DNA of 64,000 nucleotides from Candidatus Sulfopaludibacter sp. SbA3 (GTDB lineage: Bacteria; Acidobacteriota; Vicinamibacteria; Vicinamibacterales; UBA2999), in NCBI GenBank assembly GCA_945903265.1, contig CAMDNQ010000008.1, positions 62,001 through 126,000 of the forward strand. The letters run 5' to 3'. Below the pieces are notes generated by a model. That model saw only the letters and a program-made list of their open reading frames with translations. It searched no databases and was not told where the DNA came from. This document shows positions 1-64,000 of the stretch, piece by piece (the first letter of the stretch is position 1; each line of letters begins with the position of its first letter). The position numbers and the translations under genes are program-made.

Positions 1-2289
1 AACGGTACGGCGAATCTGGACAGTGTGGCCGACCAGACCGGTCACCTTGTGACCGGCAGCTTCAAGATCGATCACAAGCTTACCGACCGTGTGTCGCTGT
101 CCGGCCTGTACATGACCAACACCACCTCGCGCACCAACGAGAATTTCTGGGAGCGCGGGCAGGGCCCGAACCGGTTCGCCGATCCACGGGACGGCACGCT
201 CGATCGCGCACTGCATCTCGTCGCGGTCAACAACACGTGGCTGCCTGCTGACAACACGGTCCTCACGCTGCGGTACGGCCTCACGTGGTTGAAAGACGAC
301 GACTCGGAGACGATCGCGTTCGATCCGTCACAACTCGGCTTCGACCAGACCTTCTTGAACGCGCAACAGGTGCGCAAGTTTCCCATCGGCGCTATTGCGG
401 ACTACGAACCATTCGGCGCCGTCGATCCGACAAGGCGCGTGTGGGGTTCCTGGAGCACGAACGGCACCCTGTCGCAGCTCCACGGACGCCATACGCTGAA
501 GTTCGGCTTCGATATCCGCCAGCTTGGCGTCGACACGGAGTCGTTCGCCGGTGGCGCAGGCGACCTCCGGTTCGATCGCTTTTACACGTCCGCCAATCCA
601 CTGGCGAACGGCACGGCGGTATCGGGAAACGCGCTCGCCAGCTTCCTGCTCGGATATCCCTCTGGAGACCCGGGCAATCAGAGCCGCCTCACGCGCTCGA
701 GCCCGATCGATGCGCACGTCCGCTACTACGGGGTGTACGCGCAGGATGACTTTCGCGCGACGCCGAAACTCACGCTGAACTACGGATTGCGGCTCGAGCA
801 CGAAACCGGGCTGCGTGAGGCAGAGAACCGATTCACCGTTGGATTTGACCGCACGCTGAACCCCGGGGGCGCGCTGGGCAACGTCATGATCAATGGCGCG
901 CCGGTCCGTGGTGGCCTGATCTTCGCGGGGCAGAACGGGGCCAACGAACACCAGGGCAGTCCCGCGGGGGCCAAGGTGTCCCCTCGAGTTGGCGCTGCGT
1001 ACGCCTTTACGCCGGGAACAGTGCTCCGCGCCGGTTACGGGGTCTACTGGGCGCCCTGGAACTATCAGCCCGTGAGCGGCGTGAACTACGGACAAATTGG
1101 CTTCGTCAGTCAGGCGTTCATCAATCAGGACCAGTTCCTTCCCACCACGACCCTTGATAATCCGTTTCCCCTTGGCGCCCGTCCGCCGGTCGGCAGCTCG
1201 CTTGGCCCCATGACGGGCGTGGGTGGCCAGATCGAGTTCATCGACCAGGAGAAGGGCTCACCGTGGGTGCAGCAGTACTCCATCGACGTCACGCGCCAGC
1301 TTGGACCCGCGAGCTCGGTTGGCGTTGAATACGTCGGCGCCACCGGGCGGTCCCTTGGGCTCGGCGGCTCGAATGATGCCGTCGTCAACATCAACCAGCT
1401 CGATCCCCGTTACCTGGCGCTCGGGCCGGCGCTCGTCGAGCAGGTGCCGAACCCGTTCGCCGGTCTGCCCGCGGGTCAGGGATTCGCCGTGGCGAGTCCA
1501 ACCGTCCAGCGGCGGCAGCTGCTGCGTCCGTTCCCTCAGTTCGGCGACATTCTCATGCGGCAGCACACCGCGGGCCGGAGCCAGTACCACGCTGGGGTGC
1601 TGAAGGCGGAGCGCCGGATGGCGAACGGGTGGGGCGGCCGTCTCAGTTACACCTTCAGCCGCTTGAGGGACAACCAGTTCGGCGAAACGAACTTCATGCA
1701 GCCGAACACGCCCGAGGCGCTCAACGCGTATGACCTCGACGCCGAGTACTCGATCGGGCTGCTCGACGTTCCCCACAAGCTGATGATCGCTCCGGTCGTC
1801 GAGCTGCCCTTCGGCAGGGGAAAAACCTGGGGCGACTGGCAGGTCGCGGCGATCATCGGCTTCGAGACCGGGTTCCCGGTGCCGGTTGCGTCGGCCACGA
1901 ACAACACGAACCTCTTCACCCGCACCCAGCGTCCGAATCGCGCCGCAGGCGATCCGGCCACTGAGGGCGATCGTGACAGCCGCATTCTGGACCGGTGGCT
2001 CTCCCCTGAGGCGTACGCCGTTCCGCCGGCGTTCACGCTGGGTACCGCGTCCCGCATTGACGGCCGCGTCCGTGCGCCGCACCGCAACAACATCGACCTG
2101 GCCGTCAGCAAGAAAATGCCGCTTGTCGGGCGGGCGGTGGGCGAGCTGCGCCTCGAGGTGATCAACCTGACGAATACGGTGAAGGTCATCGGGCCCATTC
2201 ACACCGTCGGCAGCGACGGCTTTGGCCAGATCCGGGCGCAATCCGGTTTCATGCGGATGGCGCAGGTGACGTTTCGGGCGACGTTCTAG
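1..2289 (+). CDS. TonB-dependent receptor, Oar-like (C-terminal part)
   Basis: This is an outer-membrane beta-barrel receptor expected to take up a large substrate using TonB energy. The frame is open from base 1, so the N-terminus (signal peptide, carboxypeptidase-like regulatory domain, plug) lies outside the window; about 762 residues are visible. They show alternating amphipathic strands, acidobacterial Oar-type phrases such as YGVYAQDDFRATPKLTLNYG and GVEYVGATGR, and a C-terminal phenylalanine (VTFRATF), as expected for a BAM substrate. It is convergent with the ccdA-like gene, with only 7 bases between the stops. The substrate cannot be read from the sequence. The family call is firm; the function beyond 'outer-membrane receptor' is not. 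Confidence 0.88.
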   Translation, partial: NGTANLDSVADQTGHLVTGSFKIDHKLTDRVSLSGLYMTNTTSRTNENFWERGQGPNRFADPRDGTLDRALHLVAVNNTWLPADNTVLTLRYGLTWLKDDDSETIAFDPSQLGFDQTFLNAQQVRKFPIGAIADYEPFGAVDPTRRVWGSWSTNGTLSQLHGRHTLKFGFDIRQLGVDTESFAGGAGDLRFDRFYTSANPLANGTAVSGNALASFLLGYPSGDPGNQSRLTRSSPIDAHVRYYGVYAQDDFRATPKLTLNYGLRLEHETGLREAENRFTVGFDRTLNPGGALGNVMINGAPVRGGLIFAGQNGANEHQGSPAGAKVSPRVGAAYAFTPGTVLRAGYGVYWAPWNYQPVSGVNYGQIGFVSQAFINQDQFLPTTTLDNPFPLGARPPVGSSLGPMTGVGGQIEFIDQEKGSPWVQQYSIDVTRQLGPASSVGVEYVGATGRSLGLGGSNDAVVNINQLDPRYLALGPALVEQVPNPFAGLPAGQGFAVASPTVQRRQLLRPFPQFGDILMRQHTAGRSQYHAGVLKAERRMANGWGGRLSYTFSRLRDNQFGETNFMQPNTPEALNAYDLDAEYSIGLLDVPHKLMIAPVVELPFGRGKTWGDWQVAAIIGFETGFPVPVASATNNTNLFTRTQRPNRAAGDPATEGDRDSRILDRWLSPEAYAVPPAFTLGTASRIDGRVRAPHRNNIDLAVSKKMPLVGRAVGELRLEVINLTNTVKVIGPIHTVGSDGFGQIRAQSGFMRMAQVTFRATF

Positions 2290-2296
2290 GCGGGGC

Positions 2297-3061
2297 TCAG
2301 TAGACGGGCAGGTACGGCGTCAGCCACTGCGCGAGGATCGTGAAACGGTTCGTGAAGATCAGCACACCGATCGCGATCAGCAGCAGGCCGGAGACGATTT
2401 CAATCGTGTGGTAGTAGCGGCGGATTTTCGCGAACGCGGTGAAGAAGCGATCGATCGCGAGCGCCGTCGCCAGGAACGGCACGCCAAGACCGAGCGAGTA
2501 AGCCGACAGCAGCCGAATCCCCGCACCGACGGTTTCCTGTCCGGCGGCGACCGCGAGAATGCCCGCCAGGATGGGCCCGATGCACGGCGTCCACCCGAAC
2601 GCAAACGCGATCCCGACGAGCATCGCGCCGAAGGGTCCAGCCGGACGCTTCGACGTCTGCACCCGCTTCTCCTGGTACAGCCATTCGATTCGCAGCACGC
2701 CCATCGTGTGCAGCCCGAAGATGATGATGATCGCGCCGGCGATTCTGTTCATCACCGTCAGCCGCGACATCAGGAACTGCCCGATAGCGCTCGCGGACGC
2801 GCCGAGCGACACGAAGACGATCGAAAACCCCAGGATGAAGGCCAGGGATGCCATGACGACGCGTCCGCGGGTCGCGGCAGGCGTCGCCGTGACGACCGCG
2901 ACTCCGGCGCCTGCGGCTGGTGCCGTGCCGCCGCGAAGCTCGTCGAGCGAGAGCCCCGAGACGTATGAAAGATAGCCGGGGATAAGCGGAAGAACGCAGG
3001 GTGAGATGAAGGACAGCAGTCCCGCTCCAAATGCAGCGAGGAGCGTGACGTTTTCTTCCAC
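2297..3061 (-). CDS. ccdA: CcdA/DsbD-type thiol-disulfide transmembrane protein
   Basis: This inner-membrane protein passes reducing equivalents from cytoplasmic thioredoxin to the periplasm, usually for cytochrome c maturation or disulfide reduction. About 254 residues carry six hydrophobic helices and the two diagnostic cysteine-proline motifs, FISPCVLPLIPGY near the N-terminus and WTPCIGPIL about residue 150. I place the start at GTG 3061, whose first base is the last base of the upstream stop (TAGTG). The resulting protein begins VEENVTLLAAFGAG, which is right for the family; a longer reading to 3169 would run deep into the upstream gene. It is translationally coupled to the NuoG-like gene, an unusual partner. 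Confidence 0.9.
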   Translation of the reverse strand: MEENVTLLAAFGAGLLSFISPCVLPLIPGYLSYVSGLSLDELRGGTAPAAGAGVAVVTATPAATRGRVVMASLAFILGFSIVFVSLGASASAIGQFLMSRLTVMNRIAGAIIIIFGLHTMGVLRIEWLYQEKRVQTSKRPAGPFGAMLVGIAFAFGWTPCIGPILAGILAVAAGQETVGAGIRLLSAYSLGLGVPFLATALAIDRFFTAFAKIRRYYHTIEIVSGLLLIAIGVLIFTNRFTILAQWLTPYLPVY

Positions 3062-4881
3062 TACTGAACGGGCTTGAGCGGAATGAACGGCGTCGCCTGG
3101 GCCGGCAGCCCTTCCATCTGAACGTTGTGTCCCTTGGTCGGCGGTAGATCCTGGAAGAGGAAATCCCACTTCCAGCGCTCCGAGGGATTGGACGCCTGCA
3201 TCCAGGTGCTCGCGGGCACAGGGCGCATGAACGCCAGGCGTTCTGCTTCGCTGTACCCGGTCATCGCTGCCGCGAGCGCCCGCCGCACATCGCCGCTGCT
3301 TTCGTACGGAAGCGCCACGCCGAGGGAGCGTCCCACGTTAACCAGGATCTGCCAGTCTTCGAGCGCCTCGCCCGGGGGCGCGATGGCGCGCGACGCCGCC
3401 TGCACCCGGCCCTGGTCGTTCGTGTAGATCGCGTCCTTCTCGACCCAGGCGCTCCCTGGGAGGACGAAGTCGGCTGCCTCGGTCAGCTCGCTCGTGACGA
3501 CGGCCTGGACGACCAGCAGCGAGAGCGCGCCGCTGCGGCGGGCCGCGGCAATCCAGCTGATATCACCCAGCGATCCCTTAGGCCCAGCAGGATCAATCAC
3601 ATACAGCGCTTTCACGGTGCCGGCCTCGACAGCCTTGCGCAGTCCGGACAGGTCGGCCGGGCCTTCGTTTCCGCGTCCGACGGCGAACCCGAGGTCGCGG
3701 GCGCCGTTGACGTTCGGCGCGTCGGTGACGGGGACCTTGAACTTCGTCGTGGCGGGCTGCGGCTTCTCGGTCGCCTCCCAGCCGATCGACACGGATTTCA
3801 TTGCGTCGCCGCCCAGCAACGCCTCGGCGAGCTGCTTCAGCACGAACAGCTCCTCCATCGACGCATGCGCGGATGCCAGGAAATGGAACGCCCCGCCGCT
3901 CCCGGCCTCCTGCAGCCGGTCGCGGAGCCGCGGCTGGACGTCGTGCCACGCCGAGGCCTCGAGCGGAGCCGCCTGTGCGGCGCTTCCTGCGGAGCCGCGC
4001 ATCATCGGCCGGCGCAGCCGGTTCTCGCCTTCAATCCAGTGATAGTTAAAGCGTCCGATGTCGCACATCCAGTAGCCGTTGACGTCCGGGTTGTAGCGAG
4101 GCGTCATGCGGATCAGCCGCGAGCCGCGTGCCCACTCCGGCTTCGCCTTCAGCCACGCACTGGTATTGCAGCCCTTCGAGCAGAGCGTGCAGATGGTGTC
4201 GACGACGCCCGGGTTGTCCCAGGGACGGCTTTTGAAGCGATAGTCCTTCGTGAGAATCGCGCCCACGGGACAGACGTCCATCAGATTGCCCGAGATGAGC
4301 GAGTGGACGCCCTGTTCCTGGAACGTCGCGATTTCACTGCCGTAGCCGCGATCGACGATCCCGATCTGGGCATCGCCGTCGATTTCCTTCATGAAGCGGA
4401 CGCAGCGCGTGCAGAGAATGCAGCGGTTGCGGTTCAGCATGAGCGTCGGCCCGAAGTCGACGTCCGCCTTCACGCCCTCGCCGTCAAACACGCGGCGCGG
4501 AAAGTCCATCCGGCTCTCGGCGGGACCGAACGTGTAGGAGAAGTCCTGGAGCGGGCATTCCCCGCCTTTGTCACAGACCGGGCAGTCGAGCGGATGATTG
4601 ATGAGGAGAAACTCGAACACGCCGGCACGCGCCTCGACGACGTCGCGATCGCGCGTGCTCACGACCATACCGTCGGCGCAGAGCGTCGAGCACGACGTCT
4701 GCAGCTTCGGCATCTTTTCAATCTTGACGACGCAGACGCGGCAGGAGCCGTCGATACTGATCCCGGGGTGATAGCAGTAATACGGGACCGAGATGCCCGA
4801 CTCGATGGCCGCCTGCAGGACAGTCTTTCCCTTGGCCACCGTGACGGGGCGCCCATCGATCGTCAGCGTCACCGAATCCAT
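3061..4881 (-). CDS. nuoG: NADH-quinone oxidoreductase subunit G-like iron-sulfur protein
   Basis: This is a NuoG-type protein of 606 residues that carries electrons through a chain of iron-sulfur clusters. An N-terminal [2Fe-2S] ferredoxin domain has C36, C47, C50 and C64. It is followed by the His-Cys motif (HPLDCPVCDKGGEC), a 4Fe-4S pair (CILCTRC and CPVGAI) and a further C-x2-C-x3-C cluster (CTLCSKGC). The remaining C-terminal part is a shortened molybdopterin-oxidoreductase-like domain; E. coli NuoG is about 900 residues. No other nuo genes are nearby, so it may belong to a separate complex or to a dispersed complex I. An extended -10 (TGA-TATGAT, 4891-4899) lies 9 bases before the ATG and there is no Shine-Dalgarno. 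Its stop overlaps the ccdA start. Confidence 0.85.
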   Translation of the reverse strand: MDSVTLTIDGRPVTVAKGKTVLQAAIESGISVPYYCYHPGISIDGSCRVCVVKIEKMPKLQTSCSTLCADGMVVSTRDRDVVEARAGVFEFLLINHPLDCPVCDKGGECPLQDFSYTFGPAESRMDFPRRVFDGEGVKADVDFGPTLMLNRNRCILCTRCVRFMKEIDGDAQIGIVDRGYGSEIATFQEQGVHSLISGNLMDVCPVGAILTKDYRFKSRPWDNPGVVDTICTLCSKGCNTSAWLKAKPEWARGSRLIRMTPRYNPDVNGYWMCDIGRFNYHWIEGENRLRRPMMRGSAGSAAQAAPLEASAWHDVQPRLRDRLQEAGSGGAFHFLASAHASMEELFVLKQLAEALLGGDAMKSVSIGWEATEKPQPATTKFKVPVTDAPNVNGARDLGFAVGRGNEGPADLSGLRKAVEAGTVKALYVIDPAGPKGSLGDISWIAAARRSGALSLLVVQAVVTSELTEAADFVLPGSAWVEKDAIYTNDQGRVQAASRAIAPPGEALEDWQILVNVGRSLGVALPYESSGDVRRALAAAMTGYSEAERLAFMRPVPASTWMQASNPSERWKWDFLFQDLPPTKGHNVQMEGLPAQATPFIPLKPVQ

Positions 4882-4890
4882 AACCCGCCG

Positions 4891-4899
4891 ATCATATCA
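4891..4899 (-). promoter_or_regulatory. Extended -10 element of the nuoG-like gene
   Basis: On the minus strand the sequence reads TGA-TATGAT, an extended sigma70 -10. It is followed by 9 bases and then the ATG at 4881. Transcription would begin within a few bases of the start codon, so the mRNA is predicted to be nearly leaderless. No -35 is evident. Confidence 0.5.
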
Positions 4900-4997
4900 A
4901 AGCCACCCCAGCCGATAAGCCGCTTCCGGGCGGATTGAGCGAGGCTCAGCTTGACCCGGTTCAGCGACGGTCCTACAGTCGTCCAGACGGAGGTCGA

Positions 4998-5444
4998 ATG
5001 GAAGCAACTCATCAGCGCTTCACGTCCATCCTCGAATGGGCATTGGCCGTTGGGTTCATTGCCGCTCTGCTCGTCGTCGGCTCGCTCGCGGTCCGCGAAT
5101 TCCGCACGGTGAGCGCCCTCCCCGCCGTCAGCGCCGCCGGCAGTTCCAACGCGCCCGCGGCCGTTCCAGCGTCGGCCACCTCCGTCGGCGTCCCTCCGCG
5201 CGCGATCTCCATCCCTATGCTCCTTCTGTCGGATGGCAATGAAGTCCGAGTCGGCGAAACCATTTCCGCCATCGTCGCGCGGCTCGGACAGCATGCGATC
5301 GTCGGGAAGCAGGCCATTGAACGAGCGGTGCACGGCCAGCGCGTGACGCGGTTCTACGACCACGCCGGGACGAACTTTGTGCTGGTGTTCGAGCCGTTCG
5401 AAGCGAACGCGGAGCCGCGCGTCGCCGCCATCTATCTGCAGTAG
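4998..5444 (+). CDS. Small single-pass membrane protein of unknown function
   Basis: I do not recognise this protein. The 148 residues begin at ATG 4998, chosen because GGAGG lies at 4989-4993. A longer in-frame reading from 4935 would add 21 low-complexity residues. One transmembrane helix (about residues 12-32) is followed by an Ala/Pro/Ser-rich linker and a roughly 75-residue globular tail starting near 'AISIPMLLLSDGNEVRVGE'. The topology suggests a periplasmic C-terminal domain. Its TAG stop directly abuts the stop of the convergent M1 peptidase with no base between them. It is divergent from the nuoG-like gene. Confidence 0.7.
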   Translation: MEATHQRFTSILEWALAVGFIAALLVVGSLAVREFRTVSALPAVSAAGSSNAPAAVPASATSVGVPPRAISIPMLLLSDGNEVRVGETISAIVARLGQHAIVGKQAIERAVHGQRVTRFYDHAGTNFVLVFEPFEANAEPRVAAIYLQ

Positions 5445-8108
5445 CTAAAACCGCTCGAACTCCGCAATCGCGGCGTCATCGCGGTTGATCTGAATCTGTT
5501 TGACCGTACCGGTCGTGTCGACGCTCCACTCTACCCGTTGCTGGGTAACCGGCACGACGCTATCGACGGTGCGTCCGTCGGCGTAGACAACCGACACGGT
5601 GACCGGCACGTCGAAGACCGTGTCGCCGACCTGCTCGAAGACGCCGGTCGCCGTGCCGGGAGCGATGGTGCTGCTGTATCGCAGCTGAGGGAGACCGGTG
5701 CCGTAGATCCACTGATCGAAGAACCGGCTCAGCGACCGCCCGGATTCGGCTTCGAATGCGACGCGGAGATCGTCGGTGCTTGCCTTTCGAAACTTCTGCT
5801 CCGCGTAGAACCGCCGCAACCCGCCGAAGAAGGCCTCGTCACCGAGCAGGCGCCGCAGCATGTGCAGGACGCCCGCGCCTTTGTTGTATACGAGCGCGCG
5901 GAAGACGCGCGGCTGCCGGCGGATATGACCCAGGCGAGATCCAAGTGAAATCGGGCCCTCGTCCGATTCGGCAATCGCCCAGCGCCGGAACTGCCGCAGC
6001 ATATCGTTGAACGTCCGCTCTCCACGCGCGTGGCGCGCGTAAAGCGCCGCGAAGTACTGCGCGAACCCTTCGCTCAGCCACTGATCGTGGTAGTTCCGCC
6101 ACCCGACGGCCTGGCCCCACCACTGGTGCGCGACTTCGTGCGCAATGAAGAATTCCGGAAAGCTCGAAAAGGACGCCGGGTCGTTGCGAAACGTCGCGCG
6201 TGAGCTCGTGACCTGGTTGTTCAGCACGACGAAGTACCCGGGGCTATGCCCGCCCGGGAGCTGGTGTTCCAGAAGCGCGACCGACATGGAGCTGTACGGC
6301 GCGTCGCCAATCAGGCTCGCGTAGTACGTCATGACGGCGGCCACGTCGGTCAGCGCCGCTCGCCCGCGCCCCTGCTGGCGCGGGTTCGCGTCGACCGTTA
6401 GGCTGACCGAGATCTTATCGGCCGCGGGGTCGGCGCCGTCGGGAGTGACATCGATAGACGACTCTCCCACCCGCTGAAAACGGCTGACGACGAGCGCGAA
6501 ATAGCGAACGGGATCGCGGGCGGTAAACACGAATGACCGTCCGTCGGCAATTCGTATCAGGTCGCGCAGTGTCACGACGGCAGCACTGCCACGAGGCTCG
6601 CCGCTGGCGACGCAGCCGTACCCTTCGGGGACGATCACGCGCAGCGTCCCCGTCGCGTAATCGACAATCGGGTTCTGCGGGTACCAGTAGGCGCGGCTGC
6701 TCAAGAGGAAATTCGGCTCGGTGGGGATGAGGATGGCGTCCGCCCGTCCGTCGCTGGTCTGGACGGTTTCATCCTCGATATCCTGCGATTCGAGCCGCCC
6801 TCCATAGGAGACCAGCAGGGTCACTACCGCTTCGGCCGGCAGCGGCGCGGGGAAGTTGACGATGATGTTGTCCTGATCCCGCACGCGGAGGAACAGCAGC
6901 CGGCCGTACTCGGGGCTGCCGATGCTGCGAACGGTGAGCTCGTCGGCCAGGCGGAGGGTGAGGGCGGGTAACCCGTGCGAGCGGACGCGCAGGCGCATGC
7001 GCACCTGCCCGTCGATCATGCCGGTGTCCGGTGCGACCGTCGCTTCGATGTCGTAGTCGAGGACGTCATAATCGCGCCGCTCGTCCTCGTTGAACGCCAG
7101 TCCGTGCTCTGCCCGCCGCGAGGTCGACGGATACAGCGCAATCGTCCGCCGCCGCTCGCGTTCGAAGAGGGAGATGTCCTCCGACTGCGTGCTCGAGCGG
7201 GTATACGTCAGGTCACCGTGGCGGCGCGTGCGCACTTCCGCGAGGAAATCGCCCGTCGGCGGCACCAGGTACCACATGTCGGGGCTCAGGTCGCGCAGAT
7301 CCAGGCTGAACGACTTCGGCCCCTCGCGCGCGAACACCTCCTCCGCACGCCGAAGCTCACGCGGATTGACCGGCACCGGCGTGAGGGCGCCGACCGATAC
7401 GCGATAGTCGTACTCCGTCGGGCTCAGTCTGATAAAGGCGTTTTCGAACGGCGCGTCGAGGGTGTCTGCGCCCGCGAAGATCCGCAGCTGCCCCTGCTCC
7501 GTCACCGGCGCCGGCGCAAATCGCATCACACCGCGGCCGAGCAGCACGAGGCCCGTGACGCCGTCTTCGTTCTCGACGAGAAACACCGAGCCGTCGGTCT
7601 GCGTGATGACCAGGTCTTCGGAGGTGATCGTGGCGTTCCGCGCGGCAAACTGTTTCGTCCGGTTCACCGACAATTTAAAGAGGCCGTCGACGGCCGAGGT
7701 GCCGCGTGCGCCGACGATCCGCCAGCTGTCGGCCTCGCCGCGGTTCGGACGCCTGACGTCGAATTGCGCCGTCACGATCCGCGCGCGCAGCGCCGACTCG
7801 GTAAAGAGCTCCGCCACCACCCGGTAGCCGTCCCCCGGCAGCGCGCCGTCCAGTGGGACACGGTCGCGCTCGAGCACGACGGCTCGCCGTGTGCCGGGCG
7901 TGAACAGGCTGTCGGTGAACTCGCGGATCTCGCCCGCGGACGCTTCGCCGCCGACGAGCGCGGCGAAGCCCTCCCCCGAACCGGTTTCGAGCACTTTTTG
8001 GAGACGGGACAGGAGCAGTGCGACGCCGTCCGGCTCGGCATTCTGCGCCCATCCTGGGCTCGGCCACGCCAGTGCGCACGCGAAGAGAACAGCGAGGCGG
8101 CGGGCCAT
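5445..8108 (-). CDS. M1 family aminopeptidase, secreted, with long N-terminal extension
   Basis: This is a zinc metallopeptidase of the gluzincin M1 family, expected to remove N-terminal residues from peptides in the periplasm. The 887 residues begin with a signal peptide ending near GWAQ. The zinc site is H657-E658-V-A-H661 with the third ligand E680 (HEXXH-x18-E), followed by a family-typical 'GAGVLHMLRRLLG' region. Residues 30-340 are not part of the usual M1 fold and show no recognisable domain. The M1 N-terminal beta-domain starts near 'YDVLDYDIEATVAPDTG'. The GAMEN substrate-binding motif is not obvious, so exopeptidase specificity is uncertain. Confidence 0.88.
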   Translation of the reverse strand: MARRLAVLFACALAWPSPGWAQNAEPDGVALLLSRLQKVLETGSGEGFAALVGGEASAGEIREFTDSLFTPGTRRAVVLERDRVPLDGALPGDGYRVVAELFTESALRARIVTAQFDVRRPNRGEADSWRIVGARGTSAVDGLFKLSVNRTKQFAARNATITSEDLVITQTDGSVFLVENEDGVTGLVLLGRGVMRFAPAPVTEQGQLRIFAGADTLDAPFENAFIRLSPTEYDYRVSVGALTPVPVNPRELRRAEEVFAREGPKSFSLDLRDLSPDMWYLVPPTGDFLAEVRTRRHGDLTYTRSSTQSEDISLFERERRRTIALYPSTSRRAEHGLAFNEDERRDYDVLDYDIEATVAPDTGMIDGQVRMRLRVRSHGLPALTLRLADELTVRSIGSPEYGRLLFLRVRDQDNIIVNFPAPLPAEAVVTLLVSYGGRLESQDIEDETVQTSDGRADAILIPTEPNFLLSSRAYWYPQNPIVDYATGTLRVIVPEGYGCVASGEPRGSAAVVTLRDLIRIADGRSFVFTARDPVRYFALVVSRFQRVGESSIDVTPDGADPAADKISVSLTVDANPRQQGRGRAALTDVAAVMTYYASLIGDAPYSSMSVALLEHQLPGGHSPGYFVVLNNQVTSSRATFRNDPASFSSFPEFFIAHEVAHQWWGQAVGWRNYHDQWLSEGFAQYFAALYARHARGERTFNDMLRQFRRWAIAESDEGPISLGSRLGHIRRQPRVFRALVYNKGAGVLHMLRRLLGDEAFFGGLRRFYAEQKFRKASTDDLRVAFEAESGRSLSRFFDQWIYGTGLPQLRYSSTIAPGTATGVFEQVGDTVFDVPVTVSVVYADGRTVDSVVPVTQQRVEWSVDTTGTVKQIQINRDDAAIAEFERF

Positions 8109-8148
8109 CAGGGAACTCGGTCTGATGCTATCTCACCGGCGGGACGGT

Positions 8149-9330
8149 TCATATGACACCCAGCTCCGCGCCGGCCGACTTGAACGCGTCCAGGGCGAAC
8201 TGGAGCTCGCCGCGGGTATGAGTGGCGGTGACGATGGTCCGGACGCGCGCTTTTCCCTGGGGCACGGTCGGAAAGCCAATTCCCTGCGCGAAGACGCCCT
8301 TCTCGAACAGCCGGTCCGACAACGCCATCGCGCGCGTCGCGTCCCCCACGATGACAGGTGTGATCGGACTCTCGCTGCTCCCGGTGTCAAATCCCAGCGC
8401 GGCGAGACCGCTCTTGAAGAACCGGGTGTTGTCCCAGAGCCGATCGATCAGCCCGGGCTCGCCTTCGAGGACATCGATGGCGCCGATGCACGCGGCGGCG
8501 ACCGCCGGCGGATGCGAAGTCGAGAAGAGGAAGGGACGGGCCCGGTGATAGAGAAACTCAACGAGCGTGCGGGCGCCGGCGACGTATCCGCCGAGGACCC
8601 CCATCGCTTTGGAGAGCGTACCCACCTGGATATCGACCCGCCCATGCAGCGCAAAGTGGTCCACCGTCCCGCGCCCGTTCCGTCCGAACACGCCGCTCGC
8701 GTGTGCGTCGTCCACCATCATGATGCAGCCGTATTCGTCAGCGACGTCGCACAGCGCCGGCAGCGCGCCCAGATCGCCGTCCATGCTGAAGACGCCGTCC
8801 GTGATGATGAGTTTCCGCTGCGCGGCGGGGAGCCCGGCCACGATGGTCCGCGCGGCGCCGGCGTCGCGGTGAGGAAACACTTTGATCGCGGCGCGGCTCA
8901 GCCGCGCGCCGTCAATGATGCTGGCGTGATTCAGTTCGTCCGAGACGATCACGTCGTCGCGCCCGAGAATCGATGACACCGTGCCCGCGTTCGCGCTGAA
9001 GCCGCTCTGGAAGACGACCGCAGCTTCGGTCCCCTTGAACGCCGCGAGCCGGGATTCCAGCTCCATATGCAGGGCCATCGTTCCCGCAATGGTCCGGACC
9101 GATCCCGAGCCGACGCCGAATCGGCGGATGGCGTCGAGCGCACGCTCGCGCAGCACGGGGTGCGTGGTCAATCCCAGGTAGTTGTTGGAGGAGAGGTTGA
9201 CCACCGCACGGTGATCGACCGATGTCGCAGCTTTCTGCTCGTCGTCGAGAATCCTGAGCCGGCGGTACAGCCCCTGATCGCGCAGGCCCTGCAGCTCCGC
9301 GGAAAGGTACTGGAGCGGATCCAGGCGCAT
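8149..9330 (-). CDS. kbl: Glycine C-acetyltransferase (2-amino-3-ketobutyrate CoA ligase)
   Basis: This PLP enzyme of the alpha-oxoamine synthase family most likely interconverts glycine plus acetyl-CoA and 2-amino-3-ketobutyrate in threonine/glycine metabolism. The 393 residues match the family length. Visible motifs are SNNYLGL, DELNHASIIDGARLS, DDAHASGV and the PLP lysine K241 in VGTLSKAMG, followed by FLFSTSHPP. No threonine dehydrogenase gene is adjacent, and the close relatives BioF and serine palmitoyltransferase cannot be excluded. A -10-like TATACT (9338-9343) lies 7 bases before the ATG and no Shine-Dalgarno is present. Confidence 0.85.
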   Translation of the reverse strand: MRLDPLQYLSAELQGLRDQGLYRRLRILDDEQKAATSVDHRAVVNLSSNNYLGLTTHPVLRERALDAIRRFGVGSGSVRTIAGTMALHMELESRLAAFKGTEAAVVFQSGFSANAGTVSSILGRDDVIVSDELNHASIIDGARLSRAAIKVFPHRDAGAARTIVAGLPAAQRKLIITDGVFSMDGDLGALPALCDVADEYGCIMMVDDAHASGVFGRNGRGTVDHFALHGRVDIQVGTLSKAMGVLGGYVAGARTLVEFLYHRARPFLFSTSHPPAVAAACIGAIDVLEGEPGLIDRLWDNTRFFKSGLAALGFDTGSSESPITPVIVGDATRAMALSDRLFEKGVFAQGIGFPTVPQGKARVRTIVTATHTRGELQFALDAFKSAGAELGVI

Positions 9331-9337
9331 CGCGGCC

Positions 9338-9343
9338 AGTATA
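9338..9343 (-). promoter_or_regulatory. -10-like hexamer of kbl
   Basis: TATACT on the minus strand matches the sigma70 -10 at five of six positions and ends 7 bases before the kbl ATG. This places the expected transcription start at or next to the start codon. Confidence 0.4.
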
Positions 9344-9351
9344 CGTTCGCG

Positions 9352-9720
9352 TCAGAAAAAGAGGATCAGCGTCCAGGGCGCGATGGCGGCGGTGAGATAG
9401 AACCCCGTCAGCAGCGCGACGACTGCGTGGACTTCGCAGAAGTACAGACAGATGCCGAGCACGCCCGCAACCGCCTTGGCGCCCACGAGGCCGCCGGCTT
9501 CGCCGAAGTACGTCATGAGCGTGGAGATAAGCGGATTTGCCTCGATCTGGAGGCCGTATGTCGAGACGCCGACGTAGGTGAAAAAGCCGTCAAGACCCTG
9601 AACGAGCAGAAACGCCACGAGGGCCAGATCGCCGAAGTGTGACGATAGAGGCGCCTTCCACACTTTCGGAAGGAAAGCGCCGCAATATGTTGCGTCGACT
9701 GCACCGGCACTGGCCGCCAT
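9352..9720 (-). CDS. DUF5658-like small membrane protein
   Basis: This hypothetical inner-membrane protein of 122 residues has three to four hydrophobic segments. The sequence 'VQGLDGFFTYVGV ... EANPLISTLM' has the layout I associate with DUF5658 (aspartate in helix 1, a conserved E-x-N-P after it). The function of that family is unknown. It lies between kbl and the GT-C-like gene on the same strand with 20-40 base gaps, so it is probably cotranscribed. The first about 25 residues are not hydrophobic and the true start could be further in. Confidence 0.65.
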   Translation of the reverse strand: MAASAGAVDATYCGAFLPKVWKAPLSSHFGDLALVAFLLVQGLDGFFTYVGVSTYGLQIEANPLISTLMTYFGEAGGLVGAKAVAGVLGICLYFCEVHAVVALLTGFYLTAAIAPWTLILFF

Positions 9721-9759
9721 ATCTTCTGCGGCTTCGTAACGGCAACGGTCGTGCCGCTG

Positions 9760-11712
9760 CTAGCGCGAGAGTTGAAGAATCACATCAGTGCCGTGGCGTG
9801 TTACCTCAACCGCGCCGCGCTGTTCCAGCACGTCAGTGGTCGCCACACCTTCGCCGTCGACGTACGCGGCTTCGTGGACCAGCACATGCGTGACGCCGAT
9901 CTCCTTCAACGTGGCGAGCGACAGGTCCGGATGACGCGGAATCTCGGACAGCACCGCCGTCAGGCGGCCGTAATGAGGCGGTTCGAAGCCGCTATAGCCG
10001 TTGACCAGCGGTTTCCAGTGCACGGTGGAATAGAACATCGCCCGTTGATCGAAGTCGGGGTAGCCAAGCGGTAACTCGGCAAGGACCGTTGCCGGCGGAA
10101 GATCCGCAACGGCGTGGTAGATGGCCGGCGCACGCGCCGGTCTGTACACGCGCGGCTCCGGCGCGTTGAAATCGCGCGGAGGAGTGGCGAGATTCACGAG
10201 GAACGGCACGTGCGTCGCTTCGGCCAGAAACAGCAGCATCAGCAGCGCGAGTGCCGGGCGGCCGAACCTCCACCGGGTCAGCACGGCTGCGCCATAGCCC
10301 GCCAGTACGGCCAGATGCAGCGCGACGATCATCGCGAACCGCCCCGGGACGCGCACGCCGTCGAATCCGGGCACGTAGTCGAACAGCAGGGCATACGGCG
10401 CGGCGATTTCCAGAGGACGCCCCATCGACTGCGGCACCGGGCCGAGCGACAGCCAGAACGCCGCGATGAGCCCCGCGAGAAAGAATCCGCGATCCTGCAT
10501 GAAGGCCGAGGTTCGCCGTCGCGCGGCAGGGGAGACGACGAGGAGCAGCACGAAGGCGATCGCGGCGCGCAGCAGGAGCTGATTGATGTTGCCTATGCGG
10601 AGGACGAACAGGCCCGTGTCGATCGTCGTGCGCCGGACGACGATCGTCATGAGGGCTGCGGCCGTGTGGCCGATGGCCAGCGCGCCGAACAACCAGGCGA
10701 CGAACCGGGGGGCCGACCGTGTCGCGTCTCGACGGTGCCCCCACATGAACAGCCCGAGCAGCGCCAGGAGCACGGGAACAACACCGGGAAACAGCATGCC
10801 TTCCGGCTTCGGAAGCGCCTGCATACTCGAGCCCCAGAGGCGCTGGCCGGGAAACGCGGTCGCGTAGGAAAAGACGTCCGCGGAGAACCGCGACACTTCG
10901 GTGAACGTGCGCTCCACGAACCCCTGACTGCGGACAGCGGCGTACGGCGCCAGGAATGGAGCGGTGATCGCGGCCACCGTCACCGTCGCAGCTGCCAGGT
11001 GCGCCCAGACGCGCCGGTCGCGCCAGAGTCCACGGATCGCGATCTGCCAGATCCCGAACGCGGCGGCGAACGGAGCGAAGAAGAGCAGGTAATAGCCTGA
11101 CGAGAGGTTCTGCGCGGCCAGCGCCAACGCCGCGCCTGCCAGCGGCGTGATCCGCCGAGTCTCGAAGTACCGCAGCAGCCCGTACAACACGAATGGCATC
11201 CACTGCGACGAGAGCACCTGCAGGTGCGACGCCTGCGTGAGCCGATAGGGCGCAAACGCGAAGAGGAGGCCTGCCGCGAATGCTGCCCATGTACTGCCGG
11301 TCAGTTCCCGCACGAGCAGGTACATGCCGAGCCCCGACAGCGCAAAGGTCGAGAGGAAGAGCAGGTTGTAGCAGAGGACGGGGTTCGCGGTGAGCAGGTA
11401 GAGCGGCGCGATCTGGATGGCCTGTGCGAGCAGGTGCTCGGAATACGCGAGCGTCAGGGGGAGCGGATAGAAAATGTTGGCGTCAAAGAACGACGCGATC
11501 CGTCCGAGATCGCCGGCGGCGATGCGGCGCATCTGATCGACGTCCCACGACAGGATCCACATGTTGAGGAGGGAGTCGCCCAGATCCCAGGCGACGTCGC
11601 GGCCGAGTCCTTGCGCGAGCGGCCAGGTAGCCGCGACGGCGATCGCGACATACGCGCACAGCGCGTACCAGGCCCGGCTCCTTGTCTCGAGCCGGGGCGA
11701 GGGGTCAATCAG
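9760..11712 (-). CDS. Polytopic membrane protein, GT-C glycosyltransferase-like
   Basis: This is a large inner-membrane protein with about ten or more transmembrane helices and a soluble C-terminal domain ('PPATVLAELPLGYPDFD', then 'LKEIGVTHVLVHEAAY'). The layout is that of GT-C-type glycosyltransferases using lipid-linked donors. The only standard start codon in frame is ATG 11562. The frame continues open upstream to 11712, encoding a good first helix (ALCAYVAIAVAATWPLA) and an acidic loop (WDLGDSLLN), which GT-C proteins need in the first loop. No ATG, GTG or TTG exists there, only CTG 11712 (AGAGG six bases before it) or ATT 11709, so a non-canonical start is likely. It overlaps the upstream permease gene by about 8 bases. 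Substrate unknown. Confidence 0.65.
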   Translation of the reverse strand: MIDPSPRLETRSRAWYALCAYVAIAVAATWPLAQGLGRDVAWDLGDSLLNMWILSWDVDQMRRIAAGDLGRIASFFDANIFYPLPLTLAYSEHLLAQAIQIAPLYLLTANPVLCYNLLFLSTFALSGLGMYLLVRELTGSTWAAFAAGLLFAFAPYRLTQASHLQVLSSQWMPFVLYGLLRYFETRRITPLAGAALALAAQNLSSGYYLLFFAPFAAAFGIWQIAIRGLWRDRRVWAHLAAATVTVAAITAPFLAPYAAVRSQGFVERTFTEVSRFSADVFSYATAFPGQRLWGSSMQALPKPEGMLFPGVVPVLLALLGLFMWGHRRDATRSAPRFVAWLFGALAIGHTAAALMTIVVRRTTIDTGLFVLRIGNINQLLLRAAIAFVLLLVVSPAARRRTSAFMQDRGFFLAGLIAAFWLSLGPVPQSMGRPLEIAAPYALLFDYVPGFDGVRVPGRFAMIVALHLAVLAGYGAAVLTRWRFGRPALALLMLLFLAEATHVPFLVNLATPPRDFNAPEPRVYRPARAPAIYHAVADLPPATVLAELPLGYPDFDQRAMFYSTVHWKPLVNGYSGFEPPHYGRLTAVLSEIPRHPDLSLATLKEIGVTHVLVHEAAYVDGEGVATTDVLEQRGAVEVTRHGTDVILQLSR

Positions 11713-12703
11713 ACGTGGCCTCTGGAAACGCCTCTTCGAACATGACCTGAAGAATCGCGATAGTCGGCACGGCCAGGATGGCGCCTACCACGCCGAGGAG
11801 CGTCCCCCCAAGAAGCAGCGCGACGATGACGCCGGCGGCGCTGACGCCCACCTGGCGCTCCATCACCTTCGGCACGAGCACGTGGTTCTCGAACTGCTGC
11901 TGGATGAGAAAGAACAACGCCACGCCGAACGCCACGGCAATCGCGGGAATCGCGGCAAGGACGGGACCGACGATCGGGATCATCTCGCCAATCCCCGCAA
12001 TGAGCGCCAGCACGTAGAAGTAGGGAACGCCCATGAGAAACAGCGCCAGCGCCGCCGTCCCGCCGATAATGCCGGCCAGCAGCAGCTGCCCGCCGAGCCA
12101 CGCGCTCACCTTGCCCGAGACGCGGCGGCAGGCATCTTCGACGCGTGGCCGCTCCGGCCGCGGAAAGAGCCGGACGAAGCTGCGCGCGAAGCGGTCCGAA
12201 TCCAGCAGGAAGTAGAAGGAAAGGATCAGGATCGTGAGGAAGCCGAACAGCCCGCCGAGGAACCCCCAGATTGCGCCAACGACGGTCCCGACGGCGTCCG
12301 AACCGCCGACGGGTGACTGCTGCACCGCTTCCTGGAGCGACAGCTCGCGCGCCAGGAGGCCTCGATCGATGAGCCACTGCTGCCCCTGATGGAGCATTTG
12401 CGGGAACGCCGACCAGAGACCGCGCGCCTGCTCGACCATCGGTGGGATTACGAGTACCGCGAGCCCCACAATCAGGCCGACGAAGACGAGATAGATGAGA
12501 AGGATGGCTGCCCACCGCGGCAGGCGTCCCGCGCGCCGCTCGACGTAGGCCACGACCGGCGCGAGCCCGATCGCCATGAGCACGCTGACGTAGATGAGGA
12601 GCAGGGCGCCGCGCGAGAGGTACGCGCCCCATGTGAGCGCGGCCGTCACCGCAAGGCCGGCGAGTGCGTAGCGAATCAGTGCGCGTGGATTGTCACGGGT
12701 CAC
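11705..12703 (-). CDS. AI-2E family (PerM-type) membrane permease
   Basis: This is an inner-membrane protein of the AI-2E/PerM exporter family, whose members move small molecules or sodium/protons; the substrate cannot be assigned here. The 332 residues hold about seven helices with the family pattern of two N-terminal helices, a long amphipathic middle part ('VIPPMVEQARGLWSAFPQML') and a C-terminal helix bundle with 'IAGIGEMIPIVGPVLAAIPA'. I chose GTG 12703, 13 bases past the stop of the upstream aminotransferase; ATG 12805 would overlap that gene by almost 90 bases. It is probably cotranscribed with both neighbours. Confidence 0.82.
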   Translation of the reverse strand: MTRDNPRALIRYALAGLAVTAALTWGAYLSRGALLLIYVSVLMAIGLAPVVAYVERRAGRLPRWAAILLIYLVFVGLIVGLAVLVIPPMVEQARGLWSAFPQMLHQGQQWLIDRGLLARELSLQEAVQQSPVGGSDAVGTVVGAIWGFLGGLFGFLTILILSFYFLLDSDRFARSFVRLFPRPERPRVEDACRRVSGKVSAWLGGQLLLAGIIGGTAALALFLMGVPYFYVLALIAGIGEMIPIVGPVLAAIPAIAVAFGVALFFLIQQQFENHVLVPKVMERQVGVSAAGVIVALLLGGTLLGVVGAILAVPTIAILQVMFEEAFPEATSD

Positions 12704-12716
12704 GGCAGCGAAGGCC

Positions 12717-13976
12717 TCACCCGGCGCGCTCGAGATACTCCCCAGTGAAGGCCGCCATGTCCGCGTAAATCGATCGCAGCTCACGGGGATCCGCAAGAAA
12801 CACAATCCTGAACGTGCCCTGTTCCGGGCGCATCCCGAACCCGGATCCGTGCACGCACAGGATGCCCGTCGCGCGCAGCAACTCGAGTACGTAGTGCTCG
12901 TCCGTGCGGCCCGGTGGCAGCGAGACCGCAGGCATGGCGTAGAAAGCGGCGCGCGGCGGCACGCAGGTCATGCCGGGAATCGCATTCAGCGCCTCGGTGG
13001 TAATGCGCCCTCGCTCGGCCAGGGCGCGGCGGAACTCGGGCTGATGCGACCTGTCTCCCGTCATCGCGGCGGTCACCGCGTATTGCATCGGTCCCGGGCT
13101 GCAGAGGCGTCCGTCGGCAAGCTTGCGCATGGCGGCCAGAGCATTATCGAGTCGCGGCGTCGCGCTGACGACCAGCCAGCCGGCACGCCAGCCTGGCGCG
13201 AGGTACGCCTTCGACAGACTCGAGAGCGAGATGATCGGCGCGTCGGTGTCGAGCGTCGACAGCAATGGCACGGCCCCGTCGAATCCGAGCTCCGAGTACA
13301 CCTCGTCCGCCAGGATGGCGAGCCCGTGCTCGTTTGCGAACTCGATCAGTGCGCGCCGCGTCGCCGGCGGATAGACGGCCCCGGTCGGGTTGTTCGGATC
13401 GATGATGACGAGCACGCGCGTCCGCGGCGTGACGAGGCTGCGCAGATGATCGAGGTCGGGCAGCCAGTCGCGCTGTGGGTCGGTCCGGTAGAAGCGCGGT
13501 TGTGCGTTGATCGTTGCCAGTACCGCCGTGTACAGCGGATACGTCGGCATCGGCACGAGCACCTCGTCCCCCTCGTCCACGAGCGCGTTCAGGGCGAGAT
13601 CGATCGCTTCGGAGGTGCCGGTCGTCAGCAGCACACGCTCGGCGGGCACGGGCATGCCGCGAGACGTGTAGTCCGCCGCGACCGCTGCTCGCGCTTCCGG
13701 GATGCCTGCCGATGGGAGGTAGCCGTTGTGGCCGTCCTGAACCGCCTTTTGTACAGCCGCAACGAGATGCGCGGGGGTCCGGAACCCGAAGGCGATCGGA
13801 TCGCCGATATTCAGATAGCGCACCTTCATTCCGGTCGCTTCCACGGCCTTGGCGGCCGTGACGATATTCCGGATGGCGTAGGAGAACCGATCGACGCGGG
13901 CGGCGACCGGAATAGGCCTCGTGAGAGGCCCGGTGAGAGGCTGTGTGATGTGCGACGTCGGCATCGACGGCTCCAT
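12717..13976 (-). CDS. PLP-dependent aminotransferase, AlaA-like
   Basis: This is a fold-type I, class I/II aminotransferase, probably alanine or aromatic/aspartate transaminase in the cytoplasm. The 419 residues show YLNIGDPIAFGF, GHNGYLPSAGIPEAR, the cofactor-binding DPNNPTGAVYP and the PLP lysine within SLSSLSKAYLAPGWRAGW. AlaA-type proteins have this 'NIGNP...GF.TP' N-terminus. ATG 13976 is the outermost start. ATG 13964 (MPTSH) has GGAG six bases upstream and is the better candidate by ribosome binding. It heads a minus-strand run with the AI-2E permease and the GT-C-like gene. Confidence 0.82.
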   Translation of the reverse strand: MEPSMPTSHITQPLTGPLTRPIPVAARVDRFSYAIRNIVTAAKAVEATGMKVRYLNIGDPIAFGFRTPAHLVAAVQKAVQDGHNGYLPSAGIPEARAAVAADYTSRGMPVPAERVLLTTGTSEAIDLALNALVDEGDEVLVPMPTYPLYTAVLATINAQPRFYRTDPQRDWLPDLDHLRSLVTPRTRVLVIIDPNNPTGAVYPPATRRALIEFANEHGLAILADEVYSELGFDGAVPLLSTLDTDAPIISLSSLSKAYLAPGWRAGWLVVSATPRLDNALAAMRKLADGRLCSPGPMQYAVTAAMTGDRSHQPEFRRALAERGRITTEALNAIPGMTCVPPRAAFYAMPAVSLPPGRTDEHYVLELLRATGILCVHGSGFGMRPEQGTFRIVFLADPRELRSIYADMAAFTGEYLERAG

Positions 13977-14156
13977 CTTACACGCGTGAGTTTGGGCCTC
14001 CAGCTTGACTCACCATCGTACACAGCTCATGCATATCCGATGTAAAATCTACACGGTTTAGGTCGATCCAAAGCGCCCCAATCGGGCGGTATTCCCGTTA
14101 ATTGTTGATTCTTCGAGGGTAATCGGGCTGGCAAGACGATTGATTAGAGCTTCCCT

Positions 14157-15131
14157 GTGACGCGATCGGCATCCCCCCTGATCCTCGCGGCACTGCTCGT
14201 CGCAGTGTCAGCGGGTCTGCACGCGCAGAGCGCCCCGGCACAGACCGGCCAACAGCCCGGCGGGCCCGTGATCACATTCAAGTCTGGCGTCGAGGCGGTC
14301 ACCGTGACTGCCGCTGTCCGCGATCGCCGCGGCCGCGTCATCCGCGATCTGAAACGCACCGATTTTGAAGTCGTCGACACCGGCAGACCGCGGGAGATCC
14401 GCGACTTCTTCGCCGGCGACGCGCCGATCAGTCTGGCCATCCTGCTCGACGTCAGCGGCAGCATGGCGATTGGCGGCAACATGGAGCGCGCGCGCCACGC
14501 GGTCACCATCGCCACCAGCAATTTGACGGGCGGCAGTGACGAGGCGGCGCTCTTTACCTTTGACGCGTCACTGCAGGAAGTCATCTCTTTCACCCGCGAC
14601 ATGGAGCGGATTCGCCGGGTGAGCCTGGCGGGTCAGCCGTGGGGCCTGACGTCGCTGTATGACGCCGTGGCCGCCGCCTCCAAAGCCGTCGCCGCTCGGG
14701 CCAACCGGCATCGGGCGCTGCTGGTCATCACCGACGGCGTCGACACCGGAAGCCGCTTGACGCCGCCCGAGGTCTCCGGAATCGCCAGCGCGATCGATGT
14801 GCCGGTCTATCTACTGGCGGTGGTGAACCCGCTCGATCATCCGGGCGGGGAGCTGGCGGTGGTGGCCAGCGACGGCGCGGGGACGAGTACGGCCACGCTC
14901 GCGGACCTCGCCCGGTGGACCGGCGGCGACATGCGCATCGCCAGCATGCCTGCGCACACGGTGGAAGCGGTACGCGACCTGTTCGCCGAGCTCCGCTACC
15001 AGTACCTGATTACCTTCGAGCCGGACCCCACGCCGGGATGGCATCCGCTCGAAGTTCGAACGAGGCAGAAAGACCTGAACGTCCACGCCCGTGGCGGGTA
15101 CGTGTCGGGCCCGGCGCGATCGGACGACTGA
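14157..15131 (+). CDS. Secreted von Willebrand A (VWFA-related) protein
   Basis: This 324-residue secreted protein has an N-terminal signal peptide ending near GLHAQ, a short domain with 'SGVEAVTVTAAVRDRRGRVI ... LKRTDFEV', then a von Willebrand A domain. The MIDAS motif DVSGSM (D at about residue 100) should bind a divalent metal and an acidic ligand. This architecture recurs in Acidobacteria and its role is unknown; adhesion or cell-surface assembly is a guess. It starts at GTG 14157 with no clear Shine-Dalgarno. A second member of the family lies at 39695-40759. It is followed 37 bases later by an OmpA lipoprotein. Confidence 0.85.
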   Translation: MTRSASPLILAALLVAVSAGLHAQSAPAQTGQQPGGPVITFKSGVEAVTVTAAVRDRRGRVIRDLKRTDFEVVDTGRPREIRDFFAGDAPISLAILLDVSGSMAIGGNMERARHAVTIATSNLTGGSDEAALFTFDASLQEVISFTRDMERIRRVSLAGQPWGLTSLYDAVAAASKAVAARANRHRALLVITDGVDTGSRLTPPEVSGIASAIDVPVYLLAVVNPLDHPGGELAVVASDGAGTSTATLADLARWTGGDMRIASMPAHTVEAVRDLFAELRYQYLITFEPDPTPGWHPLEVRTRQKDLNVHARGGYVSGPARSDD

Positions 15132-15168
15132 TTACTGACAGCAACACTTGTAGAGGAGATGAACCATC

Positions 15169-15855
15169 ATGCGTAAAGGTTTGTTAGCAGCACTGGCCAT
15201 CGCGGTGAGCGTGGCCGTCGTACCGGCGTGCGCGACGAAGGGTTTTGTCCGCGAAGAGGTAGGCACCGTCAACACGAAGGTCGACACGCTGGGCGGCACC
15301 GTCGAGCAGACGCAGCAGCGCGTGGGCCAGAACGAGGGGCGCATTGGCGCGGTCGATCAGAAGGCGGAAGCGGCGGGCAAAGCGGCGGCTGACGCACGCG
15401 GTGCCGCGGCCGGCGCGATGACCGCGGCGGAGAAGGCGCAGGCGGCGGCCGGCGCCGTGGGCGGCCGTGTCGACGCAGTCGTCGCGGCTTCGCGCCGCCT
15501 CGTCTACGAAGTCACCCTCAGTGAAGACGCAGGGAACTTCCGCTTTGGCGCGGTCGAGCTGCCCGATGAAGCGAAGGCGGAAATCGACGCCGTCGTCAGC
15601 AAGCTGAAGGCGGATCCGCAGAACGTGTACTTCGAAATCGAGGGGCACACCGACAACGTGGGTTCGAACGATCTGAACGAGCGGCTCGGGATGGAGCGCG
15701 CCGATTCGGTGAAGCGGTACCTGTACGAACAGCACCAGATCCCGCTGCACAAGATGAACGTCATCAGCTTCGGCGAGGAGAAGCCGGTGTCGCCGAACAA
15801 CACCCGCGACGGGCGCGCGCAGAACCGCCGCGTCGTGATTCGCGTTCTTTCGTAA
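15169..15855 (+). CDS. OmpA-family peptidoglycan-binding lipoprotein
   Basis: This outer-membrane lipoprotein anchors the envelope to peptidoglycan. The 228 residues begin with a lipoprotein signal (lipobox VVPAC, Cys about 22). An alanine/glutamine-rich coiled coil follows (residues about 35-105, Lpp-like heptads), then a C-terminal OmpA domain with 'YFEIEGHTDNVGSNDLNERLGMERADSVKRYL' split over its binding loop and a final 'NRRVVIRVLS'. The Asp and Arg that hold diaminopimelate are visible in GHTDN and QNRR. AGAGGAGATG precedes the ATG, giving a clear ribosome site. A strong palindromic terminator follows. Confidence 0.92.
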   Translation: MRKGLLAALAIAVSVAVVPACATKGFVREEVGTVNTKVDTLGGTVEQTQQRVGQNEGRIGAVDQKAEAAGKAAADARGAAAGAMTAAEKAQAAAGAVGGRVDAVVAASRRLVYEVTLSEDAGNFRFGAVELPDEAKAEIDAVVSKLKADPQNVYFEIEGHTDNVGSNDLNERLGMERADSVKRYLYEQHQIPLHKMNVISFGEEKPVSPNNTRDGRAQNRRVVIRVLS

Positions 15856-15866
15856 GCCTGACGGCA

Positions 15867-15890
15867 GGGGCCGGCCGCGCGGCCGGCCCC
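15867..15890. terminator. Perfect GC-rich palindrome between convergent genes
   Basis: GGGGCCGGCCGC is followed directly by its reverse complement GCGGCCGGCCCC, a 12-bp self-complementary block beginning 11 bases after the OmpA-family stop. It reaches the stop of the facing gene. There is no U-tract, so it is a possible bidirectional terminator or mRNA 3' stabiliser rather than a classic intrinsic terminator. Confidence 0.5.
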
Positions 15891-16555
15891 TACCGCAGTT
15901 TCGCCAGTTCGATTCGTCCTCTCGCCATTTCCTTCCGCGCTTCCTCAATCACCACGTCGTACGTGCCCTGTGGGTCGAGATCCGCGCGCTCGAAGTGCGC
16001 GAGGATTGTTCCGCCAAGAAGAGGCTGACCGCCCCCGCCGGTTCCGGGCCCGGCTCCAGGCATGGGCGCGCCCGTGACGCGAGCGGTGAAGCGCGGCAGA
16101 CGCTGGACCCCGCGCGCGCGAATCACGCGCGCATCGAGCGTTTGCATCGAGACGTCGAAACCCGGGATGCCGGCATAGGTGTTGAGCGGATGGAACGTGA
16201 GCCCGATCGCGACCTCGATCCCCTCGCCATGGCGCGCGAGCACCGCCGCCGCATCGCGCTGGCCGAAGAAACGGTCCCCGATCCGTGCGCGCTCCTCGGC
16301 GGCGGTCACGAGACGACGGAACGGCGTCGAGACGTCGATGTGGTCGACGGGCGCGCGGGCGATGTGTACGCGATAGGACTGATGAAACCGTGCGCGAGCG
16401 GCATCGCTGTACGACTGGCCGATCGAGACGGCTTCATCGATCGTGCGCTGGTCGAGGCGGGGGGAATAGGCGGAAAGGGCAGCGCCGAGCGCGCCGCCAA
16501 TCACGATGAGCAGCACTGAGAGAACCGTGCGCGCCACGAGGCCATCGTAGCGCAC
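15890..16555 (-). CDS. Hypothetical membrane-anchored protein
   Basis: I do not recognise this protein. The 221 residues begin with one hydrophobic helix (VARTVLSVLLIVIGGALGAAL), which may be an uncleaved anchor. A soluble domain of about 170 residues follows, with a Gly/Pro-rich insert (APMPGAGPGTGGGG) near residue 170. Starts at GTG 16555 or GTG 16537 are both possible; the second starts directly at the helix. It is probably periplasmic. It is followed on the minus strand, after other genes, by nothing obviously related; the CHRD gene lies 18 bases upstream and may be in the same transcript. Confidence 0.6.
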   Translation of the reverse strand: MRYDGLVARTVLSVLLIVIGGALGAALSAYSPRLDQRTIDEAVSIGQSYSDAARARFHQSYRVHIARAPVDHIDVSTPFRRLVTAAEERARIGDRFFGQRDAAAVLARHGEGIEVAIGLTFHPLNTYAGIPGFDVSMQTLDARVIRARGVQRLPRFTARVTGAPMPGAGPGTGGGGQPLLGGTILAHFERADLDPQGTYDVVIEEARKEMARGRIELAKLR

Positions 16556-16573
16556 ACGGTCCGGGGCCAGCGG

Positions 16574-17119
16574 TTACCGGCCGGGGATGCAGACGTTGAT
16601 CAGATAGAACTCGTTGGCGAACCGGCTGGCATCGCCCTGCGGGCACAGGTTGATGCGGATTTCGCCGCCGGGATTCTGGGAGCTGTGGAAGTTCAGGTAG
16701 CAGTTGCCGCTCGAGCACGCCTCGAAGACATCGGCCATCTTCAGGATGCCCTGCGCCGGCCGCAGCGTCAGGTTAGATTCGCGCCACGTCCACGACAGCG
16801 TGAAATCGTCGGAACTCCGGAGCGGGATTCCCGGAATGTCCATCATGACGGGTCCGGAGACGCCAGGGCCTCCCACGTGAATGTGCGCGGCCGTCAGGTC
16901 CACGATGTTGTGGACCCGCGCCGTGCACGCGATTTCGACGGTCGTCCGGTTCATGGTGCAGGTCGCGGTCGCCACACCGCCGGTGGCGAGCGCGGGCGTC
17001 TCGAATGCGCCGGATCCGCTTCCAAACAGCGTCATTGTGGTGCTCTGCGCGTGACCCGGCACCGCCGCCGCGGCCCACAGCGTGACCACCACCACCACGC
17101 CGACGTACATCCTCTTCAT
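16574..17119 (-). CDS. Secreted CHRD-domain protein
   Basis: This is a secreted protein of 181 residues: signal peptide (cut near PGHAQ), then a CHRD domain. CHRD was first described in chordin; in bacteria its role is unknown. The defining features are visible: 'VDLTAAHIHVGGPGVSGPVMMDI' (split by the usual loop) and 'NFHSSQNPGGEIR' near the end. Three cysteine pairs could form disulfides in the periplasm. AGGAGAT sits three bases before the ATG at 17119. Confidence 0.85.
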   Translation of the reverse strand: MKRMYVGVVVVVTLWAAAAVPGHAQSTTMTLFGSGSGAFETPALATGGVATATCTMNRTTVEIACTARVHNIVDLTAAHIHVGGPGVSGPVMMDIPGIPLRSSDDFTLSWTWRESNLTLRPAQGILKMADVFEACSSGNCYLNFHSSQNPGGEIRINLCPQGDASRFANEFYLINVCIPGR

Positions 17120-17360
17120 GGCATCTCCTAGGGCGTCGAGTCGGCGCCCGTCTTTTTAGAAAGCGCGGGCGCACCGTCGGCGCGAATTGGTAAGGAAGCT
17201 GCGGACGGAGCACGAAGTAGACCACCGCCTTGATCGTGGGCACTCAACGAGATACGGGAGGCCGGCATCGCACTCCCTTACGGCCCGCGAAACCGTTTTC
17301 GTCATTTCGGAAGATCGCCCCTGCGTCGAACCGCCCCCGAATCGATAGACTGAAGCCGTT

Positions 17361-18101
17361 ATGGAACTCACCGGCCGGGTCGCGCTCATCACGGGAGGCA
17401 AGCGCATTGGCGCCGTCGTGGCGACTGAATTCGCCAGGCATGGCGCCGACGTGGCTCTCGTGTACCGCGCATCCAGGCGGGAGGCGGACGAAACGGCCGC
17501 GGCGGTGACGGCGCTTGGCCGCCGCGCGCTCCTTGTGCAGGCCGATCTGTCAGACCCGGCGGCGTGCGAACGTGCCGTTGCCGAGACCGTGGCCGGCCTT
17601 GGACGTCTCGACGTGCTGGTCAACATGGCCTCGCGATATCACGCGCGGGCGTTCGACGACATCACGGTCGAAGAGTGGGACCAGCAGCTGGCGATCGATC
17701 TCCGTGCGGCGTGGCTGTGTGCGCGGGCCGCGGTTCCCCACATGCGCCGCGTGCGTGGCGGCCGCATCGTCAACTTCACGGACTGGGTGGCGGCCAGCGG
17801 CCGTCCCCGATATACGGGATATCTCGCGTACTACGTCGCCAAATCCGGCGTCATCGCCCTGACGGAGGCGCTGGCGCTGGAGCTCGCCTCGGATCAGATT
17901 CTGGTGAATGCGGTGGCGCCGGGTCCGATTGTGGCGCCGGAAGGCACGCCGGACGAGGAATTCACGAGAGTGGAGCGGGCGACGCCGCTCGGACGGTGGG
18001 GTGGTGAAGCCGAGATCGCGAAGATCGTGATGAGCCTGGTCGAAACCGATTTCGTTACCGGCGAGACGGTGCGTGTCGACGGAGGACGCCACCTGAAGTA
18101 G
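17361..18101 (+). CDS. SDR oxidoreductase, FolM/pteridine reductase-like
   Basis: This is a 246-residue NADPH-dependent short-chain dehydrogenase. The cofactor motif is TGGKRIG (about residue 11) and the catalytic Tyr-x3-Lys is YYVAK. The usual catalytic serine region reads VNFTDWVAASG, with aspartate-tryptophan as in pteridine reductase PTR1 and FolM, so a dihydropteridine or dihydrofolate substrate is the best guess. The loop between that Asp and the Tyr is three residues longer than in the PTR1 pattern I know. TAGACT (17346-17351) lies 9 bases before the ATG and no Shine-Dalgarno is present. Its last 47 bases overlap the convergent Rieske gene. Confidence 0.75.
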   Translation: MELTGRVALITGGKRIGAVVATEFARHGADVALVYRASRREADETAAAVTALGRRALLVQADLSDPAACERAVAETVAGLGRLDVLVNMASRYHARAFDDITVEEWDQQLAIDLRAAWLCARAAVPHMRRVRGGRIVNFTDWVAASGRPRYTGYLAYYVAKSGVIALTEALALELASDQILVNAVAPGPIVAPEGTPDEEFTRVERATPLGRWGGEAEIAKIVMSLVETDFVTGETVRVDGGRHLK

Positions 18102-18870
18102 GACGCCTCTCCTCGCCGCCCACGGCGTACGCCGTGATCGGTTTCTCCGCGGGCCCGCATTTCACCTCCCCCGTCGTCACATCGAACTGCGAGCCGTGCC
18201 ATGGACACTGGACGGTTCCGCAGATCAGCACGCCGTCCGACAACGGTCCGCCGCGATGCGTGCAGCGGTCGTCGAACGCCGCGTAGCCGTCCTCCGTCCG
18301 TCCGACCGCGATGCGCTCCCCGCCCGCATGCACCAGCTTCATCTGATTGACGCCGAGTCCCCGAGCGGCCGCGAGCAGCGCGTAGCCTCCCGCATGCTCA
18401 CGAGTGTCTTCCGCCCATTTGCCCTTGTTCGCGTACCGGTGATCCACGCCGATCTGGTTGCGGACGACAAGCGTGCCACCGAGCCACGAGCCGATCGAGA
18501 GCACCGTGGCTCCCATGCCCTGGACCGCGAGAGGGAGGGTCGGGTTACGTCGTGACCGCCGAGAAATCATCCAGCCTGCGGCGAACAGCAGCATGGCCGT
18601 CGAGTTCAACATGCCGTGCCTGGCGGCACGCGATTTTGCCGAACTATCGGGCGGCACGCTTTCGGCGTAATCGATGATGCCGGGAACGGCGGCGACGAGT
18701 CCCGCCGCAACACCCGCCGGCACCAGGTGCCGCCACACCGTTGTGAGATCGCGGTTCTTGAGAAGAGCCCCGGCCACACCAAACACCCAGCCCCCCGTCA
18801 GGAATGCAAACGGGAACGGGATCAACATCGTATGGATCGGGTGGCTCTTGATGGAAGCTCGGCTCTTCAT
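18055..18870 (-). CDS. DUF2231 membrane protein fused to a Rieske [2Fe-2S] domain
   Basis: This 271-residue protein joins an N-terminal four-helix DUF2231 module (residues about 1-150, starting KSHPIHTMLIPFPFAF) to a C-terminal Rieske ferredoxin domain. The cluster ligands are visible in CTHRGGPL and CPWHGSQF. The domain is expected to transfer electrons at the membrane; the partner is unknown. The same fusion is known from other GC-rich bacteria. The tail after 'ITAYAV' is Arg-rich and is encoded in the 47 bases overlapping the convergent reductase gene, so the true C-terminus is unusual. Confidence 0.82.
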   Translation of the reverse strand: MKSRASIKSHPIHTMLIPFPFAFLTGGWVFGVAGALLKNRDLTTVWRHLVPAGVAAGLVAAVPGIIDYAESVPPDSSAKSRAARHGMLNSTAMLLFAAGWMISRRSRRNPTLPLAVQGMGATVLSIGSWLGGTLVVRNQIGVDHRYANKGKWAEDTREHAGGYALLAAARGLGVNQMKLVHAGGERIAVGRTEDGYAAFDDRCTHRGGPLSDGVLICGTVQCPWHGSQFDVTTGEVKCGPAEKPITAYAVGGEERRPTSGGVLRRHAPSRR

Positions 18871-18901
18871 GCGAGCCGGGGAGGTGCAAACGGCGGACCT
18901 T

Positions 18902-19759
18902 TTACGCGGGAGCGCCGACGCGATCGAGAATGGCGTTGAGCGTCGCGGACGTCCGCGACAGCGGCAGGTTGCTGATGTAGAAGTGGCGGGCGCCGACGTC
19001 GATCATCGCTCGTAATGTCCGCGCGCAGATATCGATAGGCGTGGCGCCTGCCGCGAACTCGGCCGCAAGCGCGTCAACAGGAACAGGGAGAAACCGGCTC
19101 AGCACGCTCAGCGTTTTCGGATTCGCGCTGCGGTAGTAGAAGACGCCGAACATCCCCGGCATCCCCCCCAGCCCCCGGCGCTCCGTCTCCCGCAGGAAGC
19201 GCCCGACCGGCTCGGCGTTCAGGTGGCTCACGATCTGCGTGAGATAGAACTCGGCGTGAAAGGTCGTGTCGGCGATGTAGTCCGCCTGCCGCGACGGATC
19301 GGCATACGGATTGGCCCAGCCGCCGAGGGCCAGGCGCGGCTCCCGTTCGCGGATCGCCTGTCGCAGCTGCCAGGCGTGTTCGAGGCATCGCGGCCGGCCG
19401 ACGCTCTTATCGCCGCCAAGCACCACCAGCGCGGGAAATCCGTGCTGCCAGGCCTGTTCGGCATAACTCAAACAGAATTCCAGCGAATGCTTCGTCGTCA
19501 GGAACGGCACCACGCGCTCGCGCGGCACGTCGAGGCCGAGGTTCGTGACGAGGTGCCGGAGGTTGTTCTCCTCCTGCGTGCCGACGGCGCTGTCGGTAAG
19601 GAAGACGGCCACGTCTCGGCGCGTCAGCGTTTTGACCGCGTGGTACGTGTCGATCCAGGCGTCGATGCCGTCGTGTGAGTCGAGCTCGGCGCGGGGCGGC
19701 CGGAGCTCCGCCGCGATCACGCCCCGGTCGCCCTGGAGCGCGGTCAGGAAGGACGCCAT
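18902..19759 (-). CDS. Methylenetetrahydrofolate reductase-family protein
   Basis: The 285-residue protein resembles the FAD-dependent MTHFR barrel. An N-terminal 'AAELRPPR' carries Glu18 at the position of the catalytic Glu of 'EFFPP', and 'EFYLTQIVS' corresponds to the conserved 'FFITQ' segment. A ' LVVLGGDK' segment follows the usual 'LRGD' region but differs from it. It may be a true 5,10-methylene-THF reductase or a divergent paralogue. The start ATG overlaps the stop of the upstream S9 peptidase by one base (TGATG), so it is translationally coupled to that gene. Confidence 0.65.
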   Translation of the reverse strand: MASFLTALQGDRGVIAAELRPPRAELDSHDGIDAWIDTYHAVKTLTRRDVAVFLTDSAVGTQEENNLRHLVTNLGLDVPRERVVPFLTTKHSLEFCLSYAEQAWQHGFPALVVLGGDKSVGRPRCLEHAWQLRQAIREREPRLALGGWANPYADPSRQADYIADTTFHAEFYLTQIVSHLNAEPVGRFLRETERRGLGGMPGMFGVFYYRSANPKTLSVLSRFLPVPVDALAAEFAAGATPIDICARTLRAMIDVGARHFYISNLPLSRTSATLNAILDRVGAPA

Positions 19760-21963
19760 CAGCGCACCGCGCGCATGATGAAGTCGAACATCACCTGGCG
19801 AAGATGCTTGTTCAGCCGCGCGTCGGTCACCGCGTGGCGCGACTTCGGATACACCATCATCTCGAACGGTTTGCCGGCCCGCTGGAGCTCATAGGCCAGC
19901 TGCTCGCTGTTCTGCCGATGGACGTTGTCGTCGATGCTGCCATGAATCAGCAGCATGCGGCCGTGCAGTCTGGCCGCCGCGAATCGCGGGGCTGTGCGCT
20001 TGTAGCCGTCGGGATTGTTCTGCGGTGTCTTCATGTACCGCTCGGTATAGATGCTGTCGTAGTTGCGCCAGTCCGACACCGGCGCGCCGATGATGCCCGC
20101 AGACCAGCTCGTGCTGTTCGTCAGCGCGTACGCGGTCATGAAGCCGCCGTAACTCCAGCCATGCAGGACGATGCGCGCGGCGTCGACGTATGACTGCTGC
20201 TTCAGCCACGTGATGCCGTCCTCGAGATCCTGAAGCTCGAGCTCTCCGAGGCGGCCGTACACCGGCCACTGCGACTCGACCCCTTTGCCGCCCGCGCTGC
20301 GGTTGTCGAGGATCCACACGATGACACCCTGCTGGGCGAGCAGCTGGTGATACATGAACGTCGTGCCGGCCCACTGGTTGCGCACCAGGGACGTGCCGGG
20401 ACCCGCATACGTGTATTGATAGACGGGATACGTCCGCGACGGATCGAAGTTCGGCGGCTTGATCATCATCGCGTCCATGACGAACCCGTCGCGGGTGCGA
20501 ACCTCGATGAACTCAGGTGTCCCGGTCGCATACTCGCCGATCGTCGTCACCCGGTTCGCGTCGAGCACGCGCGTCTCCGCGCCGTCAGCGCGATGCAGCC
20601 GCACCTGCGGCGGCGTTGACGCGTTGCTCCAGACGCCGACGTACTGGGTATAGGACGGATTGAAACTGGCCCGATGCGTGCCATCGGTGCGAGACAGCCG
20701 CGTCAGAGACTGGCCGTCGAGACCAATCCGGTAGATGTCGGTGTCGATATGACGCCGGGCGCCGGATTCGACATAGACGAGCGCGCGCTGCTCATCAATG
20801 CCCGCCAGGCGACGCACATCCCAGCGCCCGCTCGTGACCTGGCGCAGCTGTGTGCCGTCCACCCGGTAGTGATACAGATGCTTGAACCCATCGCGCTCGC
20901 TGAACCAGAGAAACGATCCGTCCTTCAGCCAGTTCGGGCTGCCGTTCGCATTCACCCACGCCTTCGTCGTTTCCCGAAGGACGCGCGTGACCCGCCCAGA
21001 CGCCGCGTCACCCAGATTGAGCTCCAGCCAGGTCTGCTCGCGGTCCTGCACCTGGAACGCCATGCTGCGGCTGTCCGGCGTCCAGTCCACATCGACGATA
21101 AGGAAATCGACGGTTGCGTACGAATCGAGCTGCGCCCAGACCGCGCTTCCGCCAGTCGCGCTCACAACGGCCAGCCGGACCTTCGGATTGGGATCGCCCG
21201 CCTTCGGGTAGTCGGTCACTTCGACGATGGGCCGATAGGAGATGTCGTCGACGACGGTGTACTCGGGAACCGGACGCTCGTCGAGCTGCAGGAAGGCGAG
21301 CCGGGCGGAATCGGGACTCCACCAGTAACCGCGGAAGTTGCCGCGGCCATAAATCTCTTCCTGGTACAGCCAGTCAAGTTTTCCGTTCAGCGTTTCGGCG
21401 TTGCCGTCCGTCGTTAAGGCAATCTCCTTCTGCCCCGTCACATCGACCGCGTACAGATTGTGGCCGCGCACGAACGCCACACGCCGGCCGTCCGGGCTGA
21501 ATGTCGGCTCTTCTTCCGCCCCGGCAGCCGTTGTCAGGCGTACCGCACTGCCGCCGAACGCGTACACGTACAGATCGCCGCCAAGCGTGACGAGTGCGGC
21601 GGTCCACTGCGGGTTGAACGTGATGTCATTGCCGCGCGCCACATCCGATGCCTCGTCGCGGATCACGCCTGGCACCGCCGACAGCGCAGAGGCCATGTGC
21701 GCGATGTCGAAGAGCGGCGTTGTGCGTCCCGACGCGGCGTCGACCCTCAGCCATTCAGCGCCTGTCGCCATGCGACGCCGCTCGAGGTATGTGTCCGCGT
21801 CGATCCAGCGCAGATTCGTGGCGGGCGCGCCGCTGAAGTCCACGCGCTGATCGGGGTCGTAGATGGCGTCGATCGACAGCATGCGCTGCGCTTGCGCGGA
21901 GACCCCCGCAGCGCTCGCGTATGCGATCGCAATGACCGCTGCAAGACGGAAAACAGGGCGCAT
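19759..21963 (-). CDS. S9 family dipeptidyl peptidase (DPP-IV type), secreted
   Basis: This is a serine peptidase that removes dipeptides from peptide N-termini in the periplasm. The 734 residues start at ATG 21963, giving a signal peptide that ends near SAQAQ; a longer reading to 22059 has no signal. Residues about 40-480 form the DPP-IV beta-propeller, followed by the alpha/beta hydrolase with the catalytic triad S604 (GWSYGG), D678 (GSIDDN) and H710 (SRHAV). A Glu pair in 'WLYQEEIYGR' matches the DPP-IV N-terminus anchor. TATGCT lies 6 bases before the ATG. It shares a 30-base divergent gap with the beta-CASP gene. Confidence 0.92.
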   Translation of the reverse strand: MRPVFRLAAVIAIAYASAAGVSAQAQRMLSIDAIYDPDQRVDFSGAPATNLRWIDADTYLERRRMATGAEWLRVDAASGRTTPLFDIAHMASALSAVPGVIRDEASDVARGNDITFNPQWTAALVTLGGDLYVYAFGGSAVRLTTAAGAEEEPTFSPDGRRVAFVRGHNLYAVDVTGQKEIALTTDGNAETLNGKLDWLYQEEIYGRGNFRGYWWSPDSARLAFLQLDERPVPEYTVVDDISYRPIVEVTDYPKAGDPNPKVRLAVVSATGGSAVWAQLDSYATVDFLIVDVDWTPDSRSMAFQVQDREQTWLELNLGDAASGRVTRVLRETTKAWVNANGSPNWLKDGSFLWFSERDGFKHLYHYRVDGTQLRQVTSGRWDVRRLAGIDEQRALVYVESGARRHIDTDIYRIGLDGQSLTRLSRTDGTHRASFNPSYTQYVGVWSNASTPPQVRLHRADGAETRVLDANRVTTIGEYATGTPEFIEVRTRDGFVMDAMMIKPPNFDPSRTYPVYQYTYAGPGTSLVRNQWAGTTFMYHQLLAQQGVIVWILDNRSAGGKGVESQWPVYGRLGELELQDLEDGITWLKQQSYVDAARIVLHGWSYGGFMTAYALTNSTSWSAGIIGAPVSDWRNYDSIYTERYMKTPQNNPDGYKRTAPRFAAARLHGRMLLIHGSIDDNVHRQNSEQLAYELQRAGKPFEMMVYPKSRHAVTDARLNKHLRQVMFDFIMRAVR

Positions 21964-21969
21964 GGCGAC

Positions 21970-21986
21970 AGCATAGCTGATATCTT
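21970..21986. promoter_or_regulatory. Back-to-back -10 elements of two divergent genes
   Basis: TATGCT on the minus strand (21970-21975) lies 6 bases before the S9 peptidase ATG. An extended TGA-TATCTT on the plus strand (21978-21986) lies 7 bases before the beta-CASP ATG. Both fit inside a 30-base intergenic gap, so each -35 would lie in the other gene's coding region and both mRNAs would be leaderless. Confidence 0.5.
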
Positions 21987-21993
21987 CGCGGTG

Positions 21994-23370
21994 ATGACCC
22001 ACCTGACTTTCCTCGGCGCGGCACGTACCGTGACGGGGTCGAAGTACCTCCTGGAGCACGCAGGTACACGCGTCCTTATCGACTGCGGGTTGTTTCAGGG
22101 CCTCAAGGAATTACGTCAACGGAACTGGGCGGACTTTCCGGTGCCGGCCGACTCGCTCGCCGCGGTGGTGCTCACGCACGCGCATCTCGACCACGTCGGG
22201 TATCTCCCACGGCTCGTCACGCAGGGATATCGCGGACGCGTGTTCTGTACGGGCGGGACCGCCGATTTGTGCCGGCTCGTCCTGCCGGACTCCGCGCGAA
22301 TTCAGGAAGAGGATGCGCGCCAGGCGAACAAGCACGGCTACGCGAAGCACGCACCCGCGCTGCCGCTCTACACCGAAGTCGACGCACAGCGTGCGCTCAC
22401 GCAGCTGCAGCCGCTTGGCTACGACCGGCCCATCGAAGTGGCTGCAGGGATCACGGTCACGTTTCTGCAAGCCGGACATCTGCTCGGATCCGCATTCGCG
22501 CTCGTGACCGTGAAGGGCGGCCCGACCATTCTGTTCGGGGGCGATCTCGGGCGATATGGACGTCCGGTGCTGCCGGACCCGTCGCCGGCTGTGGACGCGG
22601 ACGTCGTGCTTGTCGAGTCCACGTACGGCGATCGCGATCACGCCGCTGACGACAACGGTCAGGCGCTTGTCGATGTCATCACGGAGATGCTCACGCGCGG
22701 CGGCAAGCTGATCATCCCGTCGTTCGCGATCGGGCGCGTCGAAGAATTGCTGTACTGGTTGCGGCGCCTCGAGCAGGAACGGCGTATCCCCGCCCTTCCG
22801 GTGTACGTGGACAGTCCGATGGCCACCGAGGCGCTGCGGTACTACACCGCTCGCGTCGCGGAGCTCGATCCCGAACTGCGGCCGACGCAGAAAGGCGTGT
22901 CGGCCTTCGGTTCCGCGCGGTTCCAGACGATCACGTCGCCACGGGAATCGAAAGCCCTGACCGCATCCAGCCGCACGGCGATTGTCATTTCCGCGAGCGG
23001 CATGGCCACCGGCGGCCGCGTGCTCCATCACTTGGCCGCCGCGCTGCCTGACCCGAAGCACACCATTCTGTTCGTGGGATATCAGGCGGCCGGCACCCGC
23101 GGGCGGCAGCTCGTTGACGGCGCGAAGGAGGTCCGCATTCACGGCCGGCCTGTGCCTGTAGGGGCGCGGATCGTCAAGATCGATTCGATGTCGGCGCATG
23201 CCGACCGCGGCGAGATGCTGCGCTGGCTGGGGACATTTCAGACGCCGCCGAAACGACTGTTCCTCGTGCACGGGGAGCCGGGGCCCATGGATGCGTTGAA
23301 GGCGTTCGTGAAGGAGCGCCTCGGATGGGACGCCGAGACACCGGCACACGGCGCGCGCATCGAGGTCTAG
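21994..23370 (+). CDS. MBL-fold beta-CASP RNA-processing exonuclease
   Basis: This is a cytoplasmic metallo-beta-lactamase/beta-CASP nuclease of the type that matures or degrades RNA (YSH1/CPSF73-like bacterial members). The 458 residues show H62-A-H64-L-D66-H67, the second metal histidine in 'QAGHLLGSAFAL', 'LFGGDLGRYGRP', the beta-CASP insertion (residues about 180-380, 'VESTYGDRDH', 'IPSFAIGRVEELL') and the RMMBL end 'IDSMSAHADRGEML ... LVHGEPG'. ATG 21994 is chosen from the family N-terminus MTHLTFLGAARTVTGS. The next gene starts on the base after its stop. Confidence 0.9.
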   Translation: MTHLTFLGAARTVTGSKYLLEHAGTRVLIDCGLFQGLKELRQRNWADFPVPADSLAAVVLTHAHLDHVGYLPRLVTQGYRGRVFCTGGTADLCRLVLPDSARIQEEDARQANKHGYAKHAPALPLYTEVDAQRALTQLQPLGYDRPIEVAAGITVTFLQAGHLLGSAFALVTVKGGPTILFGGDLGRYGRPVLPDPSPAVDADVVLVESTYGDRDHAADDNGQALVDVITEMLTRGGKLIIPSFAIGRVEELLYWLRRLEQERRIPALPVYVDSPMATEALRYYTARVAELDPELRPTQKGVSAFGSARFQTITSPRESKALTASSRTAIVISASGMATGGRVLHHLAAALPDPKHTILFVGYQAAGTRGRQLVDGAKEVRIHGRPVPVGARIVKIDSMSAHADRGEMLRWLGTFQTPPKRLFLVHGEPGPMDALKAFVKERLGWDAETPAHGARIEV

Positions 23371-24552
23371 ATGCCGGGCCGCCTCGAGCCGCCCTTTTCG
23401 CGGCGCCTTCCCGCCTCCGTCGAGCCGAACGCCTTCAGCCAGGTCGTGGCGGCACTCAAGGACCAGGGCGCCCCGCTCGTCGACCTGACCGAGTCGAATC
23501 CCACGCGCGCCGAGATTCCGTACCCCGCTGACTTACTTACGTCACTCGCTGATTCCCGTGCGCTGCAGTACGATCCGAATCCGTTCGGTCTGCACGACGC
23601 GCGGGCGGCGGTTGCCGCCGATCACGCCCGGCGAAAGGCTCTCGTCAATCCAGACGATGTGGTGCTGACGGCAAGCACCAGCGAAGCCTACAGCTGGCTC
23701 TTCAAGTTGCTGTGCGATCCCGGCGACGTGGTCGCCGTGCCGCGGCCGAGTTATCCATTGTTCGATCACCTGACATCCCTGGAAGGCCTGGACGTCCATC
23801 CGTATGCGCTCACTTACGACGGCCGATGGTCGATCGACTTCGACACGCTGGCAGCGGCGCCTGAGCGCACGCGCGCGGTGCTCGTCGTATCGCCGAACAA
23901 CCCCACAGGGTCGTACGTGACGATGGCCGAAATGCGGGAACTCGCGCGGCTCTGCTCGCAGCGCGGCTGGGCGCTCATCGCCGACGAAGTCTTCGCCGAC
24001 TATCCGCTGGATCAGACAGACCCGGCCACCGATGTCGCGCGGCGAGCCGACGTCCTGTCGTTTTCGCTCGGCGGTCTCTCGAAAACCGCCGGTCTTCCCC
24101 AGCTGAAACTCGGGTGGATCGTCATCGGCGGCCCCGCCTCACAGAAAGCGCGGGCCCGCGAGGGCCTCGAGCTCATCGCAGACACGTTTCTTTCGGTCGC
24201 CACTCCCGTCCAGATCGCGGCCTCGCGCCTTCTGAGCGCCGGCGCGACGATCCGCGGCGCGATCCATCAGCGCGTGCGTCACAACCTGACGGTGCTGCGG
24301 GCCGCGGGGCGTCGATTCGCGGCGTGTGAGGTCCTGAAAGTCGAAGGCGGATGGTCGGCCATCATTCGGGTCCCGTCGACGCGCCCCGAGGAAGAGCTGG
24401 TCCTGGACCTGCTCGAACGCGAGCACGTCGTCGTGCATCCCGGCTATTTTTTCGATTTTCCGCGCGAAGCGTACCTGGTCGTGAGCCTGCTGCCCGACCC
24501 GCGCCAGTTCGCTCCTGCGATCGAGCGCGTTCTGCGTGTGGCGAGTGCGTGA
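23371..24552 (+). CDS. PLP-dependent aminotransferase, class I/II
   Basis: This is a cytoplasmic fold-type I aminotransferase of 393 residues. Visible motifs are 'DLTESNPTRAEIPYP', the cofactor loop 'SPNNPTGSYVT', 'LIADEVFADY' and the PLP lysine in 'GGLSKTAGLPQLKLGW'. The 'TESNPTR' N-terminus separates it from the AlaA-like enzyme at 12.7-14.0 kb. The substrate is not evident. ATG 23371 is immediately after the beta-CASP stop and its own stop overlaps the malQ start (TGATG), so the three genes form one coupled transcript. Confidence 0.82.
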   Translation: MPGRLEPPFSRRLPASVEPNAFSQVVAALKDQGAPLVDLTESNPTRAEIPYPADLLTSLADSRALQYDPNPFGLHDARAAVAADHARRKALVNPDDVVLTASTSEAYSWLFKLLCDPGDVVAVPRPSYPLFDHLTSLEGLDVHPYALTYDGRWSIDFDTLAAAPERTRAVLVVSPNNPTGSYVTMAEMRELARLCSQRGWALIADEVFADYPLDQTDPATDVARRADVLSFSLGGLSKTAGLPQLKLGWIVIGGPASQKARAREGLELIADTFLSVATPVQIAASRLLSAGATIRGAIHQRVRHNLTVLRAAGRRFAACEVLKVEGGWSAIIRVPSTRPEEELVLDLLEREHVVVHPGYFFDFPREAYLVVSLLPDPRQFAPAIERVLRVASA

Positions 24553-26129
24553 TGCCGAGTCGCCGCGCCGGCATTCTGGTGCCGCTGTTCTCGATCCCTT
24601 CGTCGCGGAGCTGGGGCATCGGCGAAATCCCTGACATCGTCGACCTTGTACGGTGGCTCGAGTCGGCCGGCATCGGCGTCCTCCAGTTGCTGCCAATCAA
24701 CGAGATGTCTCCCGGCGAGACGTCGCCCTATTCCGCCATGAGCGCCATGGCGATTGATCCCCAGTTCATTGCCGTCGAGCAGGTCGAGGACTTTGCGGCG
24801 GCTGTCGGCGCGGGGCACTTGCCGACAGAGTTTCACGCGGCGCTCAGCGCCGTTCGCAGCGCCAGCAGGGTCGACTACGCCGCCGTGCGCCGGCTGAAAG
24901 ACGCCGCGCTGCGTCACGCATTCGCACATTTCCACGAGACTGAGTGGCGTCGCGGCACCCGCCGGTCGGCGGCCCTCCAGGGCTATATGTGGGACCAGGC
25001 GTGGTGGCTCGACGACTACGCGCTGTTTCGCGCGCTGCACGCGCACCATGGCGGGAAGCCCTGGAACGAATGGCCCGACGCCCTCCAGCGGCGTGACGGC
25101 GAGGCCCTGAATCAGGCCCGCCACGACCTGGCGGACGACATCCTGTACCGGCAGTACCTGCAATGGATTGCCGATACCCAGTGGGCCGAGGCGCGCCGCG
25201 CCGCCGGTCGAGTCGCGCTCTTCGGCGATCTGCCGTTCATGGTCAGCGGCGACAGTGCCGACGTCTGGGCCCACCAGGACCTGTTCCGCCGTGATGCGTC
25301 TGTCGGTGTGCCGCCCGACGCGTTCAGCGACACAGGACAGGACTGGGGCCTTCCGGTCTACCGGTGGGACGTCCTCGCCGAACGCGACTTCGACTGGCTC
25401 CACGACCGTGCGCGCCGGAATGCGGCGCTGTTCGACGGGTACCGGATCGATCACCTGGTGGGTTTTTACCGCACGTACTTTCGTCCGCATGACGGCGGCC
25501 CCGCCCAGTTTGTGCCGGCAGACGAGCTCGAGCAGGTTCGCCTGGGCGAGCGGGTGATCGACATCTTCCGGTCGGCAGGCTCCGAGGTGACCGCCGAGGA
25601 TCTCGGCGTCGTTCCGGATTTCGTCCGGGAGTCGCTCGCGCGGCTCGACGTGCCCGGCTACAAGGTGCAGCGATGGGAGCGCCACTGGCGCATCGAGGGC
25701 CAGCCCTTCAAGGATCCACGCGAGTACGCGGAGCGAGCGGTCGTGACATCCGGCACTCACGACACCGAGCCGATGGCCATCTGGTGGGAGCACGCGCCAC
25801 TCGAGGAGCGGCAGGCCGCGCTCGCCATTCCCGCCATTCAGCGCGCCTTGACCGACGAGGACCGCGCGTCCGCCCTGAACGAGCCGGCGCTCACCGCGAC
25901 CCTGCGCGAAGCGTTGCTGACGTCGCTCTACGAATGCCCATCGGAGTTGCTGATCCTCCCGATCCAGGACACCTTCGGCTGGTCCGATCGGATCAACCAG
26001 CCCGCGAGCGTGCATGACGGGAACTGGACGTGGCGGATGCCGTGGCCGGTCGACCGGATGCGAAGCGAGCCCGAGGCCGTCGCGATGGCGGCGCGGCTGT
26101 TGGAGTGGTCTACGAAGTACGGGCGCTGA
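24552..26129 (+). CDS. malQ: 4-alpha-glucanotransferase (amylomaltase)
   Basis: This GH77 enzyme transfers alpha-1,4-glucan segments between acceptors in glycogen and maltodextrin metabolism. The 525 residues are typical of the plant/bacterial amylomaltase form. Family features are '[14 protein letters not shown]', '[10 protein letters not shown]', '[16 protein letters not shown]', the nucleophile Asp in '[11 protein letters not shown]', the acid/base Glu in 'TAEDLGVVP' and 'SGTHDTEPM'. ATG 24552 overlaps the preceding stop by one base. The last 20 bases overlap the convergent glnS. With glgC at 57-59 kb it points to glycogen storage. Confidence 0.93.
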
Positions 26130-27804
26130 TTTTGGCCCAGCTGTCCTTCAGCGTCACGGTCCGGTTGAAGACCGGCGCGTCCGGCCGCGAGTCGGGATCC
26201 ACACAGAAATATCCGAGTCGCTCGAACTGCAGCCGCTCGCCCACCGATGCTTCCGCGAGCGACGGCTCGACCTTGCATCCCGTCAGCCGTTCCAGCGATT
26301 GCGGATTCAGGTCGGTGAGCGCGTCGCGGCCGTCGTCTTCAGGGTCGGCGGACTTGAACAGACGATCGTAGAGCCGGACTTCCGCGTCCACGGCATGGCG
26401 CGCCGACACCCAATGGAGCGTCCCTTTCACGCGCCGCGCGGCCGTTGATCCGGACAGCGATTCGGGGTCGTACGTGCAGTGCAGCTCGACAGGCTCTCCC
26501 GCCTCGTTCTTCACCACGCGCTCGCACTTCACGATGTAGGCGTACCGCAGCCGCACCTCCACGCCGGGCGAGAGCCGGAAGAACTTCTTTGGCGGCACTT
26601 CCATGAAATCGTCACGGTCGATATAGATCTCGCGCGCAAACGGGACGCGGCGCGTGCCGGCGGACGCGTCCTCGGGATTGTTCACGGCGTCGACCATCTC
26701 ATCGCGATCCGCAGGATAGTTGTCGATGACGACCTTCAGCGGCCGCAGCACCGCGAGCGCCCGCTGCGCGCGGCGGTTGAGATCCTCCCGGACCGTGTGC
26801 TCCAGCAGCGCGAAGTCGACAACGTTCTCCTTTTTTGCGACGCCGATTCGGGAGCAGAAATCGCGCACGGCCTCCGGGGTGAACCCGCGGCGCCTGATCC
26901 CGGCAATGGTCGGCATCCGCGGATCGTCCCATCCGTTGACCAGCTTCTGCTCGACCAGCGCGAGCAGCTTCCGCTTGCTCATCACCGTGTAATTGAGATT
27001 CAGGCGCGCGAACTCGATTTGCTGCGGACGAGACGGCGGCCTCGTGTGCTCGATGACCCAGTCGTACAGCGGACGGTGATCCTCGAACTCGAGCGTGCAC
27101 AGGGAGTGCGTGATGCCCTCGAGCGCGTCGGAAATCGGGTGCGCGTAGTCGTACGTCGGATAAATGGACCAGGCGTCCCCGGTGCGGTGATGCGATGCGT
27201 GCCGGATGCGGTACAGCGTCGGGTCGCGCATGTTCATGTTGGGCGACGTCATATCGATACTCGCCCTGAGCACATGGGTCCCGTCGGCGAACTCTCCGGC
27301 GCGCATGCGCTGGAACAGGTCAAGACTTTCGTCGGAGGGCCGGTCGCGGTACGGGCTGTTACGCCCCGGCTCCGTCAGCGTGCCGCGATAATTCCGGATC
27401 TCGTCGGCCGTGAGGCTGTCGACGTACGCATGCCCTTCTCGAATGAGCGTCTGCGCGTATTCGTACATCGTCTCGAAGTAATCGGACGCGAAGAACGTGC
27501 GATCGGCCCAGTCGAACCCGAGCCAGCGGACGTCCTCCTGGATCGACTCCACGTACTCCACGTCTTCCCTGGCAGGATTCGTGTCGTCGTAGCGCAGGTT
27601 GCACCGGCCGCCGAATTCGGCCGCGACGCCGAAGTTCAGACAGATCGATTTCGCATGCCCGATGTGCAGGTATCCGTTCGGCTCCGGCGGAAACCGGGTG
27701 TGGACGCCGCCGGCGTGCTTTCCTGTGCGGAGGTCGTCGGCGACGATGTCGCGAATGAAATCGGACGAGACCGGCGCAGCCGCCGCGCCGGCAGTGGGTT
27801 CCAT
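26110..27804 (-). CDS. glnS: Glutaminyl-tRNA synthetase
   Basis: This class I aminoacyl-tRNA synthetase charges tRNA-Gln directly. The 564 residues are close to the E. coli length. HIGH is at residues 47-50 ([15 protein letters not shown]) and the KMSKS-like VMSKRKL near residue 265. The C-terminal anticodon-binding beta-barrels are recognisable in '[15 protein letters not shown]' and 'GTLHWVSA'. Start ATG 27804; a TGA-AATAAT (27811-27819) lies 6 bases upstream and no Shine-Dalgarno is present. Confidence 0.96.
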
Positions 27805-27810
27805 CTACTG

Positions 27811-27819
27811 ATTATTTCA
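27811..27819 (-). promoter_or_regulatory. Extended -10-like element of glnS
   Basis: TGA-AATAAT on the minus strand matches the -10 at five of six positions and carries an extended TGn. It ends 6 bases before the glnS ATG, so a leaderless mRNA is predicted. It lies in the 18-base gap after rmuC. Confidence 0.4.
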
Positions 27820-27822
27820 AAT

Positions 27823-28938
27823 TTAGGTGAGATCCAGTACGCGGGGGATCGTGTCGATGGGTTCTGCGGTCGGAACCTCCTTGGCAGTCGTCACGTCCAG
27901 TTCCTTCAAACGCCGCGCGCTGACCAGCACCCTCGACTCCAGGGATCCCGCGGCGTCGTTATAGGCATTGACCGCCCCCTGGAGCTTTTTCCGCACCTCA
28001 TCGAAGTGTTCCGCAAACGTGCCCAACCGGTCATAAAACTCACGGCCCAGCCGCGCAACCTCCCGGTAGTTCTGCGCCAGCGCTTCCTGCCGCCATGTGT
28101 AGGCCACCGCCGTCAGGAGCGCGATGAGGGTGAGGGGGCTCGCCAGGAGCACCTTCTTCTTCAGGGCGAAATCGAGCAGCTTGGGATCCTGTCGCAGGGC
28201 TGCGCTCAGCAGATCCTCACCAGGCAGGAACATCACCACCATCTCGGGTGACTGTTCGAGCGCTCCCCAGTATCCTTTCGCCGCGAGCTTCTGGACGTGG
28301 TCGTTCACCTGCCGGGCATGTGCCTGGAGCCGCGACTGCCGGGTGGCATCGTCGACGTCCTCCTGCGCATCCATATAGGCCTCAAACGGCGCCTTGGAAT
28401 CGACGGCCACGCGGTTGCCGCCCGGGAGGTTGATCGTCATATCCGGCCGGAGACGCCCGCCATCGGTTGGCAGGTTCGGCTGGTCGTCGAAATCACAATG
28501 CTCGAGCATGCCCGCGAACTCGACGACCTGACGCAGTTGCCGTTCGCCCCACCGGCCTCGGACGTGCGGCGTCCGCAGCGCACGGGACAGGGTGCCGGTT
28601 GTCATGTCCAGCGCGTGGATCTTCTCGGCCAGAGTGCTGAATGTGGTGAGTCGGTCGCGCTCCGTCTCGGACAGGCGCTGATCCACCCGCTTGAGCGTGT
28701 CCTCGATTGCCTGCCTCGATGCCGCCAGCGACGTCGTCGCCATGTCGAGAAAGGCGGCGCGATTATCCGTGAGGGCACTGGCGGCCAGCACCTGAAACGT
28801 TTCGCGCTGCGTGGCCGTCAGCTGCTGCGCCATCTCGGCGCGCGCCTCAGCCACCTGCCGTCGAGCCTGGGACCGTACCAGTGCGATCGCGACGGCAATC
28901 ACGACGAGACATACTGCCGCGGCGAGCACCAGTTCCAT
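27823..28938 (-). CDS. rmuC: DNA recombination protein RmuC
   Basis: This RmuC-family protein, in E. coli linked to limiting inversions at inverted repeats, has a PD-(D/E)xK-like nuclease core. The 371 residues begin with a membrane helix (LVLAAAVCLVVIAVAIALV), continue with a coiled coil (about 25-120) and then the conserved core 'VRGRWGERQLRQVVEFAGML', 'RPDMTINLPGGNRVAVDSKAPFE' and 'SPEMVVMFLPGE'. The final part is again helical. ATG 28938 is preceded by AGGACAG. It is divergent from the M23 gene over 26 bases. Confidence 0.93.
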   Translation of the reverse strand: MELVLAAAVCLVVIAVAIALVRSQARRQVAEARAEMAQQLTATQRETFQVLAASALTDNRAAFLDMATTSLAASRQAIEDTLKRVDQRLSETERDRLTTFSTLAEKIHALDMTTGTLSRALRTPHVRGRWGERQLRQVVEFAGMLEHCDFDDQPNLPTDGGRLRPDMTINLPGGNRVAVDSKAPFEAYMDAQEDVDDATRQSRLQAHARQVNDHVQKLAAKGYWGALEQSPEMVVMFLPGEDLLSAALRQDPKLLDFALKKKVLLASPLTLIALLTAVAYTWRQEALAQNYREVARLGREFYDRLGTFAEHFDEVRKKLQGAVNAYNDAAGSLESRVLVSARRLKELDVTTAKEVPTAEPIDTIPRVLDLT

Positions 28939-28946
28939 CTGTCCTT

Positions 28947-28955
28947 TGATACCAT
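28947..28955 (+). promoter_or_regulatory. Extended -10 element of the M23 peptidase gene
   Basis: TGA-TACCAT lies 9 bases before TTG 28965 and 12 before GTG 28968. No Shine-Dalgarno is visible before any of the candidate starts, so a leaderless or very short leader is predicted. Confidence 0.4.
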
Positions 28956-28964
28956 GCCCGTCAA

Positions 28965-30206
28965 TTGGTGCGGGCTTCTGTGACGCGCGCGATCGGTGCT
29001 GGCAGCTGCGGGCTGTTCGCGACTGTTCTCATGGGATGCGGCGCTGACGCATCGCCGTCGACCTCACTCCTGGCCCGCGACATCTTTCTCACGCCAGACA
29101 CGGCGTCGATTCAGGGGGTCGTCCCGTCAGGGGCGACGCTCGACTCGATGCTTCGGGAACATGGCCTCGCGGCCAGTGTCGTGAACGCCGCGGTGGCGGC
29201 CGCCCATACCGTGTTCGACCCCCGCCGCCTGCGCGCTCCGCAGCCGTTTGCGCTCGAACGGACGCTCGACGGCCGCCTTCGCCACTTCGAGTACGAGATC
29301 GATCCTGACTCCTTCCTGCGAGTGGAACCCGTAGAGCTCGGCTCGGACCGTCTTCGCGCCGAGGTCGTGCCGATTCCAAAACGCCTGGAACATGCGGTCG
29401 TGGCTGGCGGTATCGGCGAGGAGACCCCGTCTCTTTTTCAGGCGATCGACGCTGCCGGCGAGAGCGCCGAGCTGACGATTGCGCTCGCCGGGATCTTCGC
29501 GGGCGAAATCGATTTCAACAACGACGTGCAGCCGGGAGACCGGTTCGTGCTGGCGTTCGAACGTTTCGTGCGGGAGGCCAGACCCTCGACCTACGGCGAC
29601 ATCACCGCTGCCGAATTCGAGAATGAAGGCCGGCGAATCCGTGCGATTCGCTTCTCCCCGGCGAATGGCCGGCCCGACTATTTCGACGAGCAGGGGCGAT
29701 CGCTGCAGCGTTTTTTCCTGCGATCGCCGCTGAAGTTCGAGCCGAGGGTGACGTCGCGCTATTCGATGAGCCGTTTCCACCCCGTACTCAGGACAGCCCG
29801 TCCGCATCGGGGCGTCGACTACGGCGCGCCGTCCGGCGCGCCGGTCGTGTCCGTGGCGAATGGCACCGTGGTCTCCGCCACCTACGACAACGCCAACGGA
29901 CGCATGGTCCGGGTACGACACGCATCGGGCTACGAGTCGTATTACCTGCATCTGTCGGCCTTTGCGCCGGGCATGCGGCGGGGGGCGCGCGTCGATCAGG
30001 GACAAATGGTCGGGCGCGTCGGCGCCACCGGCCTGGCGACAGGTCCGCACCTGCACTACGGCCTGCAGAAGAACGGCGGATGGGTCGATCCGCTTCGCGA
30101 GCACCGAAATATGCCACCGGGCGATCCGGTGCCGGCCGGCGACATGGACGCGTTTCGTGCGGTGCGCGACGCCGCGCTGAAGGAACTGGAGGGGCCGAAC
30201 TTATAA
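28965..30206 (+). CDS. M23 family metallopeptidase lipoprotein (LytM type)
   Basis: This peptidoglycan endopeptidase or its regulatory relative acts at the cell envelope. The 413 residues have a lipoprotein-like signal (VLMGC, Cys about 25), an OapA/LysM-like middle ('IQGVVPSGATLDSML', 'GDIDFNNDVQPGDRFV' region) and a C-terminal LytM domain. Metal ligands H281 and D285 (HRGVDYG) and H362-L-H364 (HLHYGL) are all intact, so it should be catalytically active. The start is ambiguous between TTG 28965, GTG 28968 and GTG 28980. The stop TAA overlaps the -10 of the next gene. Confidence 0.88.
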   Translation: MVRASVTRAIGAGSCGLFATVLMGCGADASPSTSLLARDIFLTPDTASIQGVVPSGATLDSMLREHGLAASVVNAAVAAAHTVFDPRRLRAPQPFALERTLDGRLRHFEYEIDPDSFLRVEPVELGSDRLRAEVVPIPKRLEHAVVAGGIGEETPSLFQAIDAAGESAELTIALAGIFAGEIDFNNDVQPGDRFVLAFERFVREARPSTYGDITAAEFENEGRRIRAIRFSPANGRPDYFDEQGRSLQRFFLRSPLKFEPRVTSRYSMSRFHPVLRTARPHRGVDYGAPSGAPVVSVANGTVVSATYDNANGRMVRVRHASGYESYYLHLSAFAPGMRRGARVDQGQMVGRVGATGLATGPHLHYGLQKNGGWVDPLREHRNMPPGDPVPAGDMDAFRAVRDAALKELEGPNL

Positions 30207-30207
30207 T
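30202..30207 (+). promoter_or_regulatory. Consensus -10 (TATAAT) of the DUF1015 gene
   Basis: A perfect TATAAT spans the stop codon of the M23 peptidase gene and ends 6 bases before GTG 30214. There is no room for a Shine-Dalgarno sequence, so transcription should start at the initiation codon and give a leaderless mRNA. The -35 region is poor. Confidence 0.6.
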
Positions 30208-30213
30208 CGATCT

Positions 30214-31431
30214 GTGTCCGCCATTTATCCGTTTCGCGCTCTTCGCCCCACCCCCGCATCAGCCGCTTCCGTTGCCGCCGTTCCCTACGATGTCGTGAAT
30301 GCCGACGAGGCGCGGGCGCTGGCCGCAGGGAACCCGCTCAGCTTTCTTCACGTGTCCCGCGCCGAGATCGATGTGCCGCCAGGGACCGATCCATATTCCG
30401 ACGCCGTCTATGCCAGGGCCGTGGAGAATTTCTCGGCGCTCAAGACGCGCGCGCCGCTCGTGGTCGAAGAAGCGCCCAGCCTGTACGTCTATCGCCTCCA
30501 GATGGGCGCGCACGTACAGACGGGCATCGCCGCCTGCTACTCGCTTGCCGAGTACGACACCGACGTCATCAAGAAACACGAGCGGACGCGCCGGGACAAA
30601 GAGGATGACCGGACGCGTCACATTCTCGAAACCCGCGCCCAGACCGGTCCCGTCTTCCTGACCTACCGCGCGTCAGCGGCGGTGGACGCCATCGTCGATC
30701 GCGCCGCGAAGGCAACGCCGCTATTCGAGTTCACAGCCGCCGACGGCATCCAGCACACGATCTGGCAGCTGCCGGCCGCGGAGCACAGGGCCGTCATCGA
30801 GGCGTTCGGGGGAATTTCAGCGCTGTACATCGCCGATGGGCATCATCGAGCCGCCAGCGCCGCGCGTGTGCGCCAGCGTCTGGGTGGCGACACACGGAAA
30901 GCCGGCGAGTGGGACACCTTTCTGGCGGTGGCATTTCCCGACAATCAAATGCAGGTGCTGCCGTACAACCGCGTCGTCAAGGATCTGGGATCGCATACGC
31001 CCGAGTCGCTGCTCGCGGCGCTGAGCGAGAGGCTGACCGTCACCGACGGCCCCGCCACGCCAAAACGCAAAGGCGACGTCGCGATGTTCCTGGGTGGGAC
31101 ATGGCGCACCCTCGCGCTCGGTAGGCCGCCCGCGGGCACCAGCCCTGCCGATGCGCTCGACGTGAGCCGCCTGCAGGACCTCGTGCTGACGCCGCTGCTC
31201 GGCATTGGCGACGTCCGTACTGATAAGCGCATCGATTTTGTCGGAGGCGCACGCGGCACAGGTGAGCTGGAGAAGCTGGTCTCGTCGGGAAAAGCCGCGG
31301 TTGGGTTTTCGATGTACCCGGTCAGCGTCGACGACCTGATGGCCATTTCAGACGCCGGCGGGATCATGCCGCCCAAGTCCACCTGGTTCGAGCCGAAGCT
31401 CCGCGACGGTCTGCTGTCGCACGTAATATAA
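30214..31431 (+). CDS. DUF1015 family protein
   Basis: This is a soluble 405-residue protein of the DUF1015 family, whose biochemical role is not established. The family's hallmark stretches are visible: 'YPFRALRPTP ... VAAVPYDVVNADEA', 'VIKKHERTRRDKEDDR' and 'ALYIADGHHRAASA'. Members often sit beside serC/serA, as here (serC starts 10 bases downstream), which suggests a link to serine metabolism. GTG 30214 is the start. Confidence 0.88.
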   Translation: MSAIYPFRALRPTPASAASVAAVPYDVVNADEARALAAGNPLSFLHVSRAEIDVPPGTDPYSDAVYARAVENFSALKTRAPLVVEEAPSLYVYRLQMGAHVQTGIAACYSLAEYDTDVIKKHERTRRDKEDDRTRHILETRAQTGPVFLTYRASAAVDAIVDRAAKATPLFEFTAADGIQHTIWQLPAAEHRAVIEAFGGISALYIADGHHRAASAARVRQRLGGDTRKAGEWDTFLAVAFPDNQMQVLPYNRVVKDLGSHTPESLLAALSERLTVTDGPATPKRKGDVAMFLGGTWRTLALGRPPAGTSPADALDVSRLQDLVLTPLLGIGDVRTDKRIDFVGGARGTGELEKLVSSGKAAVGFSMYPVSVDDLMAISDAGGIMPPKSTWFEPKLRDGLLSHVI

Positions 31432-31440
31432 GAGGACATC

Positions 31441-32541
31441 ATGCCCAGTACATCCGCCTCGACGCGCATCCACAATTTTTCCGCCGGCCCTGCGATGCTC
31501 CCGCTGCCGGTGCTCGAACAGGCGCAGCGCGATCTGGTGTCGCTGCCTGGCGTCGGCATGTCGGTGCTCGAAATCAGCCACCGGTCGAAGACGTTCGAGG
31601 ATCTTCTCGACACGGCGATCGCCGACATACGAGGGCTCGCGGGGATTCCCCCACACTACAAGGTCCTCATGCTGCAGGGAGGCGCCACGCTGCAGTTTTC
31701 GATGGTGCCGATGAACCTGCTCGGTGCCGGTGCAGCCGCCGATTACATCGATACGGGGTCGTGGGCGGACAAGGCGATCAAAGAGGCAAAGAAAGTCGGG
31801 ACGGTGAACGTCGTCGCCACGACCAAGGCCGATCAGTACGCGCGCATTCCGCGCCAGGACGAGCTGAAGCTCACGGCCGGCGCGGCATACGTGCACATGA
31901 CGACGAACAACACGATTGAGGGAACGGAGTGGAAGGCGCCGCCGAACGTCGGCAGCGTGCCGCTGGTGGCGGACGCCTCGTCGAACATTTTCAGCGGCCC
32001 GATCGACGTCGGCCGCTTCGGAATCGTGTACGCCGGCGCACAGAAGAATCTGGGGCCGTCTGGCGTCACACTCGTCATCATCCGGGAGGACCTGATCGGC
32101 CGGGCGGGCCCGACCGTGCCGATCATGCTGGACTACAAGATCCATGCGGAAAACAACTCCCTGTACAACACGCCGAATACGTTCGGGATCTACATCCTCG
32201 GTTTGACCGCCAAGTGGCTGAAGTCGCAGGGTGGCCTCGAGGCCGTGGCGCGCAACAACCAGCGCAAGGCGGGAAAGTTGTACGCCGAGATCGACCGGAC
32301 TGGTTTCTACCGCGGTACCGCGCAGAAGGACAGCCGCTCCCTCATGAACATCACGTTCCGCCTGGGGAGCGAGGCGCTCGAAAAGATCTTCGAAAAGGAC
32401 GCAACGGCCGCCGGTCTCGACGGACTGAAGGGCCACCGGTCGGTCGGTGGGATGCGCGCGTCGATCTACAACGCGTTCCCTGAAGCCGGCGTGGACGCCT
32501 TGGTCGACTTCATGCGGGAGTTCGAGCGGAAGAACGGCTAG
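31441..32541 (+). CDS. serC: Phosphoserine aminotransferase
   Basis: This PLP enzyme converts 3-phosphohydroxypyruvate and glutamate to phosphoserine in serine biosynthesis, and can serve pyridoxine synthesis. The 366 residues match the family. Visible are 'NFSAGPAMLPLPVLEQA', 'SVLEISHRSK' (substrate site), 'LQGGATLQFSMVPMNLL' and the PLP lysine K202 in AGAQKNLGPSG. AGAGGA lies 5 bases before the ATG. It probably forms an operon with the DUF1015 gene. serA and serB are not in view. Confidence 0.95.
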   Translation: MPSTSASTRIHNFSAGPAMLPLPVLEQAQRDLVSLPGVGMSVLEISHRSKTFEDLLDTAIADIRGLAGIPPHYKVLMLQGGATLQFSMVPMNLLGAGAAADYIDTGSWADKAIKEAKKVGTVNVVATTKADQYARIPRQDELKLTAGAAYVHMTTNNTIEGTEWKAPPNVGSVPLVADASSNIFSGPIDVGRFGIVYAGAQKNLGPSGVTLVIIREDLIGRAGPTVPIMLDYKIHAENNSLYNTPNTFGIYILGLTAKWLKSQGGLEAVARNNQRKAGKLYAEIDRTGFYRGTAQKDSRSLMNITFRLGSEALEKIFEKDATAAGLDGLKGHRSVGGMRASIYNAFPEAGVDALVDFMREFERKNG

Positions 32542-32551
32542 CGGCTAGCCT

Positions 32552-33871
32552 TCAACTGTCCTGGGGTGACGGCGTGGGAGGCCTGCGCCGCCGCCGCCGC
32601 CGCCGCCGGCGCGGGGGCGCCGCGCCCGCGGCTTCACCCTCCGGCTCAACGGTCTCGGCGGCCCCCAGAAGCCCCCGCCAGTGCTCGAGCACCTCGGGCG
32701 TGTCCCCGTGAATATCCAGCCAGGTCAACGCATCCTGAAACGGTCCGCGATGCGTCAGGGCCTTCCGGGCGCGCGGTGAGAGATTCGAGTCGAGCAGCCG
32801 CCGCTGCAGGCCGAGAATCTGCCGGAGGCGATCGATATCGCGCCGCGGCAGCGGCAACATGCCAAGCGCCAGCGCCGGCTCACGACGGCGCCTGTCACCA
32901 TCCCGAGGGAAGGGGGGCGGCGGGCCTCCGAGACCCAGTCCAAGCGGGACGATGAGCGAGCCGAGCAGGATGGCGTTCGACAGGGTCTCGGGCGTGCCCT
33001 CGAATCGCTTCCGGTAGGCGTCGAGCGCGCCGAGCGATCGCCACAGCGCGTCGCCGGATCGGGCCTGCAATTGCGCCGCAATCGGTTCCAGCAGCCGCCG
33101 TTCGGCAAGCATCCGGAACGCGCGTTCGCCAGCCCCCGCCCTCAGCAACTTGTACAGCTCCTCGAGGAGACGCGCCGGAGACGCCTTGGCAATCTCGGCC
33201 CGATGCTTTTCGATCGCGGCCTCGCTCGGCGGATCGATGGAAAAGTTCAGGCGGGCGGCCATCGACACCGCACGAAGCATGCGGACCGGATCTTCCTGAA
33301 AGCGCTCGTTCGGGTCGCCGATGCACCGCATCACCTTCGCGCGGAGATCGTCGAGGCCGCCGGTGTAGTCGATGACCGAAAACGTGCTGATGTCGTAGAA
33401 CAGCGCGTTGACGGTGAAATCGCGCCGGAAGGCGTCTTCCTCAGGCGTCCCGAAGCTGTTGTCGCGGTGCACGATCCGCGAGTGGCCCGGCGGATCGGAC
33501 TCGTCGACAGGAATCGCGTGTTCTGCAATGGGCTCGGCGTTCGCGGCAGCGATCTCCTCGGCCGACAGCTGCCGCCGGAACGTCGCCACTTCGATGTTCT
33601 TGGTCCCGAACCGCACATGCGCAAGACGGAATCGGCGCCCGATGATCCAGCAGTTCCGGAAGAGTTTCTTGACCTGGTATGGATGCGCCGACGTTCCGAT
33701 GTCGAAGTCCTTGGGCCGCAGGCCGAGGAGCAGGTCGCGGACACTGCCGCCGACCAGATACGCGACGTAGTCGTTCTGATGGAGACGGTACAGGACGCGC
33801 AGCGCGTCGGGATCGATTTGTGTGCGCGACAGTGAGTGCTCGCTTCGCGGCACCACTACCGGATTCGCCAT
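32552..33871 (-). CDS. pcnB: Polynucleotide adenylyltransferase (poly(A) polymerase I type)
   Basis: This class II nucleotidyltransferase adds 3' poly(A) tails to RNA and so marks it for decay. The 439 residues start at ATG 33871 (MANPVVVPRSEHS). They carry 'YLVGGSVRDLLLG', the metal-binding 'KDFDIGTSAHP' and the PcnB-specific 'RRFRLAHVRFG' that separates it from CCA-adding enzymes. The C-terminus ends in a basic tail (RRRRRRRRRR) encoded by a CGG repeat, as in many PcnB proteins that bind RNA there. TACAAT (33880-33885) sits 8 bases before the ATG. A longer reading to 34009 would run through the divergent promoter. Confidence 0.9.
   Translation of the reverse strand: MANPVVVPRSEHSLSRTQIDPDALRVLYRLHQNDYVAYLVGGSVRDLLLGLRPKDFDIGTSAHPYQVKKLFRNCWIIGRRFRLAHVRFGTKNIEVATFRRQLSAEEIAAANAEPIAEHAIPVDESDPPGHSRIVHRDNSFGTPEEDAFRRDFTVNALFYDISTFSVIDYTGGLDDLRAKVMRCIGDPNERFQEDPVRMLRAVSMAARLNFSIDPPSEAAIEKHRAEIAKASPARLLEELYKLLRAGAGERAFRMLAERRLLEPIAAQLQARSGDALWRSLGALDAYRKRFEGTPETLSNAILLGSLIVPLGLGLGGPPPPFPRDGDRRRREPALALGMLPLPRRDIDRLRQILGLQRRLLDSNLSPRARKALTHRGPFQDALTWLDIHGDTPEVLEHWRGLLGAAETVEPEGEAAGAAPPRRRRRRRRRRPPTPSPQDS
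32587..32607. repeat. GCC trinucleotide repeat encoding poly-Arg in pcnB
   Basis: Seven consecutive GCC units on the plus strand encode arginine (CGG) codons in the pcnB frame, close to the protein's C-terminus. Such a short pure repeat could vary in length between strains. Confidence 0.7.
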
Positions 33872-33879
33872 CGGACTGA

Positions 33880-33895
33880 ATTGTAATGCTACGAT
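33880..33895. promoter_or_regulatory. Divergent -10 elements of pcnB and the TPR-like gene
   Basis: TACAAT on the minus strand (33880-33885) lies 8 bases before the pcnB ATG. An extended TGC-TACGAT on the plus strand (33887-33895) lies 7 bases before ATG 33903. Both fall within a 31-base gap, predicting two leaderless divergent transcripts. Confidence 0.5.
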
Positions 33896-33902
33896 CGCGG
33901 CG

Positions 33903-34715
33903 ATGCGAATGGGCGGCGCATGCGTGCTCATCGTCATGGTGCTGGCGGCCCCGTCGACGCTCGTCGCGGCGGAGCATCCGTCACTGGCCCAAGCACGAGC
34001 CCTGTACAACGCCGGCGACTACGACGGCGCCATTGCCGCGGCTGGGGTCGCCCGGACCGAACCCGCCTCGGCCGACGCTGCGGCGCTGGTGACCGGCAGA
34101 GCCCATCTCGAGCGATTCCGGGCTGGTCCTGGTGATCCCGCCGATTTAACGGCCGCGCGCCAGGCGCTGTCGGCCGCGCGAATCGCCGCCCTTCTTCCTC
34201 GCGACCAGGTCGACCTGCTGGTGGGTCTCGGCCAGGCGCTCTTTCTGACCAACGCATTCGGCGCCGCCGCGGAGCTGTTCGACAGCGCCCTCGCGCGGGC
34301 GGACGTGTTGCCGTACCGAGACCGGATGTTGCTGCTCGACTGGTGGGCCACCGCGATTGACCGCGAGGCGCAGAGCCTGCCGCTCGAACGCCGCACGGCC
34401 GCGCTCGGGCGCGTCGTCTCGAGGATGGAGGCGGAGCTGGCGGCCGATCCCGGCCAGGCGGCGGCCAATTACTGGCTCGCGGTAGCGGCGCGGGGAACCG
34501 GCGACGTCGAACGGGCGTGGCACGCGGCGGTGGCTGCGTGGGTGCGCGCGCCGCTCCGCCCCGATGCCACCACGACCCTGCGCCACGACGTCGATCGATT
34601 CATGATCGCGGTGCTGATACCGGAGCGAGCCCGCATGCGCCCCGCGCGTGAGCAGGCGGCGGCCCTTGCTGACCTCAGGTCTCAATGGGACGCCGTCAAG
34701 GATCAGTGGAAATAG
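33903..34715 (+). CDS. Secreted TPR-like repeat protein, unknown function
   Basis: This 270-residue protein has a signal peptide (MRMGGACVLIVMVLAAPSTLVAA) and then helical, alanine-rich repeats of tetratricopeptide type (first unit 'ALYNAGDYDGAIAAA', a further unit near 'YWLAVAARGTGDVERAWHAA'). It is probably a periplasmic scaffold. ATG 33903 is chosen over 33822 because the latter lies inside pcnB and would put 27 charged residues before the signal. Its stop is one base from the stop of the convergent polA gene. No specific function can be assigned. Confidence 0.72.
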   Translation: MRMGGACVLIVMVLAAPSTLVAAEHPSLAQARALYNAGDYDGAIAAAGVARTEPASADAAALVTGRAHLERFRAGPGDPADLTAARQALSAARIAALLPRDQVDLLVGLGQALFLTNAFGAAAELFDSALARADVLPYRDRMLLLDWWATAIDREAQSLPLERRTAALGRVVSRMEAELAADPGQAAANYWLAVAARGTGDVERAWHAAVAAWVRAPLRPDATTTLRHDVDRFMIAVLIPERARMRPAREQAAALADLRSQWDAVKDQWK

Positions 34716-34716
34716 A

Positions 34717-37428
34717 TTAGGGCTTCGCGTCCCGCCAGTTTTCGGCGATTCCCACATCAACGGTCAGCGGCACTTTCAGGACTGCGGCTCCCTGCATCAG
34801 CTCGCGGACAGTGTCGGAGGCGCGCTCCGCTTCTTCCTGCGGCGCCTCGAACAGCAGTTCGTCATGGACTGTGAGGATCATGCGCGTGCGGAAACCGCGC
34901 GCCGGTAAAGCCGTGTGCAGATCGATCATCGCCTTCTTCAGGATGTCGGCCGCCGATCCCTGAATCGGCATGTTCACGGCGGCGCGCTCGGCCGCGGCAC
35001 GGATCTGGCCGTTTCTGCTATTCAGCTCCGGCACGAGCCTCCGCCGGCCGAACATGGTCTTCACGGCTCCGGTCTCTCGCGCGCGCGCCAGCGTCTCGTC
35101 GATGAATCCGCGCACTCGGGGGAAGCCGGCGAAATACGCGTCGATGAACTCCTGCGCGGCGTCCTTGGTGACGCCGATGTCCTTGGCCAGCGTGAACGCC
35201 GTCTTTCCGTACAGCAGGGCATAGTTGACGATCTTCGCGCGCCGCCGCAGCTCGTGTGAGTCGAGCATGCTGTCTGGCCCGAAGACCTTGTTCGCCGTGC
35301 GGTCGTGGATGTCCTCGCCGATCCGGAACGCCTCGATCAGGGCTTCCTCGTCAGCGAGATGCGCGAGTACGCGAAGTTCGATCTGCGAATAGTCGGCAGA
35401 GATCAGGACGTGTCCTGGCGCTGCGACGAAGGCGCGCCGGATGCGCCGTCCCAGTTCCGTGCGGATCGGAATGTTCTGGAGGTTTGGCTCGGAGCTGCTC
35501 AGTCGCCCGGTTGCGGCTACCGCCTGGTTGAAGCAGGTATGGACCCGCCCGGTCCGCGGATGAATCAGCTGCGGCAGGGCATCGATGTACGTGCTCTTGA
35601 GTTTGTGGAGTCCGCGCCACTCGAGCACCAGGCGCGGCAGCTCGTGTCCGAGCGCCAGCTCCTCGAGCACTTCAACCGCCGTCGATGCCGACTTGGTCTT
35701 TCCCGTTTTCTTGAGCGCCGGCAGCTGGAGTTTGTCGAAGAGGATCTCTCCGAGCTGCTTCGGCGAGTTGATGTTGAACTCTTCTCCCGCCAGCTCGAAG
35801 ATGCGGGATGTGTACTTCGCCAGCTCACCCTCGATGTGATGGGACTGCGAGGCGAGCGCGGGGCCATCGATCAGGATGCCCGCCCGCTCGATATCGGCCA
35901 GCGCAGGAATCAGCGGCATCTCCAGTTCGCGATAGACCTGGTCGAGGCCGTCAGTCTCCAGCAGCGGGGCCAGCCGATGCGACAGCTGCCGGGCGAGGTC
36001 GGCGCGCTCCCCGGCAAATGTCAGTCCGGCATCAGGCGTCAGCGTTGAAAACTGCACGGACTTGGCGCCCCGGCCGCACACATCCTCTTCGGTCAGCGCC
36101 TTGTACCCCAGGTGTTCGAGCGACGTCTCTTCCAGAGGGTGGCCCGTTCGCGTGGCGTCCAGCAGGTAGCTCGCGAGCATCGAGTCGAACGTAATCCCGC
36201 GCAGGTCGACGCCATGATTCTTGAGGACGACGAGGTCGAACTTGAGGTCATGGCCGACCTTCCTGACGCCTGCGTCCTCGAGGAGCGGCTTGAGCCGCTC
36301 GAGCGCCGCCTCCGGATTCAGCTGCAGTGCTGCAGGGTCGGAGAGGAGATCGCCGCCGTTGGCGCTGCCATGCCGGAGCGGCACGTATCGCGCGTGGCGA
36401 TCGGCGGTTGAGAACGACATCCCGACGATCGCTGCGGTCATCGCCGCCGGCTGGTCAGGCACCACGCGCAGGGCGAACTCGCCCGCGGCACGAAGATCGG
36501 CGATGAGGCTGTCGAGATCTGCCGGCGAGGACACGAGCGCGTAGTCCTTCTGAATCGTGTCGGCGGTCGGCGCGTACTCGTTGACGAGCGTCCGGAAGGC
36601 GAGCCGGGAGAACAGCTCGTAGCAGCGGTCCCGGGACGCACCCCTGTAGCGCATCGACTCGATGGCCACGTCGAGCGGCACATCGCGCCGGATGGTCACC
36701 AGTTCACGGCTCTGCAGCGCCGCGTCCCTGTGCGCCAGAAGCGCCTCCCTATACTTGCGCTGCTTCAGCTCGCCGGCCTGGGCCAGCAGGGCGTCGAGAC
36801 TGCCGTGCGTGTTGATGAGATCGATCGCGCCCTTCTTGCCGACGCCGGGGACGCCGCCGACGTTATCGCTCGTGTCTCCCACGAGTGCGAGCACGTCGGT
36901 CACGCGCGCGGGCGTGACACCGAATTTCTCGACGACCGCCGCATCGTCGAACCACGCACCGTCTTCGCGCGGGTCGTACACGCGGATACCGTCCTGCACC
37001 AGCTGGAAGAAATCCTTATCGATTGAGACGATCGCGACGTCGAAGCCTTCGGCAACCGCGCGCGTCGCGATAGTGCCGATGACGTCGTCAGCCTCGTAGC
37101 CTTCGGCGGTGGTGATCGGCACACCGAGCGCCTCACACGCCTCGTGCACCCAGGCGATCTGCTCGGCGAGATCGTCGGGCATGGCCGCCCGGTTGGCCTT
37201 GTAATCGGCGACCAGATCGTCGCGAAACGTGCGGCCGGCGAGATCGAACGACGCGGCGATGAACTCCGGATGATGGTCATTCATCAGCTTCCGGAGCATC
37301 GTCACGAAGAGGTAGACCGCGTGCGTGGTCTGGCCTGCCTGGTTCGTCAGGCCGCCTCCGCGGAACGCGTGGTACGCGCGATACATCTGCGAGCTGCCGT
37401 CGATCAGGAAAAGCGTGGGGCGGGACAT
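34717..37428 (-). CDS. polA: DNA polymerase I
   Basis: This repair and Okazaki-fragment-processing polymerase has 903 residues, close to E. coli (928). The 5'-nuclease domain (1-290) has LFLIDGSSQMYRAYHA, GYEADDVIGT and 'SIDKDFFQLV'. The polymerase domain has motif A D679-YSQIEL and motif C H855-D856-E-L, intact for catalysis. The 3'-5' exonuclease domain in between is degenerate: the Exo I acidic pair of E. coli (D355, E357) is replaced by R321 and V323 (FALRVV), while Exo II 'DLKFDLVVLK' is kept. So it probably lacks proofreading, like Taq polymerase. ATG 37428 begins 'MSRPTLFLIDG'; GTG 37446 is an alternative. Confidence 0.95.
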   Translation of the reverse strand: MSRPTLFLIDGSSQMYRAYHAFRGGGLTNQAGQTTHAVYLFVTMLRKLMNDHHPEFIAASFDLAGRTFRDDLVADYKANRAAMPDDLAEQIAWVHEACEALGVPITTAEGYEADDVIGTIATRAVAEGFDVAIVSIDKDFFQLVQDGIRVYDPREDGAWFDDAAVVEKFGVTPARVTDVLALVGDTSDNVGGVPGVGKKGAIDLINTHGSLDALLAQAGELKQRKYREALLAHRDAALQSRELVTIRRDVPLDVAIESMRYRGASRDRCYELFSRLAFRTLVNEYAPTADTIQKDYALVSSPADLDSLIADLRAAGEFALRVVPDQPAAMTAAIVGMSFSTADRHARYVPLRHGSANGGDLLSDPAALQLNPEAALERLKPLLEDAGVRKVGHDLKFDLVVLKNHGVDLRGITFDSMLASYLLDATRTGHPLEETSLEHLGYKALTEEDVCGRGAKSVQFSTLTPDAGLTFAGERADLARQLSHRLAPLLETDGLDQVYRELEMPLIPALADIERAGILIDGPALASQSHHIEGELAKYTSRIFELAGEEFNINSPKQLGEILFDKLQLPALKKTGKTKSASTAVEVLEELALGHELPRLVLEWRGLHKLKSTYIDALPQLIHPRTGRVHTCFNQAVAATGRLSSSEPNLQNIPIRTELGRRIRRAFVAAPGHVLISADYSQIELRVLAHLADEEALIEAFRIGEDIHDRTANKVFGPDSMLDSHELRRRAKIVNYALLYGKTAFTLAKDIGVTKDAAQEFIDAYFAGFPRVRGFIDETLARARETGAVKTMFGRRRLVPELNSRNGQIRAAAERAAVNMPIQGSAADILKKAMIDLHTALPARGFRTRMILTVHDELLFEAPQEEAERASDTVRELMQGAAVLKVPLTVDVGIAENWRDAKP

Positions 37429-37469
37429 CAGCAGAGCGGAAACCACGGTAAGGATATCATTGGGTTTTG

Positions 37470-38234
37470 ATGGGTCTTCGAGGGGATCAACGCGCGCGCA
37501 TTGCCGTGATTGCCGTCTTCGCGGCTGCCGCCGCCGTCTCCGCGTGTTCCGGGAGCGGCGTGTTCAAGCGCGAGTACGAGTACGAAGAAGAGCTGTACCT
37601 CGCGCTTGACGGCTCGGCGACGCTGAACGTGAACGCCTCAATCGAGTCGCTGAACGCACTTCGCGGCGCGGCGTTCGATCCGGATCCGGTGGCGCGGATC
37701 AGCCGCGACGATTTACGCCGCTTCTTCGGCGCCGGCAGCGGTTCCGAAGGCGGCTCCGGAAGCGCGGACGTGTCGGTGAGCCTTGCCCGCCGCGACGGCC
37801 GCCGATTCGTGCATGCGACGGTCGACGTCGACGATGTGGAGGAGCTTGGCCGGCTCGCGCCGTTCTCGTGGTCGGAGTATCAGCTCGGTCGGCGGCAGGA
37901 CGCGATCGAATTCCGCCAGCATATCGGGAAGCCTGCGGCGGCTGGCGCGTCCGCCGCATGGACCGGCGAGGAGCTCGTCGCCTTCCGGATGCATCTCCCC
38001 AGCGAGATCGTGTTTCACAACTCGCAGCAGGAAACCCAGCGCGGCAACATCCTCGAGTGGGAACAGCCGCTCTCGGACCGTCTCGCGGGCACACCGCTCG
38101 ACATCGAAGTACAGCTCGAGCCCACGTCAATTCTCACGCAGACGCTTTTGCTGTTCGGCTCGACGGCTGCCGCGGCGATCGCGACGCTGGCAGGGGCGGT
38201 GTGGTGGATCAGCCGCCGGCGGACCGACGGCTGA
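37470..38234 (+). CDS. Hypothetical lipoprotein with C-terminal membrane helix
   Basis: I do not recognise this protein. About 254 residues begin with a lipoprotein signal (AAAVSACSGSG, Cys about 26). A globular part of about 185 residues carries a Gly/Ser-rich spacer (GAGSGSEGGSGSADV). A C-terminal transmembrane helix (TLLLFGSTAAAAIATLAGAVWWI) and a basic tail (SRRRTDG) follow. The combination of a lipid anchor and a C-terminal helix is unusual. TATCAT (37455-37460) lies 9 bases before ATG 37470. It ends 9 bases from the convergent BON gene and is divergent from polA over about 40 bases. Confidence 0.68.
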   Translation: MGLRGDQRARIAVIAVFAAAAAVSACSGSGVFKREYEYEEELYLALDGSATLNVNASIESLNALRGAAFDPDPVARISRDDLRRFFGAGSGSEGGSGSADVSVSLARRDGRRFVHATVDVDDVEELGRLAPFSWSEYQLGRRQDAIEFRQHIGKPAAAGASAAWTGEELVAFRMHLPSEIVFHNSQQETQRGNILEWEQPLSDRLAGTPLDIEVQLEPTSILTQTLLLFGSTAAAAIATLAGAVWWISRRRTDG

Positions 38235-38243
38235 TCGGCGGGA

Positions 38244-38786
38244 TCAGATCTTCTCGAGGTCGCTGGCGACTTCAGCGTCGGTCTTCAGATTGTTCGTAAT
38301 CGAGAACGCGCCGAACGAGCTGGCGAGCGAGCGCGCCAGCATGCGATCGATGTTGCTGTTGACGACGCCTTCGAGCGTGACACGCCCGTTCTCCACGATG
38401 ATGTGGATCGGGGGGTTGACCATCGCCCCGTAGGTCCAGAAGTTCGAATTACCGTAAATCGACCGTGAAATCCTGAATCGCAGGTCGTCGTCGTATCCCG
38501 AGACCGGCAGGACGGTGACGTTGTTCTGCACCTGCGTGACGCCGTTCACCCTGGCGACCCGCTCCTCGATATCGTCCACCTTGTACGGCATCGTCACCTT
38601 GCCGGTGAGGACGACCACGCCGCCCTCGACCTGCGCGTTGACGCTGTCGAAGATGGTGAAGTGCGGGTACTGCAGCACCTGACGGGAAATGTCCTTGAAG
38701 ATCTGAAGGTCCTCGCGACCCTGCGCCCAGGCTGGCGCGCCCATCGCGAGTATCACGATGACCGTGGCAAGACACCTGGTAAACAT
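38244..38786 (-). CDS. Secreted protein with two BON domains
   Basis: This 180-residue periplasmic protein has a signal peptide (ending near PAWAQ) and two BON modules: 'DSVNAQVEGGVVVLTGKV', then 'IHIIVENGRVTLEGVVN'. BON domains bind membranes or phospholipids and occur in OsmY-like stress proteins. The start is ATG 38786, which has GAGGAG seven bases upstream; a longer reading to 38876 would lie in a region without signs of coding. Confidence 0.87.
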   Translation of the reverse strand: MFTRCLATVIVILAMGAPAWAQGREDLQIFKDISRQVLQYPHFTIFDSVNAQVEGGVVVLTGKVTMPYKVDDIEERVARVNGVTQVQNNVTVLPVSGYDDDLRFRISRSIYGNSNFWTYGAMVNPPIHIIVENGRVTLEGVVNSNIDRMLARSLASSFGAFSITNNLKTDAEVASDLEKI

Positions 38787-38937
38787 ATCGACTCCTCCTC
38801 GGTTGTTTCGTGGCGGGCGCCCACCAGGGCATGAGGCAAAGATGCTGCCAGCGATTCCCGCCCGCGATGTCGTCAAAGCCGCGCGTTTTATTGAGGAAAA
38901 GTCAGGGGATTCAGCCGGGTGTCCTCCGGCGTGAACA

Positions 38938-39669
38938 TCAGAGGACGAGCATGGTCGCGATGCCCGCCGCGATCAGAAGGATCTGCCGCAGCGACCCGGC
39001 GTCGGTGCGGCCCCGATGCAGCCCGGGAATCAGGTCTGCCATGGCGACGTAGAGGAAGCTCGCCGCGGCGAGCGCGAGGAAGTAGGGAAGCAGTCGCGGC
39101 ACCATGTCGAACGCGAGCAGCGCGGCCACGGCGCCCGCCGCGCTCGCGGCGGCCGAGAGCACGTTCAGCATCAGCGCCTTTCCGCGCGAGTACCCCGCGT
39201 GGAGCAGGATGGCGAACTCGCCGACCTCCTGCGGAATCTCGTGCGCCGCAACCGCGAACGCCGTCGTGATGCCGAGCGGCACAGACGTCATGACGGCGGC
39301 GGCGACGACCGCGCCGTCCACGAAATTGTGAAACGCGTCGCCGACGAGCACCGGAATCACGCTGCCGTCATGCACTTCGCAGTCGTGCACGTGACAGTGC
39401 CGCCAGAGCACGAGTTTCTCCAGCACGAAGAACAGCAGGATGCCCCACAGCAGCGTGGCAAACACGCGGGACGGCGGCAGCTCCTCGAGCGCAGCAGGGA
39501 GGAGCGCCAGCATCGCCACGCCAAGCAGCGCGCCGACGGCGTAGCTGACCAGCCACGGGATGACCTTCGAACGCGCGGAATCTGTGATGAGGAGTACGCC
39601 GGAGGCGACGAGGAGGCCCGCGAAGCCGCCGACGAGGCTGAGGCCGAGGGCGATGACGAAAATCGGCAC
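38938..39669 (-). CDS. ZIP family divalent metal transporter
   Basis: This inner-membrane ZIP permease takes up zinc or another divalent metal. The 243 residues form about eight helices. Metal-site motifs HNFVDG (helix 4) and HEIPQE (helix 5) are intact, and a His-rich loop (RHCHVHDCEVHD) between helices 3 and 4 suits metal binding. Start GTG 39669; TATCAT (39679-39684) lies 9 bases before it and no Shine-Dalgarno is present. The 150 bases between this gene and the BON gene show no clear feature. Confidence 0.9.
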   Translation of the reverse strand: MPIFVIALGLSLVGGFAGLLVASGVLLITDSARSKVIPWLVSYAVGALLGVAMLALLPAALEELPPSRVFATLLWGILLFFVLEKLVLWRHCHVHDCEVHDGSVIPVLVGDAFHNFVDGAVVAAAVMTSVPLGITTAFAVAAHEIPQEVGEFAILLHAGYSRGKALMLNVLSAAASAAGAVAALLAFDMVPRLLPYFLALAAASFLYVAMADLIPGLHRGRTDAGSLRQILLIAAGIATMLVL

Positions 39670-39678
39670 GCGAAGGGC

Positions 39679-39684
39679 ATGATA
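39679..39684 (-). promoter_or_regulatory. -10-like hexamer of the ZIP transporter gene
   Basis: TATCAT on the minus strand ends 9 bases before GTG 39669. A leaderless or nearly leaderless transcript is predicted. No -35 can be named. Confidence 0.4.
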
Positions 39685-39694
39685 GCCCTGATTT

Positions 39695-40759
39695 CTACGA
39701 CGCTATATAGCCACGGCGCGAGCGAACCGCCATCCGCCGATCCCGCACTTCGACACGGATGTCGTGCCAGCGGCCGTCCCTTTTTCCGGGACTCGAATAG
39801 CCGAGGGAGTACTGCTTGCTCAATTCGTCCGCGAGGCGCGCGGTGGCGCCCTCGAGCTCACCGAACCCGCGCACGACCTCCGTGCGTCCACCGGTATCGT
39901 CCGTGATCTGACGGAGCGCGTCCGCATTCACGCGCTCGGCAGTCGTGCGCGCCCTGTTCGGCGTGTTGCCCCCGATGGGCGGAAACCGCCGCTGCGGCCC
40001 GCGGCGGGGCATCGGGAATGGAAACGGCGGCGGCAGCTGGATCGCCGGCGCGTTCCTGGTGCTCTGAAGCGTTCCGTCGACGCCGAGCGCGTACACGAGG
40101 ACTTCCGACTCGCGAATCAGGCGGCGCAGCTCGCCGACGCCCACGCGGCTGTTCGTGTCGTTGCCGTCGGAGATGACGAGCAGCGCCTTTTTCGGATGCT
40201 GGCCGATGCTCGCAATCGGAAGAGCGTTGGCGATGGCGTCGTACAGCGCGGTGCCTCCAGCCGGCAGCACCCGCGCCACTGCGCGGCTGATGGCACGGCG
40301 GTCGGTCGTCCACTCCTGGATGACGTGCGGCCGATTGGCAAACTGCAGGAAGAAGAGTTCGTCCTCTGTTTGCAAGAGGTCGTAGACGAAACGATCGATG
40401 GCCGCGCGAGCAGCCGACATCTTGTCGGCGGTCATGCTGCCGCTCGTGTCGAGCGCGATCCCGAGGCTCACGGGCGATCGGTCGTTGTTGAAATGGGTGA
40501 TTTCCTGCAGCTCGCCGTCTTCGTAGATGCGGAAGTCCTCGCGGCGGAGCCCGGATACGAAACGGCCCTCACCGTCGGTGACCGTGGCGGTCACATTGAT
40601 CACCTCCACGCCGCTCTGGAAGCTGACCCCGTCCTGAGAGCCAGCACCGCCTTGAGAGCCAACACCGCCCTGAGAGCTAACACTGCTCTGCTCCTGGGCG
40701 GCTAGCGTCACCACGGCAAGGAGTCCTGCAATCGTCGTGAGGAGAGCGTGATGTTTCAT
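39695..40759 (-). CDS. Secreted von Willebrand A (VWFA-related) protein with tandem repeat
   Basis: This is a second VWFA-related secreted protein, of 354 residues from ATG 40759. A signal peptide (MKHHALLTTIAGLLAVVTLAAQ) precedes a Ser/Gln/Gly repeat and the domain 'FQSGVEVINVTATVTDGEGRFVSGL' divided over two strands. A vWA domain with the MIDAS DTSGSM then follows (D about residue 113). The C-terminus is basic ('RRMAVRSRRGYIAS'). It resembles the 14.2 kb protein in overall design. An alternative TTG start lies at 40783. Function unknown. Confidence 0.84.
   Translation of the reverse strand: MKHHALLTTIAGLLAVVTLAAQEQSSVSSQGGVGSQGGAGSQDGVSFQSGVEVINVTATVTDGEGRFVSGLRREDFRIYEDGELQEITHFNNDRSPVSLGIALDTSGSMTADKMSAARAAIDRFVYDLLQTEDELFFLQFANRPHVIQEWTTDRRAISRAVARVLPAGGTALYDAIANALPIASIGQHPKKALLVISDGNDTNSRVGVGELRRLIRESEVLVYALGVDGTLQSTRNAPAIQLPPPFPFPMPRRGPQRRFPPIGGNTPNRARTTAERVNADALRQITDDTGGRTEVVRGFGELEGATARLADELSKQYSLGYSSPGKRDGRWHDIRVEVRDRRMAVRSRRGYIAS
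40634..40687 (-). repeat. Three 18-bp tandem repeats inside the VWFA gene
   Basis: Three degenerate units, 18 bp each and starting at 40634, 40652 and 40670, encode the repeated Ser-Gln-Gly-Gly-x-Gly segment just after the signal peptide. The in-frame period of six residues means slippage would change linker length without a frameshift. Confidence 0.75.
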
Positions 40760-40858
40760 GATGAAGAAGCGCCTGAAGGGCAAAAGCCTTGCCTTTCAGT
40801 TGACGGGGAATTTCGGCCACATTCTAACTGCGAAATGGCCGGCTGTCGCCTGATGGGG

Positions 40859-41401
40859 TCAGGACAGGTGTTTCATGCCCTCGATGAACCGATAGCCCTC
40901 TCGCTCGGCGAGGACACGGGTGGCCTTGAAGCCGGCGGCATTGAGTGCGCTCAGCGTCGCGCCGGGGTCTGACGGGACGGGGCCGCGTGGACGTCCGGCG
41001 AAGCCCAGGCCCCTCCCCTCGATGATGACAAGGCGCCCCCCGGCACGCAGGACGCGAAACGCCTCGCGAACCACTCCCGGGGCGGCTCCCAGCCGCTGCG
41101 CGAAACCGGCCGGCTGGAGGATGATCACGTCGAATCCGTCGTCGGGGAACGGAAGCGCGTCGAGCGGCGCCACGGCCACATCGACAAGCGCGCCGGCGGC
41201 CGCGGCGGCGCGCCGCGCGTGCTCCGCATCACGCTCGTCTGCCACCGCCACCGCAGCGTGCCCGCTCAATCCCACCTTCGCGGCAATCGCCCCGACCAGC
41301 GTCGCATCATCGACGCCGATCTGCAGCGCGCGCTCTCCCATGCGCACGCCGCTCATCGCGACGGGAAGACGTTCGAGGGAGGCTTTTCGTAGAAAAAACA
41401 T
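40859..41401 (-). CDS. Class I SAM-dependent methyltransferase-like protein
   Basis: This cytoplasmic 180-residue protein looks like a small class I methyltransferase. 'GERALQIGVDD' stands where motif I (usually E/DxGxGxG) would be, and 'DDGFDVIILQPAGFAQ' and 'VLRAGGRLVIIEG' fit later strands. The glycine-rich motif I is weak (QIGVDD), so cofactor binding is less certain than the fold. GGGGA precedes the ATG. It lies between the VWFA gene and a divergent Ig-like lipoprotein gene, with no obvious functional partner. Confidence 0.65.
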   Translation of the reverse strand: MFFLRKASLERLPVAMSGVRMGERALQIGVDDATLVGAIAAKVGLSGHAAVAVADERDAEHARRAAAAAGALVDVAVAPLDALPFPDDGFDVIILQPAGFAQRLGAAPGVVREAFRVLRAGGRLVIIEGRGLGFAGRPRGPVPSDPGATLSALNAAGFKATRVLAEREGYRFIEGMKHLS

Positions 41402-41474
41402 CGATTTTCCCCATGATCATAGTCGCCGGCTACATCTTGAGCCGCGGAATGGCCAAGAGGCAGGAGGCGACACG

Positions 41475-42203
41475 ATGATGATCCGGCTACGCGGCCCGTA
41501 CGTTGCCCTGGTTCTTGCAGCTCTCATCTGCACGTCCTGCGGCGACAAAAACGCGGTCCCGCCGGCTGGCGTGGCCCCAACTCCGGTCACCGCGGGCACA
41601 AGCGTTCTCAGCGTGACGGTCACACCCAGCTCCATCTTGCTCACCCAGGGCGAACGGGCCACGCTTGCTGCCACCGTCACCGCCGAGGCGGGCGTCACGG
41701 ATCGTTCCGTCACATGGAGTTCCAGCAATACCAGCATCGCGAGCGTCGACGCCAACGGCATCGTGACCGCCGTCGGTCAGGGAACCACCACAATCCTCGC
41801 AACCTCCCGCGCGAATGCGGCGGTCGCCGGAGCGGCGGCTGTCGTCGTTATCGCTGCGGCGACCCCGCCACCGCCCGCTGCGTCGCCCTCAACGACCTAC
41901 GGCGTGACGCTCACTGTCACATCGGATCCCCAAGGGCACGAGCCGTTCGCGAACTTCACGTCCGTGAAGCTCATTACGTGCGCGACCAGCGGGACCACGG
42001 TGACAATTACCGGCGCGGCCCCCTGGGTGACAGTCACCGGGACCGTGAGTGCCAGTGGCAGTTTCACGGCGACGGGTACCGGAACGGTCGCGGGCCGCTC
42101 CGGCGTCACGGTCACGGCGACCGGCACGTTCTCGGGCAACTCGTTTCCGGAACCGTCACGCTGGGTCCAGGGTTGCCGAACGGCAACGAAACGTTATCCC
42201 TGA
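41475..42203 (+). CDS. BIG2-like Ig-domain lipoprotein, probably frameshifted near its end
   Basis: This secreted lipoprotein (lipobox ICTSC, Cys about 22) has a bacterial Ig-like BIG2 domain (SVTVTPSSILLTQGE, 'SVTWSSSNTSIASVDANG', 'GTTTILAT'), a Pro/Ala-rich linker and a second beta-rich domain. The current frame ends in 'PEPSRWVQGCRTATKRYP', which is unlike the rest. The adjacent frame from 42143 to 42220 reads 'VSGTVTLGPGLPNG', which completes the beta pattern. A missing base in the TCGTTTCC at 42141-42148 would explain it. The restored protein would be about 248 residues, ending at 42220. AGGAGG precedes the ATG. Confidence 0.72.
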   Translation: MMIRLRGPYVALVLAALICTSCGDKNAVPPAGVAPTPVTAGTSVLSVTVTPSSILLTQGERATLAATVTAEAGVTDRSVTWSSSNTSIASVDANGIVTAVGQGTTTILATSRANAAVAGAAAVVVIAAATPPPPAASPSTTYGVTLTVTSDPQGHEPFANFTSVKLITCATSGTTVTITGAAPWVTVTGTVSASGSFTATGTGTVAGRSGVTVTATGTFSGNSFPEPSRWVQGCRTATKRYP

Positions 42204-42255
42204 GCGGCTCGCGTCAATAGGGCGCGGACGAGGAGATTTGCGGCGCGTATTAGCT

Positions 42256-42284
42256 TTGTCACAACTGTATTCGCGGACTAAAAT
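42256..42284 (+). promoter_or_regulatory. Sigma70 promoter of inositol-phosphate synthase
   Basis: TTGTCA (42256-42261), a 17-base spacer, and TAAAAT (42279-42284) lie 9 bases before GTG 42294. Transcription should begin within 2-4 bases of the start codon, so the mRNA is predicted to be essentially leaderless. This is one of the clearest full promoters in the window. Confidence 0.7.
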
Positions 42285-42293
42285 GGCGAGCTT

Positions 42294-43607
42294 GTGACCG
42301 CACCCCTTCAAATCGCGTCGAGCGGTGGCAAGCTCGGCGTACTGCTCGTCGGGCTCGGCGCCGTGGCGACGACGACCATCGCCGGCGTATTTGCCATCCG
42401 CAAAAAGCTCGCGTTGCCGATCGGATCGCTGACCCAGATGGGCACGATTCGGCTCGGCAAGCGCACCGAGAATCGCAGTCCCCTGATCAAGGATTTCGTT
42501 CCGCTCGCGGACCTCAACGACATCGTCTTCGGCGGCTGGGACATCTTCGAAGAGGACTGCTACGGCGCTGCGCGCACCGCGGGCGTGCTCGAACCCGCAC
42601 AGCTCGATCAGGTCCGTGGCGAGCTGGAGGCGATTCGGCCGATGTCCGCCGTGTTCGACCAGCGGTACGTGAAGCGTCTCGACGGGCCGAACGTCAAAAA
42701 GGGCAAGAACAAGCGCGACCTCGCCGAGCAGGTCATCGCGGACATCCGCGCGTTCAAGGACAAGCACGGATGCGACCGTCTCGTCATGATCTGGACCGGC
42801 AGTACCGAGGTCTACATGAAGGAGACCGCGGTGCATGCCACCGTGGCGTCATTCGAGAAGGCGCTCGAACAGAGCGACGACGCCATTCCGTCGAGCATGG
42901 TGTACGCCTACGCGGCGATCCGTGAGGGCATCCCGTTTGCGAACGCCGCGCCGAACCTGACGGCCGACATCCCCGCGATGCTGGAGTTGGCCGCGCGCAC
43001 CCAGGCGCCGCTCGCCGGCAACGACATGAAGACGGGGCAGACGCTGATCAAGACGATTATTGCGCCCGGCCTCAAGGCCCGGCTGCTCGGCGTCCGTGGC
43101 TGGTACTCGACCAACATCCTTGGCAACCGTGACGGCGAGGTCCTCGACGACCCCGAGTCGTTCAAGACGAAGGAAGAGAGCAAGAAGTCAGCGCTGGATT
43201 ACATCTTCCAGCCGCAGCTCTATCCCGAACTCTACAAGGACTTGTGCCACGTAGTCCGCATCAACTACTACCCCCCGCGCGGCGACAATAAAGAGGGGTG
43301 GGACAATATCGATCTGATCGGGTGGCTAGGCTATCCGATGCAGCTGAAGATCAATTTCCTGTGCCGCGACAGTATTCTGGCGGCGCCGATTGTGCTCGAT
43401 TCGGCCCTGTTCCTCGACCTCGCGAAGCGGTCCGGCATGTCGGGCATCCAGGAATGGTTGTCGTTCTATTACAAGGCACCCATGCACGCTCCCGAGGTCT
43501 ACCCCGAACACGATCTGTTCATTCAGCTGATGAAGCTGAAGAACACTCTTCGCTATATGAAGGGCGAGCAGCTGATCACGCACCTCGGCCGGGAGTATTA
43601 CGACTAG
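42294..43607 (+). CDS. ino1: Inositol-3-phosphate synthase
   Basis: This NAD-dependent enzyme isomerises glucose-6-phosphate to myo-inositol-1-phosphate, the first step toward inositol lipids and inositol osmolytes. The 437 residues show the NAD motif 'GVLLVGLGAVATTTIAG', 'KAPMHAPEVYPEHDL' and 'MKTGQTLIKTIIAPGL', and a C-terminal 'LKLKNTL' core. The length fits the long, eukaryote/actinobacterium-like type. Start GTG 42294 has no Shine-Dalgarno but a good promoter ends 9 bases upstream. The downstream G8 protein has its own ribosome site. Confidence 0.93.
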   Translation: MTAPLQIASSGGKLGVLLVGLGAVATTTIAGVFAIRKKLALPIGSLTQMGTIRLGKRTENRSPLIKDFVPLADLNDIVFGGWDIFEEDCYGAARTAGVLEPAQLDQVRGELEAIRPMSAVFDQRYVKRLDGPNVKKGKNKRDLAEQVIADIRAFKDKHGCDRLVMIWTGSTEVYMKETAVHATVASFEKALEQSDDAIPSSMVYAYAAIREGIPFANAAPNLTADIPAMLELAARTQAPLAGNDMKTGQTLIKTIIAPGLKARLLGVRGWYSTNILGNRDGEVLDDPESFKTKEESKKSALDYIFQPQLYPELYKDLCHVVRINYYPPRGDNKEGWDNIDLIGWLGYPMQLKINFLCRDSILAAPIVLDSALFLDLAKRSGMSGIQEWLSFYYKAPMHAPEVYPEHDLFIQLMKLKNTLRYMKGEQLITHLGREYYD

Positions 43608-43630
43608 TCCGCACGACTGAAGGAGTTGTC

Positions 43631-45829
43631 ATGAGACGCACCGTGATCGGAATCGGCGCCCTGGCGCTGGTCGCGTCGGTCGGCACCCTCAACGCTCAGG
43701 ATCACCCTCACCTCGCCGCCGCGAGCGGCGTGCCGCACGGCATCCCCCGCATCTGTGCTGACGCGACAGTCACGTCGGTGGCGAGCGGCTCCTGGTCCGC
43801 GCCGTCGACATGGTCGACGCGGCAGGTGCCCGGTGCGGGCGCCGCGGTGCGCGTCGCGTCCGGCACGCGGGTCGCCTACGACGTTGTCAGCGACGCGGCC
43901 ATTCGGTGTGTCGACGTCGAAGGCGAACTCAGATTCCGGACGGACGCGGATACACGGCTGACGGTAGGTACCCTGACCGTCCTGGAGACCGGACGCCTTG
44001 AAATCGGCACGGTCGACCAGCCGATTGCCGCAGGGGCGACGGCGGAGCTCGTCGTGGCCGATCAGCCGATCGACACCGCGCGCGATCCGGAGCAGATTAC
44101 GGGCGGTCTCATCGGGCTTGGGACGATCCGGATGCATGGGGCGGTGAAGTCCCCGACCTTTGTTCGAGTCACGGCCGAACCGCTGGCGCGCCACACCACG
44201 CTGCAGCTCGAAGAGGCGGCGTCAGGATGGGCGCCGGGCGACAAGCTCGTGATTCCCGACACGCGCCAGCTTCGCCAGAACGAGCGGGGGACCAGCTACG
44301 TCCCTCAGTGGGAAGAACTGTCCCTGGCCGCCATCACCGGCCGGACAGCGACAATTGCGTTGCCGCTCCGGTTCGATCACCGCGGCGCTCGTGCCGCCGA
44401 CAACCGCATCGAGTTCCTGCCTCACGTCGGCAACGTCACCCGCAACGTCGTCGTCCGTTCGGAGAATCCGCAGGGCACACGCGGACACGTGATCTTCGTG
44501 ATGCATCCCGATGTCGACATCCGGTACGCGGCGTTCAAGGACCTCGGCCGCACGCGAATGGGCGTGCTCAGTAATACCGAGTACGGGACCGACGGCGGCG
44601 TGCGACGCGTCGGGACCAACCAGATTGGACGCTACTCGCTCCACTTTCATCACGCGTTTGGCCCGCGGACGCCGAATCCGAGCGGATACCAGTTCACCCT
44701 CATCGGCAACGCGATAGACGACGCCTCGAAGTGGGGCATCACGATTCACAACAGCCACTTCGGCCTGATCCGCGACAACGTCGTCTACAACTCGCGGGGC
44801 GCGGGCATCGTGACCGAGGACGGCAACGAGAGCTTCAACGTCTTCGATCACAACTTCGCGATGCGGTCCGAGGGATCAGGCGAGTTCGCGCCGCGGAGCG
44901 GCTACGGCGGCGCAACGGGCGATCCCGGCGGCGAGGGCGCCGGCTTCTGGCTGCGCGGGCCGAATAATACGCTTCGGAACAACGTCGCGGCCAACGTCGA
45001 CGTGTTTGGCTACGGCATCGCCGCAGGCGCGATCGAGGCGGTGCGCGTGCCAACGTTCAAGGGCGCGGACAACAGCAAGAACGGCGAGTTCACGACGATC
45101 GATGCCGTCGATACGCCGCTCCTGGAGTTTTCCAACAACGAAGCCTACGGCGCCATCCAGACCGGCATGGCCATCGGCTGGAACGGCATCGTCAAGGGCC
45201 TGCGCGTGTGGCACACGTCGCGGAATGCCATCACGGCGTTTCCTGCCGATCGCTTGGAGATCGACGGGGCCGTCGTGCGGGGGGATCCCGCCGTCCTGTC
45301 CGGCGCCTTCGAGAACCCCACGGGCATCTGGTTCAGTAACTACGTCGCCAAGACCGTGACGGTGCGCAACAGCGACGTGCAGGGGATGCGCGTCGGCGTG
45401 GCGAGCCCGTTCTTCTCGCGCATCGACGCGGAGCCGGGGCGCGGCGACGGCGTCGCGACCGTCGAGAACAGCTTCCTGCGGAATTACGTGGGGATCGCGG
45501 TTGCGACCGCGTATCGGCCGGAAACGACGCAGGCGCCAGTGAAGAAGGGCGTCATTCGTAACACGCGGTTCGAGCCGCTGGCGGGGGTGACACCCGCGAT
45601 GTATCCGGCCGCGGCCATCTCGATGAATTACGGGATGTCATCGGGCGACATCACCCTTCGCGATCCGCTGGTCGTGTACGACTTCAATGGCAAGGCGGGC
45701 GACACGTTCCGGGTGTTCTACTCGCACGAGGTGCCGGCCACCGCGGCCCCGGCGTGCAACGCCCCGCGCGCCGACATCGGCGGATTTGTGTGTGCCGGGG
45801 ATGACGGTCTTCAGGAATCGAGACGCTGA
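43631..45829 (+). CDS. Secreted G8-domain/right-handed beta-helix protein
   Basis: This 732-residue secreted protein has a signal peptide (ending near LNAQ), a G8 domain (residues about 40-190: 'SGSWSAPSTWSTRQVPGAGA', 'VRVASGTRVAYDV', 'GTLTVLETGRLEIG'), and then a right-handed parallel beta-helix with PbH1-like rungs ('GITIHNSHFGLIRDN', 'GIVTEDGNESFNVFDHN'). The same architecture occurs in human CEMIP/TMEM2, linked to hyaluronan degradation, and in bacteria of unknown role. A polysaccharide substrate is an inference. AAGGAG lies 7 bases before ATG 43631. Its last 19 bases overlap the convergent GGDEF gene. Confidence 0.85.
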   Translation: MRRTVIGIGALALVASVGTLNAQDHPHLAAASGVPHGIPRICADATVTSVASGSWSAPSTWSTRQVPGAGAAVRVASGTRVAYDVVSDAAIRCVDVEGELRFRTDADTRLTVGTLTVLETGRLEIGTVDQPIAAGATAELVVADQPIDTARDPEQITGGLIGLGTIRMHGAVKSPTFVRVTAEPLARHTTLQLEEAASGWAPGDKLVIPDTRQLRQNERGTSYVPQWEELSLAAITGRTATIALPLRFDHRGARAADNRIEFLPHVGNVTRNVVVRSENPQGTRGHVIFVMHPDVDIRYAAFKDLGRTRMGVLSNTEYGTDGGVRRVGTNQIGRYSLHFHHAFGPRTPNPSGYQFTLIGNAIDDASKWGITIHNSHFGLIRDNVVYNSRGAGIVTEDGNESFNVFDHNFAMRSEGSGEFAPRSGYGGATGDPGGEGAGFWLRGPNNTLRNNVAANVDVFGYGIAAGAIEAVRVPTFKGADNSKNGEFTTIDAVDTPLLEFSNNEAYGAIQTGMAIGWNGIVKGLRVWHTSRNAITAFPADRLEIDGAVVRGDPAVLSGAFENPTGIWFSNYVAKTVTVRNSDVQGMRVGVASPFFSRIDAEPGRGDGVATVENSFLRNYVGIAVATAYRPETTQAPVKKGVIRNTRFEPLAGVTPAMYPAAAISMNYGMSSGDITLRDPLVVYDFNGKAGDTFRVFYSHEVPATAAPACNAPRADIGGFVCAGDDGLQESRR

Positions 45830-46752
45830 CTGAGTACGCGGTTGCCGCCGGCCGCGCCTGCGCGGCCGACGGCAGCCACCGCCTGCTCGAGCAGCACCTC
45901 GGCCTTCATCGCGCGCGCGGCTGACGGCACGACCAGCACTCCCACCGACACCGTCACCGCGTAGGCTTCGTCCGATCGATGATCGTGGAGCCGCATCCGC
46001 TCCTGCACGGTCACGCGGATCCGCTCGGCGAGCCGCTCCGCATTGAACCCCTGGATGTCCGGCATCAGCACGCCGAACATGTCTTCACCCAGCCGGCCCA
46101 CCCAATCCGTCTCGCGGAAGTAGTTGCGGACGACGATCCCGATGCGCTCGATCACCCGGTCTCCGGCCCCGCGTCCGTGCTTGGCGTTGATGTCCTCGAG
46201 GTCGTCGACGTCGAGCACGATAACCGCGAACGGATAGCCGAAGCGCTCGGCGCGCTGAATCTCCTTCTCGAGCGCCGCGACGAACACCGCCCGTGTATGC
46301 AGGGTCGTCAGCGGGTCGACAATCGAATGGCCGCTGCGGCCGACATGTTCTGACGCCGCGGCACACACGTCGAGCGAGGCCCGATGCAGCATCTGGGTCA
46401 GTGTCGGCCACGGTTCCGACTCGATGCCGAAGGATTCGTCCTGCGCGAGTTGATCGAGCGCCGACCGCTCCATCAGGTACATGACCGTGAACAGCAGCCT
46501 GACCGACACCTCGTGCTGCACCGCCAGACGCCCAAGGTCCGCGACGACCGGGTAGTCGGCATCCAGCTCGCCGTCCCTGACCGCGGTCGTCAGCAGCTGG
46601 AAGGCGAGATCCCCGAGCCTGGCCCGGTCCTCGGCGCCGACGTGCTCGATCCCGGCAAACGGGTAGACGCCCAGGGTGTCGGTGACGATCTCACCGGCGT
46701 GGCCCTGGAGAATACGCGCCACCTGCGTGCGCAGTTCGACGGATTCCTGCAC
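45811..46752 (-). CDS. GGDEF-domain protein with degenerate active site
   Basis: This 313-residue cytoplasmic protein has an unassigned helical N-terminal region (about 1-150) and a GGDEF domain (about 150-305; 'PLTTLHTRAVFVAALEKE'). The signature reads G222-E223-D224-M225-F226 instead of G-G-D-E-F, so the second glycine and the catalytic glutamate are changed. It is therefore unlikely to make cyclic-di-GMP and may bind GTP or act as a regulatory domain. Start GTG 46752; GTG is the outermost codon and no Shine-Dalgarno is evident. The protein is divergent from a type IV pilus-like ATPase. Confidence 0.82.
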   Translation of the reverse strand: MQESVELRTQVARILQGHAGEIVTDTLGVYPFAGIEHVGAEDRARLGDLAFQLLTTAVRDGELDADYPVVADLGRLAVQHEVSVRLLFTVMYLMERSALDQLAQDESFGIESEPWPTLTQMLHRASLDVCAAASEHVGRSGHSIVDPLTTLHTRAVFVAALEKEIQRAERFGYPFAVIVLDVDDLEDINAKHGRGAGDRVIERIGIVVRNYFRETDWVGRLGEDMFGVLMPDIQGFNAERLAERIRVTVQERMRLHDHRSDEAYAVTVSVGVLVVPSAARAMKAEVLLEQAVAAVGRAGAAGGNRVLSQRLDS

Positions 46753-46878
46753 GTTATCGGGTATCGGCGTGAACCAACGGATTCACCACTGTACTTACAA
46801 AATCCAAAACCCTACCGTAAACTGGCACGTCGGCCGAAACGCAGTGGGGAACGTGTTCACAGATTCTTGGGGGTACCC

Positions 46879-48885
46879 GTGCGTACGATGATCGGTGAGT
46901 GTCTCCGCCAGGCGGGGATCATCACCGAGGACAATCTGCAGACCGCGCTGGTGGAGCACAAACGCTCGGGTGAGCGTCTGGGTTCGGTACTGATCCGCCT
47001 GAATATGGCGACCGAGCGCCAGATTGCGGAGGCGCTCGCCTACCAGCTGGGGTTCGCGTACGCGGACCTCGTTGCACATCCGCCGGATCCCGGCGCGGTC
47101 ATCCTGATTCCCAAAGACGTCGCCCTCAAGCGCAACTGCATCGGCGTCGCCGTCGAGAAGAACGTGCTGACGGTGGCGATGTCGGATCCGCTCCTCTTTA
47201 CCCTGGTGCAGGATCTCGAGTTCCAGACGGGATACCGCATCAAGCAGGTCGTCGCGACGCGCGGCGAGATCATCGAAGCCATTCAGGCCTGGTACCCGGA
47301 CAAAGCGCTTACGCGCGTCACCCCGGGCAGCATGCAGAGCCGGAGCCGCGACGACGTGGCGCGCGGGGGCATGCTCGCGCCGCGCACGCCCGGGACGCCC
47401 GCCGTCGTGCGCGACGAGGACATCTTCGAGCAATCGACCACTCACACGACCGGGACGGCCGAGACCGCCCCGATCATTGACATGGTCGAGCTCGTCATCA
47501 GGAACGCGCTGAAGAGCCACGCCAGCGACATTCACATCGAGCCGACGGAGGGTGACGTGGTCGTCCGCCATCGGCTGGACGGGCTGCTCAAAGAAGTGAT
47601 GGACCTGCCGAAGTGGGTCCATGACGGCGTCGTGGCGCGCGTGAAGATCATGGCGGGTCTCGATATCGCGGAGAAGCGGCTGCCGCAGGACGGACGCATT
47701 CGCACCACCGCCGACGACGGGCAGGACGTCGATCTGCGCGTCTCGACCCTCCGCACGATCTTCGGCGAAAAGATCGTGATGCGCGTGCTCGACCACCGGA
47801 AAGGCGTGCCGCCGCTCGAAGAACTCGGGTTTTCGGCGGCCTCGATGGAGCATCTCCGTTTCTTCCTGCGCCATCAGCACGGCATGATCCTCGTCGTCGG
47901 ACCGACCGGGTCCGGAAAGACGACCTCGCTGTCGTCCGCGCTTGCGTCGATCCGGTCAGAACGGACGAACATCATCACGATCGAAGACCCGGTGGAGTAC
48001 CAGATTCCCGGCGTCAACCAGACGCAGATCAACACGAAGATCAACCTGACGTTTGCGAGCGCGCTGCGATCGATCCTCCGGCAGGATCCCGACGTTGTCC
48101 TGGTCGGAGAAATCCGCGATCAGGAGACGGCGCGCATCGCGATGCAGGCCGCGCAGACGGGCCACCTCGTGCTGTCGACGCTGCACACGGACGACGCACC
48201 GTCGTGTGTGACGCGTCTCACCGACATCGGCATCGAGCCGTATGTCTCGGCGTCGGCCCTCATTGGCGTTGTCGCCCAGCGCCTCGTGCGGCGGCTGTGC
48301 TCAGACTGCCGTCGTCCGTACACTCCCGAACCTGAAACGCTGCGGGCGATGGGCGTCTCCGAAGCGGACGCCGGAGCGCAGACGTTCTATCGCGCTGATG
48401 GTTGCGACAAATGCAATCAGACTGGGTATCGGGGACGCGTGGGCATCTACGAGATCATGGCGGTGACCGACAGCCTGCGGCGGCTCATCGCGCAGCGCGG
48501 CGCCGAGGCGCAGCTTCGTGAAGCCGCGATTTCCGCCGGCATGATCACGCTTGGCGAGGACGGCTTGCTGAAGGTCAAGGCGGGGATGACCTCGCCCCAG
48601 GAACTGCTCCGCGTGGTCACCGAAGTCCGGCAGACGCGCGCGCTGTGCCCCGGCTGCGGCGCGGCGACCTCGCCCGATTTTTCCGTGTGTCCGACCTGTG
48701 GCCACGGACTCGGCGGGGGATGCCCCCATTGCCGGCGCCCGATCCAGGCCGAGTGGAAGTTCTGCCCGTATTGCGCCAAGACCACTGCGGTGAGCGGCGC
48801 CAAAAAGGCTTCGCGTCGTCTCGACACGCGACGGTCGATTGCCGAGCTACCCGCCGGGCGCAACGTCGCGGAATTCAAGAAATAA
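46879..48885 (+). CDS. PilB/GspE-type ATPase with C-terminal double zinc ribbon
   Basis: This hexameric ATPase drives type IV pilus or type II secretion assembly from the cytoplasm. The 668 residues hold an N-terminal MshEN domain (LRQAGIITEDNLQ..., about 1-150), the T2SSE core with Walker A GPTGSGKT (K347), the Asp box 'IRDQETARIAMQ' and the usual Cys tetrad (CSDC...CDKC). Two extra zinc ribbons follow: C590/C593/C604/C607 and C615/C618/C629/C632. Such a tail is not part of PilB as I know it. GTG 46879 is chosen because GGGGG lies 6 bases upstream; ATG 46888 is three codons in. A J-domain gene follows 13 bases later. Confidence 0.87.
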   Translation: MRTMIGECLRQAGIITEDNLQTALVEHKRSGERLGSVLIRLNMATERQIAEALAYQLGFAYADLVAHPPDPGAVILIPKDVALKRNCIGVAVEKNVLTVAMSDPLLFTLVQDLEFQTGYRIKQVVATRGEIIEAIQAWYPDKALTRVTPGSMQSRSRDDVARGGMLAPRTPGTPAVVRDEDIFEQSTTHTTGTAETAPIIDMVELVIRNALKSHASDIHIEPTEGDVVVRHRLDGLLKEVMDLPKWVHDGVVARVKIMAGLDIAEKRLPQDGRIRTTADDGQDVDLRVSTLRTIFGEKIVMRVLDHRKGVPPLEELGFSAASMEHLRFFLRHQHGMILVVGPTGSGKTTSLSSALASIRSERTNIITIEDPVEYQIPGVNQTQINTKINLTFASALRSILRQDPDVVLVGEIRDQETARIAMQAAQTGHLVLSTLHTDDAPSCVTRLTDIGIEPYVSASALIGVVAQRLVRRLCSDCRRPYTPEPETLRAMGVSEADAGAQTFYRADGCDKCNQTGYRGRVGIYEIMAVTDSLRRLIAQRGAEAQLREAAISAGMITLGEDGLLKVKAGMTSPQELLRVVTEVRQTRALCPGCGAATSPDFSVCPTCGHGLGGGCPHCRRPIQAEWKFCPYCAKTTAVSGAKKASRRLDTRRSIAELPAGRNVAEFKK

Positions 48886-48898
48886 TCCCGTCTCGTAG

Positions 48899-49696
48899 AT
48901 GTCCACCAGTTTCTACGAGCTCCTCGGCGTCGCTCGCGGCGCCCCTGCGGATGAAATCAAGCGCGCCTTCCGGCGTGAGATCGCGAAGTATCACCCCGAC
49001 AAGGTCCAGCATCTCGGGAAAGAATTCCAGGAAATCGCCGCCGTCAGGTCCGCGGAGCTGACGCGCGCGTACAAGACGCTGACCGAAGACTCGGCTCGCG
49101 CGGAGTACGACGAGGGTCTTGGCGACGCGCCCGCCAGGCCTTCGCCGGTGACCCCTGCCGCCGACGCAGGGTCGTCGCCGCCGCGCCGGTCGGAGCCTGT
49201 CGTCACCTCGACGCCGCCGCGGCCGGCGTTCGGGTCGTCTGCCGACCGCGCCGGCGCGAGCGATCTCGTTCGCAAGGCCGCCGTCGTTCGATTTCGCCAG
49301 GCGGTGAACGAGGAATTCGGACGCTGTGAGGAAGCCCCCGCCGTGGGTTTCGAAATTGCCTGCGCTCCGGCCAAGGGCGCCTTCTGGAACAAGGTGCCTC
49401 CGCGGATCCTTGCGCGGTTTGTTCCGCAGGTGGACGCCGCGGCCATCGCGGAAACCTGGGCGCTGGCGTCCCGTGCGCAGCGCGACGGCCAGCGCGAGAT
49501 CTGTGTCTTCGTGATGGGACCGGCCGTCTCTCCCGTCGCGCAGCTCGCACGCGCCATAGCCGATGAAATGCGCAGGCAGACGGCCGCGGTGAAACTGTCG
49601 ATCGTTCCCGTCAACACGCGCACCTGGTCCGCGGATATCCCGAAGGACGCGCCGCCCGCCGTGAAGTCGCTGGCGGCGCGGCTCAAATCGCTCTGA
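48899..49696 (+). CDS. J-domain (DnaJ-type) protein
   Basis: This 265-residue protein has an N-terminal J-domain (residues 1-70, [20 protein letters not shown], with H32-P33-D34). It should stimulate DnaK ATPase. The zinc-finger and C-terminal DnaJ client-binding domains are absent. A Pro/Ser-rich linker (about 80-125) leads to an unassigned tail of about 140 residues. It lies 13 bases after the PilB-zinc ribbon gene and 8 bases before the ABC gene, so it is probably in one operon. A role as a chaperone partner for that ATPase is inferred only from position. Confidence 0.82.
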
Positions 49697-49704
49697 CAGG
49701 ACCG

Positions 49705-50391
49705 ATGGCGCTGATTGAGACGACCGACCTCTGGAAAACCTACACGATGGGGACAGAGGACGTCCACGCGCTCCGCGGCGTGTCGCTGCAAATCGAGCGT
49801 GGCGAATACGTGGCGATCATGGGGCCGTCAGGATCCGGCAAGTCGACGCTGATGAACCTGATTGGCTGTCTCGACACGCCAACCAAGGGGACGTACCTCT
49901 TGAACGGCAAACGTGTCAGCGACATGAACGACGACGAGCTCGCCCGCATCCGGAACGAGGAAATCGGGTTCGTGTTTCAGACGTTCAACCTGCTGCCGCG
50001 TGCGTCGGCGCTCCACAACGTGGAGCTGCCGCTGGTCTACGCCGGCGTGTCCGGGGCGGACCGCACGGCACGCGCGACAGCCGCGCTGGAGAAGGTGGAT
50101 CTGGTGTCCCGCATGCGGCATCGGCCCAATGAACTGTCAGGGGGCCAGCGGCAGCGCGTGGCTATCGCGCGCGCGCTCGTGAACAACCCGTCGATGCTGC
50201 TGGCGGATGAGCCGACGGGAAACCTCGACTCAAAGACGGGCGCCGAGATCATGGCGCTGTTCGACCGGCTCCACGAGGCGGGCAACACCATCCTTGTCGT
50301 CACGCACGAGGCCGACGTTGCCGCCTTCGCGCACCGCGTTCTCCACTTTCGCGACGGGCAGATCGAACGCGACGTCCGACGCGCGGCGTAA
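49705..50391 (+). CDS. LolD/MacB-type ABC transporter ATPase
   Basis: This 228-residue ATP-binding protein matches the LolD/MacB/FtsE branch. Walker A is GPSGSGKST, the Q-loop is '[10 protein letters not shown]', the signature is LSGGQRQRV and Walker B is '[11 protein letters not shown]'. The length is typical. In this branch the permease is usually next door, but none is seen here; the neighbours are the J-domain gene (8 bases upstream) and, convergent, the OppF-like ATPase. AGGA lies four bases before the ATG. It may serve lipoprotein sorting or peptide export through a permease elsewhere. Confidence 0.9.
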
Positions 50392-50413
50392 TGCGCGGCC
50401 ACGCGCCAGGGCG

Positions 50414-51295
50414 CTAGACGGCCGCGAAATGCGAGGCGCCGACCGGCCGCAGCGGCGCGTCCGGATTGAACGAGCTGGGGTCGAGCACGATGCGATCGCG
50501 CGGGGCATCGGGATCGAGGGCGGGAACGGCGCTCAGCAGCGCGCGCGTGTACGGATGCGCCGGGGCGGTGAACAGCGCACCTGTCTCACCCATTTCGACG
50601 ATTCTCCCGAGATACATCACCGCGACGCGGCTGCAGATGTGTTCGACCAGCCTGAGATCGTGCGCGATGAACAGGTACGTCAGCTTCAGGCGTTCGCGGA
50701 GTTCGAGCATCAGCCTGACCACCTGCGCCTGAATCGACACGTCCAGCGCCGACACCGCCTCGTCGGCGATGATGAGCGCCGGGCTCAACGCCAGTGCCCT
50801 CGCGATGCCGATCCGCTGGCGCTGTCCGCCACTGAACTCGTGCGGATAGCGTTGGAGGTGGTCGGGCTCGAGCCCAACCATCTCGAACAGCTCGGCGACG
50901 CGCTGACGCCGTTCAGGGCGCGCGCCAAGGCTGTGAATAATGAGCGGCTCTTCGACGATGTCGCCGGCGCGCATGCGCGGGTTGAGCGACGAATAGGGAT
51001 CCTGAAAGACGATCTGCATGTCGCGGCGCGCCAGACGCATCCGTTCGCGTGAGAACGCGAGCACGTTCTCGCCTCGAAAGAGCACTTCTCCTGCGGTCGG
51101 TTCGATGAGGCGGAGGATACAGCGTCCGGTCGTGCTCTTGCCGCTGCCCGACTCACCGACGAGGCCGAACATCTCGCCCTCATGAATGGCGAAGCTGACG
51201 TCGTCGACCGCCTTGACGACTGATGGCGGTTGAAACAATCCGCGCCTCCGCACGAAGTGCTTTACGAGCCCCCGCACATCAAGGATGGGCGTCAT
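50414..51295 (-). CDS. Oligopeptide ABC transporter ATPase, OppF/DppF-like
   Basis: This 293-residue ATPase is the second of a pair of peptide-transporter ATPases. It has Walker [10 protein letters not shown], signature '[15 protein letters not shown]', Walker B '[14 protein letters not shown]' and the C-terminal OppF/DppF extension (ending [12 protein letters not shown]). Opp/Dpp transporters use two such subunits with two permeases; neither permease nor binding protein is nearby. The start ATG 51295 overlaps the oppD-like stop by 4 bases (ATGA). It may work with permeases coded elsewhere. Confidence 0.9.
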
Positions 51296-52116
51296 CGTGG
51301 AGATGGCGCCTGACCGCCCCTGTCCTGGGTCGTCCCCGGAACCGCGGCGAGGAGACTGCGGGTGTACTCGTGCGCCGGCGCTCGGAGGATCTGTCTGACC
51401 GCGCCCTGCTCGACGAGCGATCCTTTGTACATGACGGCCACACGGTCGGCCATTTCGGCGATGACGCCGAAGTCATGCGTGATCAGCAGCAATGCAAGAT
51501 TGAACGCGGTGCGCAGCTCGCGAAGGAGATCGAGCACTTGCGCCTGGATCGTGACATCGAGGGCCGTCGTCGGCTCGTCGGCGATGATGAGTGCCGGCCG
51601 GCAGGCCAGAGCGATGGCGATCATCACTCGCTGGCGCATGCCGCCAGACAGCTGGTGCGGATAATCCCTGACGCGCTCGCCGGCGTTCGGGATGTGCACG
51701 GCTTCGAGCAGTTCCACCGCCCGGCGCTGCGCCTCCGCGCGCGAGGCCATCCCGTGGACCGTCAGCGCTTCCCCGATCTGGTCGCCAACCCGCATGACGG
51801 GATTCAGGGCCGTCATTGGTTCCTGAAAGATCAGCGAAATGCGCGCGCCCCGCACCTGGCGCATCTCCCGCTCCGGAAGCGTCAGCAGATCGCGTCCCTC
51901 GAAGAAGATCTGGCCGGCGGAGACGCGTCCCGGCGCCTGGAGAAGCCGGAGGATCGCGAAGGCGGTCACCGACTTGCCGCTGCCGGATTCACCCACCAGC
52001 CCCAGCGTCTCTCCCGGCGCGATGTGGAAGGAGACGTCGTTCACCGCAGTCACCGTCGAACGGGCTCCGGCAAAGGTGACCGTGAGGTTGCGAACGTCGA
52101 GCAGCGGCGCGGTCAT
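51292..52116 (-). CDS. Oligopeptide ABC transporter ATPase, OppD/DppD-like
   Basis: This 274-residue ATPase is the first of the OppD/OppF pair. Motifs are Walker [10 protein letters not shown], signature '[15 protein letters not shown]' and Walker B '[14 protein letters not shown]'. It lacks the long zinc-site tail of full OppD (about 330 residues), so the C-terminal portion is shorter than usual. It overlaps the mutase gene upstream by 4 bases and OppF downstream by 4 bases, so all three are translationally coupled. Confidence 0.9.
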
Positions 52117-53666
52117 GTTGGGCTCCGCACGTCGAGATGTTCCCCGAACACCTGTCGAAGCGCGTCGGAGATCTCACCAAGCGTGGCGTGTGCCTCTACC
52201 GCGGCGATGATGGGCGGCACCAGATTCGTTCCATCGCGGGCCGTTCGATCGACCCTCGCAAGCGCCGCGCGCCAGACGGCGTCGCTTCGGCCCGCGCGCA
52301 CCTGGCGTACCCGTTCAATCTGACGACGTTCGACCTCCGGGTCGAGCTGAAAGACATCTTCGATGCGCGCCTCGCTCGCAAAGCGGTTCACGCCGACGAC
52401 GACCGTCTCCCCCCCGTCAATCGACTGCTGCGCGCGGTACGCGGACTCCTGGATCTGTTGCTGCGTAAAACCGGATTCGATGGCCGCAATCGCTCCGCCT
52501 CGAACATCAATCGCCGTCATGAGCTCGACGGCCTCATGCTCCAGCCGGGTTGTCATGGCCTCGATCGCGTACGACCCGCCCACCGGGTCCGTCGTATTGC
52601 TGACGCCGCTTTCGTGGAGGATGACCTGCTGCGTGCGCACGGCGAGCGTCGCGCTGTCTTCGGTCGGCAGCGCCAGCGCCTCGTCGCGGCCGTTGCAATG
52701 CAGCGACTGGGTGCCCCCCAGGACCGCCGCGAGCGCCTGCAGGGCCACACGAACGATGTTGTTGTCCGGCTGCTGCGCGGTGAGCGTGCTGCCAGCCGTC
52801 TGCGTATGAAAGCGGAGCTGCTGCGCCCGGCCGGTTCGCGCGCCGAATCGATCGCGCATGATGCGCGCCCACAGGCGGCGCGCGGCGCGGAACTTCGCGA
52901 TCTCTTCGAGAAAATTGTTATGCGCGTTGAAGAAGAAGGAGATCCGCGATCCGATCGCTTCGACGTCGACGCCCGCATCGATGGCGGCCTGTACGTACGC
53001 GCAACCGTGCGCGAGGGTGAACGCGATCTCCTGCGCCGCCGTCGATCCAGCCTCGCGAATGTGGTACCCGCTGACGGACATCGGATTCCATTGCGGCATC
53101 TCCGCGGCACAGAACGCCACGATGTCGGTGACGATGCGAAGGGACGGAGCGGGTGGATAGATGTATGTCCCGCGCGCCACGTATTCCTTGAGGATGTCGT
53201 TCTGCAGCGTTCCGGTCAGCACGCGAATCGGTGTGCCATGACGCCTGGCGACCGCGGCGTAGAGTGCCAGCAGGATGACGGCCGTCGCGTTGATCGTCAT
53301 CGACGTGGAGATCCGATCGAGCGGCACGTCAGCGAGGAGCACGTCCATGTCCTCGATGGAATCGATGGCGACGCCGACACGGCCGACTTCGCCGGCTGCG
53401 AGGGCGTGATCGGAGTCGTATCCAATCTGTGTCGGCAGATCGAATGCGACGCTCAGGCCCGTCACGCCCCGTGACAGCAGATAGTGAAAGCGTCTGTTTG
53501 ATTCCGGCGCGCTCGCGAAGCCGGCGTACTGCCGCATGGTCCACGGGCGGCCGCGGTACATGTCCTGACGGATGCCGCGCGTGAACGGAAACTCTCCGGG
53601 AGCGCCGATGTCGCTGATGGGATCCACCGCCCGAAGGTCATCAGGGGTGGTGAACGGACCTTCCAC
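52113..53666 (-). CDS. Methylmalonyl-CoA mutase large-subunit (substrate-binding) domain protein
   Basis: This 517-residue protein is the TIM-barrel half of an adenosylcobalamin-dependent acyl-CoA mutase. The signature '[26 protein letters not shown]' is split by its usual features; '[18 protein letters not shown]', '[13 protein letters not shown]' and '[11 protein letters not shown]' are also present. The cobalamin-binding domain (DxHxxG) is absent, so it must pair with a separate B12-binding subunit coded elsewhere. Substrate could be methylmalonyl- or isobutyryl-CoA. Start GTG 53666; TACAAT (53676-53681) lies 9 bases upstream. It leads a 4-base-overlap operon with two peptide-transporter ATPases. 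Confidence 0.88.
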
Positions 53667-53675
53667 GTGGCGGGA

Positions 53676-53681
53676 ATTGTA
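53676..53681 (-). promoter_or_regulatory. -10-like hexamer of the mutase operon
   Basis: TACAAT on the minus strand ends 9 bases before GTG 53666. A leaderless mRNA is predicted. It lies 10 bases from the divergent promoter at 53692, so the two transcription units share a small control region. Confidence 0.45.
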
Positions 53682-53691
53682 CGTCGGTTTG

Positions 53692-53720
53692 TTGACACCT
53701 TTCGGCGCTGCCTCTACAAT
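53692..53720 (+). promoter_or_regulatory. Near-consensus sigma70 promoter
   Basis: A perfect -35 TTGACA (53692-53697), a 17-base spacer and TACAAT (53715-53720) form the best promoter in the window. It would start transcription near 53727, about 135 bases before the next gene, leaving a folded leader. The divergent mutase operon has its own -10 at 53676-53681. Confidence 0.85.
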
Positions 53721-53726
53721 GCCTCC

Positions 53727-53861
53727 AGCCTTGCAAGAAGGCGTAAACCCCTGTAGATAAACACTTTTGGCGCCTGAGCCCTGCTGATCTCCCCGGTCCG
53801 CGGGTTCGGCTCAGGAGACGCTTCCGGATCCCGGCCCGGCGGCGGCTGAGGAGGAACAGGA
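53727..53861 (+). ncRNA. Structured leader region of unknown class
   Basis: The 135 bases between the promoter and the small gene can fold. GCCTT (53728-53732) pairs with AAGGC (53738-53742) right at the predicted 5' end. CCTGAGCC (53773-53780) pairs with GGCTCAGG (53808-53815), enclosing a smaller CCCG/CGGG hairpin (53792-53804) and extended by GCG/CGC with a bulge. AGGAGG sits about 8 bases before the downstream ATG. It does not resemble a riboswitch or 6S, SRP or tmRNA motif I can name. It may be a cis-regulatory leader or a separate small RNA. Confidence 0.4.
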
Positions 53862-54170
53862 ATGGATGACGTCGTCAACCGGTTCGCCCGAGAGCTGGCC
53901 GACGCGATTGCCGCTGCTGTCGCCGAGAGCCCCCAAGTGGAAGCCTGCCGTGCCAGTGCGCGGGAGGCTGGTTTCGAGATGCGAGTAACGCTCGAAGCCG
54001 TGGTCGGATTCGTGAACCGGACCAATGGTGGCGCGGTCACCAAGATCACGACGCCCGCGCGCCTGCTGCCGGCGCGCCGGAACTTCGACCTGACCTCCAA
54101 CGATCGCCGCTTCCTTCGTTCGCTCCGCATCGGCGCCGACGAAGCCAAGGAAGAGAAACCGGTCGAATAG
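53862..54170 (+). CDS. Small protein of unknown function
   Basis: I do not recognise this 102-residue protein. It has an amphipathic N-terminal helix region (DDVVNRFARELADAIAAAV), a central part with 'GFEMRVTLEAVVGFVN', a 'LTSNDRRFLRSLRI' segment and a charged C-terminus (KEEKPVE). No signal peptide or membrane helix is present, so it is cytoplasmic. It has a strong AGGAGG ribosome site and lies behind the strongest promoter and a folded leader, implying high and regulated expression. Conserved status is unknown. Confidence 0.72.
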   Translation: MDDVVNRFARELADAIAAAVAESPQVEACRASAREAGFEMRVTLEAVVGFVNRTNGGAVTKITTPARLLPARRNFDLTSNDRRFLRSLRIGADEAKEEKPVE

Positions 54171-54242
54171 TTCCTCGACCCGAACGTACGCATCAATATT
54201 CCAGTAGACCAGCCAGCGGAATTCGGGCTAATCTGTGCCGCC

Positions 54243-55235
54243 TTGTCGAGTACTGAGACGACAAAGAAAAGGCGAAAATTATCAGCCATGGCGTTCGGCG
54301 GATCACATCGGGTCGCGTTCCTCGCAGCCGCTTTCGTCGCAGTCACGTTTCCGGACGTGTTCCCGCCGGCGCACGCGCAGCGCGCGGCCCCGCCGCCGCC
54401 GGCAACCATCTTCGGCGTCGGGGACATCATGCACTGTTCTTCGCCCCAGCGCGCGGAACAGACCGGCCTGCTGATGCAGCGGCTGCTGAATGAGACGCCC
54501 AACAGCATCGGTGTCACCTTTGGCGACAACTCCAACGACGATGGTTCACCGGAGAGCTACGACTGCTTCGACCGGTCGATCTGGGGGAAGCTGATGAGCC
54601 GCCTGATCCCGTCGCCCGGCAACCACGACTATGGCGTCGACAAGGATCTGCCGTTCTACTTCCTGTATTTTCCGCAGGCCGGTCATCCGCGATTGGGCTA
54701 TCAGGCGTTTGATTTCGGCGGCTGGCGTATCTACGCCCTCAACAGCGAGCTGGTCGCGCCCGATCTCAGACTGGGCCAGCTTCAGTGGCTGGAGCGCGAT
54801 CTGGCGGCGCAGTATCGGAAGTGCGTCATGGCCTATTTCCACAGGCCGCCGTTTTCGTCCGGCAACTTCGCGAGCCCCGCGTGGGTCATGCCGATCTTTC
54901 GCAAGTTGTACAAATACGGCGTAGACCTGATCGCCACGGGCCACGAGCATTTCTTTGCGTCGATGCCGCCAGTGACGCCCGACGGCGTGGTCAATGCCGC
55001 TTACGGCGTGCCGGTGCTGGTCGCGGGGACGGGCGGAGCGGTGTTCTTTAATCGGCCTCATTCGTTGAAGTTCGGCACCTGGGGTGAGCAGGTCGTGACG
55101 CACGCACTGGGCATCCTGAAGATCACGCTGAAGCCGACGGCGTTCGACTGGGCGTTTGTGCCAGTCGATTCGACGGTGAGGGGGCCCTTCGGCAGCGGGC
55201 AGTGCCACGAGAATCCCCCGGGCTTCGTCGAGTAG
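54243..55235 (+). CDS. Secreted metallophosphoesterase (calcineurin-like)
   Basis: This is a secreted calcineurin-like phosphoesterase. Metal-site motifs are 'FGVGDIMH', 'GDNSNDDG', GNHDYG, 'AYFHRPP' and GHEHF, the expected order of the family. Substrate unknown; phosphate release from phosphomonoesters or nucleotides is typical of purple-acid-like members. Starts at TTG 54243 (330 residues) or ATG 54288 (315 residues) both give a signal peptide ending PAHAQ. TAATCT lies 8 bases before the TTG, and neither start has a Shine-Dalgarno. It is convergent with gpmA over 15 bases. Confidence 0.85.
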   Translation: MSSTETTKKRRKLSAMAFGGSHRVAFLAAAFVAVTFPDVFPPAHAQRAAPPPPATIFGVGDIMHCSSPQRAEQTGLLMQRLLNETPNSIGVTFGDNSNDDGSPESYDCFDRSIWGKLMSRLIPSPGNHDYGVDKDLPFYFLYFPQAGHPRLGYQAFDFGGWRIYALNSELVAPDLRLGQLQWLERDLAAQYRKCVMAYFHRPPFSSGNFASPAWVMPIFRKLYKYGVDLIATGHEHFFASMPPVTPDGVVNAAYGVPVLVAGTGGAVFFNRPHSLKFGTWGEQVVTHALGILKITLKPTAFDWAFVPVDSTVRGPFGSGQCHENPPGFVE

Positions 55236-55250
55236 GCGCGCCGCGGTCCG

Positions 55251-56000
55251 TCAGCGGGCCGCCTTCCCCTGATTCGCCATGGCCTGCGTCGCGCTCCTGA
55301 TGGCATCCTGGTCGCCCAGATAGAATTTCTGCAGCGGCTGGAGATCGTCGTTGAGCAGGTATACGAGCGGGACGCCCGTTGGGATGTTCAGGTCGACAAT
55401 CTCCTGGTCGGAAACGTTATCCAGAAACTTGACGAGAGCGCGAAGGCTGTTGCCATGGGCGGCAATCAGCACGTGCTTGCCGCTCTTGATCGTCGGCGCG
55501 ATCGCGCCATGCCAGTAGGGAAGGAACCGGTCCACGGTGTCCTTCAGCGATTCGGTCAGCGGGAGCTCGTTCGGTGACAGATCGGCATAGCGCCGCTCGC
55601 GCGACGGATGCCGCGGGTCGTCCACCGTCAACGGCGGAGGCGGAATGTCATAGCTCCGGCGCCAGAGCTTGACCTGCGCTTCCCCATGCTGCGCAGCGGT
55701 CTCCGCCTTGTTGAGACCCTGCAGCGCGCCGTAATGCCGCTCGTTCAGGCGCCAGGAGCGGTGGACGGGGAGCCACATCATGTCGAGCTCGTCGAGCGCG
55801 ATCTGCAGCGTGCGGATGGCCCGCTTGAGCACCGACGAATAGGCGACGTCGAACTCGTACTTCTCGGCGGCGAGGATCCGGCCGGCCTCGCGAGCTTCGT
55901 TCAGGCCTTTGTCGTTCAGATCAACGTCTGTCCATCCCGTGAACCGGTTTTCCCTGTTCCAGGTACTTTCGCCGTGGCGCAGCAGCACGAGACGATGCAT
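55251..56000 (-). CDS. gpmA: 2,3-bisphosphoglycerate-dependent phosphoglycerate mutase
   Basis: This glycolytic enzyme interconverts 3- and 2-phosphoglycerate by way of a phosphohistidine. The 249 residues are typical. The phosphorylated His9 lies in [10 protein letters not shown] and the second histidine in '[12 protein letters not shown]'; '[17 protein letters not shown]' is the dPGM signature. ATG 56000 lies one base after the eno stop, so eno-gpmA form an operon of consecutive glycolytic steps. Confidence 0.95.
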
Positions 56001-56001
56001 A

Positions 56002-57306
56002 TCAGTGTGGGACCGTTGCGAGCTGCCGGATCGCCCCCCGGCCCGCGTAGGTCGCGGCGGTGCCGAGCTCTTCTTCGATGCGGAGCAGTTGATTGTATTT
56101 GGCGATCCGATCGCTGCGGCTCGCCGAACCCGTCTTGATCTGGCCGGACGACGTACCGACCGCCAGATCCGCGATGGTGCTGTCTTCGGTTTCCCCTGAT
56201 CGGTGGGAGATCACCGTCGCGTATCCCGCGTCACGCGCCATCGCGATGGCATCGAGCGTTTCTGAGACCGTACCGATTTGATTGAGCTTTACAAGGAGCG
56301 CGTTCCCGACGCGTTCGGCAATTCCTTTTCGCAAGATCTCCGGATTCGTAACGAACACGTCGTCGCCGACCAGCTGCACACGATCGCCGAGCGACCTCGT
56401 GAGCATTTTCCAGCCATCCCAGTCGCTTTCGCCCAGGCCGTCCTCAATGGCGATAATCGGGTACTGCGCCGTCCATTCGGTGTACATCTCGACCATCTGG
56501 GCGGGCGTCCGCGCCGGCTCGCCTGATTTCTTAAAGACGTACTGGCCGTTCTCCCACAGCTCGCTGGCGGCGACGTCGAGCGCGAGAAACACGTTCTGCC
56601 CAGGCTTCGCGCCGGCCTTTTCGACGGCCTGCATGACGAGATCCAGCGCCTCGCGGTTGGAACGGAGATTGGGCGCGAACCCGCCTTCGTCGCCGACGCC
56701 TGTCGAGTGCCCGGCCTTCTTCAGAATTGACCGCAGCGCGTGGAAAATTTCGGTCCCCACGCGCAGCGCTTCGCTGAACGTCGGCAGGCCAAGCGGCAGG
56801 ACCATGAACTCCTGGAGGTCGACGCTGCTGTCGGCATGCGCGCCTCCATTGAGAATGTTCATCATGGGCACAGGCAAGACGCGCGGTTCGTTCGCTCTTC
56901 CGCTGATCCGTGCGATATGGGTATAGAGGGGCTCGCCGGCCGCGACTGCGGCGGCCTTCGCGGCGGCCATCGAGACCGCGAGCAGCGCGTTGGCGCCAAG
57001 CCGGCTCTTGGTCGGTGTCCCATCGAGGGCAATCAGACGGCTGTCGATCGCGCGCTGATCGAGCGGCTGACCGCGCAGCGACGCGGCGATCTCTCCGTTG
57101 ATATGGCCGACGGCCGTGCGAACGCCCTTTCCGAGGTACCGGCCCTTGTCGCCGTCGCGCAACTCCAGCGCTTCGCGCTCGCCCGTCGACGCGCCGGAGG
57201 GCACCGCCGCGCGGCCGAACGCGGTGCCAGCCCAGAGATCCACTTCAACCGTCGGATTGCCGCGGGAGTCGAGAATCTCCCGTCCATGTACACGCGTTAT
57301 TTGCAC
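56002..57306 (-). CDS. eno: Enolase
   Basis: This glycolytic enzyme converts 2-phosphoglycerate to phosphoenolpyruvate. The 434 residues match the family. Visible are '[20 protein letters not shown]', '[10 protein letters not shown]', '[12 protein letters not shown]', '[13 protein letters not shown]' and '[18 protein letters not shown]', covering the metal ligands and the catalytic Lys/Glu loops. The start is GTG 57306, with AAGGA four to five bases upstream; no ATG is in frame there. It is followed directly by gpmA. Confidence 0.97.
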
Positions 57307-57348
57307 AGCATCCTTACAATCTGACTCTTGACCGTTGTCCTGTAGCTG

Positions 57349-58638
57349 TCAAGTCGCTGCCGAGCCGCCACGATCCGCATCGGCTTCCGCACGCAGCGAC
57401 TCGTCGGTAATGGGTCCGATGAGCGGCTCATCCTCCGCGGTGACGACGACGACGCCGCCCTCGGTGACGGTGTGGCGCCGGCGATCCTCCTCCGGGTTGA
57501 AGCCGATGAGCGCGCCGCGCGGGATGAGGACGTCGCGATCGATGATCGCGCGGCGGAGCCGCGCATGCCGGCCGACGCGGACGCCGGGCATCAGAATCGC
57601 CTGCTCGATCTCGCAGAAGCTATGGACTCGGACATTCGGGCACAAGATGCTTCCGTTGATGCGGCTCCCTGAAATAATGCAGCCGCTCGAGATCACGGAA
57701 TCGAGCGCCTGACCGCACCGCTGGCCCTCTTCAGCGAATACGAATTTTGCGGGGGGCGCCTGCGGCTGATTTGTCCGCAGGGGCCACTCCGGATCGTACA
57801 GGTTGAACTCGGGATTCACCTGACACAGATCCATGCTCGCGTCGAAATAGGCATCGAGGGTCCCGATGTCGCGCCAGTACTTCGACGCCTTCTTGTTCTC
57901 GTCGTAGAAGCGGTAGGAATAGACGGGTCCGTTCTGAATCAGCGCCGGGATGACGTTCTTGCCAAAGTCGTGGTCGCTGGCGGGACGCGCCGCGTCCTCC
58001 TCGAGCGCGCGCACGAGCACGTCGGTGCGGAAGATGTAGATGCCCATCGACGCGAGCGCGACGTCCGACGAGCCGGGCACGGGCCGTGTCGTGACGGGTT
58101 TTTCCTCGAACCCGACGACGCGGTCGGTTTCGTCCACATGCACGATGCCGAACCGCCGGCTCTCGCTGACAGGAATTTCAATGGTCGCCAGCGTGGCGTC
58201 CGCCTGGCGATCCAGGTGGAACCGCAACATCTTCGAGTAGTCCATCTTGTACACGTGGTCGCCCGACAGGATGATGACGTGGCTCGGGGACTCCTGGACC
58301 ACCGAATAGACGTTCTGATACACGGCGTCGGCCGTGCCCAGGTACCAATGTTCGCCGACGCGCTTCTGCGGCGGCAGGATCTCGATGAACTCGCCAAGCT
58401 CCTCGGACACGATGCTCCATCCCATGCGGATGTGCCGGTTCAGGGAGAGCGACTTGTACTGTGTGGCGATGAAAATCCGGCGCAGGCCCGAGTTGATGCA
58501 GTTGCTGAGGGTGAAGTCGATGATGCGGTATGGCCCGCCGAAATAGACTGCGGGCTTGGCCCGTTCCTTGGTGAGGGGATACAGCCGTTCGCCAGCTCCG
58601 CCTGCGAGCAGGATGACGAGGATATCATCCAGGTCCAT
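57349..58638 (-). CDS. glgC: Glucose-1-phosphate adenylyltransferase
   Basis: This enzyme makes ADP-glucose, the committed step of bacterial glycogen synthesis. The 429 residues carry the pyrophosphorylase motif 'LAGGAGERLYPLTKERAKPAV', 'LSGDHVYKMDY', 'GSSDVALASMGIYIF' and a C-terminal left-handed beta-helix ('SVISSGCIISGSRI', 'GVRVGRHARLRRAII'). ATG 58638 has no clear Shine-Dalgarno. A perfect 10-bp inverted repeat ends 7 bases before it, see that entry. With malQ at 24.6 kb the genome seems to store glycogen. Confidence 0.95.
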   Translation of the reverse strand: MDLDDILVILLAGGAGERLYPLTKERAKPAVYFGGPYRIIDFTLSNCINSGLRRIFIATQYKSLSLNRHIRMGWSIVSEELGEFIEILPPQKRVGEHWYLGTADAVYQNVYSVVQESPSHVIILSGDHVYKMDYSKMLRFHLDRQADATLATIEIPVSESRRFGIVHVDETDRVVGFEEKPVTTRPVPGSSDVALASMGIYIFRTDVLVRALEEDAARPASDHDFGKNVIPALIQNGPVYSYRFYDENKKASKYWRDIGTLDAYFDASMDLCQVNPEFNLYDPEWPLRTNQPQAPPAKFVFAEEGQRCGQALDSVISSGCIISGSRINGSILCPNVRVHSFCEIEQAILMPGVRVGRHARLRRAIIDRDVLIPRGALIGFNPEEDRRRHTVTEGGVVVVTAEDEPLIGPITDESLRAEADADRGGSAAT

Positions 58639-58645
58639 GCGCGTT

Positions 58646-58668
58646 GTAGGTCAAACCCTTTGACCTAC
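58646..58668. promoter_or_regulatory. Perfect inverted repeat upstream of glgC, possible operator
   Basis: GTAGGTCAAA and TTTGACCTAC are separated by three bases (58656-58658). The 23-base palindrome starts 7 bases before the glgC ATG. An extended -10 (TGC-TATCAT, 58690-58698 on the minus strand) lies upstream, so the repeat would be within the transcript's 5' leader. It could be an operator for a dimeric repressor or an RNA hairpin that reduces initiation. Confidence 0.6.
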
Positions 58669-58689
58669 CGGGGTCATGAAGGGGTGGCG

Positions 58690-58698
58690 ATGATAGCA
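58690..58698 (-). promoter_or_regulatory. Possible extended -10 element of glgC
   Basis: TGC-TATCAT on the minus strand is an extended sigma70 -10. The predicted start near 58683 would leave a leader of about 45 bases that contains the palindrome. No -35 is evident, so this is tentative. Confidence 0.35.
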
Positions 58699-58851
58699 CG
58701 CGATCGCTGGACGACCGGCTCGGCCGCTCGCGCGATTTTGCTCAGCAACTTCTGCTGTTTGGCTGTTTGACTTGCCCAATATTCGTGCCTATGATCAGTC
58801 GATTCGGATTCTTGGATAGCCCTGCACCGGGCGTTTTCTCACGAGAGAGGC

Positions 58852-59943
58852 ATGATGCATATCCGTCGGGTTTTCACGGTGGCCGCCGCGGTTGCCGCGC
58901 TTGCTGCCGCGTCGCCGGTTCTGATTGCGCAGCAACAGCAGCAGAACAACCAGCAAGACCGTCGCGAGCAGGAGAAGCGGAGTCAGCAGGAACAGCGCGA
59001 CATCGAAGCGCTGGTGCAGCTGGTGGATGCGGTCAGCGCAGGCAAGCAGCCGGCTCCAACCGACATTCCCATTGCGTGGCAGAGCAACCACTTCGTGAAG
59101 GGCAGCGAAGGAGGGACGTACATTCCGTTCACTCTGACGCTCGATTCGACCAAGCTCACGAGCCCGGCCGTGGCGATGTACGTGCGCGCCGTCGATAAGG
59201 CCGCCGCCGCCGCCGCTCCAGTGCAGCCCGCCCCTCAGCAGAACAACAACCGGAATCAGCAGGCTGCGGCGCCTGTCTATCCGTGGGATGACATCAACTT
59301 CATCCAGATTCCTGCCGGCGGCAAGGTCCAGCGCGCCGTCATGCTGAAGCCAGGCGAATACGACCTCTACGTCGCGATCAAGGAACGCACCCCGCAGCAA
59401 CAGCAGAGGAACGCGCCGCCCCAGAAGTCGGGCGTGCTCAAGTACACGCTGAAGGTTCCGGACTACAACAGCACGACCGACATCACCACCAGCACGCCGA
59501 TTCTGGCGAAGGACGTCATGCCGCTGACCGCGCCGCTGAGCGTGGAGGAACAGCGCGTGAAGCCGTACACGTTCGGCGGAACGCTGCAGATTACGCCAGC
59601 GGAGACGCCCGTCTTCAAGACCGCTGAGGATTTTCAGCTGCTCTTCTGGGTCTACGGCGTGCAGGACAAGGGCGGCGTGCCCGATGTCACGATTGAGTAC
59701 AACTTCCACGTCAAGGGAGCCGACGGCGCGGAGAAGTTCTTCAACAAGACCCAGCCGCAGGCGCTGAATGCCCAGACGTTGCCGCCCGGCTTCAGTATTC
59801 AGGCGGGGCATCAGGTGCTCGGCTTCCTCGGCGTGCCGCTGAAGAGCTTCCCGGCCGGCGAGTACCGCGTCGAGTTCAAGATCACGGATAAGATTTCAGG
59901 CAAAACGATCACGCAGAACCAGTCGTTCACCGTTCAGGCCTAA
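58852..59943 (+). CDS. Secreted Gln-rich protein of unknown function
   Basis: I do not recognise the family. The 363 residues begin with a signal peptide (ending near VLIAQ), then a very Gln/Asn/Arg-rich stretch (QQQQQNNQQDRREQ and on, about 27-50), and two beta-sandwich-like halves. A second Gln/Asn-rich linker lies near residue 130. It is probably secreted or periplasmic. The next gene, 27 bases downstream, codes for a plug-less outer-membrane barrel, so the two may act together. GAGAGG lies four bases before ATG 58852. Confidence 0.7.
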   Translation: MMHIRRVFTVAAAVAALAAASPVLIAQQQQQNNQQDRREQEKRSQQEQRDIEALVQLVDAVSAGKQPAPTDIPIAWQSNHFVKGSEGGTYIPFTLTLDSTKLTSPAVAMYVRAVDKAAAAAAPVQPAPQQNNNRNQQAAAPVYPWDDINFIQIPAGGKVQRAVMLKPGEYDLYVAIKERTPQQQQRNAPPQKSGVLKYTLKVPDYNSTTDITTSTPILAKDVMPLTAPLSVEEQRVKPYTFGGTLQITPAETPVFKTAEDFQLLFWVYGVQDKGGVPDVTIEYNFHVKGADGAEKFFNKTQPQALNAQTLPPGFSIQAGHQVLGFLGVPLKSFPAGEYRVEFKITDKISGKTITQNQSFTVQA

Positions 59944-59969
59944 AGGGCAGGGAGGGCCGCCGCACGACG

Positions 59970-61865
59970 ATGACCTACCGCTTCACACTGAGCACGCTGG
60001 CAGCGGGTATGTGTGTGGCGGCTGCGGCGGCTCCCGCGTCGGCCCAGGTCGAACAGCGCCGGCCGGCCATCGTGCTGGCGCACGCCTCCACGACCCCCCA
60101 GGCAGACGTCCACGGCATCGTGCTGGATGACGAAGGACGTCCGCTGGCGGGCGCCGTGATTTCCGCCTTCGGTTCGACGACCGCTTTTGCCGTCTCCGAT
60201 CCCGCCGGACGGTATGCATTTCGGAACGTCCCGTACGGCCCCTATCTTCTCCGGGCGCATCTGCAGGGATATGCACCGCCGCGTGCGCGCGTCCTGCAGG
60301 TGAACCGCTCGTCACTCACAGTTTCCGCGATCGCCCTGACTCGCCACGCCGCTGAGGCAGATGCGGTGACGGTGCTCGCCGCGGGGGTCGGCGGGACCGA
60401 CGCAGCGGCCACAGCCGCCGCCGACGCCGACCAAGACGACGCCGAGACGCACGATCACGGTGAAGTGGCCTGGCGCCTCCGTCACCTGAGGCGCAGTGTG
60501 TTGAAGGACGCGGCGATCGGGCTGCTTCCGACAGGCAACGAGCCGTCGTTCCTCGACGCGCCGCTGGCCAACCTTGGACGTGCCCTCGAATCATCGACTC
60601 GGATCGCCTCGCTCTTTGCCGACGTGCCGTGGAACGGCCATATCGACCTGCTGACGAGCGCCTCGTTCGATCGACCCGCGGAACTCCTGTCCCCGCAGGG
60701 ATGGCCGCCGCGTGGCGTTGCGTTCCTCGCACTCGAAGCACCGACCACGAGCGGCCACTGGACGATGAACGGCGCGGTTACGCAGGGCGACCTGTCCTCG
60801 TGGATTGTGGCGGCCTCGTTCAAGCGCGCGCCCGCTCTTCACCGCTACGAGGCGGGGATGACCTACGGGACGCAGTGGTCATTCGGACGGAACGGCCTGG
60901 CGGCGCCGGTGCTCGCCGATGGTGGACGGAATGCCGGCGGCGTCTACGCCTATGACGAATGGGTGCTGTCACCGCGAGTGACGCTGAACTACGGCGCGAA
61001 GCTCGCGCGGTACGACTACCTGGCGGATCGCAGCCTCTTCAGTCCGCGCGCCAGCGTGACGCTCACGCCGACCTCGGACGAATCGTTCACGCTGCGCGCG
61101 GCGGTCTCGCGTCGATTGACGGCCCCTGGCGCCGAGGAATTCATGCCGCCGACGATGGGCGTGTGGGTGCCGCCGGAGCGCACGTTCTCCGCGCTGTCAG
61201 CACGCACAGCCCTCACCGCCGAGCAACTGGATCACCTGGAGATCGCGGTGGAGCGCGCGTGGGCGGGCGATGTCGTCGTCGGCGTGCGCGGATTTCAGCA
61301 GGACGTGGACGATCAGCGCGTCACGCTTTTCGGCGCCGTGCCCAGGACGTCGACGGGCGACCTGAGCCACTATTACGTGGCGTCCGCAGGCGACTTCGAT
61401 GCCCGAGGCTGGGCGGTCAGCGTCAGTCACACCGCGGCGGAGCTCGTCAAGGCATCGATCGACTACTCCCGGGTAGACGCGGCGTGGCGCGGGCGATCGG
61501 GGGATGCCTCGGTGTTGTCTGCACTCGGTATCGCGGCGCCACGCGCCGATCGTGAGCGTTTCCATGACGTCACGGCGTCGCTCGCCAGCACGGTTCCCGT
61601 CACCGACACGCGCGTCTTCCTTCTCTACAAGTTGAATTCGCGCTTCGCGAATCCGGATGCGACGGGTACGTCGCCTCGCGCGCGGTTCGACCTGCAGCTC
61701 ACCCAGGCGCTGCCCTTTCTCAGCGCCAGCGGCGGCGAATGGGAAATGCTGATCGCCGTTCGAAGTCTCTTCCGCGAAGAACTGCTCGACACATCGGTGT
61801 ACGACGAAATCTTCGTCGTCCGTCCGCCGAAGCGCGTCGTCGGCGGCGTCACCGTCCGGTTCTAG
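59970..61865 (+). CDS. Outer-membrane beta-barrel with carboxypeptidase-like domain, no TonB plug
   Basis: This 631-residue protein has a signal peptide (ending PASAQ), a carboxypeptidase-regulatory-like domain ('VHGIVLDDEGRPLAGAVISAF ... FRNVPYGPYLLRAHLQGY', about 45-110), an Ala/Asp-rich spacer and an outer-membrane beta-barrel ('SPRVTLNYGAKLARYDYLADRSL' style strands) that ends in the family's C-terminal Phe (GGVTVRF). It resembles Oar-like receptors but the plug domain between the two parts is missing, so TonB-dependent transport is doubtful. GGGAGGG lies about 14 bases before the ATG. Role unknown. Confidence 0.75.
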   Translation: MTYRFTLSTLAAGMCVAAAAAPASAQVEQRRPAIVLAHASTTPQADVHGIVLDDEGRPLAGAVISAFGSTTAFAVSDPAGRYAFRNVPYGPYLLRAHLQGYAPPRARVLQVNRSSLTVSAIALTRHAAEADAVTVLAAGVGGTDAAATAAADADQDDAETHDHGEVAWRLRHLRRSVLKDAAIGLLPTGNEPSFLDAPLANLGRALESSTRIASLFADVPWNGHIDLLTSASFDRPAELLSPQGWPPRGVAFLALEAPTTSGHWTMNGAVTQGDLSSWIVAASFKRAPALHRYEAGMTYGTQWSFGRNGLAAPVLADGGRNAGGVYAYDEWVLSPRVTLNYGAKLARYDYLADRSLFSPRASVTLTPTSDESFTLRAAVSRRLTAPGAEEFMPPTMGVWVPPERTFSALSARTALTAEQLDHLEIAVERAWAGDVVVGVRGFQQDVDDQRVTLFGAVPRTSTGDLSHYYVASAGDFDARGWAVSVSHTAAELVKASIDYSRVDAAWRGRSGDASVLSALGIAAPRADRERFHDVTASLASTVPVTDTRVFLLYKLNSRFANPDATGTSPRARFDLQLTQALPFLSASGGEWEMLIAVRSLFREELLDTSVYDEIFVVRPPKRVVGGVTVRF

Positions 61866-62050
61866 ACCCTTTTTTTGGCCATTTTTGGCATCCATTTTGT
61901 TGAACGAGGCATTCTTGTCATTGGATTCGGGTCCGCCAAAACGTCGCCAACGACGGTATAAAGCGAATACCATCAGTGAGTTACGAAGATTCTGACAAGA
62001 CCACTCGTGGTATATCGTTTGCTCGGTGGAGTGATCTTGCCGGCAAATCC

Positions 62051-64000
62051 ATGACGGACGTGTCTCTTCCACGTTTCATCGCACGCTGGAGTCAGCCTGG
62101 GCTCCCGGTCCTGGTGGTTGCCCTGCTGCTGGCGCTCGGCACCGCAAATATCGTCTCCCGGGCGACGTTCAGCGAGGCCGAAGACGGCGTGCTGTGGACG
62201 CGAACCGCCGAAGGCGTTGTGGCGACAGAGATCGCGCCCGCGACACCTGGCGCGGACGTCGGCGTCCAGAGAGGCGATGTGCTGCTCGCCATCGACGATC
62301 GTCCGATCGAGTCGGTTGACGATGTGGTGGCGGCGCTGCATGCCTCGGCTCCGGGGTCGAGCGCGCGGTACACGATCCTGCGGCTCGGCGCTCGCGAGGT
62401 CATCGATCTCCGCATCGCACTGATTCCGAGCGGCGCACGGCCGCTGTACTTCCTGTTTGCCGGCATCGGCATCTTCACGCTCCTGATCGGCGGGGCCGTG
62501 CGGCTGCTGCGCCCGCGCGATCCGGCGACGCTGCACTTCTTCTGGCTGTCGGTGGCCTTCTTCGGGCTTTTCACGTTTTCATTCAGCGGCCGCCTCGACC
62601 GTCTCGACTGGATCTTCTACTGGGGCGACGTCATTTCCATTCTGCTTCTGCCTGCCCTCTTCCTTCACTTCGCGCTGGTATTTCCGGAACGGCGGCGGCG
62701 GTGGACGCTCACGGGCCTCGGCCGGCTCGTCGTGCCGTTGATCTATGTGCCCGCGGTCCTTCTTGGGGGCGTGCGCGTCGTCGCGCTGGCGCGCAGCACC
62801 GTGGATGCACCGCTCTTCGTCGGCGTCATCGCGGCGCTCGATCGCCTCGAGTACGGCTATCTGGCGGCGTGTCTTGTGCTGGCGCTGGTGGCGCTGACGC
62901 GAGCGCTCGGCGAGGTGCAGTCGATTACGGCCCGCCGGCAGCTGCGGTGGATCGCGTGGGGCACGACGCTGGGGACGGCGCCGTTTGCCGTCGTGTACGC
63001 CGTACCGTGGACGCTGGGCGTGGAGCCGTCGCTGCCGATGCAGCTGTCGGCGATTCCCCTGAGCCTCGTGCCGCTGTCGTACGCCTCGGCCATCGTCCGC
63101 TACCGGCTGATGGACGTCGAGATCATCTTCAAGCGGGCGGTCGTCTCAGCCGCGGCGCTTGCGGCGGTGGTCTCGATGTATGCGCTCCTCCTTTACGGCT
63201 TCGAGCGCATCTTCACACGCGGTGAGGCGGGGTCGAACTGGGTGCTCGCCGCCATCGTGACCGCGATCGCACTCGTACTGGCACCGACCGTCAAGCAGGC
63301 GGTACAGGACGGCCTCGATCGGATGTTTTACCGCGATCGGTACGACTACCGGCGTGCGCTCGTCGCGTTCGCGCGCGACCTCAATAGCGATCTTGACCTG
63401 AACAGGTTGAGCGAACGGCTGGTCTCGCGGGTCGTCGAGACCCTGCTCGTCGAGCGGATGGCGTTGATGCTCGCCGACGACGATCTGCGCCGGTTCGCGC
63501 CGGTGAGTGCCTCGGGATTCGACGCAGGCGCTCCCCCGTCTCTGGAAAAGGAAACCGAGATGGGATCGCGCCTTCAGGAGGGCCACGTCGTCTCGCTGGA
63601 TGACCCGCTGATAGCGAGCCGCTTTCCCGACGAGGAAGTCGAATTCTGGCGCGAAGCGGGCCTCTCGTACTTCATCCCGTGCGTCTCAAACGAGGGGACC
63701 ATTGCGGTGCTCGCGATCGGGCGCAAGGAAACTGGCGAGCCGCTGAACAGCGAGGACACGGCGCTGCTTTCGGCGGTGGCCGGACAAATCGCGACCGCGC
63801 TCGAAAACGCGCGGCTGTACCGGCAGCTGCATACGAAAGCCTCCGAGCTCGATCGCCTGCGCGCGTTCAACGAGAACATTCTGGAATCCCTCGACGACGG
63901 CCTGCTGGTGACCGACCTGACCGGCCGCATCGTGCGGTGGAACCGCGCACTCGAGCGGCTCTACGGGGTCTCGCGCGAGTCGGCGGTGGGCAAGACGCTC
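62051..64000 (+). CDS. Sensor protein with PDZ, membrane, GAF and PAS domains (partial)
   Basis: This membrane sensor is open to the right edge (650 residues visible). Order: one N-terminal helix (LPVLVVALLLALGTANIV), a PDZ-like domain (about 60-125; 'DVGVQRGDVLLAIDDRPIES'), seven more hydrophobic segments (about 135-390), a region ending in 'FYRDRYDYRRALVAFARDL', a GAF domain (about 440-590) and the start of a PAS domain ('ESLDDGLLVTDLTGRIVRWN'). Such layouts usually end in a histidine kinase or response-regulator domain, which would lie beyond the window. ATG 62051 has no Shine-Dalgarno. It may sense an envelope signal through the PDZ domain. Confidence 0.78.
   Translation, partial: MTDVSLPRFIARWSQPGLPVLVVALLLALGTANIVSRATFSEAEDGVLWTRTAEGVVATEIAPATPGADVGVQRGDVLLAIDDRPIESVDDVVAALHASAPGSSARYTILRLGAREVIDLRIALIPSGARPLYFLFAGIGIFTLLIGGAVRLLRPRDPATLHFFWLSVAFFGLFTFSFSGRLDRLDWIFYWGDVISILLLPALFLHFALVFPERRRRWTLTGLGRLVVPLIYVPAVLLGGVRVVALARSTVDAPLFVGVIAALDRLEYGYLAACLVLALVALTRALGEVQSITARRQLRWIAWGTTLGTAPFAVVYAVPWTLGVEPSLPMQLSAIPLSLVPLSYASAIVRYRLMDVEIIFKRAVVSAAALAAVVSMYALLLYGFERIFTRGEAGSNWVLAAIVTAIALVLAPTVKQAVQDGLDRMFYRDRYDYRRALVAFARDLNSDLDLNRLSERLVSRVVETLLVERMALMLADDDLRRFAPVSASGFDAGAPPSLEKETEMGSRLQEGHVVSLDDPLIASRFPDEEVEFWREAGLSYFIPCVSNEGTIAVLAIGRKETGEPLNSEDTALLSAVAGQIATALENARLYRQLHTKASELDRLRAFNENILESLDDGLLVTDLTGRIVRWNRALERLYGVSRESAVGKTL

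Follow-up and report, generated by a model that had tools for sequence, protein, structure and literature searches.

The window, the whole 64,000-nucleotide stretch of Candidatus Sulfopaludibacter sp. SbA3 DNA analysed here, carries on its forward strand a gene for a PilB/GspE-type ATPase of 668 aa with a C-terminal double zinc ribbon, hereafter called PilB-DZR (46879-48885, from a GTG start at 46879 to a TAA stop at 48885; the start residue is the same in orthologues). The protein begins with a degenerate 53-residue MshEN_N motif of the c-di-GMP type (46891-47046; NCBIfam NF053729, aa 5-56), followed by an MshEN domain (47050-47301; Pfam PF05157, aa 58-141, E=1e-16) and a T2SSE motor core (47458-48612; Pfam, aa 194-578, E=9e-128) containing Walker A/B and the CM-domain Cys tetrad C474/477/509/512. 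The double ribbon C590/593/604/607 and C615/618/629/632 comes next (48646-48774; Pfam DZR PF12773, aa 590-632, E=1.2e-9, 38.6 bits against a cut-off of 27.3). The original prediction had described an MshEN-T2SSE ATPase with a normal Cys tetrad and two ribbons; the Pfam domains agree. Across the orthologues (44/44) none of the eight cysteines of the ribbons or the four of the tetrad has changed, and Walker A varies only by T/S at one position. Judging from their sequence, the ribbons probably bind zinc. A C-terminal peptide that had escaped the original prediction, ELPxxxN[VI][AT]EFK (48844-48882), given more fully as ELPxxxNVAEFKK, occurs with slight variation in 43 of the 44 orthologues; the lone orthologue without it, L146 in genome G003, is accompanied by a J protein lacking its J-domain end and part of the linker. 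Structure prediction gave a confident core whose best fold matches are PilF/PilB structures, ribbons with a pLDDT of about 60-70, and a disordered final peptide. A docking arm would be expected to look like this, which is nevertheless no evidence for one.

After a spacer of 13 bases, the same strand encodes a J-domain protein of 265 aa (48899-49696). Its J domain with the HPD motif (48911-49111; Pfam DnaJ, aa 5-71, E=2.8e-14) is the only part with a Pfam family match, and no other DnaJ parts were found beyond it. Both the spacing and the missing DnaJ middle had been read correctly from the letters alone; with a J domain, HPD and no G/F-Zn-CTD DnaJ body, this is a class C J-domain co-chaperone. 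YHPDK is intact in all 48 loci, among 50, with a readable J frame. The remainder of the protein contains an alpha/beta domain (49238-49693; model pLDDT mostly 80-97) of a family found with PilB-DZR, for which fold comparison returned a weak NucS/MspJI nuclease-like match only (E about 0.02), and no function was assigned. The window's genome has a single full-length DnaK, two other weak matches being frames of about 343 aa, and the sequence of the J protein suggests that it recruits or stimulates DnaK. Apparent natural PilB-J fusions at L127, L132, L133 and L134 were rejected: there PilB lies in a different frame from J, which merely remains open on its upstream side.

On the reverse strand, ahead of PilB-DZR, lies a divergent GGDEF gene (45811-46752) that the original prediction did not mention. 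Its product has a degenerate catalytic motif (GEDMF) and keeps the I-site RETD; none of 37 such proteins has GG[DE]EF, and all 37 have RxxD at I-site spacing. These residues lead us to predict a c-di-GMP receptor, and the protein may well bind the messenger. The motor's own motif is degenerate. Compared with the VcMshEN c-di-GMP motif, our reference for the residues (PMC5013675), R9 is replaced by K in most of the 44 orthologues and by M in the window, Q32 by H in 43/44 and G47 by N in 40/44, while Q61 is kept; PilB-DZR thus lacks the two intact RLGxx..G..L..L..Q motifs of an MshE-type c-di-GMP ATPase. Further upstream, 43298-45829 encodes a G8 and CEMIP beta-helix protein adjoining an inositol-phosphate synthase gene; because the long frame runs into the gene before it, its true start lies later.

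PilB-DZR has the architecture of PilB, with MshEN plus T2SSE, the Walker motifs, the Cys tetrad and PilF/PilB folds, but stands apart from it in several respects. It scored 585.6 bits with the PilB model TIGR02538, below the curated cut-off of 675.65, whereas the pilB of the relatives' pilBTC operon scored 765; it forms its own clade in the tree, bears the extra ribbon and tail, and has no pilT, pilC or pilA operon partner beside it. Canonical pilB is a separate paralogue in these relatives, within a pilB-pilT-pilC operon, and is apparently missing, like pilBTC as a whole, from the window's genome (family searches in a 45-contig assembly). With GspE and MshE, of type II secretion and the MSHA pilus, PilB-DZR shares the MshEN N-terminus, and some sister loci have a secretin, an MshM/ExeA-like AAA ATPase and TPR genes close by; it nevertheless fell below the GspE cut-off (TIGR02533, 562.7 against 630.25 bits), and the degenerate c-di-GMP motif and added ribbon tail also set it apart. 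The gene module to which it belongs is built on an already known motor family.

In order to assess conservation, we scanned named genomes with only the T2SSE core end and the ribbons of PilB-DZR as seed, which yielded 50 Acidobacteriota loci. The J gene lay directly downstream in 50/50, the ABC gene was found in 45 and the divergent GGDEF gene in 38; failure of the J gene to persist beside the ATPase would have spoken against the original idea. Among 59 related genomes, PilB-DZR is present in 24 and the J family in the same 24 (some cut by contig ends), while the 35 others contain no full J protein and only C-terminal remnants in two. Orthologues of the next gene, ABC1 (about 80-84% identity), served to locate the slot in genomes without PilB-DZR. 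In 20/20 slot regions read in this way, the orthologous ATPase, J and GGDEF genes are all missing, with flanks such as INO, ABC2/3, MCM, GPM and ENO mostly in order. Since the divergent GGDEF gene is missing together with PilB-DZR and J, it belongs to the module. Both states occur within at least two genera (g2: G029; g16: G031), so the module was lost jointly more than once. The original prediction had drawn the run as ATPase, J and ABC: the ATPase-J pairing stands, but the LolD/MacB-like ABC ATPase (49705-50391, forward strand) is a bystander, because it is kept in the 20 relatives where PilB-DZR and J are gone, and we rejected it as a member. PilB-DZR, J and GGDEF form a real, conserved three-gene module in one Acidobacteriota order of soil, groundwater and lake bacteria. 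Exceptions exist. At three orthologue loci, L109, L133 and L146, the upstream sequence is long enough but has no GGDEF gene, and in genome G142 (L218, 8384-9275) J is intact while some 34 codons from the C-terminal end are all that remains of the preceding ATPase. At L225 (5142-9271, G031), where the module is missing, we identified by eye chaperone-usher-looking (spore coat U-like) genes beside ABC1.

The 64-kb window gave no further match to T2SSE, T2SSF or N_methyl. The lack of adjacent pilus genes, noted originally, holds for the window's family, whose PilB-DZR locus contains neither a platform nor a pilin gene. It does not extend to sister families, where genes of PilM-like, secretin, T2SSF, pseudopilin and two-component type occupy this chromosomal slot. 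L120 begins with a response regulator and a second MshEN-T2SSE ATPase, continues with T2SSF and a pseudopilin, and goes on to GGDEF, PilB-DZR, J and ABC1. At L133, PilB-DZR comes after genes for a pseudopilin, a PilM-like protein, a histidine kinase and an NtrC regulator. The L083 locus contains a fragment of a secretin gene along with genes for an MshM/ExeA-like AAA protein, GGDEF and a PilM-like protein. A PilM-like gene was found in 15/50 loci, a call that rests on profile comparison (99.5% probability) with a G050 protein, itself weakly matching PilM. The histidine kinase and NtrC-type regulator of L133 (3405-6323) occupy the place of the GGDEF gene of other loci. A second ATPase-T2SSF-pseudopilin set was seen in the same slot in two lineages (L120, 1283-4961; L241, 7524-11160), which suggests the remains of a pilus cluster broken up in other lineages. 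In the window's genome, the single non-Tad T2SSF protein found is GspF-like, on contig C21, with its own ATPase. The identity of the platform or filament that PilB-DZR may drive is something that we infer.

The ribbon tail is not unique to this gene, and the literature searched gave no described role for it. In 297 sampled Acidobacteriota genomes, ribbon-tailed ATPases were found in 16 (11 double, 5 single), full-length J in 10 and both in 9, G123 being one of the nine and G142 the genome with J alone; most short ribbon matches in this phylum search were open frames of 130-320 aa, no ATPases, and were left uncounted. Some of the ATPases are fused to receivers. MshEN-T2SSE-DZR-receiver proteins of about 770-870 aa occur in the same order (L058, 7726-10299; L060, 6355-8862; L061, 6486-8786; L062, 4744-7344; genomes G050, G046 and G056); they share the core and double ribbon with PilB-DZR but differ from it by a response-regulator receiver domain after the ribbon and by having no adjoining J gene. 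MshEN-T2SSE ATPases with a single C-terminal zinc ribbon form a separate clade in several Acidobacteriota families (L071, L086, L087, L088 and L089). In G064, genes for a GspG-like pseudopilin and another cysteine-rich protein lie ahead of a DZR ATPase (L084, 9550-12546), which converges with a zinc-ribbon Ser/Thr-kinase-like gene. No J gene accompanies the zinc-ribbon ATPases of G064 and G050. The tree did not join the two DZR-plus-J lineages as sisters, nor did it recover a common origin of all ribbon-tailed ATPases. Literature searches for a ribbon-tailed PilB/GspE, or for PilB with DnaJ and a zinc ribbon, found nothing, and wider ones nothing on point.

Could PilB-DZR and J simply be unconnected neighbours, kept side by side by general conservation of gene order? 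The whole region from INO to GLGC is indeed conserved in order across the order. Yet the surrounding order is equally kept in the 20 genomes that miss exactly these genes, and in G123, a genome of a distant family, the ATPase/J pair sits in an unrelated gene setting; we disfavour this explanation as improbable. DZR domains are common protein-interaction modules. Zinc ribbons also often bind nucleic acid, as the original prediction had considered for this one, and the double ribbon could then mark a DNA-uptake or RNA-linked motor, a reading with which the nuclease-like match of the J C-terminal domain would agree. That match is weak, however, and a look for competence genes at the locus found none; nothing supports binding of nucleic acid by the ribbon, and we hold such a motor to be very unlikely.

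A more serious alternative, although still rather unlikely in our estimation, is that PilB-DZR moves no filament but is a signalling or scaffolding ATPase, which senses the envelope or c-di-GMP state and relays it via J and DnaK, for example to exopolysaccharide. The locus without platform or pilin gene in the window's family and the lone non-Tad T2SSF with its own ATPase fit such a role, and M. xanthus PilB is reported to be an EPS regulator (PMC5544727). Against this, the motor residues and Cys tetrad of PilB-DZR are invariant, and in sister families the slot has retained genes of pilus type.

We favour a motor of the pilus or type II secretion kind, coupled to a receptor resembling FimX and to an Hsp70 recruiter of its own, an account whose chances we judge to be even. 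PilB-DZR would be an ATP-driven hexameric motor of the pilus-extension or type II secretion kind, with the ribbon and C-terminal peptide as docking arm. The J protein, made together with it, would recruit and activate the cell's single DnaK at the motor, and DnaK would there remodel motor complexes or signal motor activity onwards. In this proposal the degenerate GGDEF protein would be a c-di-GMP receptor licensing the motor, a part that FimX plays for PilB, since the c-di-GMP motif of the motor itself has decayed. Docking and physical contact between the module proteins are presumed throughout. This account draws on the invariable J adjacency, the joint presence (24/24 against 0/35), the G123 pair and the joint absence in 20 relatives, and also on the pilus-type genes in the slot elsewhere, the pseudopilin beside the G064 DZR ATPase and the degenerate GGDEF and MshEN motifs. 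Speaking against it are the J gene without ATPase in G142, the ribbon ATPases without J in G064 and G050, the three loci without GGDEF, the lack of a cognate platform gene beside PilB-DZR in the window's genome, and DZR-plus-J lineages that are not sisters. We go one step further, more tentatively, in suggesting a chaperone-coupled motor fixed genetically, in which ribbon and tail recruit J/DnaK and c-di-GMP sensing has moved from MshEN to the pseudo-GGDEF partner. The original idea of a pilus or secretion motor tied to chaperone recruitment gains support from the sequence comparisons, because J adjacency is invariable and the pair is jointly present or absent.

Both halves of this proposal have precedents. 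FimX binds c-di-GMP via its EAL domain; our Pfam scan found no EAL domain in the GGDEF protein and no PilZ partner was seen at the locus, the candidate site being the I-site of a degenerate GGDEF, so that a FimX-like partner of PilB-DZR is an analogy. In P. aeruginosa, PilB is described as no high-affinity c-di-GMP receptor and is served by FimX (PMC5595344), and by analogy the likeness that we propose is to FimX-PilB of Pseudomonas and Xanthomonas, in which a receptor serves a motor poor at binding c-di-GMP (PMC5595344, PMC8389850). On the chaperone side, Nostoc DnaK1/DnaJ3 associates with active pilus motors, with two-hybrid contacts between DnaK1 and PilB and between DnaK1 and Hfq (PMC9239167). 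The cyanobacterial DnaK1/DnaJ3/GrpE system resembles PilB-DZR/J in tying a specific J protein and DnaK to pilus motors; its evidence is genetic and from interaction, the pairing having been found through co-expression and co-occurrence (PMC9239167). Here, unlike in cyanobacteria, the J gene adjoins a ribbon-bearing motor gene, and the contact between the two proteins is a predicted one. In the pilus-EPS pathway of Myxococcus, the Hsp70 protein StkA has its place between pili and Dif (PMC4319316).

An Hsp70/J link to type IV pilus motors is thus on record for cyanobacteria and, from genetics, for Myxococcus, and how the chaperone reaches the motor is not established in the literature searched. 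In the Acidobacteriota module, a proposed adaptor (ribbon and tail) is co-inherited with its J protein and offers a candidate interface that does not vary, so that chaperone recruitment becomes directly testable with small constructs. If the proposal is true, one module joins two controls so far known only separately, from cyanobacterial DnaK1/J3 and Pseudomonas FimX. It suggests that control by c-di-GMP can pass repeatedly, in the course of evolution, from a motor to its partner protein, and hints at a pilus-type motor placed under both a chaperone system and a second messenger.
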